64,000 bases of DNA. Origin: Nitrospirota bacterium (lineage in GTDB: Bacteria; Nitrospirota; Nitrospiria; JACQBW01). Shown here one piece after another: positions 1-64,000 of the stretch; positions within the stretch are counted from its first letter, which is position 1; the number at the start of each line of letters is the position of its first letter. The stretch is taken from contig JACQBW010000007.1 of assembly GCA_016194305.1 (NCBI GenBank), forward strand, positions 1 to 64,000. Direction: 5' to 3'. The position numbers and the translations under genes were made by a program. The notes under the pieces are model-generated. The model did not search any database, was not told the DNA's origin, and saw only the letters and a list, made by a program, of their open reading frames with translations.

Positions 1-110
1 AAATAGACCTGATAGCATTAGAGCGGAGAGGAGAATAGAGATCCCTCGGAGGTTATTCAAAAGGGGCTATAATAGCCTCTTCAAATATGACTTAACCAAG
101 GAGGGATCCG

Positions 111-1130
111 ATGAAATTATATTGCGGAATAGATTTACATTCAACCAATAGTTATGTGGTGGTGGTGTCGGAGGACTCAAAGATAGTTCTACGCCACAAA
201 TTCCCAAATCATAAAGATAAGCTCATTTCTGCGCTTGCTCCGTATAAAGAACAGATGATAGGTGTTGCAATCGAGTCTACATACAATTGGTATTGGCTGG
301 TGGATGCGATGATGGAAGAAGGGTACAAAGTCCACTTGGCGAATCCCGCGGCGATGAAGCAATATCAGGGGATAAAACATCTAGATGACAAACAGGATGC
401 GATTTGGCTGGCTCATTTGTTGCGGTTAGGCATTCTTCCAGAAGGATACATTTATCCAAGAGAAAGCAGAGCTCTTCGAGATTTACTTCGGCAACGGAGC
501 CGGTTGGTTGTCCACAAGACTTCCATGAAACATACCCTGCAGCAGGTGTTTTGCAATCAAACGGGGATGGTTTTAACGAATACGTCCCTGACACGACTTA
601 ACGCAGAATCTCTTGAAACGGTTTTGAGGGAAGAAGATTTAGTTTATAACGGACGAAGCCAATTAATGGCCATTGATTTCTTAGGTGAGCAGGTCAAGGA
701 GATTGAACGATATATCGAGAAAAAGATGGATGGGAAATATCCCTTTAGTCACCTGAGGACCATTCCGGGAATTGGGTTGATATTAGGCCTGACCATTGCT
801 TTGGAAACGGGTCCTATTGAACGATTTGATTCTGCGAGTTCTTATGCTTCTTATTGTCGATGTGTTCCGACAGCGTACTGGAGCAATGAGAAACAAAAAG
901 GTTCTGGAAACAAAAAGAACGGAAATAAATATCTCTCCTGGGCCTATTCGGAAGCGGCTAATTTCTCAATCCGGTATTGTAAAGAGGTCAAGGCTTATTA
1001 TCAGCGTAAATGTGCCAAAACCTGTCAGCCGGTTGCTTATCGGGCGGTGGCCAACAAATTAGCCAAAGCCTGTTATTACCTGATGAAGAACAAAGTTTCA
1101 TTTGACGTTCAAAGAGCGTTTTCTTCTTAA
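111..1130 (+). CDS. IS110/IS1111-family transposase (DEDD recombinase)
   Basis: 339 aa. The N-terminal RuvC-like DEDD domain shows D8 (GIDLHS), E55 (AIEST), D93 and D96 (DDKQDA). The C-terminal Tnp_IS116/IS110/IS902 domain has the helix-hairpin motif TIPGIGLILG near residue 220 and a GSGNKKNGNKYLSWAYSEAA block near 263 that carries the conserved serine region. The length is normal for the family and the frame is intact, so the element may be active. The start has a GGAGG Shine-Dalgarno sequence just upstream. IS110 enzymes move a circular dsDNA form and are guided by an RNA encoded in a non-coding end of the element. A TATAAT box at 68-73 has no matching -35, which fits the family habit of building a promoter at the circle junction (inference). 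Confidence 0.95.
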   Translation: MKLYCGIDLHSTNSYVVVVSEDSKIVLRHKFPNHKDKLISALAPYKEQMIGVAIESTYNWYWLVDAMMEEGYKVHLANPAAMKQYQGIKHLDDKQDAIWLAHLLRLGILPEGYIYPRESRALRDLLRQRSRLVVHKTSMKHTLQQVFCNQTGMVLTNTSLTRLNAESLETVLREEDLVYNGRSQLMAIDFLGEQVKEIERYIEKKMDGKYPFSHLRTIPGIGLILGLTIALETGPIERFDSASSYASYCRCVPTAYWSNEKQKGSGNKKNGNKYLSWAYSEAANFSIRYCKEVKAYYQRKCAKTCQPVAYRAVANKLAKACYYLMKNKVSFDVQRAFSS

Positions 1131-1504
1131 GAGTGGGGTTGAGGCAATTAAGCCAGATTTGGGGTTGGAGAAAAACCATCAGACCTGATTGGATGTTGCT
1201 TCAACCCTGTACAAAATAAATAAAAGAGATTTTGTTGATCTGCCTATACCATGAGCCCAAAGGGGTTGGCCCGAGGAAGATCGGAGCTATAAAACAATCT
1301 GACTGGACATGGGTATGGAACCGAATGATTTCTGGAGCAGTCCGAGGACTGTTTGGGCCTGAATACATGGATTCATATTATTCGGCCTAGATCCTGATGG
1401 GTGACTGGAGCAGATCATTTTTCAAAACAAATGACTGACTTCAAACCAATGAAACGAAGGCTGCAGTCACAAAAGACCTTTCTATAAACAGATCAAACGG
1501 GTTT
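1131..1504 (+). ncRNA. Gene-free 3' tail of the IS110-type element; candidate bridge-RNA region
   Basis: A 374-base stretch without a credible gene lies between the transposase stop and the end of the isocitrate dehydrogenase gene. It contains short self-complementary blocks, for example CCGAGGAAGATCGG near 1271 and CAGTCCGAGGACTG near 1338. IS1111-type elements carry their guide (bridge) RNA downstream of the transposase, so the position fits. No RNA boundaries or loop assignments could be fixed by eye, and the right end of the element is not defined. Confidence 0.35.
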
Positions 1505-3877
<2,373 letters not shown>

Positions 3878-3960
3878 TCAACGGGTTCCACCTTGATCTG
3901 AGGAACTTTCCAAAATGGGGGTCAAGACCGGATGGAAGGACGTTTTTCCCGGTTAAAAAT

Positions 3961-5274
3961 CTACTTTTTGAGACTGAGTAAATAGGCGGTCAATTCTTCG
4001 AGATCCCTGTCCGGAAGCCGGACCGCAGGCATAAAAGATCCGGGAGATAAGGATTGCGGATCTTTAAAATGCGCGATGAGCCATGCCTTATCCCGCTTAT
4101 CCCCTTCGAACGAGAGGTCGGGTCCTGCCATGCCACCTTTCCCCTGGATCCGGTGGCAGCCTGCGCATGCCATTTTCGCATAGATCCCTGCTCCCCGAAC
4201 AAGGACGGGGTCCGTCACCGGGATTTTTGAAGTTTCCCGAATGGAAAGACCCAGCATGATAAAAATAAAGATGAGGAGAAGTACACCCGATCCAATGGCA
4301 AAAGGACGCTGAACGGGAGCGCGATCCCGGTTCCGGCCCAGAAAAGGAACCGCGAATAAAAAGCCAAAAAAAATCAACGGGATGATAAAGGTGGCCACTA
4401 ATTCCCAATTTCCCTCGAAGTATTTGAGAAACTGATAATAAAAGAGAAAATACCACTCGGGAACGGGCCGAAAGGTGGTATCGGACGGATTGGCCCTGTC
4501 ACCCAGATGGGCAGGGAAATAGTTCGCCAGGACCATTAACAGGGCAAAAAGTGCGCCCATGGCGACGGCGTCCATGAAGACCTGCTTTGGATAAAAAGGT
4601 TCCGAATGGGACTTTGCCTTCTCATTATCCCAGGGTCCTGCGGCACCAACTCTTCGCAAAATAAAGAGATGTAAGGCCACCAGAGTCACGATAGTCCAGG
4701 GGAGAAATAGCGTATGAACGGCAAAAAAGCGGCTGAGCGTGAAAGCGCCCAGATCGGATCCACCCCTGAGGATTCGCGACAGGGATCCACCTATTCCAGG
4801 AACGGTTCCCGCCAGGTTAATGCCGACTTGAGTCGCCCAATACGCTTTCTGGTCCCAGGGGAGAAGATAGCCCGTAAATCCAAATACCAGTACCAGCATA
4901 AACAGGCAAACTCCGACAAGCCACATCATTTCTCGGGGAGCTTTATAAGCACCATATAAATAGACCTGTAACATATGAAGCCCGATCATCACCATCATTG
5001 CGCTTGAGCCCCAATGATGAAGACCGCGAATCAAAGATCCAAACGGAATCTCGTCTTGAATATATCGGACTGAATCATAAGCATGGTCAGGTGTTGGCGC
5101 ATAATAGATGGCAAGAAGACTTCCGGTAATCGCCTGAAGCACAAAGAGAAATAACGTCACGCTTCCAAAAATATAGATCCAACTGGCGCCCCCGGGTATC
5201 GCCTCGTCAAGCAAATGATGAAGAACCGGGGGGAGGTTGAGACGCCGCGAAATCCAGTCTGCGACTTTTCGCAT
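3961..5274 (-). CDS. Cytochrome b/b6 fused to a C-terminal c-type heme domain (bc complex)
   Basis: 437 aa. It is the membrane core of a quinol:cytochrome c oxidoreductase. Helix B has a His pair 13 residues apart (GLHHWGSS...GLHML) and helix D has a pair 14 apart (RFFAVH...VALHLF), the b6-like spacing. The PEWYFLFY block marks the Qo site, so the subunit IV part is in the same chain. After a last membrane helix near 330-355 comes a monoheme domain with CAGCH near residue 370 and SFMPAV as the likely Met ligand. The fused heme would replace a separate cytochrome c1. The start overlaps the stop of the Rieske gene, so the two are translationally coupled. Confidence 0.94.
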   Translation of the reverse strand: MRKVADWISRRLNLPPVLHHLLDEAIPGGASWIYIFGSVTLFLFVLQAITGSLLAIYYAPTPDHAYDSVRYIQDEIPFGSLIRGLHHWGSSAMMVMIGLHMLQVYLYGAYKAPREMMWLVGVCLFMLVLVFGFTGYLLPWDQKAYWATQVGINLAGTVPGIGGSLSRILRGGSDLGAFTLSRFFAVHTLFLPWTIVTLVALHLFILRRVGAAGPWDNEKAKSHSEPFYPKQVFMDAVAMGALFALLMVLANYFPAHLGDRANPSDTTFRPVPEWYFLFYYQFLKYFEGNWELVATFIIPLIFFGFLFAVPFLGRNRDRAPVQRPFAIGSGVLLLIFIFIMLGLSIRETSKIPVTDPVLVRGAGIYAKMACAGCHRIQGKGGMAGPDLSFEGDKRDKAWLIAHFKDPQSLSPGSFMPAVRLPDRDLEELTAYLLSLKK

Positions 5275-5777
5275 TAGATCTCCTGTTTACCGGATAGTCC
5301 TGTCTTGAATTCTTTATAAAGGATAAAGAGACGGTCGTCTTTAATCTGAGTGGGAAGGGTATCCAGGGGTCTTGGAGCAGGGCCCGAAAGGACCTTACCC
5401 TCCATATCATAAACACTGTTATGGCAGGGACATATGAAATTTTTTTCCTGATCGTCCCAGTGATAGCCGCAGCCGAGATGGGTACAGAGCGGCGAATAGA
5501 CGACGACCGGGCCTTCCGGCTTTCGAAAGGCCCAGACGGTTTGAACGGAATTTGTTTTCATCCAGCCCGATGAAAGGGTTCGGTTGATTTGAAATTCTTT
5601 TGGCTGATTGACCGGGATACGGTCGAGGGGTCCCATCTCTGCCCAGGCTTCTTCCTCTTTCTTGAAAGCGTGAAGCAGGGTATAGCCAAGAATCGGGTAA
5701 GACAAGCAGGCCGCGATCGCACCCGCAATGAGCGCGATCATTTTTCCAAAAAAGGATCTTCTTGTTACCTCATCCAT
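5274..5777 (-). CDS. Rieske iron-sulfur subunit of the bc complex
   Basis: 167 aa. One N-terminal membrane anchor (MIALIAGAIAACLSYPILGY) is followed by a Rieske [2Fe-2S] domain with both ligand boxes: CTHLGC near residue 98 and CPCHNS near 117. It carries electrons from quinol at the Qo site to the heme domain of its partner. The order Rieske then cytochrome b, coupled at 5274, is the standard bc operon. The HU gene is only 13 nt upstream on the same strand, so all three may be co-transcribed. Confidence 0.95.
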   Translation of the reverse strand: MDEVTRRSFFGKMIALIAGAIAACLSYPILGYTLLHAFKKEEEAWAEMGPLDRIPVNQPKEFQINRTLSSGWMKTNSVQTVWAFRKPEGPVVVYSPLCTHLGCGYHWDDQEKNFICPCHNSVYDMEGKVLSGPAPRPLDTLPTQIKDDRLFILYKEFKTGLSGKQEI

Positions 5778-5790
5778 GGAATTCCAGCAA

Positions 5791-6081
5791 CTATTTTTTC
5801 GCGCCCAGAACGGCGTCCTTGCAAGCCTTGGCGACTCGAAACTTCAAAACTCTTTTTGCCGGGATCTTAATGGCGGCTCCGGTTTGAGGGTTACGGCCCA
5901 TTCTTGCTTTCCGGTTGACCACGACCAGTTTACCGAGACCGGGAAAGGTAAAAGCGTTTTTGGCCTCTTTATAGGCGAGGCTCGTTAATTCAACAAGCAT
6001 TTCATTTGCCTGTTTTTTGGTGACCTCGAGTTTTTTTGCAAGTTGATCGAGAATTTGTGATTTGGTCAACGGTTTAGACAT
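5791..6081 (-). CDS. HU/IHF-family DNA-binding protein
   Basis: 96 aa, the normal HU length. It has the family signature GRNPQTGAAIKIPAKRVLKFR and the N-terminal helices (MSKPLTKSQILDQLAKKLEV). It bends and compacts DNA as a dimer. The start is supported by AGGAGG 7 nt upstream. Its gene is first in an apparent operon with the Rieske and cytochrome b genes, an unusual partnership that is probably positional. The 202 bp upstream, shared with the divergent gene at 6284, must hold promoters for both; I could not place them with confidence. Confidence 0.95.
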   Translation of the reverse strand: MSKPLTKSQILDQLAKKLEVTKKQANEMLVELTSLAYKEAKNAFTFPGLGKLVVVNRKARMGRNPQTGAAIKIPAKRVLKFRVAKACKDAVLGAKK

Positions 6082-6283
6082 GGGTGACGCCTCCTATGAT
6101 TTATAAGATTAGTTTTTTCTATTTAAAGATGACGGAAATTACCGATCTTTATCTCATTTCAGGAATAAAAAGGCAATACATTTGTTTCGTCAGATCATAT
6201 CATTTTTTATTCTATCCACCCGCCCGCCATTGTGATAAAATTCTCTTGATTTCAGTTTCACTTTCAGTTCGTAAAGGATTCCG

Positions 6284-6793
6284 GTGACTTTACTAAAATT
6301 CCTGTTCGCGTTCTGCTTCATGGTTCTATTCTCTCCAAATTCGGACGCGGGAGACCATCAAACCCTTGCCGAGATCTGGCTGGCCCCGGTTCATAAAGAT
6401 GACGCCGATGGGATCAAGTCCGCATTAAAGAAACATCAGATTGACCGGGTCACCATTCAATTCGTGATGATCGGCACACCCGGCGCGGTCGTCGCAATCG
6501 GAAGGAACACCCCTGCGGAAGGGGGCCGCATGGCCATTCAGCTCGCAAGAATTTATAATCGGAAAAAGATTGAATTTCTGATTCCTGAAGTCCTTGTCCC
6601 TGAAAATTATGTCGCGGTCGGGACTTCCGCGTATGACGAATCGGCGCTGGTTCCGGTCAGCAGCGAAGACGTCCTTCGGCTAGCTGATCCCTCGCTTTCT
6701 GATGAAGCCTTTCATTCTCTTTACCAAAAACTGACTCACGGGGATCAACCTTTCAAAAAAGATTACCAGAGAAAATTCAACAATATCCGTTGA
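6284..6793 (+). CDS. Secreted protein of unknown function
   Basis: 169 aa with a GTG start preceded by AAAGGA at 6273-6278. The first ~22 residues form a signal peptide (LLKFLFAFCFMVLF, then SDAGD), so the product should be periplasmic. The mature part is a small alpha/beta protein with no motif I recognise; GTPGAVVAIGRN and the following helix (MAIQLARIYNRK) are its most regular parts. Its stop overlaps the start of the next gene at 6790, so the two are probably made together. No function is proposed. Confidence 0.75.
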   Translation: MTLLKFLFAFCFMVLFSPNSDAGDHQTLAEIWLAPVHKDDADGIKSALKKHQIDRVTIQFVMIGTPGAVVAIGRNTPAEGGRMAIQLARIYNRKKIEFLIPEVLVPENYVAVGTSAYDESALVPVSSEDVLRLADPSLSDEAFHSLYQKLTHGDQPFKKDYQRKFNNIR

Positions 6794-7560
6794 ACCGTCA
6801 TCGCCTGCTGAATACTTTAATCCTTTCCCTAATCTTTTTCATTCACGCCCCTTCGCCCCTATCCGGCACCGAGCTCGAACCAAAAATGGTGCTTGTCAAA
6901 GGGGGTTGCTTTGAAATGGGAAACCGGTCTGACGAGGACCTCCCCGGAGCAAAACCTCTCCACACAGTCTGTCTGGGGGATTATTTTATCGGAGAGTCGG
7001 AAGTGACGCAGGATCTTTGGGTCAAAACGATGGGAACCGATCCCTTCGCATTTTTCAGATCACCGGATCGCCCGGTGGAAGAGGCCAGCTGGGAGGACGC
7101 ACAGTTGTTCATCCGAAAACTGAATACGGCCACAAAAACACATTATCGTCTCCCGACAGAAGCGGAATGGGAATTTGCGGCGAGAGACCGGGGCAAGAAT
7201 CAGCGGTGGTCAGGAACAGACGATCCGAAGCAGGCGGGCCAATATGCCTGGTTTTCCGATAACGCCAAAAGCACGACTCATCCCGTCAAGGAAAAGAAGC
7301 CGAATGAATTGGGACTCTATGATATGAGCGGAAACGTTTGGGAATGGGTCGAGGACCGGTATGACGAAAATTACTACACCAAAAGCCCCAAGGAGAATCC
7401 CAAAGGACCACTAAAAGGAAGGTATTTCGTGCTTCGAGGAGGCTCCTATAACAGCAAAATCGATTCGATCCGCGTCGATTACCGGTTCAAGGATTCGCCG
7501 GACAAACGATTTAACTATTTTTGCGGTTTCAGGCTCGCACTCTCCCCTCCCGAAAAATAA
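6790..7560 (+). CDS. Sulfatase-modifying-factor (FGE-sulfatase) domain protein, non-catalytic type
   Basis: 256 aa. The TTG start overlaps the previous TGA (TTGA). It is kept because it supplies a signal peptide (LLNTLILSLIFFIHAPSPLSG). Residues ~32-254 are an SUMF1-like C-type-lectin fold: MVLVKGGCFEMGN, the YRLPTEAEWEFAAR block, the GLYDMSGNVWEW block, and a C-terminal CGFRLA. The RGGSY stretch lacks the cysteine that formylglycine-generating enzymes use there, and no sulfatase lies nearby. It is therefore probably a binding or scaffold member of the family. Confidence 0.88.
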   Translation: MNRHRLLNTLILSLIFFIHAPSPLSGTELEPKMVLVKGGCFEMGNRSDEDLPGAKPLHTVCLGDYFIGESEVTQDLWVKTMGTDPFAFFRSPDRPVEEASWEDAQLFIRKLNTATKTHYRLPTEAEWEFAARDRGKNQRWSGTDDPKQAGQYAWFSDNAKSTTHPVKEKKPNELGLYDMSGNVWEWVEDRYDENYYTKSPKENPKGPLKGRYFVLRGGSYNSKIDSIRVDYRFKDSPDKRFNYFCGFRLALSPPEK

Positions 7561-7582
7561 AGCGGCCCGCCCGTGCTTTAGG

Positions 7583-8452
7583 TCACCGCTGAATCAAAAT
7601 TGTCGGTTTCGGCATTTTTGAAGGAATCAGCGCTGTATCAAAACGATAGCCGGTTTGAAGATCGTGATAAGGGACGACGACATCTTTCGAACTAAAAACA
7701 AAGAGGTCTCTCTTCTCTTCACCCGGCGCTATTTTAACCCGGTGTACCACAGGGGTCATTAATGGATGCCAGGCAATTACATCATATTCCCCCGGCGGAA
7801 TATCTCCAATCGAAAAACTTCCCTCTTCACCCGTCACGGAAAAATAGGGATTTCCGATCGCGATGCCCCAGTTCTGCATATAAGAATGGACTCCGCACTG
7901 TACCCGGAAAATATAGTGATTGGGACGAAACCGGATCTCCTTGATTTCGGTTGAATTCGGAAGCATCGGTTTATTAAACATGGCAAAGGTGTAATCGTCT
8001 TTCAAGGTGTAGGTCTGTACATCATGGACAATCGGATCTTTGCTTTCGATCTTAATAGGATGATTGTTCCTGACCGGAGCGACAAAGGGATCGATCAGAC
8101 AATTTTCGATTTTAAGTTCCGGCGTATAATTGAATGCCTTCCCTTTTGAAACCCCGACAAACAAGACGACCACATTTTTAAATTCTCCTTTGTCAGAGAC
8201 ATGAAATTCCCTCAACAGACGATCTCCATTTCCATCGGAAATGGTGCCGCAAAATTCCATATTCGGAAAGGTAATCAAATGAAACCTCCGGGGAGGAGGC
8301 ACCACACCCGATAAGGTGACTTTTCCCGAGTATGTTCCCGCGTCTTTCACAAGGGTCTCTTCATAAGCCCACGCTTGAAACCGATTATCGGGTAACAAAA
8401 ATGCACTCATAAACAGGAGCGTTCCGCAAATGACACCCGTCAATTTAAACAT
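7583..8452 (-). CDS. Secreted cupredoxin-like protein with carboxypeptidase-regulatory-like domain (copy 1)
   Basis: About 289 aa. The ATG at 8452 follows a strong GGGAGGAG; an in-frame start at 8485 is less likely. A signal peptide leads (VICGTLLFMSAFLLP). The middle has a candidate type-1 copper site: DPIVHDV supplies one His, and C-G-V-H-S-Y-M gives Cys-x2-His-x2-Met, the amicyanin spacing. The C-terminal ~70 residues (GSFSIGDIPPGEYDVIAWHP) are a carboxypeptidase-regulatory-like beta sandwich. It is a paralogue of the gene at 9545 and last in the run behind the multicopper oxidase. It is predicted to be a periplasmic or surface electron carrier. Confidence 0.82.
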   Translation of the reverse strand: MFKLTGVICGTLLFMSAFLLPDNRFQAWAYEETLVKDAGTYSGKVTLSGVVPPPRRFHLITFPNMEFCGTISDGNGDRLLREFHVSDKGEFKNVVVLFVGVSKGKAFNYTPELKIENCLIDPFVAPVRNNHPIKIESKDPIVHDVQTYTLKDDYTFAMFNKPMLPNSTEIKEIRFRPNHYIFRVQCGVHSYMQNWGIAIGNPYFSVTGEEGSFSIGDIPPGEYDVIAWHPLMTPVVHRVKIAPGEEKRDLFVFSSKDVVVPYHDLQTGYRFDTALIPSKMPKPTILIQR

Positions 8453-8518
8453 AGTCTCTCCTCCCTTTCCTGCAGCGCTTCGCATTTAAATTTCTTCAGA
8501 ATTCATTCCGCCATCCGA

Positions 8519-9541
8519 TCAGTTTGTGGCCGCAGACTCTTTCTTCTTCTTCACAGCAGGTTTCAGCTTCAACAATCGATCAAGATATTTTTTGGCCTCA
8601 AGATGGTCAGAATCAAAATCCAACACATGCTGAAACGCCGATATGGCAGACTCTTTGAGTTCATCCCGTTCTTGAGGGTCCTGGCTTTCGCCCGCAAGGA
8701 GAACTTCGGATTTACCCAGCATAAAATAGACGTCGGAAGAGCGTTGATTAATCTGCGATAAAAGAGCGTACTCTCTTACCGCATCCCGGTACTGGCCCCG
8801 CTCAAAATAGACCATCGCCAGTTTTGCGCGAATTTTCGATTCATTCGGATCCGCATCCAGCAGATATTTCCATTCTTTGATGGCCAATTCGATCTCCCCT
8901 TGCTTCTCGTAGATCAGGCTTAGATTGTATCTCGCCTCTTCAAATGAGGGATCCAGCCGAAGCGCCTCCTCATACTCTCTTCTCGCGGGACGATACTCCT
9001 TCCGATTGTAGTAGACATTTCCCAGCCCGGTGTGAATCACCGCAAGATGAGGGGTTAATTTATTCGCCGCCTGATACGCCGCAAGCGCCTCACTGTCTCT
9101 TCCAAGGCGATAAGTTGCGTGCCCCAGGGAGATGAGCGGATGTTCATCTTTTGGAGAGAGTTGAGAAGCCATTTTGAATTCGGCTGCCGAATCGGCCAGT
9201 TTACTCCCCTCCATATAGAGCCTCCCCAGCCAGTAATGGAGTGCTGGGCTCTTAGGATTCTTTGCCACGAGTTCCTGGTATAATCTGATCGCTTTTAAAC
9301 CTTCACGGTTCTGGGTGTAAGTCAAAAACAGCGCCTGATGGAATTTATTGGACTCCAGGTTCAGTTCTACAGCCCGCGTTAACTCTTTCATCGCTTCTGG
9401 AAAGCGCCGTTGTTTGTTGAAATCCATCCCCGTGCTGAAATGCTTTTCGGCCTCATCCTGGTCTAACGCCAGGACTTCAAAAGAAACCGCATTAAGAATC
9501 ATCAGCGTACAGACAATATTTCTCAAAAAAATGATGATCAA
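8519..9541 (-). CDS. Secreted or membrane-anchored TPR-repeat protein
   Basis: 340 aa. A hydrophobic N-terminus (MIIIFLRNIVCTLMILNAVS) is followed by about seven tetratricopeptide repeats from residue ~30 to ~320, with typical W-LG-Y, A--P and LG-A-Y positions (HYWLGRLYMEG, ISLGHATYRLGR, TGLGNVYYNRKEY). The tail is Lys-rich. It lies between two cupredoxin-like paralogues, 3 nt after the first, so it probably serves the same exported copper-protein system as a scaffold or assembly factor (inference). Confidence 0.88.
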   Translation of the reverse strand: MIIIFLRNIVCTLMILNAVSFEVLALDQDEAEKHFSTGMDFNKQRRFPEAMKELTRAVELNLESNKFHQALFLTYTQNREGLKAIRLYQELVAKNPKSPALHYWLGRLYMEGSKLADSAAEFKMASQLSPKDEHPLISLGHATYRLGRDSEALAAYQAANKLTPHLAVIHTGLGNVYYNRKEYRPARREYEEALRLDPSFEEARYNLSLIYEKQGEIELAIKEWKYLLDADPNESKIRAKLAMVYFERGQYRDAVREYALLSQINQRSSDVYFMLGKSEVLLAGESQDPQERDELKESAISAFQHVLDFDSDHLEAKKYLDRLLKLKPAVKKKKESAATN

Positions 9542-9544
9542 ACT

Positions 9545-10492
9545 CTATTTTCCGCTCTCCGGTCCCGAGCAATACGGGGGGGAACAGTCCCTGAGATTTT
9601 CATGGTGATGCGCTTCCGGGCCAATCCGGAATTTTTCCTGTATTTCGTAATTGGAATGCCGGATATCAGACGAATCAAATTCAAAATCAAGCGTGACGGT
9701 TTCATTGGATGCGATCGTAATTTCTTTTTCCACCTGTTTAAAATGAGGATGCCAGGCCGTAACTTTATATCTTCCCGCAGGAATCTGGTCAATACGAAAG
9801 AGGCCGCTTTTCTTGGTTCGATCATAGTAAGGATTGTCGACCAGATAGCCCCAGGTCTGCATAAATTCATGCATCCCGCAGATCATCTGGGCAATTCGCT
9901 TGCCGGGTTCCAGATGAATAATGCCCCCGTTTGCCTTGTCTGAAATCGGAATAGGAAAATTCAGGACGATATCCCCTCGTTCACTTTGAAATACTTGTCC
10001 ATTATGAATGATCGGGTCCTTGTTCACGACGGAGATTGTCTGGTTGTTTCGGATGACATCGACGGCCGGATGAACATGACTCAATTTTCCATTCGTAATT
10101 TCATACTGCTCATTGTCCGGGACGTTGGCCGGGTGAAACATGCAGTCGACCGCCATAAATTCGGCATTGATTTTCTGAAAGGGTTTACCGGCCTTCACAT
10201 CCTGAATTGCAATCACCGTGTCCTGCAGTCCCTTTTCAGGACCGACGATGAATTCGTTGACCACAACATTCCCCTTCCCATCGGAAATCTTTTTGCAAAA
10301 GTTTCCAAATGGATAGAGAATCAGTGGAAAGGCCCTGGAATCCGGAACCGGACCCTTGAGAGTGACTTTGCCTGTTAGATTACCTCCCAGGACGACAGGA
10401 ATGTCCCGGTACTCTGAACCCTTGACTGCATCTGGAGCAAGCCAGGCCATCCATAACAATATTCCGGCCAGACCATACATGAATACTTTCAT
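9545..10492 (-). CDS. Secreted cupredoxin-like protein with carboxypeptidase-regulatory-like domain (copy 2)
   Basis: 315 aa with a signal peptide (GLAGILLWMAWLAP). As in its paralogue at 7583, a His in DPIIHNG and the C-G-M-H-E-F-M motif give a candidate type-1 copper site. The SGLFRIDQIPAGRYKVTAWHP block marks the carboxypeptidase-regulatory-like C-terminal domain. It differs by an inserted His-containing segment (SHVHPAVDVIRN) and a His-rich tail (EAHHHENL). It lies 87 bp after the multicopper oxidase on the same strand and is a candidate redox partner of that enzyme. Confidence 0.82.
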   Translation of the reverse strand: MKVFMYGLAGILLWMAWLAPDAVKGSEYRDIPVVLGGNLTGKVTLKGPVPDSRAFPLILYPFGNFCKKISDGKGNVVVNEFIVGPEKGLQDTVIAIQDVKAGKPFQKINAEFMAVDCMFHPANVPDNEQYEITNGKLSHVHPAVDVIRNNQTISVVNKDPIIHNGQVFQSERGDIVLNFPIPISDKANGGIIHLEPGKRIAQMICGMHEFMQTWGYLVDNPYYDRTKKSGLFRIDQIPAGRYKVTAWHPHFKQVEKEITIASNETVTLDFEFDSSDIRHSNYEIQEKFRIGPEAHHHENLRDCSPPYCSGPESGK

Positions 10493-10579
10493 CGCTTTAC
10501 CCTTTTTTAAAAAATTAGGCAGGGGGATTGACGCTTCCCACCTGCCTAAAGTTGTTCATAAATCGTACATCCAAATTTC

Positions 10580-13500
10580 CTATTTTGACTGCTCCAGCAT
10601 TGTAACAGGAACGGAACCCGCCGGGTGTGCCGGTGGTTCTTCTGCTGTTTTGGGATTCATCATTCGGCTCCCCGCATTGATCGGAAGGAGACTCTTATCC
10701 CCAACCGGCAGGACTCTGAGATATCCCCATTGTCCGGCTTCCGCGTAAGGCATACGGTGATTCTGCCAGACATAGGTTCCCGGTAGATGGAAAGGCCCAC
10801 CTGCTCCTTCTTTAATAAAGACATCCAGATTTTCAGAGCCACCAAACTGCATTGAACTCATCATATCCGCACCTTCCATATTCGGCTTCAAGGGCCATTC
10901 GTGGCCTTCCATGCTAAATATCTGGTTTTGTTCGTCATAAGCACCGAAAACATGTATCCGAACAGGGTCGCCGGCATGGGCCGTGATGGTCGGCGTGACC
11001 GGATCCTTCTCATCGGTGACACAGGCGGTGAAGAGATTTCCCGCTTCACAACCTTTGTCCTGCCGCCAGCTCCAAGGTTCTATTCTGTAATTCACGCCTG
11101 CCAAACCAGCAATATGCTGAAGATAGGGCATGAAAGAAGTACCAATAATATTGTCTTCATCCTGGAAAAAGAGCGACGCATCGCGGTAATCCGCTTTGTC
11201 ATAATTTTCTGGTAAAGACCTGTCCACGATGACATCGACATTCCATGAATTCTTTAGACTGACGTCTTCGCCCGTTTTTGGATCGCGATAGGTCGAACCT
11301 CTCGGTCCGACGATGATTCCTCCAAAAAGACCATCTCGTACGTTGTTGAGAATATTTCCCCAATCGTAGACGATCGCCGCGGTTTCACCATATTCCGCCG
11401 GAGCAAAATAGGTATAGGTACGATGTTCTCCCGGACCAATCGTCTGGTCTCCTGGATTCAGTCCCACGTTCACTCCTTGCGAGTCTTTTGGGTCGAATGC
11501 AAGCATATCGGCACTGAATGATGCCCGGCCGGCCTTCAATTCATTTTTAAGATTGATCTTGATGCAATCGCCTACATTAACATGAAGCGTCAATGGCATC
11601 GGCTGATAATCCGAGGAGACTTTACTCTTTTCTCCTTCCAGCATAAAGATCTTCCCCTTCGGATTCGAAACCTGTAGTTTCCGGTCAAAATCTACTTCGA
11701 TCATATCCGGAGCCAGATTGTTGAATTTTAGCGCACGATCAACCGCAACCACGTTAAAGGTCTTAACGGGCGCATCCGCAGGACAGACCGAAGCGGCAGA
11801 CTGAGGAATTTCTTCATGTCCCGGAAGCGGTTTCAAATCATCCGTTTTCTTGTCCAATACCCGGATAATTCCCCAGCTCCCTTCCGAAAGATGAGACGCT
11901 CTGCCATTATAGTGGAGATAGTCCCCCGCCATCTGCTGGGCGCCACCGGCCCGAGTCACCAGGTCGTACCGTTCGGCAATGCCGACATGATAAGCATTCC
12001 TCAAATCGGAATATTGCGCATAACGTTCCGTTCGAAAGGCATGTCCTGATACGTGCCAGGTATGCGTTTCATTCATCATCACATGAAGGAGCCTGAAAAC
12101 AATTGGATCTCCCAAATAGGCCTTGAGCAAAGGGGTCGCAGGGTCCTGATTATGGTGCGCCAGACTTGAAAAGACCATGGAAGGGTCCTTGTTATCAAGC
12201 AAGCGCCTTGCCAAAGACTCGGTTCGGAAGAAGATTCCCCCTCCCGTCGTATGGGTGCCTCCGTTCAGCATCGTGTGGGAAACCATGTTCAGGTCATCCG
12301 GCATGGTAAAGGAGATCGTCTGGCCTGCATCAATCGATGCCTTGACTGTCTGACCTGGGGGGTTCCCTTCGGTGACCACCTGAGCTGTATAGGGAACGGT
12401 GTCATGCATATGAACTACCATCTCCCGGAAACTTCCCTTGGTATTGTAACCGACCGTTTCCGTCGTATGAATGTCGGCAATCGGACCGCTTCGAATCTCT
12501 TTTCCGGTCTTCGGGTCATGATAAGTCGAACCGACCGGTTCTATGATCATACTTCCTACCCCGCCATGAGGCCAGGTTGTCGCACCCAATGCGTGATCAT
12601 GCCAGAAAACTGTACCAAGATCCGAATCAACCCAATAACGATACCGAAGATATTCGGCCGAAGCGATCTCTCCCTTTTTGTGGGAATACTTTAAAGGCTC
12701 CGTAAAAGTGATCGTATCCCCCTCCATTGATTTGATCCAACGAACTTCCACTGTTTTGACTTCATGCATGCCGATCATAATATCGGCACCGACATGAAAT
12801 TTCGTGGCTCCCTCTCCCATCTGCACCTTAATACTGGAAGCACCCGCTTTTGCATCGTCGGTCAAAAGACCGTTCATGGGGGCCGGCATCCCCTTGTGTT
12901 CTTTTTTTCCAATCATGGTAAAAGGACGCACCGACTGTTCGTATGAATATCCAGTCATGACACCGTCAGACGACTGATTGTCAAATTGGATAAAATGGGG
13001 ATGAATATTGATTTTTGACATCTGAAAATTCGTGGTGTCATTGTCATTCCATTCGCTTTTCAAGATCACATCGACGCAATCGTAAACATTGGCACGATAA
13101 ACCAGCGGTCTTGCCAATTCAGGATTGGATCTTGCCGCCGCCTCTTCCTCATGAAGAACATATATTGTCCCATGCGGATCGACAACCGGTTTCTGACTTC
13201 CTAGCGCTGTTCCAAGCATGATCGGCGTCTCAATAAAGTGAATGGTATACTGCTTCCGACCAGCTCCTTCGGGACAGAGGCTCCATTTCCCCTGTTCACC
13301 CGGCTTTGCCGGCAGTGAAGTCTCTTGTCCCAAAGAACCCTCGCTTCCCGGGTCTGTCGATAGCGCGCCTGTGTTTTTCGCCACATGGAACGGCTCTAAC
13401 CAGGGCGCCGGACCATGATGCCGTGCAAAGGGGACTCTCTTGCCGAAATGCGGCTTGAAATGCGGCCACGCCAACTTCCCTGTTTTTTCCTCAAAGAGTA

Positions 13501-14674
13501 ATGGGGGCCTTTTCCCGGGCATCGGAGATTTATATTTTGGAAAGGGAAACGCCCCGGTCGCCTCCGTTTCACCCATGGCTTTATTACCATCCCAGTTCCA
13601 GTCCCATACCGTCGCGTCATAGGCCTCGATCTGACCCTTCTCATCTGCGGTGTGGCCCGGTTGACCGGCAGGAGGGAGCATCATCTTGACCCACTCTTTA
13701 ATAGAGATATCGGGGACTTGCTTTGACCAATCGGTTTTGTCAGCAGTGATATGCCATTTCTTGTTATACCAATCCACCGTCTTATCGACCAGTTTATCCG
13801 ACGTCACGGGTCCTTTCATACGCCCTTTCCGATCCGGAAGTTCTTGAAGCGGAGGCATGATATCTGTGCTGCCAAAGGGATAATTTCCGGACTGAAGCGT
13901 ATTGTAGACACGCCAATAGGTCCACATTCCGGAGACATAGTGATGCGCGACATGACAGTGCATCAAGAAATCGCCGGCCAGTTGTTGACAGAGGCCCGAT
14001 CCGCACTCAACTTGCAGATCAAGCGCTTCAGAAGGTCCGATCACCGCAACATCGACACGGTCCGAAGTGGTACGAATCACCGGATATTTCATGGGTCCGT
14101 CCGTCCCCGCATTCAACAGTTCATCCCCTTTGCCATCTGCCTTCGGCTGACGAAGCCATCGAATCGTCCCTCCATGGGGATGATGCGAATGGAAAACTTC
14201 TCCTCCGCCATGAATGAGGCGATATTTTGCCGGATCACCCATGTAGGATCTCGGTAGCGCGGTAGGGGGATCCCCAAAGGTATAGGCATTGTAGGCATGG
14301 GATTCATCTTCAAAATGGAAATATTTCTCCTGCTGCGCCAGGTTGTTCAATCCAAACGGTTCGCTTCGAAAGTTGATCGCACGGGCCGAAGGACGATAGG
14401 AGTCTGAGTTCGGATCGCGCTGAGGGATCATCTCACCATGGCGGTTCAATGGTCGGAAAGATTCATCCCCGATTTCATGATAATAAATGGTAAACTCTCT
14501 GAAATCATGGGCCATGGGATATCTTTTCTTGTCAAAGGCAATCATCATCTGCCAGCCGCTCTTGTTCCCCTTACCCGTAATCGGGTCAAGATAGATCGCC
14601 CCCATCGGTTCCACCATAAAGGCACCGATCATCCCGAGGCTGCTCGATTCGCGTCCGACATGGCTGTGAAGCAT
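10580..14674 (-). CDS. Giant multicopper oxidase, C-terminal part of a frameshifted gene
   Basis: A 1364-aa frame that is open back to 14710, where an in-frame TAA ends it. It opens inside a cupredoxin domain (WYIRPDEQEG, then MLHSHVG), so it is not a complete protein. It holds parts of six cupredoxin domains as three pairs. Pair 1 keeps HSH at the start, HSHHPH (HxxHxH) near 165 and the type-1/type-3 motif HCHVAHHYVSGM near 240. Pair 2 has HPH near 556, HDH near 690 and an altered HTWHVSGH near 870. Pair 3 has lost nearly all ligands. The size and arrangement recall large secreted oxidases of the MofA/OmpB kind (family knowledge). The N-terminal part is the next entry. Confidence 0.85.
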   Translation of the reverse strand: MLHSHVGRESSSLGMIGAFMVEPMGAIYLDPITGKGNKSGWQMMIAFDKKRYPMAHDFREFTIYYHEIGDESFRPLNRHGEMIPQRDPNSDSYRPSARAINFRSEPFGLNNLAQQEKYFHFEDESHAYNAYTFGDPPTALPRSYMGDPAKYRLIHGGGEVFHSHHPHGGTIRWLRQPKADGKGDELLNAGTDGPMKYPVIRTTSDRVDVAVIGPSEALDLQVECGSGLCQQLAGDFLMHCHVAHHYVSGMWTYWRVYNTLQSGNYPFGSTDIMPPLQELPDRKGRMKGPVTSDKLVDKTVDWYNKKWHITADKTDWSKQVPDISIKEWVKMMLPPAGQPGHTADEKGQIEAYDATVWDWNWDGNKAMGETEATGAFPFPKYKSPMPGKRPPLLFEEKTGKLAWPHFKPHFGKRVPFARHHGPAPWLEPFHVAKNTGALSTDPGSEGSLGQETSLPAKPGEQGKWSLCPEGAGRKQYTIHFIETPIMLGTALGSQKPVVDPHGTIYVLHEEEAAARSNPELARPLVYRANVYDCVDVILKSEWNDNDTTNFQMSKINIHPHFIQFDNQSSDGVMTGYSYEQSVRPFTMIGKKEHKGMPAPMNGLLTDDAKAGASSIKVQMGEGATKFHVGADIMIGMHEVKTVEVRWIKSMEGDTITFTEPLKYSHKKGEIASAEYLRYRYWVDSDLGTVFWHDHALGATTWPHGGVGSMIIEPVGSTYHDPKTGKEIRSGPIADIHTTETVGYNTKGSFREMVVHMHDTVPYTAQVVTEGNPPGQTVKASIDAGQTISFTMPDDLNMVSHTMLNGGTHTTGGGIFFRTESLARRLLDNKDPSMVFSSLAHHNQDPATPLLKAYLGDPIVFRLLHVMMNETHTWHVSGHAFRTERYAQYSDLRNAYHVGIAERYDLVTRAGGAQQMAGDYLHYNGRASHLSEGSWGIIRVLDKKTDDLKPLPGHEEIPQSAASVCPADAPVKTFNVVAVDRALKFNNLAPDMIEVDFDRKLQVSNPKGKIFMLEGEKSKVSSDYQPMPLTLHVNVGDCIKINLKNELKAGRASFSADMLAFDPKDSQGVNVGLNPGDQTIGPGEHRTYTYFAPAEYGETAAIVYDWGNILNNVRDGLFGGIIVGPRGSTYRDPKTGEDVSLKNSWNVDVIVDRSLPENYDKADYRDASLFFQDEDNIIGTSFMPYLQHIAGLAGVNYRIEPWSWRQDKGCEAGNLFTACVTDEKDPVTPTITAHAGDPVRIHVFGAYDEQNQIFSMEGHEWPLKPNMEGADMMSSMQFGGSENLDVFIKEGAGGPFHLPGTYVWQNHRMPYAEAGQWGYLRVLPVGDKSLLPINAGSRMMNPKTAEEPPAHPAGSVPVTMLEQSK

Positions 14675-15354
14675 GTGGGCCCCTTCCTGTTCGTCTGGAC
14701 GGATATACCATTATTGATACAATCACCCTGGCTTCCACGAATTGTAAGGGGTTGAATTAAATTAGTTTGTTCTCCATTGTCCACGGCACCTGGATCGTTG
14801 TCGTGGGCCCTCGCTTCTTTATTCTTTTTCTCTTCTTCTCTTACTTTTTGAAGATTTTCAGTCAGCACATACATAAAACCAGGATGATAATCGCCCCATT
14901 GATTAAGAGTAATCTCGACATTAATCGCGGTCACGTCAAATTCTTTTTTAAGTGCGCCAGCCGGACAATGGCCTCCGCCTGTCACCGTTTCGCTCACCGT
15001 TCCAGGTCCAAGAAAGAAACTACGGTCCATTTGCTGCATCGTGGACATTTCCTGAAAGGGTCCCGCAGCATGCTCTTTATGTTTCCCGCCCGAGATTTCT
15101 TCCATCAATTTGTTCATGGCAGCGTCAATCTTTGCCGAATCGCCGCTTTTACCTTCATAGGATTCCTCCTGCTCGATCTGTTTCTTCAATTTAACCTGCC
15201 AGGATGAATCTTCTTCGGCCGCCGTCGCAACAACCTGATGGTGATGTTCTTCTCCTGCAAGGGCAATTCTTACCGCAAGCGGATTTGTCAACCCGGATAG
15301 AAACATCAATAAAGCAATAATCGGGAACATTCTGCTCAAGAGCCCGCTGATCAT
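14629..15354 (-). pseudogene. Giant multicopper oxidase, N-terminal fragment ending in a frameshift
   Basis: A 241-aa frame with a good start (AGGAG 6 nt before the ATG) and a signal peptide (MFPIIALLMFLSGLTNPLAV), then His residues and a charged helical region. A cupredoxin domain begins near residue 130 (FDVTAINVEITLNQWGDYHP) and reaches LTIRGSQGDCINN. From there the frame is wrong: the last ~30 residues are shifted reading of the same DNA whose other frame gives YIRPDEQEGAHMLHSHVG. One extra base near 14710 would rejoin the frames, but the strands and HxHG copper motif expected between GDC and WYI would still be missing. Confidence 0.8.
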
Positions 15355-15605
15355 AAAATTCTCCTCTCCGTTAAAAACTTTTTGATCTTGTTCATAATAT
15401 GATTCGTCGGTTTCCGAAAAATGAAAGCATTCAGGGATCTGTTCGTATCAATCATGTTGTAAAGATTTTATTAAAAAACGCATTTAACAGAATTTGCTTC
15501 AAAATATCAAGACTTTTTTTATCTGATCTGCTCTTTTTGTTTTCGGGGCTCTGAATGGAAAGGGAATGAATGTATCGACTGTCGGAGGGGAATGATATCG
15601 TCTTT

Positions 15606-16997
15606 TCAGGAAGTGGAGAGATGTTCTGATTCAGTTCGATGTTGACGCATTTTATTATAAAGTGTCGCCCGGCTGATACCGAGAAGTTTGGCAGCCTGCG
15701 TTCTATTTCCATTCGCCTTTTTCATCGCAATCGCGATTCTTTCTCTTTCCAGGATCTGAATCGCAAAATGAGTGGATTCCTGAAGCGGATCGATCGATTC
15801 GTCTTCCGCCGACCGCTCGCTAAATAGCGCTTCCAGTCTGATTTCATTTCCGGGGCTGATCAATACCGCTCTTTCTATGACATTTTCAAGTTCGCGGACA
15901 TTTCCGTGCCAGGGATAATCCATGAGAATCTTCATGACCTGAGGCGAAATCAGTTTCGGCAATAATGCGTTGTGTTCGCAATATTTTTTTATAAAATGAT
16001 CCACCAGAAGAGGGATATCCTCCTTGCGTTCCTTGAGCGACGGAAGAAGGACCGGAACGACCGCCAGGCGATAATACAGATCCTCACGGAAAGTCTTCTT
16101 TTTAACCCCCTCCCGAAGGTCTTTATTGGTTGCGGCCACCACCCGGACATCGACATGAACGCTTTTGTTGCTCCCTACCGGTTTAAATTCACTCTCCTGG
16201 AGAACTCTCAGAAGTTTGGATTGAAAGGCGATCGTGGTATCGCCAATTTCATCCAGCAGGAGCGTCCCGCCATCCGCCTCTTCAAACAGACCTTTCTTAT
16301 TGCTAATCGCACCTGTAAAAGAACCCCTCACATGACCAAACAATTCACTCTCCAGGAGCGTTTCAGGAAGCGCGCCGCAGTCTACCGTCACAAACGGGCG
16401 TTCTCTCCGGGGGGAATTAAAATGTATGGCTCGAGCGATCAACTCTTTACCTGTTCCCGATTCTCCATTGATTAATATGGTCGTATTGCTGTACGCCACC
16501 ATTTTGATCATTCTAAAAAGGGATCGCATCCGGGGGCTTTGTCCGATAATATCCTTAAAATCCTTGTTCACTTCCACTTTTTCTCGAAGCTGTTCCACTT
16601 CCAGTTTCAGATGATAGATTTCGAGCGCTTTCTTGACGACCAGCTTGACTTCGTCGTTATTAACCGGCTTGGTCAGGTAGTCAAACGCCCCTTCTTTCAT
16701 CGCAGAGACCGCCGTATCCACCGTTCCAAAGGCAGTCAACAGGATTACCAGCGTGTTCGGTGCTTTCTCTTTCACTTTTTTAAGGAGTTGAATGCCGTCC
16801 ATACCCCCCATTTTCAAATCAGAGATGACCAGATCAAACGGATCTGTCTCCAAACGCCTGACCGCCTCTTCTCCTGACGAAGCGCTCTCGACCTGATACC
16901 CCTCTTTTGCCAGAATCTTTTTAAAGAGAGCTCTCATATTCGGCTCGTCATCAACGACCAGAATTCGGTCAGCGGATGGAAGATTTCTGGTATTCAT
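15606..16997 (-). CDS. Sigma54-dependent response regulator (NtrC/AtoC family)
   Basis: 463 aa. Receiver domain 11-125 has acidic DDE, the phospho-acceptor in VISDLKM and LLTAFG. An AAA+ sigma54-activation domain (~145-380) has Walker A GESGTGKE, a GSFTGA loop (Ser in place of the usual Ala of GAFTGA) and Walker B LLLDEIGD. A Fis-type HTH closes the protein (NRTQAAKLLGISRATLYNKM). Its start overlaps the kinase stop by 4 nt (ATGA), so the pair is coupled. It sits directly upstream of the multicopper oxidase gene on the same strand and may regulate it, although I found no clear -24/-12 site in 15355-15605. Confidence 0.95.
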   Translation of the reverse strand: MNTRNLPSADRILVVDDEPNMRALFKKILAKEGYQVESASSGEEAVRRLETDPFDLVISDLKMGGMDGIQLLKKVKEKAPNTLVILLTAFGTVDTAVSAMKEGAFDYLTKPVNNDEVKLVVKKALEIYHLKLEVEQLREKVEVNKDFKDIIGQSPRMRSLFRMIKMVAYSNTTILINGESGTGKELIARAIHFNSPRRERPFVTVDCGALPETLLESELFGHVRGSFTGAISNKKGLFEEADGGTLLLDEIGDTTIAFQSKLLRVLQESEFKPVGSNKSVHVDVRVVAATNKDLREGVKKKTFREDLYYRLAVVPVLLPSLKERKEDIPLLVDHFIKKYCEHNALLPKLISPQVMKILMDYPWHGNVRELENVIERAVLISPGNEIRLEALFSERSAEDESIDPLQESTHFAIQILERERIAIAMKKANGNRTQAAKLLGISRATLYNKMRQHRTESEHLSTS

Positions 16998-18172
16998 TTT
17001 TCCACTTCCTTCTTTTTGACAGGAAAATAGAGATAGAAAATCGTCCCTTTTCCCGGACTGCTTTCAACGGCCATCCTGCCCCCATGTCCCTTCATGATAC
17101 TTTCGCAAATGGATAATCCAAGTCCCATCCCTTTCGTCTGCTTGGTTGTAAAAAAAGTGCGGAAGATTTTAGGAAGATCATTCGGTTGGATGCCGGATCC
17201 TGTATCTTCGACCCTGATGACCACTTCGTTGGATCCCGGCGCCAGACCATGTCCGCGGATCTCTTCTCGATCACTCTGATCAATCTCTCCGCCTACGGTC
17301 AATTCCCCCCCATCCGGCATGGCTTCAATCGCGTTAAAGAAAAGATTCACCAGGACCTGCATCACCTGCTGGGGATCCGCCCAGATCTGCGGAAGTTCAT
17401 CCTGGGTTGTAACGGAAGTCTGAATCTTTTGTTTGAGAGCTTGTCCCGAAATGAGATCGACGGCTTTGCGAATCACCTGGGTGACATCCACCTCGGCAAA
17501 CTGGGAGGGAGTCGGTCGTCCGAATTCCATCAAATCCCGCATGATTTTCTTGCAGCGGCGGGCCTCTTCTTCGATAATTTTCAGGGAATGATAACGGGGA
17601 TCACCCGGGTCGACTTCCGTCAACAGGTCCTGGGTAAAACCGAGAACAATCCCGAGGGGATTATTAAATTCATGGGCAATTGAAGCGGCCATCTCTCCTA
17701 TCGAGACCAGTCTTTCGGAGCTGATGAGCTGTTGCTCCATCTCCTTTTCACGCGTGACATCTTTCGCGATTTCGACCACCCATTTCACCGCTTTCCCGGA
17801 GTCATTCCGATCGGTCTTCACCGGCATGAGGAGCAGTTCCTCAAAACAGGCTTCCCGGGTTTGAACGTTCTGATCTTTAAGCAGCACAAAACCGGCTTCG
17901 CCCCGTTCAAATGTTTTTAGCGCGGGACAGTAAGTACAGGGCTCCTCCTTATTATAAAAAACCTGATAGCATTTCCCGCCATTTTCATGGTAACCCCGTA
18001 TTCCGTTCGGACTGCGACGTGCCGCCGCGGAATTAATATAAAGGACATTAAACTGATGATCAATGATTTCAATCGCCTCCGGGAAACCATCCAGGACAGC
18101 CTGAAACAGCTGTTCCCGCTCTTCCAGGACTCGAAGACGTTCAATCAAATTCTGATCTTTTGAATGCGGCAT
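16994..18172 (-). CDS. PAS-domain sensor histidine kinase
   Basis: 392 aa, with no membrane segment, so it senses in the cytoplasm. A PAS domain (~20-135) carries a Cys cluster (CYQVFYNKEEPCTYCP) seen in PAS domains of redox-type sensors. The phosphoacceptor His lies in ASIAHEFNNPLG near 165. The ATPase domain has NLFFNAIEAMPDGG (N box), EDTGSGI (G1) and GMGLGLSI (G2). It is coupled to the sigma54 regulator at 16994-16997. The Cys cluster suggests redox or metal sensing (inference). Confidence 0.93.
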   Translation of the reverse strand: MPHSKDQNLIERLRVLEEREQLFQAVLDGFPEAIEIIDHQFNVLYINSAAARRSPNGIRGYHENGGKCYQVFYNKEEPCTYCPALKTFERGEAGFVLLKDQNVQTREACFEELLLMPVKTDRNDSGKAVKWVVEIAKDVTREKEMEQQLISSERLVSIGEMAASIAHEFNNPLGIVLGFTQDLLTEVDPGDPRYHSLKIIEEEARRCKKIMRDLMEFGRPTPSQFAEVDVTQVIRKAVDLISGQALKQKIQTSVTTQDELPQIWADPQQVMQVLVNLFFNAIEAMPDGGELTVGGEIDQSDREEIRGHGLAPGSNEVVIRVEDTGSGIQPNDLPKIFRTFFTTKQTKGMGLGLSICESIMKGHGGRMAVESSPGKGTIFYLYFPVKKKEVEK

Positions 18173-18276
18173 AAATTAATCCTATTCCCTTGAAAAAAGG
18201 AAGTCAATATCATTTCAATGTCGTGAAATCAAAGTAAATATGGCGCTGGAATTTTTCGGCTGGGAAAGGAAGGCGT

Positions 18277-19617
18277 CTAGTTTGAAGCTTTGGCTTCCTG
18301 GAGCTTTTCAGACGGGAATTTTATCTTTTCGACTTTGACCTTGACAATTCTTCTGAGATCCATGTCGACAATGGTAAACTTGTAATCTCCAAACTGGATG
18401 ATTTCACCCCCCCGGGGCATATTCTGAAGCTGGGAGAGGACAAATCCCCCCAGCGTCTCGTATTCTCCCGACTCCGGAATTGGAAGCTTATAATCCATAT
18501 TGAGGTCCCGGACCGATAATGAAGCATCAATCAACAGGGAGCCGTCTTTCAGACGTTCGACCGGCTTCTCTTCTGTGTCATATTCGTCGCGAATTTCACC
18601 GACAATTTCTTCGATCAGATCTTCCATCGTCACGAGTCCTTCTACACTTCCATATTCATTGATGACGATCGCCATCTGCATTCTCCTTCTCTGGAGCTCC
18701 TTTAAAAGATGGCTGACTTTCATCGTTTCAGGCACAAAATAAGCGGGATGAAGCATGTTTTTTAAAATGAGCGGCTGTTTATTCGCGAGAGATTCAAAGA
18801 TGTTTTTATAATTGAGGAGCCCAATGATATCATTGATCCCTCTCTTAAAGACGGGGTACCTTGAAAATTTATGCTCGGCGGCATATTTGAGGAGTTCCTC
18901 TTCCGATGTATTCAGATCAAGCGCATGAATTTTGGGCCTGGGAATCATGACTTCTTTGACTGAGATATCGGTAAATTCGAATACCGAATGGATAAGTTCC
19001 TGCTCGGTCTGGTCGATCAAGCCCTGTTCACGGCCCTCTTTTAACATCAGTTTGATTTCCTCTTCCGAACCATGGGTATTCTCGATAATATTCTTCGATA
19101 TTTTGAAGGGACGCAGTACGATTCTTGACGAGTAGGTGAGCACTTTCGCCAGTGGAAGAAAGATTTTATAAAGTATATCCATGGGCTTGGCCATGGCAAG
19201 CGCAATCTTGTCCGGATATCGAAGTGCCAGGGATTTGGGAACTAACTCTCCCAGTGTGAGTGAAAAATAAGAAACAAAAACAACAACAACGGCGACCGAA
19301 AGTCCCTCACTGACCTTCTGGATTGCAGGATTGGGTATCGCCTGGAACAGGGGTTTCAGAACTTCGACCGAGATCACGCCGCCGATCGCGGCAGCTGTCG
19401 AACTGATAATGGTCAGTCCGATTTGTACGCTTGCCAGAAATCTCTCCATGTCCTTATGAAATGAGTGGATGATGATCGCACTTCGATCTCCATCCTCGGC
19501 CTTTTTCTTAATCTGAGCTTTCCGGGCGGCAATAATAGCGATTTCTGTACAGGAGAAAAATCCACTCACCAGGATCAAAATAAAAATAATGCTCAGATCT
19601 AAACCCAAATGACTCAT
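18277..19617 (-). CDS. CNNM/CorC/HlyC-family membrane protein with CBS domains
   Basis: About 446 aa. An N-terminal DUF21 transmembrane domain (~1-190, starting LDLSIIFILILVSGFFSCTE) is followed by a CBS pair (~205-330; VKEVMIPRPKIHALDL and MQMAIVINEYGSVEGLVTMEDLIEEIVG) and a C-terminal CorC_HlyC domain (~345-430). The family moves or senses Mg2+ and other divalent ions. I chose the ATG at 19617, with AGGAG close upstream, over an in-frame GTG at 19635. Confidence 0.93.
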   Translation of the reverse strand: MSHLGLDLSIIFILILVSGFFSCTEIAIIAARKAQIKKKAEDGDRSAIIIHSFHKDMERFLASVQIGLTIISSTAAAIGGVISVEVLKPLFQAIPNPAIQKVSEGLSVAVVVVFVSYFSLTLGELVPKSLALRYPDKIALAMAKPMDILYKIFLPLAKVLTYSSRIVLRPFKISKNIIENTHGSEEEIKLMLKEGREQGLIDQTEQELIHSVFEFTDISVKEVMIPRPKIHALDLNTSEEELLKYAAEHKFSRYPVFKRGINDIIGLLNYKNIFESLANKQPLILKNMLHPAYFVPETMKVSHLLKELQRRRMQMAIVINEYGSVEGLVTMEDLIEEIVGEIRDEYDTEEKPVERLKDGSLLIDASLSVRDLNMDYKLPIPESGEYETLGGFVLSQLQNMPRGGEIIQFGDYKFTIVDMDLRRIVKVKVEKIKFPSEKLQEAKASN

Positions 19618-19983
19618 TCTCTTCTCCTCTGACACGCGGATACCCGACGAAATTTAGAATAACATAGTTCCCGGATTGTCACAAGCCCGATTTATTAACA
19701 TATCATTTACAATAAAATTGTTTGTTTTCTTCCTGACGCCCTCTCAATTTGATTTCGATTGACATTTTTTCATGATTAAGATAAATTGTACCTTATTCCG
19801 ATGGGATTAATAAAGATTGAAAAAGAGCGAAACAATTTCAATCTGCCGCACAAGGATCCTTGCCTGGAGTCTTACTTAAGAGTAAAATAAATAGAATGGC
19901 TTCAGAAAGGACCCCCGGTCTCAATTTAAATCAGAAATGATTTAAAACCATCTTTTATATCCATTTTTCTGCAAGGAGTGTGT
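19618..19983. other. Intergenic region holding the sulfate-operon promoter and a hairpin-rich leader
   Basis: 366 bp between the divergent CorC-like gene and aprA. Besides the promoter at 19759-19787 it contains two perfect inverted repeats in what would be the mRNA leader. AGATTGAAA (19814-19822) pairs with TTTCAATCT (19836-19844). TTTAAATCA (19925-19933) pairs with TGATTTAAA (19938-19946) across a GAAA tetraloop. A weaker stem, TTACT/AGTAA, lies near 19872. No ORF with an RBS is seen. I do not recognise a known riboswitch class. Confidence 0.5.
19759..19787 (+). promoter_or_regulatory. Predicted sigma70 promoter of the sulfate reduction operon
   Basis: A perfect -35 box TTGACA (19759-19764), a 17-nt spacer and TAAATT (19782-19787) as the -10. 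Transcription would start near 19794, giving a leader of about 190 nt before aprA. Confidence 0.65.
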
Positions 19984-21720
19984 GTGGACTTACATCATCG
20001 AAACGACGAAATTATTGAAACAGATATCCTCATCATCGGTGGCGGCACTGCGGGCTGCCTGGCCGCAGTCGAAGCGAAAGAAATTAACCCTGCCCTCTCC
20101 GTGACGATTATGGAGAAGGCCCATGTTGACCGCAGCGGCTGTCTTGCAGGTGGAATGAATGCGATCAATGCCTACCTGAATCCGGGCGAAACCCCCGAAA
20201 GTTTTGTAAAATATGTTCGATTTGATTCCTGTGGCCTGATTCGTGAAGATCTCGTCAAGAGCATGGCAGAACTCTTTGAGTATTCCGTCAAGAAAGTGGA
20301 AAAATGGGGTCTCCCGATCTTATCGGATGAAAAAGGCAACTACCTTCCGCGCGGAAGATGGAACATCAAAATTAACGGAGAATCATTAAAACCGATTATT
20401 GCCAAAGCGGCTAAACAATCCGGCACAAAAATTCTGAACTGGGTCGTCGGCACGAATTTTATCGTCCAGGGAAATCGCGTTCTGGGCGCCGTCGGCTTCA
20501 GTATCCGTCACGGAAGAATGTATATTGTCAAAGCCAAAGCGACCATTATCGCCACAGGCGGCGCTGCCGGCATTTATAAACCCAATAATATGCATGACGC
20601 ACAACATAAGACCTGGTACAGCCCGTTTAATAATGGTGCCGGGTATGCCATGGGAATCCGTGCCGGGGCCGAAATGACCAGTTTCGAAATGCGTTATGTT
20701 GCTCTCCGAACCAAAGACGCGATCGCCCCGACCGGAACGATTGCGCTGGGCGTCAACGCCCCGCAGGTGAACGCCAAAGGGGAAAAATTCATGCAGACGA
20801 AATATGCGCATCTCGGCGGCGATGGCGCACCGACTCCCTACCGGGCCTATGCGCCCATCATGGAGATCAAGGAAGGAAGAGGCCCGGTCTATCTCGATAC
20901 CCGGCACATTACGGAAAAACAGGCCTCGGATTTGAAAGCGGCTTTTCTGGATATGTACCCGTCACAGGTCCTCTACTGGACTGCAAATGAAATCGATCCG
21001 AGCAAGGAACCCGTCGAGGTCCAGACAACGGAACCCTACATTGTGGGCGGACATTGTCAGGGCGGCTATTGGATCGATGTGAATCGGAAGACAACGCTGG
21101 AAGGTCTTTATGCGGCGGGAGATGTCGCAGGCGGGGCCCCCTTTAAATTTGTTTCCGGATGCTGGGCGGAAGCGGTGATTGCAGCAAGAGATGCTGCGGC
21201 GACGGTACAAAAAGTTTCGTTTGGCGATATCGATCCTGCGTGGATTGAGAAAGAAGCCGAGAGAGTCTACCGCCCCTTGTTGAACTACAGAAATAAGCCG
21301 GAACAAGGAGTTCTTCCGTATGACATGGAAGTCCGGCTCCAGAAAATTATGGATGAATACGCCGGCGGCGTCTCCACTTATTATGAAATGAATGAAGAAC
21401 GATTGCTGATCGCACGGAAACAACTCGCAAAAATCCCGTCCCAGTTTGAATACCTGGTGGCCAATGATTTGCACCAGCTCATGAAAGCACATGAAATTAT
21501 TGACCGGGTGATCGTTGCGCGGGTCCTGGTGGAGCATCTCCTTTATCGGAAAGAAACCCGGTGGCCCTCCTATCAAACACGGATGGATTACCCGGATCGC
21601 GATGATGACCATTGGCTGAAGTTCGTCAATTCGAGGGTGAACCTTGAGAATGGCGAGATTGAAATGCTGACGAGGCCGTATGAGCAGTTGGTCCCAGGGG
21701 ACCGCTACAAACCAAGGTAG
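19984..21720 (+). CDS. aprA: Adenylylsulfate (APS) reductase alpha subunit, AprA-type flavoprotein
   Basis: About 578 aa, shorter than dissimilatory AprA (~650). It reduces APS to sulfite and AMP. The FAD Rossmann motif ILIIGGGTAGCLAA is at ~15, followed by the AprA-like EKAHVDRSGCLAGGMNAINAY, GRWNIKINGESLKP, GAEMTSFEMRYVALRTKD and a C-terminal flavoprotein helical domain. A GTG at 19984 is 5 nt from AAGGAG; the GTG at 19978 overlaps that SD and is less likely. It is followed by aprB, a sulfite reductase and sat, with no qmo or dsr genes in view. That favours an assimilatory role, although a role in sulfite oxidation cannot be excluded from sequence alone. Confidence 0.88.
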   Translation: MDLHHRNDEIIETDILIIGGGTAGCLAAVEAKEINPALSVTIMEKAHVDRSGCLAGGMNAINAYLNPGETPESFVKYVRFDSCGLIREDLVKSMAELFEYSVKKVEKWGLPILSDEKGNYLPRGRWNIKINGESLKPIIAKAAKQSGTKILNWVVGTNFIVQGNRVLGAVGFSIRHGRMYIVKAKATIIATGGAAGIYKPNNMHDAQHKTWYSPFNNGAGYAMGIRAGAEMTSFEMRYVALRTKDAIAPTGTIALGVNAPQVNAKGEKFMQTKYAHLGGDGAPTPYRAYAPIMEIKEGRGPVYLDTRHITEKQASDLKAAFLDMYPSQVLYWTANEIDPSKEPVEVQTTEPYIVGGHCQGGYWIDVNRKTTLEGLYAAGDVAGGAPFKFVSGCWAEAVIAARDAAATVQKVSFGDIDPAWIEKEAERVYRPLLNYRNKPEQGVLPYDMEVRLQKIMDEYAGGVSTYYEMNEERLLIARKQLAKIPSQFEYLVANDLHQLMKAHEIIDRVIVARVLVEHLLYRKETRWPSYQTRMDYPDRDDDHWLKFVNSRVNLENGEIEMLTRPYEQLVPGDRYKPR

Positions 21721-21721
21721 G

Positions 21722-21841
21722 AATCTGCTGAAAATGTTTATCTGCTTCGTTCTCGTCGCTCGGCAATCCTCACGTACGGATCAAGTTCGCTCCGGTTGCC
21801 TCGCTCCTGCGGCCTTGCATATAAAACATTTTCAGCAGATT
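21722..21841. repeat. Hairpin repeat copy 1, between aprA and aprB
   Basis: A 120-bp element beginning 2 nt after the aprA stop. Outer arms 21722-21739 and 21824-21841 are perfect 18-nt inverted repeats. The inner core carries GCTTCGTTCTCGT (21744-21756) and CTCCGGTTGCCTC (21790-21802), both found identically in the copy at 27052. It should form a long stem in the mRNA between aprA and aprB and could lower downstream expression or protect the aprA transcript end. No T-run follows, so it is not a classical terminator. Confidence 0.8.
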
Positions 21842-21871
21842 TATTGAAATTAAAAATGAAAAGGAGCTTGA

Positions 21872-22255
21872 ATGCCTGTTTATGTCAATCCCAATGTTTG
21901 CAACGGTTGTAACGGAGCCGCCCAACCCCCTTGTATCCGGATGTGTCCGGGAGATCTGATTGTCAAGGATCTCCTGACCGACAAAGCCTATTTAAAATAT
22001 CCGGAAGATTGCTGGGATTGTCTCCCTTGCGTCAAATCGTGTCCCGAAGAAGCGATTGACTTTTACCTCTCTTACCAGATGGGATTCAAGAATGCTTCGT
22101 TAAAACCTCACATTCCCAAAACAAGAGACCACATTGTATGGGAAAGTATTGACACCCATGGAAAAAAAGAGACCTTTACCATTCGCACCAAAATTCTAGA
22201 CATTGAAATTGATGAAAAAGTAGAAGGTTCGACACCGGCCGACTTTTCCATCTAA
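21872..22255 (+). CDS. aprB: APS reductase beta subunit, AprB-type ferredoxin
   Basis: 127 aa. It has two [4Fe-4S] motifs: CNGCNGAAQPPCIRMCP near residue 9 and CWDCLPCVKSCP near 49. The insertion inside the first motif and the tail after residue 65 that wraps the alpha subunit are typical of AprB; the tail here is short. It passes electrons to the FAD of AprA. Start supported by AAAAGGAGC upstream. It is separated from aprA by the hairpin repeat, an unusual gap for two subunits of one enzyme. Confidence 0.88.
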   Translation: MPVYVNPNVCNGCNGAAQPPCIRMCPGDLIVKDLLTDKAYLKYPEDCWDCLPCVKSCPEEAIDFYLSYQMGFKNASLKPHIPKTRDHIVWESIDTHGKKETFTIRTKILDIEIDEKVEGSTPADFSI

Positions 22256-22285
22256 AATGCATTTCATTTGAAGAAGGAGCAAACC

Positions 22286-24781
22286 ATGACACCGCCCAAT
22301 GCACTCCAGGAGAAGAAAGAGGCCGCGGGAAAGATTCCCCATGACCTTTTAACCGAGATTGAATCGTTTGAAGCGCAGGTTGAAAAAGTCCGCCAGGGAA
22401 AAATCTCTCTGGATCAGTTCAGACCTTTCAGGCTTCAACACGGTATTTATGGACAACGTCAGACGAATGTGCAGATGTTCCGGGTTAAAATTCCCTATGG
22501 AGGATTGAATTCGGACCAGATGGACCGCCTGGCGGATATCGCCGAAGAACATACCAACGGAATCCTCCACACCACGACTCGACAGGATATTCAGCTTCAC
22601 TGGATTTCTCTCTCAAAATGCGGCGAAATCATGAGAAAAATTACCGAAGTGGGACTGACCACACGGGAGGCTTGTGGAAATACGATCAGAAACGTGACTG
22701 GATGCCATAAAGCCGGAGTCTGTCCCTCTGAGGCCTTTGACGTTTCCCCTTATGCCGGAGCCATTTCAAAACATTTCTTGCGAAACCCTGTCTGCCAGAG
22801 CATGCCCAGGAAATTCAAAATCAGTTTTTCGGGATGCGCGACCGCCTGCGCGCTCCCCGGAATTCACGATATCGGGCTGGTTGCTGAAAAAAGAATATCA
22901 GCCGACCAGAAAGAAATTCTGGGATTCAAGGTGTTCGCAGGGGGAGGATTGGGGGCAATGCCAAGAGTCGCCCATCTTCTTGAAGATTTTATCCCCACCA
23001 CGGAACTGACCCGCGTATGCGAAGCTATTGTCCGTGTGTTCGACCGATTTGGAAACAGAAAAAATAGAAACCGGGCCCGATTGAAATTTGTCATCGATAA
23101 ACTGGGAATGGCTCAATTTAATAAACTCTATAAAGTGGAGTACGAAAAGCTCGCTCAAAAGGCCGAAATGACTTTTGGGCTCCCATCGCTGCAGCACGAA
23201 AACGGATCCGCGCTCCCTTCCTCCGGAAAGGGTCTGGAAAACGGTCATGCCAAAGAGAACGGAAACGATTATGACTACTGGTTATCCACCAACGTGGAAC
23301 CTCAAAAACAGTCCGGGTTTTCGATGGTTCAGGTCCGTCTCATCCTCGGAGACATTCAAGCTTCGGAATTCCGGCAGGTCGCGGAGATCGCGCGACAATA
23401 TGCCGGAGGAAATTCACGCATTACAATCAATCAGAACCTGTTACTCCGCTGGGTGAAAAATGAAAATCTTCCCCGGGTTTATGAGGCTCTTAAAAAAGCC
23501 GGACTGGCAAAGGGGGGTGCGGAAACCATGAGCGATATCGTCTCCTGTCCGGGAGCAGATACCTGTGGCATCGCGATCACCTCTTCCAAGCAGATGGCCA
23601 CCAGCTTGTCTAAATCGCTGGGTAACGGATCAGGAGAAAGTTCCGGTCTTGACGGCATCAGAATCAAAATCAGCGGGTGTCAGAATTCCTGCGGACAGCA
23701 CCATATGGCGCCCATCGGATTGCACGGGGTTAGCAAAACCATCGGAGAACACACCGCGCCGTTTTATGAACTCCATCTTGGAGGCCGCGATTCGGCCGAA
23801 GGGACGACTTTTGCCAAGGCAATTACCAAGATTCCGGCCAAAAACGTCCCGTTGGCCGTTGAAAAAGTTCTTTCACTTTACCGGGAAAAACGACTGGAAG
23901 GCGAAAGCTTTGTCCAGTTTACGGACCGATTCGGCAAGAAAGGCTTTACGGAAGAACTTAAGCCGCTTATTCAACTCCCCTCTTTTGAAGAAAAACCCCA
24001 GTTTTACTACGACTGGGGAGGGACCCGGGAATTTGAGGTGGTTGACCTGGGACCGGGAGAATGCGCGGGAGGAGCGGACGCGATGATCAAGACCAGCTTC
24101 GACGAAGCCGAAGCGGAATTGGCTATTGCTCGGGAACAGAATGAAAATCAACAGGGGGCATTTGCCCTGTCAAAAGCTTATCGGGCCGTCGTTGCCGGAA
24201 TTAAAGGAATGCTCATCCTGAAGGGACTCGAACCGGCAACCGACACTGAAGCGTTTCAGGCTTTTCACGAACATTATCTGAAAAAGGGTGCTTTCTCGGG
24301 AAAATTTGGTGATTTTTCCACTTTTGTCGAGAAATTGGAACGAGGCGGACACCCGTCGTCCGCCGAGGTCTCGCAGGATATCGCACGGGTCGGAACTTTC
24401 CTCGAGGAGTGCCGGATCTTGTACGCCCTCTCCGATTCAGAATTAAAACCGGCGGCGGCCAAAACGGAGCATGAAAGTGAGGACGCCAAAGCGACGCGCC
24501 AGATTGAAACGGCAAAAAAAGAGGCCGTTGAAGAAGCCGAAAAACTCATCGAAATTGTTCCCAATGCAAAAATGGATTTAAGGGGAGTAAAATGCCCCAT
24601 TAATTTCGTACGAACAAAATTAAAACTGGAAATGATGGATTCCGGAGAAATTCTCGAAGTTCTTCTGGACGAAGGAGAACCGGCCGAAAACGTCCCGAGG
24701 TCCGTAAAGGATGAGGGGAATCAGGTCCTGGGTCTCTCGCAAATTGATCATTATTTTAAGCTCGTAATTAAAAAGCCGTAA
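22286..24781 (+). CDS. Sulfite (nitrite/sulfite) reductase, siroheme type, fused to a C-terminal TusA domain
   Basis: About 831 aa; ATG at 22286 follows AAGGAG by 6 nt. Two nitrite/sulfite-reductase half repeats fill residues ~40-560. Each holds a C-x5-C and C-x3-C pair: GCHKAGVC and GCATAC in the first half, SCPGADTC and GCQNSC in the second. Usually only one half keeps them. Residues ~575-740 are a helical region resembling HEPN-type domains. The last ~75 residues are TusA-like (MDLRGVKCPINFVRTKLKLE, with the Cys-Pro motif). It reduces sulfite to sulfide; the TusA tail suggests the sulfur may be handed on as a persulfide (inference). Confidence 0.85.
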   Translation: MTPPNALQEKKEAAGKIPHDLLTEIESFEAQVEKVRQGKISLDQFRPFRLQHGIYGQRQTNVQMFRVKIPYGGLNSDQMDRLADIAEEHTNGILHTTTRQDIQLHWISLSKCGEIMRKITEVGLTTREACGNTIRNVTGCHKAGVCPSEAFDVSPYAGAISKHFLRNPVCQSMPRKFKISFSGCATACALPGIHDIGLVAEKRISADQKEILGFKVFAGGGLGAMPRVAHLLEDFIPTTELTRVCEAIVRVFDRFGNRKNRNRARLKFVIDKLGMAQFNKLYKVEYEKLAQKAEMTFGLPSLQHENGSALPSSGKGLENGHAKENGNDYDYWLSTNVEPQKQSGFSMVQVRLILGDIQASEFRQVAEIARQYAGGNSRITINQNLLLRWVKNENLPRVYEALKKAGLAKGGAETMSDIVSCPGADTCGIAITSSKQMATSLSKSLGNGSGESSGLDGIRIKISGCQNSCGQHHMAPIGLHGVSKTIGEHTAPFYELHLGGRDSAEGTTFAKAITKIPAKNVPLAVEKVLSLYREKRLEGESFVQFTDRFGKKGFTEELKPLIQLPSFEEKPQFYYDWGGTREFEVVDLGPGECAGGADAMIKTSFDEAEAELAIAREQNENQQGAFALSKAYRAVVAGIKGMLILKGLEPATDTEAFQAFHEHYLKKGAFSGKFGDFSTFVEKLERGGHPSSAEVSQDIARVGTFLEECRILYALSDSELKPAAAKTEHESEDAKATRQIETAKKEAVEEAEKLIEIVPNAKMDLRGVKCPINFVRTKLKLEMMDSGEILEVLLDEGEPAENVPRSVKDEGNQVLGLSQIDHYFKLVIKKP

Positions 24782-24818
24782 GGTTTGACGGACAGCGCGA
24801 GTTCTCAAGACAGGTTTG

Positions 24819-25871
24819 ATGACGTTTCAGGAAATAATCGCAAAGATCGGGAAGGGACAAAAGGGAGCCAAGAATCTAAACAGAGAAGAAGCAGAGTTTG
24901 CCATGAAACTTCTCCTGGAAGGTAAACCTTCCCCTTACCAGGTCGGCGCCTTTCTTATTTCCCTTCGGATAAAAGAAGAGTCTCCGGAAGAGCTGACCAT
25001 TTTCACCCGGCTCGTCCGTTCGGCCTTTTATCCCGATTTAAAGAGCATGATCGTCAATCCGCATGAGTTGATCGACCTCCCCTTTTATGCGGGGAAAAAG
25101 AGCTCCTTTCATGTCGGAATACCCGCTTCGTTGATCATGGCAGGTGCCGGATTAAAGGTTGTTCTTCACGGAGATCCCACGCCTCCCGGAAGAACCAGCA
25201 AATCGATGATCCTCGATGTAATGGGATGGAAAAATCAACTTACTTTAAAAGAACGGATCGAATGTTTCCAGGAGACAGGCTGGAGCTATCTTGACATTAC
25301 CCAGATTCACCCATCGGTCAAGACCTTCCTCGACCTGAGAATGGAGATTGGTCTCCGGTCCGTGTTTCACACACTTGCCCGGTTTCTAAATCCCTTCAAT
25401 GCGGCCAGTCAGATCGTCGGGGTCTCACACCCTAAATCATTCGAGAAGATTGCCGAAGCAATGAAAATGCTCGGCATCTCAAGAGGGCTGGTCATCCGCG
25501 GTCTGGAGGGGGAATCTGAAGCGGGACTGTCCGGACCGGTTGAAGGGTTGTTGCTCGACCAGGGCAATATTACTAAAATTAAGCTGGACCCGGCGCTTCT
25601 TGGAATTCCTCCGGTTAATCGTACGGAAATCGAGATCAGGGATCCTCTATCGGAAGCGCTCACGGCTGAAAAAATACTGGATGGAAGCGATGGCGGAGAC
25701 AAGAAATCGCTTTCACTTTGGAATGCCTGCATCGGTCTCTATCTTTCGGGCAAGGCGGAATCGATGGAAAAGGCTTATTCGCAGGCCCGGGAATCCCTTG
25801 AATCGGGAAAGGCATTCAAGATTCTCAAAATCTTCAAAAACAAGAAACTTCAGCCTATTAGGAGATCATAA
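24819..25871 (+). CDS. TrpD2-like anthranilate phosphoribosyltransferase homologue
   Basis: About 350 aa; ATG at 24819 preferred to the adjacent TTG. It has the glycosyl-transferase family 3 layout: an N-terminal helical domain (EAEFAMKLLLEGKPSPYQVGAFLISLRIKEES) and a large alpha/beta domain. The TrpD phosphate loop GTGGD is replaced by YAGKKSSFHVGIPASL. That marks the TrpD2 branch, known from other bacteria as nucleic-acid-binding or without known catalysis, rather than tryptophan synthesis. It sits between sulfite reductase and sat, 3 nt before the sat start, so it is plainly part of the sulfate operon. Its job there is unknown. Confidence 0.82.
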   Translation: MTFQEIIAKIGKGQKGAKNLNREEAEFAMKLLLEGKPSPYQVGAFLISLRIKEESPEELTIFTRLVRSAFYPDLKSMIVNPHELIDLPFYAGKKSSFHVGIPASLIMAGAGLKVVLHGDPTPPGRTSKSMILDVMGWKNQLTLKERIECFQETGWSYLDITQIHPSVKTFLDLRMEIGLRSVFHTLARFLNPFNAASQIVGVSHPKSFEKIAEAMKMLGISRGLVIRGLEGESEAGLSGPVEGLLLDQGNITKIKLDPALLGIPPVNRTEIEIRDPLSEALTAEKILDGSDGGDKKSLSLWNACIGLYLSGKAESMEKAYSQARESLESGKAFKILKIFKNKKLQPIRRS

Positions 25872-25874
25872 ACA

Positions 25875-27047
25875 ATGACGACCCCTCTTCAAACAACAGA
25901 ATCAGTTCCCCATGGCGGAAAACTCATTAATCGCATCCTGGAAGGAGATGAAAAAAAGGAAGCGGCAAAAAAAGCCGTATCTTTAAAGAAAAAACATCTC
26001 ACCATCAGGGAAATTTCCGACCTGGAAATGATCGCAACAGGTGCCTTCTCACCACTCGACGGATTTATGAAAAAATCAGATTACGAGGGGGTCGTCCACC
26101 AGATGCATCTTGCCAACGGGCTTCCCTGGTCAATTCCCGTTACGCTTTCGGCGACTGAGGAAGAGGCCAGTTCATTCAAAAAAGAAATGGAGATCGCCCT
26201 GCTGGATGAAAAAAATGAGACCCTGGCCATACTGCATCTGGAAGAGATCTACCCTCAGCAGAAAGAGACCGAAGCGATCAAGGTCTATCGGACAGACTCC
26301 AAGGAACATCCCGGTGTTGCCCAGCTTTTCCAGACCGGGAAGATGCTGCTGGGCGGAAGCATTACCCTGATCAAAAAGCCGGATCATGATGATTTTCAGG
26401 CCTATCGTCGTGACCCGAAAGAGACCCGGGCCGAGTTCCAGCAAAAAGGTTGGAAAAAAGTGGTCGGATTTCAAACCCGGAATCCGATTCACCGCGCTCA
26501 TGAATATATTCAAAAATGTGCCCTTGAAATTGTCGATGGATTGCTCGTGCATCCCCTCGTCGGCGCCACCAAGGGGGATGATATTCCCGCAGATGTCAGG
26601 ATGCGTTGTTATGAGGCATTGCTTTCCGATTATTATCCCAAAGACCGGACGCTCTTATCCGTTTTTCCAGCCAATATGAGATATGCGGGTCCCCGCGAGG
26701 CGATTTTTCATGCCATCGTGCGAAAAAACTATGGATGCACCCACTTTATTGTCGGAAGGGACCATGCCGGCGTCGGAAATTATTACGGAACATTCGATGC
26801 GCATTATATCTTCGAGGAATTTAAGCCGGGGAGCCTGGGAATCACGCCGCTTTTTTTTGACAATACCTTTTACTGCAAGAAATGCCAGAGCATGGCATCG
26901 GTTAAAACCTGCCCTCACGATAAGGAGAGCCAGGTTTCCCTGTCAGGAACAAAGGTGCGGGAGATGTTAAAAGGGGGCATCATGCCGCCTGTAGAATTTA
27001 GCAGGCCGGAGGTCGCACAGATTCTCATCAACGCCATGAAACAGTAG
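25875..27047 (+). CDS. sat: Sulfate adenylyltransferase (ATP sulfurylase)
   Basis: 390 aa. It makes APS from sulfate and ATP, the substrate of AprAB. Active-site blocks are clear: [11 protein letters not shown] near 197, [18 protein letters not shown] near 230 and [12 protein letters not shown] near 293. A zinc-ribbon pair (CKKC and CPHD near 335-350) is typical of the bacterial homo-oligomeric branch. There is no APS kinase domain, so APS goes straight to AprAB. It is last in the operon and is followed by the second hairpin repeat. Confidence 0.96.
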
Positions 27048-27051
27048 GAAA

Positions 27052-27226
27052 GTCGATAAGAGGCTATCAGCTTCGTTCTCGTAGTTCGGCAGTTCCGGCC
27101 ACCTCACCGACTCCGTGGCGCTCAGAAAGCGATGCCACTTATTCGTGGCATCTTCGCCCTCCTGTACTCAATTTGTACACTCCGGTTGCCTCACTCCTGC
27201 GGCCTGGCAGCTAACCTCTTCTTGAC
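27052..27226. repeat. Hairpin repeat copy 2, between convergent sat and anmK
   Basis: The same inner core as the copy at 21722: GCTTCGTTCTCGT (27070-27082), CTCCGGTTGCCTC (27180-27192) and CTCCTGCGGCCT (27194-27205). The outer arms 27052-27071 and 27207-27226 are inverted repeats of each other (15 of 20 positions pair) and unrelated to the arms of copy 1. An extra block inside includes a perfect 8-bp hairpin, GATGCCAC/GTGGCATC (27131-27152). It lies between two convergent genes and may serve as a two-way terminator. Confidence 0.75.
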
Positions 27227-28401
27227 ATTCCGATAAGCTTTCTATAATTTTTTCCGGGACAGATTTTGCCCATGACCACGGATTCTCTCGCACCGGTTAC
27301 ACCCGGAAGATTATTGGGGATCCCCAAGAAACTGTCGTGGGCAAAAAGTGCAAAAGCCATGGCTTCCACTGCTTTGCTATCCATTCCAAGATTTTCAAAT
27401 TGAACAACCGGGACCGGGTAAAACGCCCTTCGCAGCAGGGCCAACAATGTTCGATTCCTGACTCCTCCGCCCCCAATCACAATTTCATCCACTTCGTTCC
27501 TGGAAAGAACAAACCTTTCACAGCTACTGTATATGGATGCGGAGGTATAGGCCGTCACAGTGGCCATCAGATCTTCATCAGATATTTGATAGGAGACGCT
27601 CTGTTCGAGAATCGCTTCAATGAGGGACTGCCCGAAAGTTTCTCTCCCCGTGCTTTTTGGGGGACGCTTTTTTATGAAGGAATGAGACATCAGTTCAGTC
27701 AGCAAAGGAAGATGGATCCTCCCTTTAGCCGCCATGGCACCGTTTAAATCCATCTTTTTTCGTCCGAAGGTCAATCTCTCTGCCAACCCATCAATCAGCA
27801 TATTTCCCGGTCCGGTATCGAAGGCAAGGATTTCTTTCTTACTGGAAAAAGGAAGATACGTGACATTGCTAATTCCGCCAATATTGACGATCAAACGGCT
27901 CTTTCCCTCTTTCCTGACCAGGGCATGATGAAAATAGGGAGCTATCGGCGCTCCTTCCCCTCCGGCGGCGACATCGGCTGGCCGGAAATCTCCTACAGTG
28001 GTCACACCGGTTCTCACTGCAATGACCGAAGGATCTCCAATCTGAAAGGTAGAATGAATCTTATAACGGCCTTCCGAAATCCGGGATGGGGAATGCCAGA
28101 CGGTTTGGCCGTGTGAACCAATCAGGTCAACCTTCGAGATGGCAAGTTTTGAGCGAGCGGCAATTTTCAATGCAGCTTGCGCAAATAGTTCACCGAGAAA
28201 AAAATTAAGATGGGATATCAGAGCTGTCGTCTCGTTCTCTTCTGAAATATCGAGCAGTTTCTCCCGAAGATTTTCGGGAAAGGGGTAAGTTTCAAATGCG
28301 ATCAGCTTGTGGCGGAGTTTATTCCGGGCCCGGGAAATATCGAGAAGAGCAGCGTCGATTCCGTCCAGGGAAGTGCCGGACATGAGTCCAATGACTTTCA
28401 T
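27211..28401 (-). CDS. anmK: Anhydro-N-acetylmuramic acid kinase
   Basis: 396 aa. It converts recycled anhydro-MurNAc to MurNAc-6-phosphate. The signature N-terminus MKVIGLMSGTSLDGIDAAL is present, with IGSHGQTVWHSP near 100, the DFRPADVAAGGEGAPIAP block near 145 and the GGGGVRN block near 310. The length matches the family (370-390 aa). The last bases overlap the end of the hairpin repeat. It belongs with mpl and ldcA at 49.8-53.3 kb as part of a peptidoglycan recycling route. Confidence 0.95.
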   Translation of the reverse strand: MKVIGLMSGTSLDGIDAALLDISRARNKLRHKLIAFETYPFPENLREKLLDISEENETTALISHLNFFLGELFAQAALKIAARSKLAISKVDLIGSHGQTVWHSPSRISEGRYKIHSTFQIGDPSVIAVRTGVTTVGDFRPADVAAGGEGAPIAPYFHHALVRKEGKSRLIVNIGGISNVTYLPFSSKKEILAFDTGPGNMLIDGLAERLTFGRKKMDLNGAMAAKGRIHLPLLTELMSHSFIKKRPPKSTGRETFGQSLIEAILEQSVSYQISDEDLMATVTAYTSASIYSSCERFVLSRNEVDEIVIGGGGVRNRTLLALLRRAFYPVPVVQFENLGMDSKAVEAMAFALFAHDSFLGIPNNLPGVTGARESVVMGKICPGKNYRKLIGMSRRG

Positions 28402-28493
28402 AAATTCAAATTTGAGTACTCTATAGATTAGAATCTAATAATTCATGTATAGTACACGGATTCCGAACAATTTTCTACGACAAAGGAGACGCC

Positions 28494-29345
28494 ATTCTCA
28501 CGGGGATCGCGCTCGGACTCCTCTCTGCGCTCGCATGGGGAACCGGGGATTTTATCGCCAAAAGAGCCGTTGATCGCATCGGCCCGTTTCAAACGCTCTT
28601 CTATATGTTTTCGGTTGGAGCGGTCGTTCTCGGACTCTTGACCTTTATGATGATCGGTCGCGTCCAGTCGTTCGATCGGAATCTGCTCATTCTGAACCTG
28701 ATCTCGTCCCTGCTCTGCGTTCTCGGCTATTTCTTTCTCTATTATGGATTCCAAATTGGTACGCTTTCCGTTGTCTCAACCATCACCGCTGGAGGAACAA
28801 TCGTCCCGGTTCTCTTCTCCCTCTATTTTCTCAAGGAATGGCCAACGCTTTCGCAGTTTATCGGAATCGGTTTGATTACGGGCGGGGTTGTTCTTGTTTC
28901 TTTCAAAGGAACGGCTTCGAATTTGAGCCAGAAGGCAATTCTGGGCGTTTTTCCTGCGGTTCTTTCATCCCTCTTTTTTGGATCTTATGTTATTCTGGTT
29001 AAACTAGTCAGCGAAAAAACAGGTCCCGTATTACCTGTATTTGTCGTAAGAGGCATGGGGGTCATTTTAATGGGATCCCTCTTGATTCACCGGAAAGAGA
29101 CGCGTTTCCCTCCCAGGCCCGTCTGGAAGTACCTCGTGGCAATCGGCCTTCTGGATGCGCTCGCATTTCTGGCATTTACGATCGGAATCAATAAGGCCCT
29201 TGTCTCCGTTGTTTCACCCTTGTCAAGCATGTTTACTCTGGTCACCGTAGCGCTTGCCCATTTTATCCTCAAAGAAAAACTGGCCTCCCACCAAATCTAC
29301 GGCTTCTGGTCGGTTCTATTCGGCGTTCTTACTCTTTCGATATAA
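28494..29345 (+). CDS. EamA/DMT-family transporter, probable ATT start
   Basis: About 283 aa if it starts at ATT 28494. The frame before the first ATG (28605) encodes a clear first membrane helix (LTGIALGLLSALAWGTGDF, then AKRAVDRIGPF) that family members need. AAGGAG at 28483-28488 lies 5 nt before the ATT, and no ATG, GTG or TTG occurs in this stretch. Ten hydrophobic helices follow in two EamA repeats (~5-135 and ~145-280; GLITGGVVLVSFKG and LKEKLASHQIYGFWSVLFGV). The substrate is unknown. The 3' end overlaps the convergent thiD by 30 bp. Confidence 0.85.
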   Translation: MLTGIALGLLSALAWGTGDFIAKRAVDRIGPFQTLFYMFSVGAVVLGLLTFMMIGRVQSFDRNLLILNLISSLLCVLGYFFLYYGFQIGTLSVVSTITAGGTIVPVLFSLYFLKEWPTLSQFIGIGLITGGVVLVSFKGTASNLSQKAILGVFPAVLSSLFFGSYVILVKLVSEKTGPVLPVFVVRGMGVILMGSLLIHRKETRFPPRPVWKYLVAIGLLDALAFLAFTIGINKALVSVVSPLSSMFTLVTVALAHFILKEKLASHQIYGFWSVLFGVLTLSI

Positions 29346-30125
29346 GGGAACGGGATCATGAAACAGATTAAGCGGGAACGATCCTTTTCCGACCGGGCTG
29401 GAATTGCGAATAGCCTGATGCACGAAGTGATGGGCCTCTTCTACGGCCATCTCGACAGTATGACCTCTGGCTAAACACGCGGCAATTGCAGAAGAGAAAA
29501 CACATCCCGCGCCATGCACTTTTTTCTGAATTTTGGGACTTGTCCATTTTTGAAATGATTCGCCGTCATAGAGAAGATCCACTGCTTCTTCAGCAAGGTG
29601 CCCCCCTTTGATGAGAACAAATTTCGGGCCGAATTCATAGATTATTTTTGCCGCCGACTCCATCTCCTCAATGGAATTGACAGACGTACTGGTCAGTACC
29701 GAGGCCTCTTTCAGATTGGGTGTCACGATCAAGGCTGACGGAAAAATCAGTTTCTTGAGCGACTCGACGCCTTTCTCTTCCAGGAGGCGAAAGCCGGACG
29801 TGGATCGAATAACCGGGTCAACGATTAATCGCTTGGGACGATATTTGGAAAATGCGTGATGGAGTCTCTCGATATTTTCGCTTGAAAACAGCATTCCCAA
29901 TTTTACCGCATCAATAGAAACGTCTTCAAAAAGAGGATGGAGCTGTTTTTCAAACAGGTCTGGGGGTATCGCGACCACTTCAAATACCCCGGTACTGTTT
30001 TGAATCGTCAGTGCCGTAGGTACTGCCATGCCGTAAACTTCAAAACAGGCAAACGTTTTCAAATCAGCCTGAATGCCAGCGCCTCCGGAAGGATCTGAAC
30101 CTGCAATGGATAAACATGTTCTCAT
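29316..30125 (-). CDS. thiD: Hydroxymethylpyrimidine/phosphomethylpyrimidine kinase
   Basis: 269 aa. It phosphorylates HMP and HMP-P for thiamin synthesis. Ribokinase-fold blocks are SIAGSDPSGGAGIQADLKTF at the start, VDPVIRSTSG near 105, LIKGGHLAEEAVDLLYDG near 190 and the anion-hole motif HGAGCVFSSAIAACLARG near 213. It is last in the apparent run from the proteasome operon, 27 nt after the metallopeptidase gene. The other thi genes are 8 kb upstream on the same strand. Confidence 0.95.
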   Translation of the reverse strand: MRTCLSIAGSDPSGGAGIQADLKTFACFEVYGMAVPTALTIQNSTGVFEVVAIPPDLFEKQLHPLFEDVSIDAVKLGMLFSSENIERLHHAFSKYRPKRLIVDPVIRSTSGFRLLEEKGVESLKKLIFPSALIVTPNLKEASVLTSTSVNSIEEMESAAKIIYEFGPKFVLIKGGHLAEEAVDLLYDGESFQKWTSPKIQKKVHGAGCVFSSAIAACLARGHTVEMAVEEAHHFVHQAIRNSSPVGKGSFPLNLFHDPVPLYRKSKNAE

Positions 30126-30152
30126 TTGGATTTTCTTCGTCCTGCGACTGGT

Positions 30153-31010
30153 TTAAGACGTCTCCAGTTTTAAATTGAGCAGCGAAAAGGGATTGACCCG
30201 GGCTCCATTGATCAACAATCCCCAGTGAAGATGTGGTCCTGTGGCTCTCCCGGTATGTCCCACCCATCCAATTTGCGTTCCTTTATTGACTTTTTGGCCT
30301 TTCCTGACTTTCGCCTGATATAAATGAAAATATTCAGTAAAGAGTCCCTGCCCGTGATCGATAATGACCCCTCTTCCGCTGAAAAAGTGATTCACCACGC
30401 CGACCACGATCCCGTCATTTGAAGCCACAACCGGTGTTTTTTCAGGGGCCGCAATATCCTCTCCGCTATGGGGATTTCTCGCCTCTCCGTTAAAAACCCT
30501 CCGGGATCCAAATCGCCCTTCTTGAACCCCTTGCACAGGAATAATGAAGTTTCCATTCCATACTTTTTTCTCAGTAACAACCGAAAAAATTTCATGCAAT
30601 TCATTTTTCTCCCGATTCACCCTTTTGAGTTGGCGAGGCGAGGGATTGACGAATCGTGACGGAACCTTTACTTCCTGGCGTTCAAATTTATTAGGCCTCA
30701 CCTGGATCCGGACCAGATTCTCGTTGCTGGAAAAATCGGTGAGCTGTTCTTCGGAGATCTTTTCGTCCAGATCCACCCCGATGATCGCCCCGAAGACATT
30801 TTCATCCTGGAGCCGGTTAAAATAAATGGTCTTTCCCAAAAACTTTCCTTTCCGGGTTCCTTCATTTCCGGGAAGTGGAATCTTTAAATAGGTTGCTTCA
30901 CCTTGTTTCAGTTCGATGGCAGGGGGAGACGACATTTCGGCAAAGGTCGGAAGAACTCGCAAAAGTGCGACCCCCAGGACAGCCGTGATCAGAAATAAAT
31001 AGATTTTCAT
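30153..31010 (-). CDS. M23-family (LytM) peptidoglycan metallopeptidase
   Basis: 285 aa with a signal peptide or N-terminal anchor (MKIYLFLITAVLGVALLRVL). Beta-rich residues ~30-150 precede the M23 domain at ~165-280. Zinc ligands are visible in NPHSGEDIAAP (His and Asp) and GPHLHWGLL (HLH). The enzyme should cut peptide cross-links in the cell wall. It starts 9 nt after pafA ends, so it is likely co-transcribed with the proteasome genes. Confidence 0.93.
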   Translation of the reverse strand: MKIYLFLITAVLGVALLRVLPTFAEMSSPPAIELKQGEATYLKIPLPGNEGTRKGKFLGKTIYFNRLQDENVFGAIIGVDLDEKISEEQLTDFSSNENLVRIQVRPNKFERQEVKVPSRFVNPSPRQLKRVNREKNELHEIFSVVTEKKVWNGNFIIPVQGVQEGRFGSRRVFNGEARNPHSGEDIAAPEKTPVVASNDGIVVGVVNHFFSGRGVIIDHGQGLFTEYFHLYQAKVRKGQKVNKGTQIGWVGHTGRATGPHLHWGLLINGARVNPFSLLNLKLETS

Positions 31011-31019
31011 TTTAAAGGA

Positions 31020-32426
31020 TCAGGAGGAGAGGGATTCAGACGCAATTAATTCACTCACCCGCCGATTCACCGGCGAAAAGGGATCCATGCACAATATCGT
31101 CTCTTCCCAATAGCCATTTAATTTTAAATAGGTCCAGTCCACCGTATACGAACGGTTTTTTTCTTTGGCAAATTTGATAAAGTCTCCCCGGACTTTCGCG
31201 CGGGTCGTTTGGGGAGGAACCAGCATCGCCTGATCAATCGCCAGATCGGTAGACAGTCTCTTGATAAAGCCCTGTTTGTCTAACAGGTGATAAAGTCCTC
31301 TTTCTCGCTTGATATCATGATATTGAAGATCGATTAAAGCCACTCGGGGATCTTCCCAGCCGCATTCCTTACGATCCATATAGTTTTCGATCAAACAGAG
31401 CTTTGCAACCCAGTCAATCTCACGGGATAGCTTTCTCGGCTCTTCTTCCAGCTGATCCAGGATATATCCCCACTTTTCCAGAATCTCTTCCTCCTCCTTG
31501 GAGGCTTCGCCATGATCGAGATATTCCTTGGCTTTTTCGAGGTAGATCCTCTGAATTTCAATCGAAGAATACTCTTTTCCGTTTTCCAGTTTGACTTTCT
31601 TCTTGAGAGTTGTGTCTCGCGATATTTCCCGGATGGCTTTAACCGGATCGTCCATCTCCATACCCACTACGCCGAATCCGGCTTCGATCATCGACAAAAC
31701 AAGAGAAGTGATTCCGACTTTGAGGTAGGTCGTGTATTCCGACATATTGGAATCGCCGACAATGATATGAAGTCGTCTGTACTTCTCAGCGTCGGCGTGG
31801 GGCTCGTCCCTCGTATTGATAATACTCCTGGAGGAGGTCGTTGACGAGGATGTTTTCTCATGAATATGCTGGGCTCTTTGAGAAATAAAATAATGGCCCT
31901 TCCCGGATATTTTCAGGACCTTTCCAGCGCCCGAAAAAATTTGTCGCGTTACAAAAAATGGGATGAGTTGTTCCGTAACTTTCCAGAAATCAACATCTCT
32001 GACCATCAGATAGTTCTCGTGGCAGCCGTAGGTATTCCCCATCGAGTCCGTATTATTCTTGAAGATATAAATGTCTCCGGAGAGCCCCTCTTCCTTCAAT
32101 CGGTTTTCAGCTTCGGGAAGGCACGCCTCCAATAACCGCTCTCCTGCTTTGTCATGCACAACCAGATCATAGAGGGAATTGCATTCGGGCGTGGAATATT
32201 CCGGATGACATCCGGTATCCTGATAAAATCGGGCACCATTTTGAAGAAAGGCGTTGGAGGGCCAGCTGTTGGGAATTAATCCTTCAAAAATATATCCTAA
32301 AACCTTTTCAAGCGGGAGATAAATCCGTCCATTCGGGGAAAAAATAAGCCCATATTCGTTTTCCAATCCAAAAATTCTATTCTTCATTCCATAAAAGACC
32401 GCATGCCGGACATCAGGATTCTTCAA
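31020..32426 (-). CDS. pafA: Pup-protein ligase
   Basis: 468 aa from a TTG start; a start at ATG 32387 (455 aa, MKNRIFGLENEYG) matches the usual PafA N-terminus better but lacks an SD. It joins the C-terminal Glu of Pup to lysines of target proteins. Glutamine-synthetase-like blocks are ENEYG, HPEYSTPECNS, FKNNTDSMGNTYGCHENYL, NTRDEPHADAEKYRRLH and the VGDSNMSEYTTYLKVG block. It lacks the Dop-specific N-terminal insert found in the related gene at 34274. The start is 28 nt after prcA. Confidence 0.93.
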   Translation of the reverse strand: MKNPDVRHAVFYGMKNRIFGLENEYGLIFSPNGRIYLPLEKVLGYIFEGLIPNSWPSNAFLQNGARFYQDTGCHPEYSTPECNSLYDLVVHDKAGERLLEACLPEAENRLKEEGLSGDIYIFKNNTDSMGNTYGCHENYLMVRDVDFWKVTEQLIPFFVTRQIFSGAGKVLKISGKGHYFISQRAQHIHEKTSSSTTSSRSIINTRDEPHADAEKYRRLHIIVGDSNMSEYTTYLKVGITSLVLSMIEAGFGVVGMEMDDPVKAIREISRDTTLKKKVKLENGKEYSSIEIQRIYLEKAKEYLDHGEASKEEEEILEKWGYILDQLEEEPRKLSREIDWVAKLCLIENYMDRKECGWEDPRVALIDLQYHDIKRERGLYHLLDKQGFIKRLSTDLAIDQAMLVPPQTTRAKVRGDFIKFAKEKNRSYTVDWTYLKLNGYWEETILCMDPFSPVNRRVSELIASESLSS

Positions 32427-32453
32427 AGATCCTTCACGATCTTCTCCCCCGTT

Positions 32454-33140
32454 TCATTTTTCCTTTGAAAATTTCTTAATTTCTTCTGTGGAAAGCCTTC
32501 TAAATTTGCGTCCGCTTCTTTTGCGATCCAAAAGCGCTACTTCGATTCCCTGGATATTGAGTTTTTGCTGATCAATACTTTCCAGGGATTCCAAAGCCAG
32601 GTTAAAAGCTTTCTTGATCGTGAGGTCAGACGATACTTTCGATTTCAGATCGCTTTTTATTTCCTCTGCTTTTCCGCCAATAACGGTAAACCCCTTCTCA
32701 TCCGATATGCTCCCATCGAAGTCGATCCGATAGATTTCACTCGCCCCGTCCCCTTCTGAAATGGCCACCACCAGAATCTCCACTTCCAAAGGTTTAACCT
32801 CCTGGCTGAATATCGTTCCGAGTGACTGTGAATAGGCATTGGCAAGTGATTTTGCCGTGACATCTTCCCTGCTGTACATGTATCCCTTCAAATCCGCATG
32901 GCGGATACCGGCCTTTCTCAAATTTTCAAATTCGCTGTATTTCCCGGCACCTGCAAAAGCGATATTGTCATAAATTTCAGATATTTTGTTTAACGAACTG
33001 CTCGGATTGTCGGCAACAAACAGTACCCCTTGATCAAATTCCAAGACCACAATGGAGCGGCCCTTTGCGATCCCCTTCTTCGCATATTCCGCCTTGTCTT
33101 GCATGAGCTGTTCGGGAGAGACATAATAGGGCACAGGCAT
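32454..33140 (-). CDS. prcA: Proteasome alpha subunit
   Basis: 228 aa. The alpha rings gate the 20S core. The N-terminal gate region (MPVPYYVSPEQLMQDKAEYA) and IAKGRSIVVLEFDQGVLFVAD are typical of bacterial PrcA, and there is no N-terminal Thr after processing. It begins 1 nt after prcB ends. The Lys-rich C-terminus has no further domain. Confidence 0.95.
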   Translation of the reverse strand: MPVPYYVSPEQLMQDKAEYAKKGIAKGRSIVVLEFDQGVLFVADNPSSSLNKISEIYDNIAFAGAGKYSEFENLRKAGIRHADLKGYMYSREDVTAKSLANAYSQSLGTIFSQEVKPLEVEILVVAISEGDGASEIYRIDFDGSISDEKGFTVIGGKAEEIKSDLKSKVSSDLTIKKAFNLALESLESIDQQKLNIQGIEVALLDRKRSGRKFRRLSTEEIKKFSKEK

Positions 33141-33141
33141 A

Positions 33142-33936
33142 TTAATTCTCCTTGGAGTGATCCAATAAAGATTCCAGTAAGCTCTTCATTCTGTCATCGG
33201 AAACTTCAGAAATTCCTTCTTTCTTGATGACATTCATGATTGGATAGATTCCTCTAATCAGGTCCGGCCCTCCGGTCGCGGAGTCTTCTTCCGACGCATC
33301 GTATAGAGCGCTCACTGCGATACGAATCGCCTGTTCCTGAGACAGGTTTTTGCGATACATTTTCTTGATACTGTTCTTGGCGTCCTTGCCGCCTGAGCCT
33401 GTACTATAATATTCGGCTTCCTCGTAACGCCCTCCTGTAATGTCATATTTAAATATTCGTCCTTCATTTCTTTTCAAATCATATCCGGCAAAAATAGGAA
33501 TGACAATCAGGCCCTGGAAGGCCAGCGGGAGATTCGCCTTGATCATTTCACCCAATTTGTTCGCCTTTCCTTCAAGGGTCAGTGACGACCCTTCGAGTTT
33601 CTCATAATGTTCAATTTCAGTTTTAAAAAGCCTTACCATATCGATGCAGGGGCCTGCCGCTCCGCTGATCCCCATCGCAGAGAAGTCGTCCGTTTTGAAG
33701 ATTTTCTTCATGGTTCTGTCTGCGATCTGGTGACCTTCGGTCGCCCGCCGGTCGCCCGCAATGACCACGCCGTCCGCATATTTTAAAGCCAATATGGTGG
33801 TTCCATGTATGAACGAAGGTGAGGAACCTGAATCGGGTCCGGAATGAAGATAAGGTTGCTCGAGAAGATGAGGATGTTGTTTGGTTAAAAATTGGTAAAA
33901 ACTTGAGCTGTGATCATCAAACTCAAAGTTTTTCAC
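33142..33936 (-). CDS. prcB: Proteasome beta subunit
   Basis: 264 aa, GTG start. A 45-residue propeptide ends at HG, exposing the nucleophile Thr46 (TTILALKYADGVVIAGDRRAT); the catalytic Asp and Lys are at the usual places (DRRAT, and Lys in MKKIFKTDD). The GTG shares its first base region with the pup stop (TAGTG). Its Shine-Dalgarno GGAGGAG is the very sequence that encodes the GGE tail of Pup. Confidence 0.96.
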   Translation of the reverse strand: MKNFEFDDHSSSFYQFLTKQHPHLLEQPYLHSGPDSGSSPSFIHGTTILALKYADGVVIAGDRRATEGHQIADRTMKKIFKTDDFSAMGISGAAGPCIDMVRLFKTEIEHYEKLEGSSLTLEGKANKLGEMIKANLPLAFQGLIVIPIFAGYDLKRNEGRIFKYDITGGRYEEAEYYSTGSGGKDAKNSIKKMYRKNLSQEQAIRIAVSALYDASEEDSATGGPDLIRGIYPIMNVIKKEGISEVSDDRMKSLLESLLDHSKEN

Positions 33937-34136
33937 TATTCTCCTCCTTTTTGGACGTAGTTTTTAACAAATTCTTCCGCATTCTCTTCAAGGACATCAT
34001 CAATTTTATCCATTAATTTGTCCAGATCTTCTTTAATCTTCTTACCCTTCTCAACCGCACTGGCATTTGGAGCGGAAGTTTCATCTTTCTTTTCAGACTC
34101 TTTCTTCTTATCCTGTTTTTTTTCCTGCCTGGCCAT
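33936..34136 (-). CDS. pup: Prokaryotic ubiquitin-like protein Pup
   Basis: 66 aa. The N-terminal half is Lys/Glu-rich and disordered (MARQEKKQDKKKESEKKDE). The C-terminal half is the coiled-coil segment that binds the ATPase (KIKEDLDKLMDKIDDVLEENA), followed by FVKNYVQKGGE. It ends in GGE, the ligation-ready form, rather than GGQ, so it needs no deamidation before PafA acts. AAGGGGG precedes the start. Confidence 0.96.
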   Translation of the reverse strand: MARQEKKQDKKKESEKKDETSAPNASAVEKGKKIKEDLDKLMDKIDDVLEENAEEFVKNYVQKGGE

Positions 34137-34273
34137 TGCAATTCACCCCCTTCCGATACAATTCAGGGACATCGCTGAGCTCACCTGAACGCTGCACTCT
34201 TTCTGGTCCTGTTGTTTCTCCCAGCCGGTCACCCGCCGCGAAATTCGAAACGGAAAATGTCCCGAACATCCTG

Positions 34274-35758
34274 CTAGGAATTTTGAGCAAGGTAACCCAG
34301 TAACTCCTTTGCCGTGTGGGAGGAGTTCATGATCTTTTCAACCAGAGGCCGCGTTCCCCTGAATGGGTCCATGAGTGGAATTTTTTTGATCTCTGCATTC
34401 CCCACATCGAACAAAACTGAAGTCCAGCTGGCGGAATAAATTTCTTTGGGGAATTTCTTAAGGCAGGTTCCCCGAAAATAGGCGCGGGTCCCTTCCGGCG
34501 GCATTTCCATCGCCCGTATGATTTCTTCCTCTGTCAATAGGCGGTTCACAAATCCGCCTCTCTCCAGTGCATAATAAATCCCCTTTTCTTGAGAAATGTC
34601 ATGATATTGCAAGTCGAGGAGTGAAACTCTCGGATCGTTCCAGTCGCACTTTTTCTTTTCTATGTACGAATCAATCATCTCTTTTTTAATCAACCAGTCA
34701 ATTTCTTTCGAAAGCAGGGAAGGGTCTTCCTCAAGCTGATCCAAGACGATTCCCCACTTATCAATAACTTCCTTCGCATATCCCTGCGATTCACCCCTGA
34801 AAAGATTCTTCGCTCTCTCAAGATAAACCCTTTGAATCTGGATGGCTGTCATTTCCCGGCCATCTTTCAACCGGATCTTCTCCTTTAAAGTCAAGTCGCG
34901 TGAAATGTTTTTTATTGCCTTCACGGGATTTTCCAGAGACATGCCAAACTCTTCACTCTCTTCCTCAATCACAGAAAGGATGGTCAACAAGGTCCCCACT
35001 TTAAGATAAATGCAGATCTCCGACATATTGGAATCGCCGACAATCACGTGAAGCCTTCTGTATCTGGAAGGATCGGAATGGGGTTCATCCCGCGTATTCA
35101 TAATCGGCCTTTTCACCATGGTATTCAGATCGACCAGGACCTCAAAAAAATCGGCTCTCTGGGATATCTGGTAGGGTACCGGGTCGGAATGATTTTCACT
35201 CCCCACCTTTCCTGCGCCCGTATAGATTTGGCGTGTAACCAGGAAGGGCACCAGTTCCGTAAGAAGACGGTCAAAGGGAATCTTTCGCTCTACGAGGTAA
35301 TTTTCATGATAACCGTAGCTGTTACCTTTGCCATCCGTATTATTCTTGTAAAGTACGATTCTTCTTTCCTTTCGGTGAGTCCTGTTGCTGGTTTCCCTGC
35401 TGAGTTCCAGGATTCGTTCTCCTGCCTTTTCATAAGCGACCACTTCGCGGGGTGTCAGGCATTCCGGCGTGGAAAATTCAGGATGAGCCCCATCGACATA
35501 AAGTCTTCCCCCGTTAAACATCAACTTATTCAGGAGACGGTTATAGTCAGGCCCGGGTCGTTCCTTTTCTCCGTCGATCTCAAATCCCCGCGCGTCATTG
35601 AGCGGATTTTCGTTCTCATAATCCCATAAAATGTGTGTGGCGGGAAGCAGGGGACAGCTTCCTACAACCGAAAGAGAATTGCTCACCGGATCTGAAGAAA
35701 CATCATCCAACGCGACAATGCCATATTCGGTTTCTGTTCCCACAATTCTTGTTTTCAT
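34274..35758 (-). CDS. dop: Depupylase / Pup deamidase
   Basis: 494 aa. It is a PafA paralogue that removes Pup from substrates. It has TETEYGIV at the start, the Dop-specific insert (residues ~35-75, LWDYENENPLNDARGFE), HPEFSTPECLTPREV, YKNNTDGKGNSYGYHENYL, NTRDEPHSDPSRYRRLH and VGDSNMSEICIYLKVG. As Pup here already ends in Glu, its main job is presumably depupylation, not deamidation. The start overlaps the ATPase stop (ATGA). A 137-bp gap with no gene separates it from pup. Confidence 0.94.
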   Translation of the reverse strand: MKTRIVGTETEYGIVALDDVSSDPVSNSLSVVGSCPLLPATHILWDYENENPLNDARGFEIDGEKERPGPDYNRLLNKLMFNGGRLYVDGAHPEFSTPECLTPREVVAYEKAGERILELSRETSNRTHRKERRIVLYKNNTDGKGNSYGYHENYLVERKIPFDRLLTELVPFLVTRQIYTGAGKVGSENHSDPVPYQISQRADFFEVLVDLNTMVKRPIMNTRDEPHSDPSRYRRLHVIVGDSNMSEICIYLKVGTLLTILSVIEEESEEFGMSLENPVKAIKNISRDLTLKEKIRLKDGREMTAIQIQRVYLERAKNLFRGESQGYAKEVIDKWGIVLDQLEEDPSLLSKEIDWLIKKEMIDSYIEKKKCDWNDPRVSLLDLQYHDISQEKGIYYALERGGFVNRLLTEEEIIRAMEMPPEGTRAYFRGTCLKKFPKEIYSASWTSVLFDVGNAEIKKIPLMDPFRGTRPLVEKIMNSSHTAKELLGYLAQNS

Positions 35759-37521
35759 AAATAGTGGCCTGTCTTGACCGTTTCGATTTTTCTCGATTCA
35801 CTTGGTTTTCCGCTAATCGTCCGGACATGTACTATTTTTTCACTTTTCCGCGCGGCTATTTTTGCCCAATCGTCAGGATTAGTCGTGTTGGGAAGGTCCT
35901 CATTTTCTTTAAATTCATCTTTCATTCCCTGTATCAAATCCTGAAGTTTGATTCCTTTTTCACCTGAAATAATCATCCGCTTGACCGCATATTTTTTCGC
36001 GCGCGACACGATCCCTTCAATCATGGCTCCGCTCGCAAAATCCTTGAAATACAAGGTTTCTTTTTCGCCATTGGCATACGTCACTTCAAGGAACTTGTTC
36101 TCTTCAGAGGTTTTATAGAAATATTCGACCGCCTCATGGATTAATCTGGCAACAGTCGCATCTTTCTTTCCTCCGTCTCTTGCAAGCTCTTCCTCGTGAT
36201 AAGGAAGATCCGGAATCAGATATTTGAAGAATATATCTTTCGCGGCCTCTTTATTGGGCCGGTCAATTTTTATCTTGATATCCAGTCTTCCCGGTCTGAG
36301 AATGGCCGGATCAATTAAATCCTGGCGATTGCTTGCACCAATCACAATCACATTCCTCAATTTTTCGATACCGTCAATTTCAGAAAGAAATTGCGGAACG
36401 ATGGTCGCCTCCATGTCGGAGGAGATGCCGGAGCCTCTCGTTCGGAAGAGTGAGTCCATTTCGTCAAAAAATACCACAACGGGAATCCCATCCTGGGCCT
36501 TCTCCTTCGCCTTTTTAAAAACTTCCCGGATATGCCGTTCGCTTTCGCCCACATACTTATTCAAGAGCTCCGGCCCTTTGACATGCAGGAAAAAGCTCTT
36601 GACCGCCTTTCCTAATTTTTGTTCTGTCCGTTTGGCTATTGATCGGGCCACCGCTTTCGCAATCAATGTTTTCCCGCATCCGGGAGGACCGTAAAGCAAT
36701 ACTCCTTTAGGCGGAGAAAGCCGGTGTTCCTTATAAAGTTCTGGATAAAGATAAGGAAGTTCTACAGCATCCTGAATAATTTCGAGTTGGTTTTTTAATC
36801 CACCGATATCTTCATAATTGGTATCAGGAACCTCTTCCAGAACCACTTCCTCAATTTCGGATTTCGGAAGTTTTTCGAGAAGATAACCTGATTTCATATC
36901 CAAAAGGACGTGATCTCCTACGCTTATTTTTTCTTTCAGGAGCGGATCCGCAATTTCAGCGACGCGCTCCTCATCAGCATGAAGCGACACCACGATTCGA
37001 TTGCTATCCAGGACATCTTTTACGCGCGCCACTTCACCTTGAAAATCAAAACCACTGGCTTCCACGACATTCAACACCTCATTCAAAACAAGCTGCTGAC
37101 CTTTTCTTAATTCAGACGGTTGAATGGAAGGATGAAGATTCACTTTCATTTTGCGTCCCGACACATAGACATCAATTGTTCCGTCACTGTTCAGATTTGA
37201 ATAAATGCCATAAGCAGATGGAGGTGCGCTCAATTTCTCGACTTCTTTTCGAAGGGCCGCAATCTGTTCTCTGGATTCCTCGATGATCGCAACCAGTTTC
37301 TCGTTCTGCTTCTGTGCCTGATCCAACTGGACTCGGGACAGGTGGGACTGATGAAGCTCCTCTTCTGCCGTTCTTAGCCGGCTTTCAAGCCGTTGGATCT
37401 CACTCTCGTATTCTTCCTTTTTGAGAGGCGGCGGGGCCTCACTGCCATTCAACTGTTCCGAAAGTTTCCTAATTATGGTGTTCTTAAAAGGATTTGCTTT
37501 TGATTTTTTTGAGTCACCCAT
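35755..37521 (-). CDS. arc: Proteasome-associated AAA+ ATPase (ARC/Mpa)
   Basis: 588 aa. The hexameric unfoldase feeds pupylated proteins to the 20S core. An N-terminal coiled coil (~35-95) that binds Pup is followed by tandem OB domains (~95-240) and an AAA domain with GPPGCGKT near 282, VVFFDEMDSLF near 350 and the arginine-finger region LRPGRLDIKIK near 405. The C-terminus is GHYL, matching the hydrophobic-Tyr-x type tail that docks on the alpha ring. It is first in the proteasome operon, 121 bp after thiE. Confidence 0.95.
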   Translation of the reverse strand: MGDSKKSKANPFKNTIIRKLSEQLNGSEAPPPLKKEEYESEIQRLESRLRTAEEELHQSHLSRVQLDQAQKQNEKLVAIIEESREQIAALRKEVEKLSAPPSAYGIYSNLNSDGTIDVYVSGRKMKVNLHPSIQPSELRKGQQLVLNEVLNVVEASGFDFQGEVARVKDVLDSNRIVVSLHADEERVAEIADPLLKEKISVGDHVLLDMKSGYLLEKLPKSEIEEVVLEEVPDTNYEDIGGLKNQLEIIQDAVELPYLYPELYKEHRLSPPKGVLLYGPPGCGKTLIAKAVARSIAKRTEQKLGKAVKSFFLHVKGPELLNKYVGESERHIREVFKKAKEKAQDGIPVVVFFDEMDSLFRTRGSGISSDMEATIVPQFLSEIDGIEKLRNVIVIGASNRQDLIDPAILRPGRLDIKIKIDRPNKEAAKDIFFKYLIPDLPYHEEELARDGGKKDATVARLIHEAVEYFYKTSEENKFLEVTYANGEKETLYFKDFASGAMIEGIVSRAKKYAVKRMIISGEKGIKLQDLIQGMKDEFKENEDLPNTTNPDDWAKIAARKSEKIVHVRTISGKPSESRKIETVKTGHYL

Positions 37522-37642
37522 CTTAGTTTCCTTTCACCCGCTTGATTGACGTCAACTTTTGTTATCGCCCATCCTTTGCCTACGATTTAATTCTAACACT
37601 GACACCGGAGTTGGTCAAACGCAAGCTGATATCAAATGCCAA

Positions 37643-38305
37643 TCAGCGTCTGTATCGGCGATCCATTTTGGCAATTTTGATTTGGGTGAGTATCTTTTCT
37701 ACAGATTCTTTGACAGAAGGCGAGGTTGAAATAGCCGATATCATCGCTATACCGTGTGCGCCGGCGAGCATCACATCTTGAACCTGTTCCAGACCTATTC
37801 CACCCAGCCCATAAACGGGAATATTGACTTTCTCGGCAATGGATTGAAAAAGGCTCAACCCCAAAGGAGCTCCCCATGACCGTTTTGAAGGTGTGTCATA
37901 AAGGGGGCCCAGGGTCGCAAAATCCGCCCCGTCACTTTCCGCAAAAAGTACCTCTTGAAGAGAATGGCAGGAAACCCCGATTATTTTTTTTGGACCCAGA
38001 ATTTTTCTGGCCGCCGATGGGGGAATGCCGTCGGATCGCAGATGAACACCATCCGCGCGGGATATAAGACAGACATCCGCACGGTCATTGATCATCAAAA
38101 GGGATTTATGTAACGTCCTCTCTCTGATGTCACATGCCAGAGAGAGAAATTCTCGTATAGGAAGGTCTTTTTCCCGGAGCTGAATTGATTGAACTCCTCC
38201 GGAAATTGCGGCCTCGATGACTTGAATTAATGGCCTGTTCAGCGTTTGATGTCGGTCCGTAATGAAATAGAGATCAAAATCCTGATGGACTCTACTCTTA
38301 TTCAA
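37643..38305 (-). CDS. thiE: Thiamin-phosphate synthase
   Basis: 220 aa. It joins HMP-PP with thiazole phosphate. The TIM-barrel blocks [70 protein letters not shown] and YGLGGI are present. The TTG start overlaps the thiG stop by 8 nt, so it is coupled. It is last in a thiS-thiG-thiE operon. Confidence 0.94.
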
Positions 38306-39077
38306 TCATCCCTTCAATTGGACTGCTGGCCTGGGCATAAAGTTTCTTCGGCATCCTGCCGGCCCTGAAAGCGAGTCTTCCCGCTTTGACTGCAAAGTTC
38401 ATGGCTTCGGCCATCAAAATGGGTTCAGAAGCGGAAGCAATAGCGGTGTTCATCAAGACTGCGTCACAACCCAATTCCATGGCAATCGCCGCGTCGGAAG
38501 CCGTTCCGACTCCCGCATCCACAATGATTGGCACTTTGACCGTTTCCATGATAATCCGGATATTGTAGGGGTTTCGGATTCCCAGGCCCGATCCAATTGG
38601 CGCTGCAAGAGGCATGACTGCGGGACAGCCAATATCTTCGAGCTTCTTCGCCACAATCGGATCGTCATTGGTATAGGGGAAAACGATAAATCCTTCGGCA
38701 ACCAGAATCTTTGCCGCCTCCAAAAGCCCGACAGTATCCGGAAAGAGCGTCCGGGGATCTCCGATCACTTCCAGCTTAACCATATCCGAGATCCCAGCCG
38801 TTCGAGCCAGCCGTGCGGTCCTCACAGCTTCTTCTGCCGAATAACATCCTGCGGTATTCGGAAGAATTTTATAAACTTTAGGATTGATATAGTCCAATAA
38901 ATTTTCCTGATTCCTGTCGGTAATGTTAACCCGTCGAACAGCCACGGTGACGACATCTGCACCCGAGGCTTCGATCACCTTTTTGGTTATTTCAAAGTTT
39001 TTATATTTTCCTGTTCCCACCCAAAGCCTCGAACTAAAGTGGATTCCCGCAATCGTTAATTCTTCTTCTCGTCTCAT
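38298..39077 (-). CDS. thiG: Thiazole synthase
   Basis: 259 aa. It forms the thiazole ring from DXP, dehydroglycine and ThiS thiocarboxylate. Blocks are [32 protein letters not shown]-like [20 protein letters not shown], the Schiff-base Lys in MVKLEVIGD, and [20 protein letters not shown]. It starts inside the thiS stop (ATGA). No thiF, thiH or thiO is in view. Confidence 0.95.
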
Positions 39078-39283
39078 GTTTCCTGTCCTCCGCCGACAAA
39101 GCTAATCACTTCTATTTTGTCACCATTCTTTAAAAAATGAGTATTAAATTCTTTTTTATCCAAGATTTGATAATTCACTTCTACCGCGACCCGGTCCACG
39201 ATCATGCCAAGTTCCAGCAGGAGCTGAAGTATATTCATCTCCCCCGAAAATTCCCATTGTTGTCCGTTTACCGCAACCTTCAT
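39074..39283 (-). CDS. thiS: Sulfur carrier protein ThiS with C-terminal extension
   Basis: 69 aa of beta-grasp fold ([43 protein letters not shown]). ThiS normally ends in Gly-Gly, which is adenylated and thiocarboxylated. Here GGG is followed by Gln-Glu-Thr before the stop. The extra codons coincide with the Shine-Dalgarno of thiG (GGAGGACAGGAAACATGA). Either the tail is trimmed or this carrier works differently. Confidence 0.9.
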
Positions 39284-39380
39284 CCGCCTCAGTCCGCGAC
39301 CCGCTCATTTGAATTATATGATGGCTTAAAGCAGGGAGTCAAATGAGATTGAAAAGGAGAAATTAGAATTCGGAGCGGGA

Positions 39381-39410
39381 TTGACTTGAAGGGGATTACT
39401 ACGCTACGAT
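39381..39410 (+). promoter_or_regulatory. Predicted promoter of the Thi4-type gene (leaderless transcript)
   Basis: TTGACT (39381-39386), an 18-nt spacer and TACGAT (39405-39410). The ATG of the gene is only 6 nt beyond the -10 box, at about the expected transcription start, and no Shine-Dalgarno sequence is present. Confidence 0.45.
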
Positions 39411-39416
39411 AACCTC

Positions 39417-40217
39417 ATGACCGATCCCTATCAGATCTCTCCGAACTATGAAAAAGAAATCACCCGCGCGATAGCAAAAGAGTTTTATCAACAGTTCGAC
39501 TCCCTGGTGGAATCTGACGTCATCGTGATTGGAGCGGGCCCCGCAGGCCTGGTCTGTGGCAAGGAACTGGCTTCCCGGGGACTGAAGGTTCTCCTGATTG
39601 AACAGTCCAATCACCTGGGTGGAGGCTTCTGGTCTGGCGGTTATTTGATGAACAAATCGACCGTGGCGGCCCCGGCTCATGAAATCCTCGAAAAAATCGG
39701 GGTTCCCTGCAAAAAAGTGACTCGGGACATGTACGTGGTCGATGCTCCTTATGCCTGTTCCAAGCTTATCGGAAGCGCATTTGACGCTGGGATCAAAGTC
39801 CTTAATCTAACGGTTCTCCGTGACCTCATTATTCGAGGGGAAAAGAATGTCGTGGAAGGAGTTGTCGTCAACTATGCTCCAGTCTACGCCATGCCACACG
39901 GTACCGCCCACGTCGATCCGATCGGACTTGAATGCAAAATCGTTGTCGACGCGACCGGACACGACGCGATTGCCGTGCAACTCCTCTCCAAGAGAGGACT
40001 CTGTCAAAACGTACCTGGAAACGGGGCGATGTGGGTTTCTCAATCAGAAGCCTTGGTTCTTGAGAAGACAGGTGAGATCTATCCCAATCTATTTTTAGTG
40101 GGATTATCGGTAGCGGCCGTTTACGGATCGCCCCGAATGGGGCCCGCCTTCGGTTCGATGTTGTTGTCCGGAAAGAAGGGGGCAGATCTGATCGCCAGAA
40201 AACTGAAGGTCAGCTGA
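39417..40217 (+). CDS. Thi4-type thiazole synthase, probably sulfide-dependent
   Basis: 266 aa. Its FAD/NAD Rossmann start (VIVIGAGPAGLVCGKELA), LIEQSNHLGGGFWSGGYL and the C-terminal GPAFGSMLLSGKKGADLI are those of Thi4/ribose-1,5-bisphosphate-type thiazole synthases. Yeast Thi4 sacrifices a Cys in its HGTQCC stretch; here the matching stretch is HGTAHVDP with His, as in archaeal enzymes that use free sulfide and turn over many times. It makes an adenylated thiazole from NAD and glycine. It is divergent from thiSGE, which codes for the other thiazole route. Confidence 0.9.
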   Translation: MTDPYQISPNYEKEITRAIAKEFYQQFDSLVESDVIVIGAGPAGLVCGKELASRGLKVLLIEQSNHLGGGFWSGGYLMNKSTVAAPAHEILEKIGVPCKKVTRDMYVVDAPYACSKLIGSAFDAGIKVLNLTVLRDLIIRGEKNVVEGVVVNYAPVYAMPHGTAHVDPIGLECKIVVDATGHDAIAVQLLSKRGLCQNVPGNGAMWVSQSEALVLEKTGEIYPNLFLVGLSVAAVYGSPRMGPAFGSMLLSGKKGADLIARKLKVS

Positions 40218-40234
40218 GAACCCGCTGCATTTCG

Positions 40235-42355
40235 TCACCGAAGCAGGGTAACGCGCATCCCGTTGGCAATCACCAGAAGCGAAACCCCCATATCTGCGGC
40301 AACCGCCATCCATAATGTTGATATTCCGAGAATGGCCAAGGCAAGAAAAAGCGCCTTGATCCCAATCGATAAAATGAGATTTTGCTGAATCAGCCTGAGC
40401 GTCTCTTTTCCCAACTTCACTGCAAACGCCAGTTTGAGGAGATTGCTGGACATCAGAACGACGTCCGCGGTTTCCATGGCGACATCAGCCCCCTTTTCTC
40501 CTATCGCAATCCCCACCGTAGCCGCGGCTAATGCAGGCGCGTCGTTGATTCCGTCCCCCACCATTGCCACACGATGGAATTTCTTTCTCAACTCGCCGAC
40601 TCGATCGGCCTTTTCATCCGGCAGCACTTCCGCCTGAAATTCGTCCAGACGAATCTTGGAGGCAATGATTGAAGCGTTAGTCTTGTTATCCCCCGTCATC
40701 ATGGATATCATTTCAACCCCTTCCTTTCGCAGTTTCGTGATTCCTTCGGCGGCATCCTGACGGAGTGTATCGGCCAGAGCAATGATGCCGATCACACCTT
40801 GCTCGCTTCCAATCAGAATAGTCGTATTTCCTTTCGACTCCAGAGGAATAAGGAAACTTTCGAGCTTGTCCGAACAGAGTTTTTTTTCCTCGAAAAACCG
40901 ATGATTGCCAATGGTCCATGAGAGTCCGGATACCGTTCCGGTCACTCCCATGCCGGACATCAATTGAAACTCTGATACGGGAAGAAGTGAGATTTTCTCT
41001 TGTTCCGCATACCGAACGATTGCCTCTCCCACCGGATGTTTCGATTCTTTCTCCAATGAAGCTGCAATCTGAAGAAGATCTCTCGCGGATCCCGAAAGGG
41101 GAATAATCTCCCTGACCTCAGCCACGCCTGTTGTCAGGGTTCCCGTTTTATCAAAGACAAAACTTTTGATTCGTCCCAATTCCTCCAGAAAAATCCCGCC
41201 CTTGATCAATATGCCATGTCGTGCCGCAGTGGACAACGCAGAAATTACGGTGACCGGAGTCGAAATGATCAAGGCACAAGGACAGGCAATCACAACCAGG
41301 ACCAGCGCCCTGTAAAACCAGATACTCCAGCTCCCATTTAAGAAAAACGGAGGGATCACAGCAATGAAGAATGCCAGCGTAATAATGATCGGCGTATAGT
41401 AACTTGAGAAGGTTTCAAAATATCTCTGGGAGGATGCTTTTCTTGACGCAGCCTCTTCAACCATATGAATAATCCTGGCCATCCTGCTTTCTTTCCAGGG
41501 ATGAGACACGGTCATTTCGATCGTTCCCTGTAAATTGAGGGTTCCAGCATAGACGGTGTCATTTTCTTTTTTATCAACCGGCAGGGATTCGCCGGTCATC
41601 GTAGCTTGATTGATACTGGAACGTCCCTTGATAATTAATCCGTCAAAGGGAATCTTTTCTCCCGGGCGCACAATCACGGTTTCACCCGCCTTGACCTGAT
41701 CCACATTAACAAGCCGTTGTGTCTCTCCCATCTGAACTCTCGCCTGCGTCGGCGTTGCATCGATGAGCTGGCGAATCGCGTGGCGGCTCTGATTTACACT
41801 GTAGGTCTCCAGCCATTGGGCAAATGAAAAGAGTATGACCACTGAAGCGGATTCCAGGTAATCTTTCAGGGCAACGGCACCCAAAACGGCGATCGTCATC
41901 AGGACGTTCATGTCCAGGATGCCCTGGCGCAATCCGAGGAAGCCTTTCCTGGCAATGGCGTAACCGCCAACCCCTATCGCCGCTAAATAAATCGGAATCG
42001 ACCAGTGCGAAGGAACAAGAAAAGAAAGGATCAACCCGGTCAGAGTCAGGACAAGGGCCCCGATCGTCAAAAGCAGGGGTCTGTTCAAAACCGGAATGGG
42101 CGGGAGATTCAGGAACAAATCAGATTTTTTAATGGAGTATCCGAGATTCTTGACTTCTTCTTCAATCTTTCGAATTTCACACTGCGAGGTTTGAAACCTG
42201 ACCGTCAATAGAGTCGTCATAAAATTCAGATCGGCCGCTTCAACACCGATGACATGACGGATCTGATTTTCTATTTTTAACCCGCAATCGGGACAATCCA
42301 TATCACCGATCGTGAATTGAACCGTCTCTGTTGGGCCAACATCCATGGGTTTCAT
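40235..42355 (-). CDS. Heavy-metal P1B-type ATPase, Zn/Cd/Pb exporter type
   Basis: 706 aa. An N-terminal HMA domain binds metal with CPDC at residues 21-24. Eight membrane helices follow, with the CPC transport motif (VIACPCALIIS) near 357, phosphorylation site DKTGTLT near 395, the SKHPVGEAI His-Pro motif near 435 and GDGINDAPAL near 590. The last helices carry ADMGVSLLVIANGMRVTLL, the Asp-x-Gly plus Asn pattern of the ZntA/CadA branch rather than copper pumps. It exports divalent soft metals from the cytoplasm. It is convergent with the Thi4-type gene. Confidence 0.93.
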   Translation of the reverse strand: MKPMDVGPTETVQFTIGDMDCPDCGLKIENQIRHVIGVEAADLNFMTTLLTVRFQTSQCEIRKIEEEVKNLGYSIKKSDLFLNLPPIPVLNRPLLLTIGALVLTLTGLILSFLVPSHWSIPIYLAAIGVGGYAIARKGFLGLRQGILDMNVLMTIAVLGAVALKDYLESASVVILFSFAQWLETYSVNQSRHAIRQLIDATPTQARVQMGETQRLVNVDQVKAGETVIVRPGEKIPFDGLIIKGRSSINQATMTGESLPVDKKENDTVYAGTLNLQGTIEMTVSHPWKESRMARIIHMVEEAASRKASSQRYFETFSSYYTPIIITLAFFIAVIPPFFLNGSWSIWFYRALVLVVIACPCALIISTPVTVISALSTAARHGILIKGGIFLEELGRIKSFVFDKTGTLTTGVAEVREIIPLSGSARDLLQIAASLEKESKHPVGEAIVRYAEQEKISLLPVSEFQLMSGMGVTGTVSGLSWTIGNHRFFEEKKLCSDKLESFLIPLESKGNTTILIGSEQGVIGIIALADTLRQDAAEGITKLRKEGVEMISMMTGDNKTNASIIASKIRLDEFQAEVLPDEKADRVGELRKKFHRVAMVGDGINDAPALAAATVGIAIGEKGADVAMETADVVLMSSNLLKLAFAVKLGKETLRLIQQNLILSIGIKALFLALAILGISTLWMAVAADMGVSLLVIANGMRVTLLR

Positions 42356-42413
42356 TTAATGATTATACTGGAGATGATCTTTGAGAAACAATATTTTAGC
42401 GAGTTTGATCCGA

Positions 42414-43499
42414 TTATTCCTTGACGAATTTGATGAGGGTTCCCCCGACTCTGATAATATCCCCCGCTTTGAGAAACTGGGTTTTTACCTGCTGCCCGTT
42501 AATAAAACTGCCGTTCGTACTTCCCAGATCGGTAAAGCGGTATCCCTGATCGGTCAATTCGATTGTGGCATGCTGCCTCGATATTTTTACGTCTCCCAGC
42601 ATCATGTCTGCTTTCATTCTCCCAATCGTTAATTGAGGCTTATTTAAAACAACTCTTCGTCCCATCTGCTCCCCGCCGACTAATTCCAGATACCATTTTG
42701 CTTTTGCCAATCGACCCGTTGAGAGCTCTTCACCCACCGGCGGTCCCACGTCGGGAGCAACAGCTGTTACAGAGGGAGGAGTCAAATCCAGCTCAAAATC
42801 GAGCTTTTCGGCCGTCATGAGTTTTGGCTTCTGTTTTTGAAAATATTCGACAATGCCTCCAGACACTTCCTCAGGGGTCAATCGGTTTAACAGTAACGGA
42901 GTTATCTTTGCATTATGGTATACCTCCATGGTCAACAGTGAGATATCCTGACTTAAGACATAGACCAGAAACTGGTTTCCGATATCGCATTCGTCCGGTT
43001 TTTGTTCTGGCTGAAAGAAATAGGATGCAATTCCTCTTCCGGATTTGAAATAAAAGAAGCTGACACCTCCCGGGGTGTGGAGAAGAATCATATTCTCCCC
43101 GGGATCATTCTGGATTGTCTCAATCTTTTTTTTCAGATCCTTTTCCTGAATGGACCCCTTATAAGCAGGCTTATTTTGGGAAGGGGTCAGCAGGCATTTG
43201 GCAAAGACGGGGTCCACGGCATAATATGAGAGCATCAGATCAGGGAGACCTTGAAGGAGATTGAAATAATCCCTTCCTCCCAGGGTCCGGAAGGTGTTCT
43301 CTTCGATATAGAACGCTCCCAGCGGACTCCCTTCCAACGCAACCAGATAGGTTGTTTTGGACTGGGACTCCCCCACCATCAAATCAATCCGCTCTTCCCT
43401 TTTTTCATGCAATTTCTTAAAAAGGGTGTTTACAAATGGGGTGCTGTACCTTTTTTTTTCGAAATAGGTTTTAATAACGGGAATGTGAATATCAAGCAT
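42414..43499 (-). CDS. FHA-domain protein with uncharacterised N-terminal region
   Basis: 361 aa. Residues ~265-358 form an FHA phosphothreonine-binding domain (LTIGRMKADMMLGDVKISRQHATIEL; GSTNGSFINGQQV). The first ~220 residues are a soluble alpha/beta region I do not recognise. A Pro-rich linker joins them. It begins 19 nt after the kinase stop and is probably co-transcribed with it, so it is a likely reader or substrate of that kinase. Confidence 0.9.
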   Translation of the reverse strand: MLDIHIPVIKTYFEKKRYSTPFVNTLFKKLHEKREERIDLMVGESQSKTTYLVALEGSPLGAFYIEENTFRTLGGRDYFNLLQGLPDLMLSYYAVDPVFAKCLLTPSQNKPAYKGSIQEKDLKKKIETIQNDPGENMILLHTPGGVSFFYFKSGRGIASYFFQPEQKPDECDIGNQFLVYVLSQDISLLTMEVYHNAKITPLLLNRLTPEEVSGGIVEYFQKQKPKLMTAEKLDFELDLTPPSVTAVAPDVGPPVGEELSTGRLAKAKWYLELVGGEQMGRRVVLNKPQLTIGRMKADMMLGDVKISRQHATIELTDQGYRFTDLGSTNGSFINGQQVKTQFLKAGDIIRVGGTLIKFVKE

Positions 43500-43518
43500 T
43501 TTAGGCTTTCTCTATCCG

Positions 43519-45594
43519 CTATACTTTAACGGGATCCAGGTGGATCTGACCGAGATCGTCGAGCATTTCCTTAGCTTTGGCATAACGGGAGGATTTATCC
43601 TTTTCAATAGATTTCATCACAATATTCACAAGGGAGTCCGGAATTTTTTCATTGAACTTTTTAGGAGATTCGGGAATCGTGTGAAGATGATGGTAATAAA
43701 TATCCCCTTCTGTATAGGGTGGCCGCCCGGTCAACAGGTGATAGAGCGTGCAACCCATTGCATAAAGATCTGTCTGGGCATCTACGTTCTTGCCCATAAT
43801 CTGTTCGGGGGACATATAATAGGGAGTTCCTTTCACAGAAGTTTTTTCACTCGCGCCTTCGTGGAGAAGTTTGGCTAAGCCAAAATCCATAATCTTGACT
43901 ACTTTGTCACGGGTCAACATGATATTCGCCGGCTTGATATCGCGATGGACCACGCTTTTCTCATGGGCATATTCCAATCCCAGTGCAAGCTGCCTGGCGA
44001 TGCCCACGACAACCGGAAGCGGCACGGTTCCTTTGACTTTTCCCAAAAGTTCTTTCAGGGTAATACCATCCAGAAATTCCATGGTGATATAATAATTGCT
44101 TCCTACTTTACCCGTATCGTAAATCGTGACGATATGGGTGTGATTGAGCGCGGCGGAGGTCCTGGCCTCCTGCATAAAACTTTCCAAAAATTGGGGATTA
44201 TCCTTGAAGGTGTCAGGCAGGATTTTATAGGCGACAATTCTCTTTAAGACCAGGTCTTCCGCCCGATAGACGATACCCATCCCTCCCCGTCCAAGTTCAT
44301 TGATAATCTTGTACCGGTTCGTAATGGTATGGGCCTCAGTCTCTTCGGGTGTGAGGTGCGAAGCTTTCTCAGCCCTTTCTTTTAATTGTACGAGCCGCGC
44401 GGGAACATCTTTGTAACTCAAATCTTCGGAGATGATTTTTTCATAGATTGAAATCGCTTCATTTAAATCCCCTATTTTTTCAGTCAATAAGGCCAAATTA
44501 TAAAAGGTTTCGAGATTCTCCCGCGTGACACCCTTTCGTTCTATCAGTTTCTGATATTTTTCGCGTGCCGGACCAAGCATTCCTTTCTGTTCAAAGAGAT
44601 TCCCCAAAATATGGGACACTTGATCGTAATTCTTGGATTGAGAAGTGACTTTTTGATACTGACTGATTGCCCGATCCGTATTCCCCAGTCTATGATAGAG
44701 GTCCCCGGCCTCGGAATGACCTCCCCCCTTTTCAAAACAGATTGCCGCTTTCTCCAACTCCCCGTTTTCTGCGTACAGTTTTGCAGCATCTTTAAATTTC
44801 TCGCCAGCCTCCAGACTGCGGGCCGTCAAAAGAGGCAATTTTGCTTTGGAATAGGCAAACGCGGACTGCTCATAGAGATGGGCTTTTTCCAGCAGGGGCC
44901 CGGCCGAAGCAAACTCTTTTGACTTCAGATAAAGATCTCCTGCTTTCGCTGAATATTCTTCTATTTTTCTTATTTTCTCAGGCGACCTTTCTTCTTTTTC
45001 GAGAACTTCCACGAATTTTTCGTAATGCGCAGCCGCTTTTAAAAAATCGCGCGTCTGAAAATACATTTCACCGGCCTTCAGGAAGAGACCCTCTTTCTCG
45101 TAGCATTTTGCGGCTTCCGCATAGACCTTTCCTTCTTCATAAATTCGTCCCGCTTCACGGAATTTTTCCATCTTGATATAAATCCGGGCCGCTTGTCCGT
45201 ATTCGTCTCCACGAATATACATCGCCACAGAGCGTTCATGTTCCCCGATTTCCTGCAACAAATCTCCTGCATCAATATATTTTCCATTTTTCGCGAATCG
45301 CTCCGCTCTTTTTATCACCGTTTTCCGATAAAGAGAACGGGGTAGAATTCGTAGAAGCCAGGCGACCAGAAACGAGTCCACAAACATCCGGGCCATCATT
45401 AAGGAGACCAGGAACGCCGAGAGAATGATCAATGACAGGACAAGATAAGATGGCGTATTTTGACTCACCTCATTCCAAAACAAATGTAACTGTCGCAGAA
45501 GGTCTTCTAGAAGATCCCGGAACTCCGGATATTTGGAAAGGAATTCTTGATAGGTGGTACTGATCTGCCTGAGGAACTCCTTTAGAAAAACCAT
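43519..45594 (-). CDS. TPR-containing serine/threonine protein kinase (PknB-like)
   Basis: 691 aa. A membrane segment near 50-75 (SYLVLSLIILSAFLVSLMMARM) is followed by about ten TPR-like repeats (~90-400) rich in YEKEGL and AGEMY-type helices, then a Hanks-type kinase (~425-690). The kinase has the glycine loop LGRGGMGIVYRAED, Lys in VAYKILP, HRDIKPANIM, DFGLAKLL and GTPYYMSPEQ, so it should be active. The kinase is at the C-terminus, the reverse of most bacterial receptors. It is flanked by two FHA genes on the same strand. Confidence 0.94.
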   Translation of the reverse strand: MVFLKEFLRQISTTYQEFLSKYPEFRDLLEDLLRQLHLFWNEVSQNTPSYLVLSLIILSAFLVSLMMARMFVDSFLVAWLLRILPRSLYRKTVIKRAERFAKNGKYIDAGDLLQEIGEHERSVAMYIRGDEYGQAARIYIKMEKFREAGRIYEEGKVYAEAAKCYEKEGLFLKAGEMYFQTRDFLKAAAHYEKFVEVLEKEERSPEKIRKIEEYSAKAGDLYLKSKEFASAGPLLEKAHLYEQSAFAYSKAKLPLLTARSLEAGEKFKDAAKLYAENGELEKAAICFEKGGGHSEAGDLYHRLGNTDRAISQYQKVTSQSKNYDQVSHILGNLFEQKGMLGPAREKYQKLIERKGVTRENLETFYNLALLTEKIGDLNEAISIYEKIISEDLSYKDVPARLVQLKERAEKASHLTPEETEAHTITNRYKIINELGRGGMGIVYRAEDLVLKRIVAYKILPDTFKDNPQFLESFMQEARTSAALNHTHIVTIYDTGKVGSNYYITMEFLDGITLKELLGKVKGTVPLPVVVGIARQLALGLEYAHEKSVVHRDIKPANIMLTRDKVVKIMDFGLAKLLHEGASEKTSVKGTPYYMSPEQIMGKNVDAQTDLYAMGCTLYHLLTGRPPYTEGDIYYHHLHTIPESPKKFNEKIPDSLVNIVMKSIEKDKSSRYAKAKEMLDDLGQIHLDPVKV

Positions 45595-45650
45595 TTGATA
45601 CCACCCCCATCAGCCTCCGCGGGCCAAAGGCATTTATTTTTCATTCGAAT

Positions 45651-46097
45651 TCAAACCTTGACCTGGAATTCCAGCACGGTCTGGCCGATCTGGATCTTAT
45701 CTCCATTTTTCAAAAAATCTTCCGCAAGCACAAACTGGTTCAAGAGGGTTCCGTTGGTGCTTTTCATATCTTTTATGACAAAAAAACTGTCATAAATCTC
45801 AATCAGACAATGTATTTTTGATACCCGGGAATCTTTGAGAGAAATGTCGGCACCACCCCTGCCGATACAAAATTGGCTCTTTCCGTTAAGAGGATGAATT
45901 TTTCCTTTGTCCTGGCCTTCAATCACTCTAAATGAAAGACTTTTCGCAGCTGGAACCACCCTGTTCTTACCTGAAATCGCTCTGACGACCTCGGTTCTGG
46001 ACCAAACGACTTGCATTTCGTCGGGTTGATGGCCTCCCCCAGTCAAGAGAATCGTTTGATCGTTTGCGTCACCGGCCGGTCGATTGGCTTCACCCAT
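45651..46097 (-). CDS. Small FHA-domain protein
   Basis: About 148 aa; the ATG at 46097 follows GGGGGG by a normal gap, while the upstream ATG at 46124 has no SD. Residues ~55-145 are an FHA domain ([54 protein letters not shown]). It is first in the FHA-kinase-FHA run, 56 bp before the kinase, and is expected to bind phosphothreonine made by it. Confidence 0.9.
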   Translation of the reverse strand: MGEANRPAGDANDQTILLTGGGHQPDEMQVVWSRTEVVRAISGKNRVVPAAKSLSFRVIEGQDKGKIHPLNGKSQFCIGRGGADISLKDSRVSKIHCLIEIYDSFFVIKDMKSTNGTLLNQFVLAEDFLKNGDKIQIGQTVLEFQVKV

Positions 46098-46179
46098 TCT
46101 GAATCCCCCCTTATGCTTCTTCATTGAAATTGAGAAATATCTTAAAGTCTAGCATATGAACGAAGTTTATCAAGCTGTA

Positions 46180-46208
46180 TTGATCCTCCAATCGAAACCA
46201 CCTATAAT
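46180..46208 (+). promoter_or_regulatory. Predicted sigma70 promoter of ppc
   Basis: TTGATC (46180-46185), a 17-nt spacer and a perfect TATAAT (46203-46208), 90-100 bp before the ppc start and in the right orientation. Confidence 0.65.
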
Positions 46209-46305
46209 AGGCTCCTATGTTAGAATCTCCTCCTAATGTCCTGCGTTTAAAGTTCGTCCCGATTCTATTGCTCAAGTCCTGCAGTTCGAGGGAGAGTTGA
46301 AAGAA

Positions 46306-49134
46306 TTGCGAAACGCTTCAGGAGTCACTGGCGCACGTAAACTCGATCCTCGTCTTCAAAGAGATATTGATTATCTCGAAAACCTGCTGGCCCAGGCCAT
46401 TCGCAATCAGGAAGGAGACGTCCTTTTAAACAAAGTGGAATATTTCCGAAAACTTTGCAAAGAACTCCGCATTTCCTATGACCCGGATAAGGAAAAAAAG
46501 CTCATCCTCGATATCGAGGAACTTGACTTGACTGAAACCGCAAAAATAATCAGGGCGTTTGACATCTCCTTTCATCTCCTGAATGTCGCAGAAGAAAACT
46601 TTGCAATGCAGGTGAGGCGTGACCAACGGAGAAGCGCCTCCCATTATGAACCTCACCCTCTCGAACATTGTTTTTCCCAACTCGGAAGCGAGAAAAAAAG
46701 CTTTCAGTCTTTTCCAGAACTTCTCAGACATATGTGGATTGCACCGGTCATGACCGCACATCCGACCGAGGCAAAACGCCAGACAATTCTTGAAAAATAC
46801 AGGAAGATTTATCTTTTCATACTTAAGAAACTGAACCCGATCTGGACGCCTCGCGAACTCGAGCTTCTTGAGCGCGAAATCCTGAGCGAAATCATGCTTC
46901 TCTGGCAAACCGGAGATATCTTTCTCGAACATCCCACTGTATTTGAAGAGGTCAAGGGTGTTCTCTTTTATTTCAAGGAAACATTTTTCAAAATTATTCC
47001 TCAGTTTTACCGGGAGACTGACCACTATCTTCAAAAAGAGCGCCAAGAAAAAGATCTTCCCCCGCTGGCCGTCCCGTCTTTTTTAAAATTTGGATCTTGG
47101 GTAGGAGGAGATCGCGATGGAAACCCAAAGGTCACTTCCAGGATTACCGAATGGACTTTAAGAACCCACAAGGATTTCGTTCTATCGCTTTATCTGGAAT
47201 CCATTCTGACCCTGACCGAAAACCTGAGCCAGTCCAGGCACCTGGTCCAGATCTCTCCCCAACTCGCGGAAAGCATCGAAGCGGATAAAATACTGTTTGA
47301 TCCTTTTACCGGAACCGTCAGCAATCGTAACGTTCATGAACCTTATCGCCAGAAATGCACTTTCATCAGGTTGAAAATCGAAGAAACCCTTAAATATAAC
47401 CGCCTGTTCCTTGAAAAACAGACTCTCAGTGAGGAAAAACTTTACCAGTTCAAAGGATATGATCATCCTGAAGCACTGTTGAAAGATCTGGGCCTGATTC
47501 AACAGTCATTAAATGCTCATCAGGGAGAGCTTATCTCTTCTTTATTTGTTGAACCTCTGATCCGCCAGGTGGAGGTATTTGGATTCCATCTCGCCGCTCT
47601 TGATATTCGACAGGATGCCGGCCAGCATCGGAAAGCCATTCATGAACTCTTTTCAAGAACAGGGGTTCATGCCTCATTTGAGTTTCTTTCAGAAAAGGAA
47701 AAGAGAAGCCTTCTTTCGAAGGAGCTCTTGACGATCCGGCCGTTTACTCCGCCGGGCATGACATTTTCTCCGGAAACCGAAGAGACCTTGAAGATGTTCC
47801 ACTTAATCAAAAAAGCACAGGATGACCTTGGAACCCACGTCATTGGAAGTTACATCATCAGCATGACGACTTCCTTATCCGATATTTTGACGGTTCAGGT
47901 ACTTTGCAAAGAGGCGGGTCTATATGGGCGAACTGCGCAGGGTGCCCCCATTTCGAAAGTGGATATTGTTCCTCTCTTTGAAACCATCCATGATTTAAGA
48001 AATGCCTGTCAAATTATGAAGAGCGCCTATCGTCATCCTTCGTATCAAACCTATCTCAGAGGAAGAAACCATATCCAGGAGATCATGCTCGGCTATTCCG
48101 ATAGCAGCAAGGATGGAGGAATTCTCGCCTCTTCCTGGGAGCTCTACCAAACTCAAAAGGGGCTCACAACGCTCTCTCGTGCCTCCAAGATTCAATTAAG
48201 GCTTTTTCATGGAAGGGGAGGTACCGTCGGAAGAGGGGGTGGACCGACTCACAAAGCCATTCTGGCGCAGCCCGATGGAACCGTCAATGGCCAGATCAAA
48301 ATCACTGAACAGGGTGAAGTGGTCTCCTCAAAATACGCCAATCGCGGGACTGCGCTCCATCATCTTGGGCTCATGACCGCCGGAGTCTTTACAGCAAGTT
48401 TGAAACCCAGGAGAGCGCCGGCAAAAGAAAGGATCTACGAAAAGGCCTTCAACACAATTTCAGAGATATCCTATCGACTTTACCGGGACCTCGTCGAAGA
48501 TCCCGCCCTTGTAAAATATTACTACCAGGGCACCCCTATTTCCGAGATCGGTCTTCTGAATATCGGTTCCCGTCCCGTCTACCGGAAAAAAGAAGGCAAG
48601 ATTGAAGATCTGAGGGCCATTCCATGGGTCTTCAGCTGGACCCAAAATCGTCATCTTATCTCCGCCTGGTATCCCATTGGCTCGGCACTAGAGAGCTTCA
48701 TCCGATTGAATAAAGAGGCAAACCTGTCGCTGCTGATTGAAATGTATCAGGACTGGCCTTTTTTCTCCAACTTGATCGATAATATTCAAATGACGCTTGC
48801 CAAAACGGATATGCACATCGCAAAACTTTATTCAACCCTGGTCAGCGAACGCCCGGTACGGGACAATGTTTTCAGAAAATTGAATGACGAGTATGAAAAA
48901 CTCCTTTCGATTATTTTAAAAATCGTCCAGTCTGAAGCCATTCTCGATAATGACCTGCCGCTCCAGCAATCGATTGAATTAAGAAACCCCTTCATCGATC
49001 CTATTCATTATATTCAGGTCAGGTTGCTCAAGCTTCTGCGATCAGGTGAAACGGGGGTTGAGAGAGAGAAATTGACCCATGCGATTCTCTTATCCATTAA
49101 TTGCATTGCAACTGGGATGAGGAATACCGGTTAG
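46306..49134 (+). CDS. ppc: Phosphoenolpyruvate carboxylase
   Basis: About 942 aa. It carboxylates PEP to oxaloacetate. Catalytic blocks are all present: VMTAHPTEAKRQTIL near 148, GSWVGGDRDGNP near 263, FGFHLAALDIRQDAGQH near 425, MLGYSDSSKDGG near 593 and FHGRGGTVGRGGGP near 640. The C-terminal tail ends in NTG, the common RNTG anchor for the aspartate inhibitor site. I prefer the TTG at 46306, 9 nt from GGAGAG; a TTG at 46297 is also open. It is a single-gene unit with its own promoter. Confidence 0.96.
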   Translation: MRNASGVTGARKLDPRLQRDIDYLENLLAQAIRNQEGDVLLNKVEYFRKLCKELRISYDPDKEKKLILDIEELDLTETAKIIRAFDISFHLLNVAEENFAMQVRRDQRRSASHYEPHPLEHCFSQLGSEKKSFQSFPELLRHMWIAPVMTAHPTEAKRQTILEKYRKIYLFILKKLNPIWTPRELELLEREILSEIMLLWQTGDIFLEHPTVFEEVKGVLFYFKETFFKIIPQFYRETDHYLQKERQEKDLPPLAVPSFLKFGSWVGGDRDGNPKVTSRITEWTLRTHKDFVLSLYLESILTLTENLSQSRHLVQISPQLAESIEADKILFDPFTGTVSNRNVHEPYRQKCTFIRLKIEETLKYNRLFLEKQTLSEEKLYQFKGYDHPEALLKDLGLIQQSLNAHQGELISSLFVEPLIRQVEVFGFHLAALDIRQDAGQHRKAIHELFSRTGVHASFEFLSEKEKRSLLSKELLTIRPFTPPGMTFSPETEETLKMFHLIKKAQDDLGTHVIGSYIISMTTSLSDILTVQVLCKEAGLYGRTAQGAPISKVDIVPLFETIHDLRNACQIMKSAYRHPSYQTYLRGRNHIQEIMLGYSDSSKDGGILASSWELYQTQKGLTTLSRASKIQLRLFHGRGGTVGRGGGPTHKAILAQPDGTVNGQIKITEQGEVVSSKYANRGTALHHLGLMTAGVFTASLKPRRAPAKERIYEKAFNTISEISYRLYRDLVEDPALVKYYYQGTPISEIGLLNIGSRPVYRKKEGKIEDLRAIPWVFSWTQNRHLISAWYPIGSALESFIRLNKEANLSLLIEMYQDWPFFSNLIDNIQMTLAKTDMHIAKLYSTLVSERPVRDNVFRKLNDEYEKLLSIILKIVQSEAILDNDLPLQQSIELRNPFIDPIHYIQVRLLKLLRSGETGVEREKLTHAILLSINCIATGMRNTG

Positions 49135-49230
49135 TCCGTGTTGAAAAGGGGAATCGTCTAAGTGATCCATTGGGTAAAAATCCGGAACATTCGCTGTTCA
49201 ACTTTGATCTGTTTTAAATGATCGACCTGA

Positions 49231-49638
49231 TCAGGTGGTACAGGTTTGAAAAAGGGAAGAGGTATGATTGGTATCCGGATCTCCCGTATTGACATAGATC
49301 AGATAGTGAATGACTTCATGCTTCCAGGAACTGAAAGTGCCGATTTTAACCAGATTGGGCTCATCAAATTCGCCGCTGCAGCCTGACGTGTAATACGGAC
49401 AGGTAAAACTCGGCGGCATCATGATGATCGAGAGATCACTGAAATTCCCTTTCGGTAACTGCGCGCAGGTCTTTGCTTCGTCAAATTTCTGTTGGAGAAA
49501 AGCAATCGTATTCGCATCGATAAAAACGCCCTGAAGGCTGCTGGTCGCGGCCTGAGAGGTTTTTCCACAACCTGTCGTATTGATCAGGGTGATCAGCAGG
49601 AGTCCCAGAGATCCAATTCTCTTGAAAGCAAGCGACAT
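49231..49638 (-). CDS. Small exported protein with an HExxH zinc-peptidase-like motif
   Basis: 135 aa. The N-terminus is a signal peptide (RIGSLGLLLITLINTTGCG) that may be a lipoprotein signal, though the lipobox is imperfect. The mature part has six Cys residues. Near the C-terminus WKHEVIHYLIYV contains HEVIH, and a further His follows 13 residues on (DTNH), which could form a metal site. No match to a known peptidase family is evident. It is convergent with ppc and separated from the LD-carboxypeptidase gene by 184 bp that hold nothing I can name apart from a short CCGGG/CCCGG hairpin at 49742-49755. Confidence 0.65.
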   Translation of the reverse strand: MSLAFKRIGSLGLLLITLINTTGCGKTSQAATSSLQGVFIDANTIAFLQQKFDEAKTCAQLPKGNFSDLSIIMMPPSFTCPYYTSGCSGEFDEPNLVKIGTFSSWKHEVIHYLIYVNTGDPDTNHTSSLFQTCTT

Positions 49639-49822
49639 TTCTTAATCCAGATTTACATGACCACTTCCTCCTAAAGCAAAAGATATGCCAATGGTACTAA
49701 CTTATTTTTCATTAGTTCTTAAAGAGTTGTATCCGGGAGTGCCGGGAATGCCCGGAGAAGTCTTACTTTAGAAATAAAAGGATGTTCAATTATGTGCAGA
49801 TGACGATTGGAGAAAAGATCAT

Positions 49823-50731
49823 TTACAGGACGGGAGATTCCAGAAAGGTCAGCGTGCCCGAAGAAGAATCGAGTCTGACCAAAATACCAAAGGGGAGCGT
49901 GATATTCTGGTTTCCGTGTCCAAATGGCAAGCCGGACAAGACGGGACAATTCAGACCTTCCAGACTTTCAGTCAGGATTTCTTTCAATGTATACTCCGAT
50001 CCGGCAGGGGGTTCACAGTTTAAGAGTTTCCCAATCAAGATTCCTTTAACCTTTTCTAGCTTTCCCGCCTGTTTCAGTTGAGTCAGCATCCGGTCTATCC
50101 GGTAAGGAGCCTCGTTGACCTCTTCAAAAAAAAGGACTTTGCCTTCCGTTTCGACCTCATAGGAGGTTCCGAGAGAACTACAGAGCAGGGATAAACATCC
50201 CCCGGTCAGTCTTCCTTCCGCCCGACCCTCTCTTAAGACCTGAATCTCCGGAATTTCCCAGGTTCCAAGTGGCTTCGCAGAAATCAGCATGTCGAGCAGA
50301 AACTGGTTTGTCAGAGCATCTTCCGAGCGGCTGAAATGAGAAACCATCGGACCATGAAATACCGGGATTTCGAGACGGGAAAAATAAAGCAGAAGCGTTG
50401 TGAGATCACTGCACCCGATGAATATGATTTCCGGCTTCCGTAAGAAGTTCCCCTGTAGTATCGGAATCAATCGTGAAGAACCGTATCCTCCTCTTGCGCA
50501 GATAATGGCTCTCACATCCTGTTGAAACATCCATTGAAGGTCTTCAGCCCGTTCCTGATCGGTTCCGGAAAAATAGCGATAGGATCCGGACAAATGTTTT
50601 CCTTCGATCACATGAAATCCAAAATTTCTCAATCTTTCAATCCCCTTTTTTAAGAGTTCCGGGGAAATTGGACCTGCTGGGGCCACAATGCCGATCGCGT
50701 CCCCGATTTTTAACGCATTAGGTTTTTTCAT
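49823..50731 (-). CDS. ldcA: LD-carboxypeptidase (peptidase S66)
   Basis: 302 aa. It trims the terminal D-Ala from recycled muropeptides in the cytoplasm. The N-terminal block IGIVAPAGPISPELLKKGIERL and the nucleophile region ICARGGYGSSRLIP near 95 are present, with FIGCSDLTTLLLYF and VFHGPMVSHF following. No signal peptide is seen. The family also includes MccF-type immunity enzymes, but position next to mpl favours murein recycling. It overlaps the preceding hydrolase gene by 14 bp. Confidence 0.92.
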   Translation of the reverse strand: MKKPNALKIGDAIGIVAPAGPISPELLKKGIERLRNFGFHVIEGKHLSGSYRYFSGTDQERAEDLQWMFQQDVRAIICARGGYGSSRLIPILQGNFLRKPEIIFIGCSDLTTLLLYFSRLEIPVFHGPMVSHFSRSEDALTNQFLLDMLISAKPLGTWEIPEIQVLREGRAEGRLTGGCLSLLCSSLGTSYEVETEGKVLFFEEVNEAPYRIDRMLTQLKQAGKLEKVKGILIGKLLNCEPPAGSEYTLKEILTESLEGLNCPVLSGLPFGHGNQNITLPFGILVRLDSSSGTLTFLESPVL

Positions 50732-51836
50732 GGATCACCAGGTTGTAAATGAAATCATGCAGAATTGGCCTGAATTCCTTCAGCGCAGAATTGTCGCGAG
50801 TCGGATGAATTCGGTTTGAAAGGAATATCACGCCCAGATCCACGACCGGATCGAACCAGATCGACGTTCCGGTAAAGCCGAGATGACCAAACGATCTTTT
50901 CGAAAAATGTATTCCTGCGCTTGATAAATCTGACGGAAACATCCATCCAAGCCCCCAGTCGGCTGAAAACCTCTCTCTTTCGACAAATGTTTTGACAATC
51001 GACTCTGTCAAAAACGGGCTCTCGTTCCTGTACCCTTTTCTCCACTCTGTAAAACAGGCATAAACAGACCGGGCGGTACCAAAAAGACCGGCATGGCCCG
51101 CCACACCTCCCATCACGCAGGCATTCTCATCATGAACTTCCCCCTGTACGATTTTGTGTCGCCATATTGACTTTTCCGTCGCCATGAAAGATCTCTCCTG
51201 GCCAAACAGATTCAGAGGTCTAAATCCAAGATTCTTGATTCTTAAAGGTTCAACGATCTCCCGGATAAAAAGTTGATCAAGAGAAATTCCGCTTTGGCAT
51301 TCCAGCATTTCGCCTAACAGGATAAAGCCCAGGTCGCTGTATAGGGTACGACTCCCGGGAGAATAAAGGAAGGGCTCTTCATGAATTTTTTGGAATATCG
51401 ATGCCTTTTCCTTTGAATTTTTCTCGCAACTCCAGAAGGTCCCATCGGAAACAACTTCCAAATAATAGGGTCTCCAATCCGGAAATCCGGAAGAGTGGCT
51501 CAGGAGTTCCCGGATTGACGTATTTCCTTTTTCGGAATCAAGAGGCGCAACAAGAATATTCCCCACTCGATCATCCAGAGACAATTTTCTACTCTGAACA
51601 AGAAGGGACATCAGGAAAACGGTAGCAAGGGGTTTCGTCAGGGATGCCAGGTCAAAAAGCGTTTCGGAGTCAACCTTTTTCGGTTTTAAACCTTCTATTT
51701 TCCACGAAGTTTCGCCTGCTTCCACCTCAAAAATAATTTCTCCATGATTAAATACGAGAAGAGAGGCTCCGGAAAAGGCGTGATCGGCAATGGCGCTTTG
51801 TAGTAGAAGGGTAAGTTGTTTTAGACCTGGTTTCAA
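50718..51836 (-). CDS. Beta-lactamase-fold serine hydrolase (class C / esterase type)
   Basis: 372 aa with no signal peptide, so probably cytoplasmic. The S-x-x-K motif is in DLASLTKPLAT near residue 66, and the second motif is a Tyr in LYSDLGFILLGEML near 165 with Asp where penicillin-binding members have Asn. GHLGFTGTSIWFDP near 310 is typical of the group. Placed between mpl and ldcA, it may act on murein peptides (inference). Confidence 0.9.
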   Translation of the reverse strand: MKPGLKQLTLLLQSAIADHAFSGASLLVFNHGEIIFEVEAGETSWKIEGLKPKKVDSETLFDLASLTKPLATVFLMSLLVQSRKLSLDDRVGNILVAPLDSEKGNTSIRELLSHSSGFPDWRPYYLEVVSDGTFWSCEKNSKEKASIFQKIHEEPFLYSPGSRTLYSDLGFILLGEMLECQSGISLDQLFIREIVEPLRIKNLGFRPLNLFGQERSFMATEKSIWRHKIVQGEVHDENACVMGGVAGHAGLFGTARSVYACFTEWRKGYRNESPFLTESIVKTFVERERFSADWGLGWMFPSDLSSAGIHFSKRSFGHLGFTGTSIWFDPVVDLGVIFLSNRIHPTRDNSALKEFRPILHDFIYNLVIHEKT

Positions 51837-51842
51837 ACAGTC

Positions 51843-53270
51843 CTAAGGATGCGGGTTAAGAGCCCTCAAGAGTTTCTGATGAATTCCGTCAAATCCCCCG
51901 CTTGACATCACACAGATCAAATCTCCGGGTCGAACTTCTGGAACGATCCGGGATACGATCTCCTCTGCATTTTGGCAGAGAACAGCTGAAGGTCCTCCCT
52001 GACTGATCTCCTTGACCAAAAGAGTGGAATCAAGCCGTTCCTCAAGGGGTATCTTCTCCATTCCAGGGGGCGCTGAAATAACCACTTTTTCCGCGATGTC
52101 AAAACAACGGCTGAACTCCTTTTGAAAGAAATTCCTTCGGCTGGTCGCTGACCTCGGTTCGAAAATCGCCCAGAGCCTTCTCTCAGGATACCTTAATTTT
52201 ACCGCCTGAAGAGTCTCCCTGATCGCAGTCGGATGATGAGCAAAATCATCCATGATCAGGATATTTTGTATCTCACCGACGATTTCCTGTCTTCTCTTGA
52301 CTCCCTTAAAACTCTGAAGTCCTTTTTGAATGTCTGGCTTTGAAATCTGAAGATGATGTGCCAAACCAATGACTGCGAGAGAATTTCTGATGTTGTGCTG
52401 ACCCATGAGCGGAGACTCAAAAGTCTCAAAAAAATTTCCCTGATAATAAACATCAAACTTTAGGCCCTCTTTTGTCTTGGAGGGCCGGACTTTTTCAGCG
52501 CACCATTGGAAACCTCTGCCAATGCCATAAGTTTCCACCCGGCAGGCGAGATCCCGGAGAATCTTTCGGATATTGGAGTCTTCACCTGAAGCCAAGAGCA
52601 ATCCTTCGGGCGGAATGAGTCGAACAAACTTCAGGAACGCAGACTGAATCTGTTCGAGAGACTTATAGATATCTCCGTGATCAAATTCAATGCTCGTCAG
52701 AACTCCGTAGTAAGGACGGTAGTGAAGGAATTTAGGTCCTTTGTCAAAAAAAGCGGAATCGTATTCGTCTCCCTCAACGACAAAATAGGGACCCTTTCCC
52801 AATTGATAGTTGCGATTAAAATTCTTGACGAAACCTCCAATCATAAATCCAGGATTCAGGCCGCCTGTTTCCAGGACCCATGCAGCCAACGAAGACGTTG
52901 TGGTTTTACCATGTGTTCCTGAAATCACGACTGGCGTTTTATCGCTTAGAAAAAACTGGCTCAATGCCTGAGGAAAGGAGAGGTAGGGAATATTTCTTGC
53001 TAGAACTGCCTGAACTTCCGGGTTGTTTTTCGAAACGGCATTTCCGATGATAACCAGTTCCACATTCGAATCAATATTTTTATCGGAAAATCCTTTTCGA
53101 CATTCAATGCCCTGATCCTGAAGGACCGAACTCATGGGTGGATAAATATGCTCGTCAGATCCCGTGATCTGATAGCCGGAGGCTTTTAACATGCCAGCCA
53201 GAGAACCCATTCCGGTCCCGCAAATCGCGATCATGTGGATCCGAGTTATATTCTGACTTTTTGAATTCAC
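51843..53270 (-). CDS. mpl: UDP-MurNAc:murein tripeptide ligase
   Basis: 475 aa. It attaches recycled L-Ala-D-Glu-meso-DAP to UDP-MurNAc, bypassing MurC to MurE. The N-terminus IHMIAICGTGMGSLAGMLKASGYQITGSD separates it from MurC. The P-loop ISGTHGKTTTSSLAAWVLE is near 115, with EGDEYDSAFFDKGPKF and the C-terminal FAHHPTAIRETL block. Its presence implies meso-DAP peptidoglycan. Confidence 0.94.
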   Translation of the reverse strand: MNSKSQNITRIHMIAICGTGMGSLAGMLKASGYQITGSDEHIYPPMSSVLQDQGIECRKGFSDKNIDSNVELVIIGNAVSKNNPEVQAVLARNIPYLSFPQALSQFFLSDKTPVVISGTHGKTTTSSLAAWVLETGGLNPGFMIGGFVKNFNRNYQLGKGPYFVVEGDEYDSAFFDKGPKFLHYRPYYGVLTSIEFDHGDIYKSLEQIQSAFLKFVRLIPPEGLLLASGEDSNIRKILRDLACRVETYGIGRGFQWCAEKVRPSKTKEGLKFDVYYQGNFFETFESPLMGQHNIRNSLAVIGLAHHLQISKPDIQKGLQSFKGVKRRQEIVGEIQNILIMDDFAHHPTAIRETLQAVKLRYPERRLWAIFEPRSATSRRNFFQKEFSRCFDIAEKVVISAPPGMEKIPLEERLDSTLLVKEISQGGPSAVLCQNAEEIVSRIVPEVRPGDLICVMSSGGFDGIHQKLLRALNPHP

Positions 53271-53299
53271 GTAACCGCTCCCCTGATCGATACCCCGGG

Positions 53300-54526
53300 C
53301 TAATCGCGGTATTTAAAGAAATTCGTAAAGCCCTCTTTCGCCACATCCGACCCCTTTATCCGCCAATGTCCGTTGTTGATAACCAGCGCGGCTATCGCAA
53401 CTTCAGGCTTTTCGAGCGGGGCCATTCCCACGAACCAACTGTACTTTCCGGGAGGATCGTTCCCGGTGAGAGAACCTGTCTTTCCTCCCACAGTAATATC
53501 ACGTAGCGCTGCAGAGCGATGATACCTCCGAAAGGCTCTTCTGGAGGTACCACTTATTATGGTTTGTCCCATCATTTCCTTCAAAAGTTCGGTCGTATTC
53601 GAGGAAACGACATGCCCTATCACTTCCCTTTTCGGAGAATAGATTTCATTTCCCTCCTGATCGATGATCTTATCGATCAGATGGGGAACAATCAGATCTC
53701 CTCCGTTTCCGATAGCCGAGGCAATGAGCGCTCCATGAATCGGACTCATTTCAGTATCGCCGAAACCCGCCGCAGTGTAAGCCACTTCCTTAGGGTCTTC
53801 CGCGATGCTCGCATGACTGATCTGGAGAGGAATTTCAAAGGGTATTGCCTGATTGAAGCCAAATGCATTCGCGTAATTTAAAAGTGTCGCGTTATCAAGC
53901 CAAAGCGTGGCCGCTTTCGCAAATGGAACATTAGCCGATTTCGCCAAAGCATCGGTTAGAGAAATTTTTCTAAAATCTCTCTCGGGATGGACTTCCCAGT
54001 TGTTTCTGCGCAAATGATAGAGGCCTCCCTGAAAAGAAATCATCGTGTCTGGTGACGCCTTCTTTTCTTCGATGGCAGCCGCCGCCGTGACGAGTTTAAA
54101 TACCGAGGCGGAGGGATAGGAGGCCTTAACCGCCCATCCCTTTACTTTTGGATGATAACTGGAATGCTCAACCATCGCCAGAACTCTTCCACTATAAGGG
54201 TCAATTGCCACAAACACCCCGTAGGGGACGCGCCGATCCTTAAAATATTTTTTCATTTTTTCCTGAAGGAAAGGTTCTACCGTATAGAAAGCTGTCAGGC
54301 CGTTTGAAAATCTGGACTGATAATGATTTTCCACAGGGCGAACCAGTTCAGGGTGGAATCCTTCCGTAAAAGCGAGCGATCCCTCTCTGATTTGCAGGGG
54401 AGATCCCTCCAGCTTTTTTTCCAACGACGGCGGATCTTCCGCAATAAGGGTTTCCGCATTCAGGTCCCCTCCAACAAAGAGGAACATCAGAATTCCCCCT
54501 AACACCACAACGGGCAACTTATTCAA
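53300..54526 (-). CDS. Penicillin-binding transpeptidase
   Basis: 408 aa with an N-terminal signal or anchor (PVVVLGGILMFLFVGG). The transpeptidase triad is visible: SVFK near 140, SAN near 212 and KTG in VGGKTGSLTG near 348. There is no glycosyltransferase domain or large PBP-dimer domain, so it is a minimal, PBP2-like DD-transpeptidase. It lies 29 bp before mpl and just after divIVA in the wall and division cluster. Confidence 0.92.
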   Translation of the reverse strand: MNKLPVVVLGGILMFLFVGGDLNAETLIAEDPPSLEKKLEGSPLQIREGSLAFTEGFHPELVRPVENHYQSRFSNGLTAFYTVEPFLQEKMKKYFKDRRVPYGVFVAIDPYSGRVLAMVEHSSYHPKVKGWAVKASYPSASVFKLVTAAAAIEEKKASPDTMISFQGGLYHLRRNNWEVHPERDFRKISLTDALAKSANVPFAKAATLWLDNATLLNYANAFGFNQAIPFEIPLQISHASIAEDPKEVAYTAAGFGDTEMSPIHGALIASAIGNGGDLIVPHLIDKIIDQEGNEIYSPKREVIGHVVSSNTTELLKEMMGQTIISGTSRRAFRRYHRSAALRDITVGGKTGSLTGNDPPGKYSWFVGMAPLEKPEVAIAALVINNGHWRIKGSDVAKEGFTNFFKYRD

Positions 54527-54572
54527 ATGGATTCACTCCTTATTTTCGTTTAATCGCATATCTAAATATACC

Positions 54573-55046
54573 TCAAGAATAGTTTTCTGTCTCCTTCTCC
54601 TCCTGTTCCTCGACCGACAGGGAGATCTCAAAATTTTTAAGCATCGATCGTATTTTTTCGATAAACAGCAGCTTTTGTCTTCGAAGATCGATCAATTCGC
54701 CTTTAAGCCGGGCCGAATCCTCACGAATACCTTTGATGATTTGATCCGCCTGGACTTCGGCTTCTTTGACAATCAGCGCCGATTCTTTCAACGTATTGCT
54801 TTTTTGAACTTCGGCCAGTTGCTGTGCAGAGATGAGCGTCTGACTCAAGAGGGCCTCTTTCTTTTTGAACTCGCTCAAAGAAGATTCGAGACCCGTCATC
54901 TGTTCCTTTAAATAAAGATTCTCTTTGATCAGGGCCTCGTAGTCCTCCGTCAAGGTGTCCAGAAATGCGTCGACTTCTCCGCGATCGTATCCTTTCCATT
55001 TTATTTTGAATCCCATTTGTTGAATATCAAGCGGTGTGATTTTCAT
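54573..55046 (-). CDS. divIVA: DivIVA-family coiled-coil protein
   Basis: 157 aa. The N-terminal membrane-binding domain has the hallmark ITPLDIQQMGFKIKWKGYDRGEVDAFLD. The rest is coiled coil (~30-145). GGGAGGG lies before the start. DivIVA marks poles and septa; its position downstream of ftsZ and yggT is the classical arrangement of Gram-positive dcw clusters. Confidence 0.93.
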   Translation of the reverse strand: MKITPLDIQQMGFKIKWKGYDRGEVDAFLDTLTEDYEALIKENLYLKEQMTGLESSLSEFKKKEALLSQTLISAQQLAEVQKSNTLKESALIVKEAEVQADQIIKGIREDSARLKGELIDLRRQKLLFIEKIRSMLKNFEISLSVEEQEEKETENYS

Positions 55047-55113
55047 GTTCTATCCCTCCCAAACTTTATTCATACCGGTCCCCGTTTCCGGCTGGTCATC
55101 CCATTCCCCAATT

Positions 55114-55416
55114 TCAGGATGAGAACTGCCTCGAAAACTGATACAAGGTCTTGATCAAAAAACTTTGCAAAAAATAAATGATGAGAATCACAATCAGCGG
55201 GGAGAGGTCAATGCCATGACGATAGCTCCCGAGCGCATTTCTAATCGGTGCCAGAGCAGGTTCTGTCACCTTATTTAAAAATTGAACGATGGGATTATAG
55301 GGATCCGGGTTAACCCATGAAACCAGAGCGCGTGCAATAATGATATAGGTATAAATCGTGAGAAGGTAGTCCAGCAAGGTCGCAATCGCAGAGATAAAAT
55401 TACCCATCACAAACAT
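55114..55416 (-). CDS. YggT-family membrane protein
   Basis: 100 aa with two hydrophobic helices (FISAIATLLDYLLTIYTYIIIARALVSW and LSPLIVILIIYFLQSFLI) and the family block NPDPYNPIVQFLNKVTEPALAPIR between them. Members are linked to division and osmotic phenotypes, but their function is not settled. It lies between proC and divIVA as in many bacteria. Confidence 0.92.
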   Translation of the reverse strand: MFVMGNFISAIATLLDYLLTIYTYIIIARALVSWVNPDPYNPIVQFLNKVTEPALAPIRNALGSYRHGIDLSPLIVILIIYFLQSFLIKTLYQFSRQFSS

Positions 55417-55460
55417 GAACGAGTTTCCCTTCCTAAAAAGTGTCGATCAGACCGGCTTGT

Positions 55461-56270
55461 TCATCCCTTGCCCAGTTCGAAAGACCGATGACTGGCTGCT
55501 TTCATCGCTGAAATCACGGTATCTTTAAATTCTCTTTTTTCCAACATGGCAAGCGCCGCCACTGTCGTTCCACCGGGCGAAGCGACTTTTTGAATCTGTT
55601 CGCGCGGAGACAGTCCCGTCTTTATTAACAACTTGACAGATCCAAAAATGGTTTGAGTGGCCATCTGCATCGCCGATTTCTCCGACAATCCCAATTCGAC
55701 ACCGCCGGCCACGAGTGCTTCCACAAATGCAAACAGATACGCAGGTCCGCTTCCGGAAAGGGCCGTTACCGCATTCATTTGATCTTCATTCACCACACAG
55801 GTTTTTCCGATTCGATTAAAAATCCTCCGGATAAGCGCTTTTTCCTGCGCAGAAATTTCTTTCGAATAAGAGAGCGCCGTCATGCCTTTCTTGATCAGGG
55901 CGGGTGTATTCGGCATGGCTCGAACGATTTTTTGACCAGCATTCAGGAGAGATTGCATCTTTACAATGGTCACCCCGGCCGCAATCGAAATAATCACGGA
56001 CCCGGGCAAAAGCGCATCACGGATCTCCGTTAGAAGTGCGGGAAGGATTTGTGGTTTCACGGCAAGAATAACCCAGCTCTTTCCCTTGACCGAATCTTTC
56101 GCGGTATTCGAGTATCGAATTTTCATTTTATCTGTTTTTCTTTTAACCTCCGGATCCGGGTCATAGACCGACAGACTCCCGGTCGCAACAAATGGGAGGG
56201 AAACCAGGGACTTTAAAAGTATCATGCCCATATTTCCGCACCCTAAGAGGGAAACTCCAGTCGCGTTCAA
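55461..56270 (-). CDS. proC: Pyrroline-5-carboxylate reductase
   Basis: 269 aa. It makes proline from P5C with NAD(P)H. The Rossmann start VSLLGCGNMGMILLKSL, VKPQILPALL, VRAMPNTPALIKKGMTAL and the signature SGSGPAYLFAFVEALVAGGVELGLS are all present. The start overlaps the yggS stop (ATGA). Confidence 0.95.
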   Translation of the reverse strand: MNATGVSLLGCGNMGMILLKSLVSLPFVATGSLSVYDPDPEVKRKTDKMKIRYSNTAKDSVKGKSWVILAVKPQILPALLTEIRDALLPGSVIISIAAGVTIVKMQSLLNAGQKIVRAMPNTPALIKKGMTALSYSKEISAQEKALIRRIFNRIGKTCVVNEDQMNAVTALSGSGPAYLFAFVEALVAGGVELGLSEKSAMQMATQTIFGSVKLLIKTGLSPREQIQKVASPGGTTVAALAMLEKREFKDTVISAMKAASHRSFELGKG

Positions 56271-56959
56271 TTTAACCTTTCTCCAAATAACGACCTGCCA
56301 ATCCGAATATGGGTCGCCCCTTCTTCAATGGCGACCTCAAAATCATCCGACATTCCCATAGAAAAGATCTGGCAAATCTTTCCAAGACGGGAATCCACTT
56401 CTTCGCCGAAACTTCTGAGCTTTCTGAAATAGGGACGTGAATCCTCCGGAACGGAACAACGAGGGGGTATTGTCATCAGGCCTCTTAGTTTAACATAGTT
56501 CAGCCGATTTATTCTATCGAGTTGCGATAAGAGCTCCCCCGAAGTGAATCCAGCCTTGGTCGTTTCCCCCGAAAGATTCATTTCGATCAGAATATCTTGG
56601 TGGGTCCCCTTTATTTCAGCCTGTCGGGAGATCTCTTCAGCGAGGTTCAATGAATCGACAGAATGTATCAGAGAAAAACGGCCGACTACCTGCCTGACTT
56701 TGTTCCGTTGCAGTTTACCAATAAAATGCCACTCGGGCGTGTAGCCTTTTGAACGGATCAAATCCATCCTGGGTAACGCTTCCTGGACCCGGTTTTCTCC
56801 CAAAATCTGAATTCCCTTTTGAAGAGACTCGATAACCTTTTCCGGGCTGACCGTTTTAGTGACGGCAACCAAATGGATATCGGAAACAGATCTTCCGCTT
56901 CGACGCGCCGACTCGGATATTTTGCGAGAGAGCAAATCAAGATTTGCTTTGACCGTCAT
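56267..56959 (-). CDS. yggS: YggS-type PLP homeostasis protein
   Basis: 230 aa. It is a single-domain alanine-racemase-like fold. The PLP Lys lies in LVAVTKTVSPEKV near residue 35; FIGKLQRNKVRQVVG and SMGMSDDFEVAIEEGATHIRIGRSLFG are diagnostic. It buffers PLP and has no racemase activity in studied members. It overlaps pgeF by 23 bp. Confidence 0.95.
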   Translation of the reverse strand: MTVKANLDLLSRKISESARRSGRSVSDIHLVAVTKTVSPEKVIESLQKGIQILGENRVQEALPRMDLIRSKGYTPEWHFIGKLQRNKVRQVVGRFSLIHSVDSLNLAEEISRQAEIKGTHQDILIEMNLSGETTKAGFTSGELLSQLDRINRLNYVKLRGLMTIPPRCSVPEDSRPYFRKLRSFGEEVDSRLGKICQIFSMGMSDDFEVAIEEGATHIRIGRSLFGERLN

Positions 56960-57662
56960 TTCTCAATCCAATTCCACTGATGATCCGTCTGTTTCCTCCC
57001 TTTTCCCTGCGAAATGAAGGAAGTAGATCGGCATGACAGAAAGTACAAGCTTCGCTCCAGGCGACATGGCTGTCCAAAACACCATTCTTTAACAATTGCC
57101 TTCGATTGATCTCATGAAGATTAAGCCGCATTTTGTCTTCCGAGGAGATAATCAGATCTTCCCAACTCGGATCGGCGCGACGAAAAAGAAGCGCCACATC
57201 CTCCTTAATATCAAAACAGCAGGCCTGAATGGCGGGACCCGATGTCACCCTGATCTCGGACGGTTTGCATTGAAAATGTTTCTCCATTTCCTCAATAGCA
57301 GCGCCGCATATATTAAACAAAGTGCCCTTCCATCCCGCATGAATTGCAGCAACAACCCTTTTCACCGGATCATACAAAAGGATTGGAAGGCAATCGGCCG
57401 AATAGACGGTCATGACCAAACCCGGTTCATCCGTCATCAGTCCGTCGTAGGGATACTGAACATATTCCGATCCTGCCAGGGAGCGAATCAGCTCCGGCCG
57501 GACCCGAAGGAGATCCTTCCCATGGACCTGTCTGACTCTGCACGTTAGCGACATGACCCCTGCGAGCAGAGCCGGATCTGAGACAAAAAAACAGTCGATC
57601 TGTTCCTTCGCCGTATCGAGATCACAAAACGATTTGTTCCCCGGGAGAGGGCCTGGAGACAT
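56937..57662 (-). CDS. pgeF: Purine nucleoside phosphorylase / YfiH-type (laccase-domain) protein
   Basis: 241 aa. The family's zinc site is visible as VRQVHGKDLL, YSADCLPILLYDPVKRVVAAIHAGWKG and GPAIQACCFDI. Family members act on purine nucleosides or remove mis-incorporated L-Ser from peptidoglycan precursors; the place after ftsZ suits the second. It starts 6 nt after ftsZ ends. Confidence 0.92.
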   Translation of the reverse strand: MSPGPLPGNKSFCDLDTAKEQIDCFFVSDPALLAGVMSLTCRVRQVHGKDLLRVRPELIRSLAGSEYVQYPYDGLMTDEPGLVMTVYSADCLPILLYDPVKRVVAAIHAGWKGTLFNICGAAIEEMEKHFQCKPSEIRVTSGPAIQACCFDIKEDVALLFRRADPSWEDLIISSEDKMRLNLHEINRRQLLKNGVLDSHVAWSEACTFCHADLLPSFRREKGGNRRIISGIGLRNDGQSKS

Positions 57663-57668
57663 TTTTAA

Positions 57669-58823
57669 CTAAAACTTTTTGTTCCGAAGAAAAGCGGGAA
57701 GATCCCACTCATCTTCCTCGACACGCACTTCGACCTTAGGAAGCTGCGGCGAGCGGGCTCGGATAAAGGCCGGGGCATCAAGAGGTTTCTCCGGTTCGCG
57801 GACAGGACTTTCAACCCCTGAAACCGTTCTTGTCTCCTGGATTCTCGGTTCAGGAACAGCCAGTTTTCGCTCAAATCCGGTCGCAATAACCGTAACGACC
57901 AGTTCGTCTGAGAACTCTTCATTGATCACGGAACCAAAGATGATGTTCGCATCGGGATCGGCTCCCTTCTGAATGATGGATGAGGCTTCTTCCACTTCGT
58001 GAAGGGACAGGTCTGGTCCGCCGGTAATATTGATCAAGATCCCCTGTGCACCTTCCACAGATCCATCATCCAGCAGGGGGCTATTTACCGCCTTTTGAGC
58101 CGCTTCTGCGGCACGATTGGGACCGGACGCCCTTCCCATCCCCATGACGGCCCTGCCGTTATAGGACATGATGGTTCGAACGTCCGCAAAATCTACATTG
58201 ATCAAACCCGGTGTCGTGATGAGATCGGCGATTCCATGCACTGCCTGATGCAGAACATCGTCGGCAATTTTAAAAGCCGAAGTGAGGGGCGTTGTTTTTT
58301 CTACCAATCCAAGTATTTTCTGATTGGGAATGGCGATAAGCGTATCCGCATTTAATTTAAGTTCTAGAATTCCTTCGTCCGCCCGGTGGGCTCTCTTGGA
58401 TCCCTCAAATGAAAAAGGACGCGTCACGACCGCGACCGTCAGCGCGCCCAGCTCCCTTGCGATATGAGCTATGACCGGAGCCGCTCCTGTACCCGTGCCT
58501 CCACCCATTCCGGCTGTCACAAATACCATATCCGCGCCCATAAGAAGCTCTCTGATCTTGTCAGAGTCCTCCAGTGCGGCCTCCCTTCCAATATGAGGAT
58601 TGGCGCCCGCTCCCAGACCTTTGGTCAACTTGCTTCCGATTTGAAGTTTTTGCGGTGCCATCGAAAGGCCCATGGCCTGGATATCGGTATTGACGGCGAT
58701 AAATTCAACGCCTTCCAGATGACTCAGTATCATGGTATTCACCGCATTACATCCTCCTCCGCCCACACCGATTACTTTTATTTTTGCAGATTTGGACTCC
58801 TGATTTTCTTCAAATAAAAACAT
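57669..58823 (-). CDS. ftsZ: Cell division GTPase FtsZ
   Basis: 384 aa from the ATG at 58823, which follows a GGGGG Shine-Dalgarno. The same frame runs open to 59150, but those residues are Arg-rich and unlike FtsZ. It has [15 protein letters not shown], the tubulin signature [22 protein letters not shown] (T7 loop region) and the conserved C-terminal peptide [13 protein letters not shown] that binds FtsA. Confidence 0.97.
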
Positions 58824-58864
58824 AATTTGTCCCCCTGTTCTTAGGCGTGCCGTTGATTTTGTCA

Positions 58865-60085
58865 TTAAAAAAGTTCTTTGATCCATTCCCTTAATTTTCC
58901 CGTCAGGTGCCCGTTTTGCCCTACAGGTTGCTCCGGCTTTTCCCGGGTCCTGACGGAATGAAGTATCAGACCGACTCCCGTAGCATACATCGGACTTCGC
59001 ACCACATCTGCGACTCCCCCGATATCGATCGGAAACCCGATCCGAACGGGCAAATCCAGCACCTTCTCCGCAATTTCTGACAGGCCTTCCATCATGGCTG
59101 TCCCGCCTGTAATCACCAATCCGGATGCCGCCATTTCCTTCTGTCCGCACTTCTTAATCTCCTGAGAAACCAGATTAAAAATTTCTGTAACGCGGGACTC
59201 AACGATGTCTGACATGAACTGACCTGACAGGATTCGGGGCGTCCTCCCACCGACACTTGGAACTTCAATCGGTATCTCAGCGCCACTTTCCCTATTTAAT
59301 GCACATCCATATCTAATTTTTATTTTCTCCGCTTCCGCAATCGGTGTTCTCAAACCCACGGCAATATCATTGGTGATATGGTTCCCGCCGATAGGAATGA
59401 CGGCCGTGTGCCAGATGCTTCCGTTTCGGAAGACAGCGATGTCGGTTGTCCCGCCGCCGATATCGACAAGAATGACCCCCAATTCCTTTTCTTCGTCAAA
59501 CAGTACGGATTCGCTCGAGGCCATCGGTTGAAGAATCAGCTCAGAGACATCCAAACCTGCCCTCTGAATACTCTTGGTGATATTCTGAGAAGAAGTAACC
59601 GCACCGGTAATAATATGGACTTCAGCCTCCAGTCGAACCCCCGACATTCCCATGGGATCCTTGATCCCGTCCTGGTCGTCCACCGTAAAGGTCTGAGGCA
59701 AGATATGAAGTATTTCACGATCTTGAGGTATCGCCACCGCTTTTGCCGCGCTGATCACCCGCCTGATATCTGCCGCACCGACTTCATGTTCCTTGACAGC
59801 GATCACACCACGACTGTTAAACCCCTTGATGTGGCTTCCTGCAATTCCGGCATAGACCGAATTAATCTGGACACCTGCCATCAACTCCGCTTCGTCAATC
59901 GCCTTTCGGATCGCCTCGACCGTACTTTCAATATTGACAATCACTCCTTTTCGTATTCCGCTTGACGGATGGGTGCCGATACCAATAATGTTGACCTTTT
60001 GAGAATCGACAACATCCGCGACGATCGCGCAGGTTTTGGTCGTTCCAATATCCAAACCGACTACTATCTTTTCACTCTTGCTCAT
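58865..60085 (-). CDS. ftsA: Cell division protein FtsA
   Basis: 406 aa. An actin-like ATPase that tethers FtsZ to the membrane. [17 protein letters not shown] starts it, with the SHS2 1C domain near 85-165, [14 protein letters not shown] near 205 and [12 protein letters not shown] near 320. The C-terminal amphipathic helix (LREWIKELF) is the membrane anchor. It is followed by ftsZ 41 bp on. Confidence 0.96.
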
Positions 60086-60165
60086 GGGCGTCCCTCGACA
60101 TGATAGTTTCCGTCTCTCCTGAAAATAGAATAAAATAAAGTTTATCTGGAATCATAGCATCCGAC

Positions 60166-60948
60166 TCACGCTTTCTCCTTCACCGGCCTGACAATCACTT
60201 TGCCCGTGTAACGTAAATCGACATTTTCGATGACGATATCCCTGGCGAGGAGATCATTTCGAATGGCTAGAAACCTGAGCCACTGTTGAGCCGAATAGGG
60301 GCAGCGAAAAAGAAAGGAAGTCCCGCCGATGGTTGCCTCCAGATCATCTTCTGATTGAAGGACAATCCGGGTCAAATCTTCTCTTTCAATAAGAAAATTT
60401 GGTTTCATTGTAGATTTAATAAATTCGACTCCCCTTTGGACTTTTCTGACCTCCTTTTCGTCTCCTCGAAAAAACCTGGAGAGAAGAACACCTTTGATTT
60501 CGGGGAGTCCTTTTCCACCCGTTGTATCCCGGGTGATCGTTTTCCCTTCCTGGTCCAGCAAATAGACTTCACCTCCATCCCGGATGAATGAAATGGGCGT
60601 TTTTTCGTCGATTCGGATCTCGACTCTGTCGGGAAAATGCCTTTTCAATTGAACAGATTTGATCCAGGGTTCGGATTCAAGGCGACGGCGATATTCATCC
60701 AGATCGATTTTCAACAAAGATTGCTCCCGAATATTTCCGAGGTACGGATTGAGCTGATTTTCTGTAAGTCGGTTCAATCCCTGAAAGTCAATTTCGTGGA
60801 TTCTGAAATAGGACGAAGTATCTAACCAGTCCATAAGCGATTCTCCGCCCGCAATCCCCAACAGGACCAGGAATAGAATAAATATCGCTTTTACGGTGAT
60901 CCCTAACAGGTGTCGCTTTTTTTTGCGGTTCTGTTGCCTTTTATTCAT
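60166..60948 (-). CDS. ftsQ: Cell division protein FtsQ
   Basis: 260 aa. A basic cytoplasmic tail (MNKRQQNRKKKRH), one membrane helix (VKAIFILFLVLLGIAGG), a POTRA domain (FRIHEIDFQGLNRLTENQL) and a FtsQ beta domain (WIKSVQLKRHFPDRVEIRIDEKTPISFI). It is a periplasmic connector of the divisome. It lies between ddl and ftsA. Confidence 0.93.
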   Translation of the reverse strand: MNKRQQNRKKKRHLLGITVKAIFILFLVLLGIAGGESLMDWLDTSSYFRIHEIDFQGLNRLTENQLNPYLGNIREQSLLKIDLDEYRRRLESEPWIKSVQLKRHFPDRVEIRIDEKTPISFIRDGGEVYLLDQEGKTITRDTTGGKGLPEIKGVLLSRFFRGDEKEVRKVQRGVEFIKSTMKPNFLIEREDLTRIVLQSEDDLEATIGGTSFLFRCPYSAQQWLRFLAIRNDLLARDIVIENVDLRYTGKVIVRPVKEKA

Positions 60949-60973
60949 TCTAAACGCAGAATTGACTTTTTTC

Positions 60974-61897
60974 TTACTTTTTCTGAAGAGCAGAGGACAA
61001 TATCCTTTCTACCAGTCGGTCAAAGGAAATCCCGGCACCGCGAGCGATTTCCGGAAGAAGACTGGTTTCTGTCATTCCGGGAAGGGTATTCACTTCCAGT
61101 AAGAACGGCTGCTGATTGCGATCAAGAAGGAAATCGACACGGCTATATCCTTCGCATCCGATCGCCCGATGAGCGGCCAGGCCCAGCTGCATCAGTCTAA
61201 TCGCAATGTCCTCGGGCAAAGGAGCGGGATAAATATGCTCTGACATGCCAGGGACGTACTTCGCCGTGTAATCATAAAACTTTCGCTGAGTTCGGATCTC
61301 TATGATTCCAAGTGGTGAATCTTCAAGTATTCCCACTTGAAGTTCCCTCCCTCGAATATAAGGTTCTATGAGGATTTCGGAATCATAGAGAAAGGCTTCG
61401 GTGAATGCCTCCTGTAGTCCCTCCTGGTTTTCTACAATCGAAACTCCGACGCTCGATCCTTCGCGACACGGCTTGACCACCCAAGGTTCGCCAAAAGAAA
61501 GAACCGAAGGCGCGAATGTTTTCTGATCTCGGCACGATAGTAGAAAGAACTCTGGCACCGGAAGGCGATGGAACATAAATATTTTTCGCGATGCGACCTT
61601 ATCCATTCCCAAAGCGCTGGACAAGACTCCAGATCCCGTATAGGGAATTCCCAATGTTTCAAGTAAGCCCTGAATGGTGCCGTCTTCGCCCCCTTTGCCA
61701 TGAAGCCCGTTAAATACAATTTCTATCGATTCCTTTTCTAAAAGAGCGCAAATGGATCGGCTCATTGGAATCTGAACCGCGTCATACCCGTTCCTCAAGA
61801 GCGCCTTTAAAATAGCCGTACCCGTCTTCATTGACACTTCAGCTTCGGCGGAATCGCCTCCCATCAGGACTCCGATTTTCTTAGGTGTGAGCGGCAT
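60974..61897 (-). CDS. ddl: D-alanine--D-alanine ligase
   Basis: About 307 aa from ATG 61897; a TTG at 61909 would add four residues. ATP-grasp blocks are IGVLMGGDSAEAEVSMKTG, FNGLHGKGGEDGTIQGLLE, PYTGSGVLSSALGMDK, VVKPCREGSSVGVSIV, YSRVDFLLDRNQQPFLLEVN and the TLPGMTETSLLPEIA end. It overlaps murB by 17 bp. Confidence 0.96.
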   Translation of the reverse strand: MPLTPKKIGVLMGGDSAEAEVSMKTGTAILKALLRNGYDAVQIPMSRSICALLEKESIEIVFNGLHGKGGEDGTIQGLLETLGIPYTGSGVLSSALGMDKVASRKIFMFHRLPVPEFFLLSCRDQKTFAPSVLSFGEPWVVKPCREGSSVGVSIVENQEGLQEAFTEAFLYDSEILIEPYIRGRELQVGILEDSPLGIIEIRTQRKFYDYTAKYVPGMSEHIYPAPLPEDIAIRLMQLGLAAHRAIGCEGYSRVDFLLDRNQQPFLLEVNTLPGMTETSLLPEIARGAGISFDRLVERILSSALQKK

Positions 61898-62801
61898 CGG
61901 TTCCCACAATTCGTGCTTCGAGTTCTAAAGCGATTCCTTTTCTCTCTTCCACCGTTTTTCCCGCAAGTCTGATCAATTGGAGAATATCTTTCGAAGTCGC
62001 TGAGCCTTTATTGATAATGAAATTGGCATGTTTTTCGGATATTTGAGCGCCTCCGATCTGAATTCCCTTTAAACCCACCTCTTCGATCAGTTGGCCCGCA
62101 AATCCTCCCGGGGGATTTTTGAATATCGAGCCGACATTTGGATAAGATAGCGGCTGAGTCTCTCTTCTTCTTTTTAAAAACTGTGCCAGTCTTTCCTGAA
62201 TTTCATGTTTCGACGCAGGCTCCAATCGAAAGCCGCCTCCAAGAATGATACCGTTCGGAAAGCGGGACGACCGGTAGCCGAAATGAGCTTCCTTTCGTCG
62301 CATGGTTATCATTTTTCCCTTCAAATTCAAGATCTGAATAAATTCGACCAGGCCAGATATCTCGCATCCCGGAACACCGGCATTCATTTTTAGTGCGCCT
62401 CCGACACTTCCGGGAATCGAGCTGAGAAATTCGAATCCAGACAATGATTCATCCAAGGCGTATTTAATGAGGCGTGGCAGGAGGACCCCGGATTCGGCAA
62501 ATACGAGGTCCTGTTCCTGTCGTTCAATACCATTGAGATGACTGAGTTTGATCACAATTCCCCTGATACCCCCGTCGCGAACGATCAGGTTGGACCCGGC
62601 GCCCAATATGAAGAAGGGGATCTTTTCGGTTCCAATTTTCTTAAAGAGCAATATGAGATCGTTCCGATCAGCCGGAAATACCACCACGTCTGCCAATCCT
62701 CCCGTTTTAAGAGAGGTATATTTCTTCAAAGGTTCCTGATACGTCACCTTACCTTTGAAATCTTTCAAAATTCCTTCCAGTTTCTTCAGGAGTTCAGACA
62801 T
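61881..62801 (-). CDS. murB: UDP-N-acetylenolpyruvoylglucosamine reductase
   Basis: 306 aa. The FAD-binding domain carries YTSLKTGGLADVVVFPAD, LGAGSNLIVRDGGIRG and the FLSSIPGSVGGALKMNAGVPG block. The C-terminal part has the Ser in YPNVGSIFKNPPGGFAGQLIEE and HANFIINKGSATSKDI, typical of the type II enzyme. It overlaps the end of murC by 16 bp. Confidence 0.95.
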   Translation of the reverse strand: MSELLKKLEGILKDFKGKVTYQEPLKKYTSLKTGGLADVVVFPADRNDLILLFKKIGTEKIPFFILGAGSNLIVRDGGIRGIVIKLSHLNGIERQEQDLVFAESGVLLPRLIKYALDESLSGFEFLSSIPGSVGGALKMNAGVPGCEISGLVEFIQILNLKGKMITMRRKEAHFGYRSSRFPNGIILGGGFRLEPASKHEIQERLAQFLKRRRETQPLSYPNVGSIFKNPPGGFAGQLIEEVGLKGIQIGGAQISEKHANFIINKGSATSKDILQLIRLAGKTVEERKGIALELEARIVGTDAAHT

Positions 62802-64000
62802 TGGAATATCTCCTCTCCCGCTTTCCAGATATCACCCGCTCCGAGCGTCAGCAAAAGATCATTCTCTTCCAAGAGGGGGACGACCACCTTTCCCCATTCG
62901 ATTTTCCTTGGGAAATACATCACCTGTCGATGACCGGATTTCTTGATTTTATTAAAGAAGGTCTCCCCCGAAATGCCCGGAATGGGAGGTTCCCCGGCGC
63001 CATAAATGTCGGTGACTAATAGAAGATCAGCCAGATCAAAAGAAGAGACAAATTCTTCCATCAAGTCCCGGCTTCGGGTATAGCGGTGTGGTTGAAAGAT
63101 GACCACCAGACGCCGCTTCCACCCTCTTTTGGCGGCCGCGAGGGTCGCCATAATCTCAGTCGGATGATGTCCGTAGTCGTCCACCACCATGACCTTTTTT
63201 CTTTCGCCAATGAGATGAAACCGGCGATCCGCGCCTCCAAACTCTGACAGGCCTTTTTGAATCATTGGAATTTCGACATCGAGCTCCAATCCCACGGCAA
63301 TCGAAGCTAAAGCATTTTTAATATTATGTATTCCAGGCACTTTTATTTTAAAAGTCCCGAGACTTTCACCGAATGCGGTCACATCAAATGAAGAACGCCA
63401 TTCGATCGATTCGATATTCGAAGCCTGTATATCGGACTGAGCGTGGAGTCCGCAGGTGACGACTCTTTTCTGGAGAAACGGGAACAGCGTTTGGTTAATG
63501 GGATCATCCAGACAAATCACAGAACAGCCATAAAAGGGGACTTTGTTCGCAAATTCCAGAAAGGCCTTTTTGATGCTCTCCAGATCTTGATAAAAATCAA
63601 GGTGTTCCCGATCGATGTTCGTGACCACGGCTATCGTAGGTGAAAGTTTGAGGAAAGAACCGTCGCTTTCATCGGCTTCTGCAACCAGGATATTACCCTG
63701 ACCTAATTTTGAATGGCCTCCGAACAAATTAAGTTTTCCTCCTATCACGGCTGTCGGGTCAAGTCCGCCCATTGCCAGGACCATGGCAATCATCGACGTG
63801 GTCGTGGTTTTACCATGCGAGCCGGCCACAGCGACACCATATTTCAAACGCATGAGTTCGGCCAGCATTTCTGCTCTCGGAATGACCGGAATCTTGAGTC
63901 GTCGAGCCTCCTCGATTTCCGGGTTCCCGCGATCGACTGCAGAAGAAACCACTACGACATGCGCTCCTTTGACCTGGGAAGGATGATGTCCTACATAGAT
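62786..64000 (-). CDS. murC: UDP-N-acetylmuramate--L-alanine ligase (5' end outside the window)
   Basis: 405 codons are in the window and the frame is open to base 64000 (IYVGHHPSQVKGAHVVVVSSAV), so about 50 N-terminal residues are missing. The P-loop VAGSHGKTTTTSMIAMVL, EADESDGSFLKLSP, TNIDREHLDFY and FQPHRYTRSRDLMEEF are clear. It adds L-Ala to UDP-MurNAc. The next upstream genes of the dcw cluster would lie beyond the edge. Confidence 0.96.
   Translation of the reverse strand: MYVGHHPSQVKGAHVVVVSSAVDRGNPEIEEARRLKIPVIPRAEMLAELMRLKYGVAVAGSHGKTTTTSMIAMVLAMGGLDPTAVIGGKLNLFGGHSKLGQGNILVAEADESDGSFLKLSPTIAVVTNIDREHLDFYQDLESIKKAFLEFANKVPFYGCSVICLDDPINQTLFPFLQKRVVTCGLHAQSDIQASNIESIEWRSSFDVTAFGESLGTFKIKVPGIHNIKNALASIAVGLELDVEIPMIQKGLSEFGGADRRFHLIGERKKVMVVDDYGHHPTEIMATLAAAKRGWKRRLVVIFQPHRYTRSRDLMEEFVSSFDLADLLLVTDIYGAGEPPIPGISGETFFNKIKKSGHRQVMYFPRKIEWGKVVVPLLEENDLLLTLGAGDIWKAGEEIFQCLNS

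Follow-up and report, generated by a model that had tools for sequence, protein, structure and literature searches.

Probable recent inactivation by deletion of one of two paralogous giant multicopper oxidase genes in a Nitrospirota lineage

We analyzed a window of 64,000 nucleotides from the genome (37 contigs, 95% complete) of an uncultured Nitrospirota bacterium and identified a giant six-domain multicopper oxidase gene that is encoded in two reading frames and lies in the interior of a 188-kb contig. The gene, its parts and its closest neighbors are as follows:

16994-18172, minus strand: histidine kinase, intact, syntenic upstream neighbor (NCBIfam)
15606-16997, minus strand: NtrC-type response regulator, intact, syntenic upstream neighbor (NCBIfam)
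15354→10580, minus strand: giant six-domain multicopper oxidase gene, encoded in two frames
14719-15354, minus strand: 5' part of the oxidase, with signal peptide, N-terminal region and the opening strands of cupredoxin domain 1 as far as GDC (ORF list, tblastn)
14710-14718, minus strand: putative deletion junction, 142 nt gone (alignment with intact copies G000:C5, G001:C53, G002:C33 and G002:C46, and anchor spacing)
10580-14710, minus strand: oxidase remainder, comprising the last part of domain 1 and domains 2-6, open in the other frame (ORF list, paralogue alignment)
9545-10492, minus strand: secreted cupredoxin-like protein, intact, downstream of the oxidase (Pfam)

The first ATG of the oxidase gene is preceded by a good ribosome-binding sequence, GGAGAGGAG. 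As seen in both the ORF list and the sequence, the reading frame splits at 14710-14718. The upstream frame (14629-15354, minus strand) stays in register up to ...LTIRGSQGDCINN, with the GDC of domain 1 at 14719-14727, after which the same frame runs out of register as far as 14629; tblastn with the intact paralogue from the same genome matches residues 30-232 to 15318-14716 (72% identity). The second frame opens after a TAA at 14711-14713, reading WYIRPDEQEGAHMLHSHVG, and extends from its first residues, WYIRPDEQ, over 1376 codons to the gene end. A sequence-only reading of this DNA had placed the two ends at these points and assigned both frames to one gene; the 142-nt gap and the anchor spacing described below bear this out and attribute the split to a missing, frame-shifting segment.

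The intact paralogue (G000:C5:8567-13540, 1657 aa; G000 is the window genome, and G001 and G002 belong to the same family) is 86% identical to the body of the window oxidase over 1376 aa, with no internal stop or further frame break in the 4.1 kb of coding DNA left in the latter. At the DNA level, where identity is only ~75%, the alignment of the two copies contains a single 142-nt gap, located at the junction. Two fixed anchor words are 202 nt apart in four intact copies from three genomes (G000:C5, G001:C53, G002:C33 and G002:C46) and 60 nt apart in the window; the breakpoints are exact only to within a few bases. Because 142 nt correspond to 47 codons plus one nucleotide, the missing block, ~47 residues including HIHG, explains both the lost residues and the change of frame, and this count by alignment matches the earlier estimate of about 45 or more residues with an HxHG motif.

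In G000:C5, the stretch from the G of GDC to WYI spans 53 residues, with GLHIHGSS inside. The spacing from GDC to W is 53-64 residues in all 66 homologue segments from the class, a set that excludes the window copy and in which a few rows represent one gene entered twice. Since the block is retained in 66/66 segments, the window copy carries a lesion, and a natural variant without the block, the check suggested by the sequence-only reading, is ruled out for this sample. The window copy shows two features of a recent pseudogene, a frame disrupted relative to its homologues and an intact paralogue in the same genome.

These observations are best explained by a recent deletion that put one member of a paralogous pair of oxidase genes out of action in this Nitrospirota lineage, a reading to which we assign a probability of about 0.78. 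The frame-shifting loss of 142 nt would have put domains 2-6 out of frame with the signal peptide and the beginning of domain 1, and would have taken about 47 residues out of the domain-1 cupredoxin barrel. With the export signal and the body in different frames and these residues missing, loss of function would be expected, presumably through the frame break and the damage to domain 1 rather than through loss of a catalytic copper ligand. The intact paralogue would probably make this loss tolerable, and given that second copy, the event resembles the ordinary case in which a duplicated gene has recently been lost.

Alternatively, something useful could still be made from the locus, such as an oxidase that starts at 14674 with domain 1 truncated, or a full-length one produced by frameshifting. 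Domains 2-6 and all copper motifs of domains 2 and 3 are intact and conserved, and the first in-frame ATG of the remainder, at 14674, follows soon after the junction with the purine-rich GGAAGGGG directly 5' of it. However, a product restarted there would have no signal peptide, unlike the intact copies, which carry one at their start as judged by eye, and part of its domain-1 barrel would be missing; furthermore, none of the 66 homologue segments is without the block, and no evidence was found for programmed frameshifting. We therefore regard a functional variant as highly improbable.

The window oxidase and its paralogue can be classed by sequence as bacterial six-domain MnxG-like multicopper oxidases: phmmer with the intact paralogue retrieved MnxG, the manganese-oxidizing six-domain multicopper oxidase of Bacillus (PDB 9bxa, chain 9bxa_A, E 2.5e-84), and the window copy contains the four motifs expected of this type, FHSHHPH, HCHVAHHYVSGM, NIHPH and WHDH. 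MnxG shares with the window family HCH...GM in domain 2, and its domain 3 has HIH and HDH. In contrast, domain 1 of MnxG has no HxH, or no complete HxH set, whereas domain 1 in the window lineage carries an extra HxHG/HSH; the window family is also longer (about 1650 residues vs 1227), and its scores against the MnxG equivalog NF041487 (107 bits for the paralogue, 106 bits for the window body) are far below the cut-off of 3100 bits. A literature search found no work treating MnxG, cryo-EM and trinuclear together. The copper motifs that remain in the window copy are the following:

14654-14668, minus strand: second motif of domain 1, HSHVG, retained, not conserved across the class (motif coordinates)
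14174-14194, minus strand: domain-2 FHSHHPH, candidate trinuclear/type-1 ligands, intact, present in 65/65 covering homologue segments
13925-13960, minus strand: domain-2 HCHVAHHYVSGM, with ligands of the type-1 and trinuclear sites, intact, these residues invariant or almost invariant among homologues
12995-13009, minus strand: domain-3 NIHPH, candidate trinuclear ligands, intact, both His invariant
12590-12604, minus strand: domain-3 WHDHA, candidate trinuclear ligands, intact, invariant

The sequence-only reading had taken domains 1 and 2 as the catalytic pair and concluded that the lesion takes away a single arm of the trinuclear copper site and leaves the rest. Conservation argues otherwise: all four His of the domain-1 HxHG/HSH set are found in only 33 of the 66 homologue segments, and intact homologues show VIQASS, NIHGSS, FHSYSN and FHSWSH, among others, whereas the ligands of FHSHHPH, HCHVAxHYVxGM, NxHxH and WHDH in domains 2 and 3 are kept across 28 full or near-full sequences. 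The comparison with MnxG points the same way, as does a survey of six-domain copper proteins, according to which every bacterial six-domain oxidase analyzed has its trinuclear site between domains 2 and 3, while residual ligands persist between domains 1 and 6 (PMC3600357). In the present family, domain 6 lacks an HxH/HCH set that could pair with domain 1. An AlphaFold2 model of domains 1-4 of the intact paralogue (mean pLDDT 52, pTM 0.40) was too poor for copper-site geometry.

Thus, the trinuclear site of this oxidase is expected to lie between domains 2 and 3, untouched by the deletion, and the lost stretch is probably outside the catalytic copper site. Given the variable domain-1 His, the MnxG comparison, the published survey and the lack of a partner set in domain 6, the lost HIHG is most likely a relic half-site. 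It is very doubtful that the domain-1 HxHG/HSH motifs form a second functional copper site that was specifically lost here while the domain-2/3 center was kept; the set is complete in the lineage around the window genome, but elsewhere in the class many members no longer have it. More generally, a canonical-looking domain-1 HxHG in six-domain oxidases should not be taken as evidence of a catalytic trinuclear site, because this motif varies among intact homologues and the domain-2/3 motifs do not.

We then considered the state of the remainder. Among 337 otherwise invariant positions, the window copy departs at one, an A-to-S change in HCHVAHHYVSGM, beside the ligands, and intact copies of the same close group show 0-5 such departures. 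The window copy has no long terminal branch in the gene tree, and the dN of its branch, about 0.04-0.05, is not above that of intact sister genes (synonymous distances to this copy have reached saturation). Hence, neither the invariant positions nor dN show the excess of change that relaxed selection on the remainder would leave, and an old pseudogene is rejected. With a remainder so conserved, the lesion would be either very recent or not real; the break looks recent, one of the two options of the sequence-only reading, yet an artefact would produce the same pattern.

Such an artefact could be a block dropped during assembly, polishing or gap closing, or a minority deleted strain represented in the contig, with the gene intact in most cells. 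The rest of the gene would be equally undecayed had a working gene been misassembled; moreover, many assemblies of the class are disrupted by giant oxidase genes, in which a good many contigs begin or end, and frame-broken copies occur in other fragmented genomes too. However, the gene here is internal to its long contig, ten neighboring genes checked with NCBIfam look full length, and DNA identity to the paralogue is no more than about 75%. No repeats lie near the junction, with no direct repeat of at least 10 nt at the site, and the longest word shared by the flanks in the four intact copies is 6 nt. Homology of the left flank extends through GATTGTATC and that of the right flank begins at AATGG, which leaves no room for a repeat of k-mer length. 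Of the local assembly collapse offered as an option by the sequence-only reading, the repeat-driven form therefore finds no support at the junction; other artefacts keep some probability, and we consider them unlikely overall.

In the gene tree, the window copy adjoins (G000:C5, (G002:C33, G001:C83)). The succession of genes at the window locus (kinase, NtrC regulator, oxidase, cupredoxin-like protein, TPR) makes it the counterpart of G002:C33 and G001:C53/C83: the kinase and the NtrC regulator stand in the same order beside the oxidase in G001:C53 and G002:C33, and a relative of the 9545-10492 protein follows the oxidase in G001:C83, G002:C33 and G002:C46. Tree and gene order disagree in that the tree joins G002:C33 and G001:C83 with G000:C5 instead of the window copy. 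GC3 is 0.52 in the window copy and 0.62 in G000:C5. The proteins at 9545-10492 and 7583-8485 (minus strand), near the oxidase, are related secreted proteins with a CxxH...M-like motif whose relatives accompany the oxidase in other genomes, and the motif makes them possible blue-copper partners.

The second paralogue G002:C46 corresponds in G001, a member of the same family but another genus, to a remnant at C29 (L033:1137-2119). Like the window copy, this remnant has lost the block between IQPL and QEG through a deletion of 3n+1 nucleotides, with the same effect on the frame. Unlike the window copy, it represents the paralogue syntenic with G002:C46, its deletion measures 184 nt with other breakpoints, and a further large in-frame deletion lies in its middle. 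A deletion inherited in common is ruled out by the differences in paralogue, breakpoints and length, and the different breakpoints indicate independent events. The other giant oxidase remains in both genomes, intact at G000:C5 and, in G001, split over the contig ends C53 and C83. Thus, loss of one of the two giant oxidase copies can occur in this family and has apparently done so more than once. The cupredoxin-like gene downstream of the C29 remnant is also fragmentary. Elsewhere, giant oxidases with frame changes or missing stretches, located at other positions of the gene, were seen at L098 (G025:C41), L099 (G033:C7), L100 (G025:C64) and L101 (G004:C28), which could reflect decay or assembly faults.

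Homologues, at least one copy each, are present in nearly all genomes of class Nitrospiria. Two novel multicopper oxidases have been reported in each genome of Candidatus Manganitrophaceae (PMC9040806); the likeness to the window oxidase holds at class level, with a homologue in a Manganitrophaceae MAG (L049, best segment 80%). Compared by description only, the window genome may have a similar pair, except that one of its two copies is broken. The loss bears on organisms considered as possible manganese lithotrophs, whose giant oxidases have no assigned function.

Elsewhere in the window, 22268-24781 (plus strand) encodes a sulfite/nitrite-reductase-like protein that carries a TusA/YedF-like domain at its C terminus and belongs to a run that also includes AprA, a small AprB-like ferredoxin and Sat, and an IS110-family transposase lies at the contig start (111-1130, plus strand).
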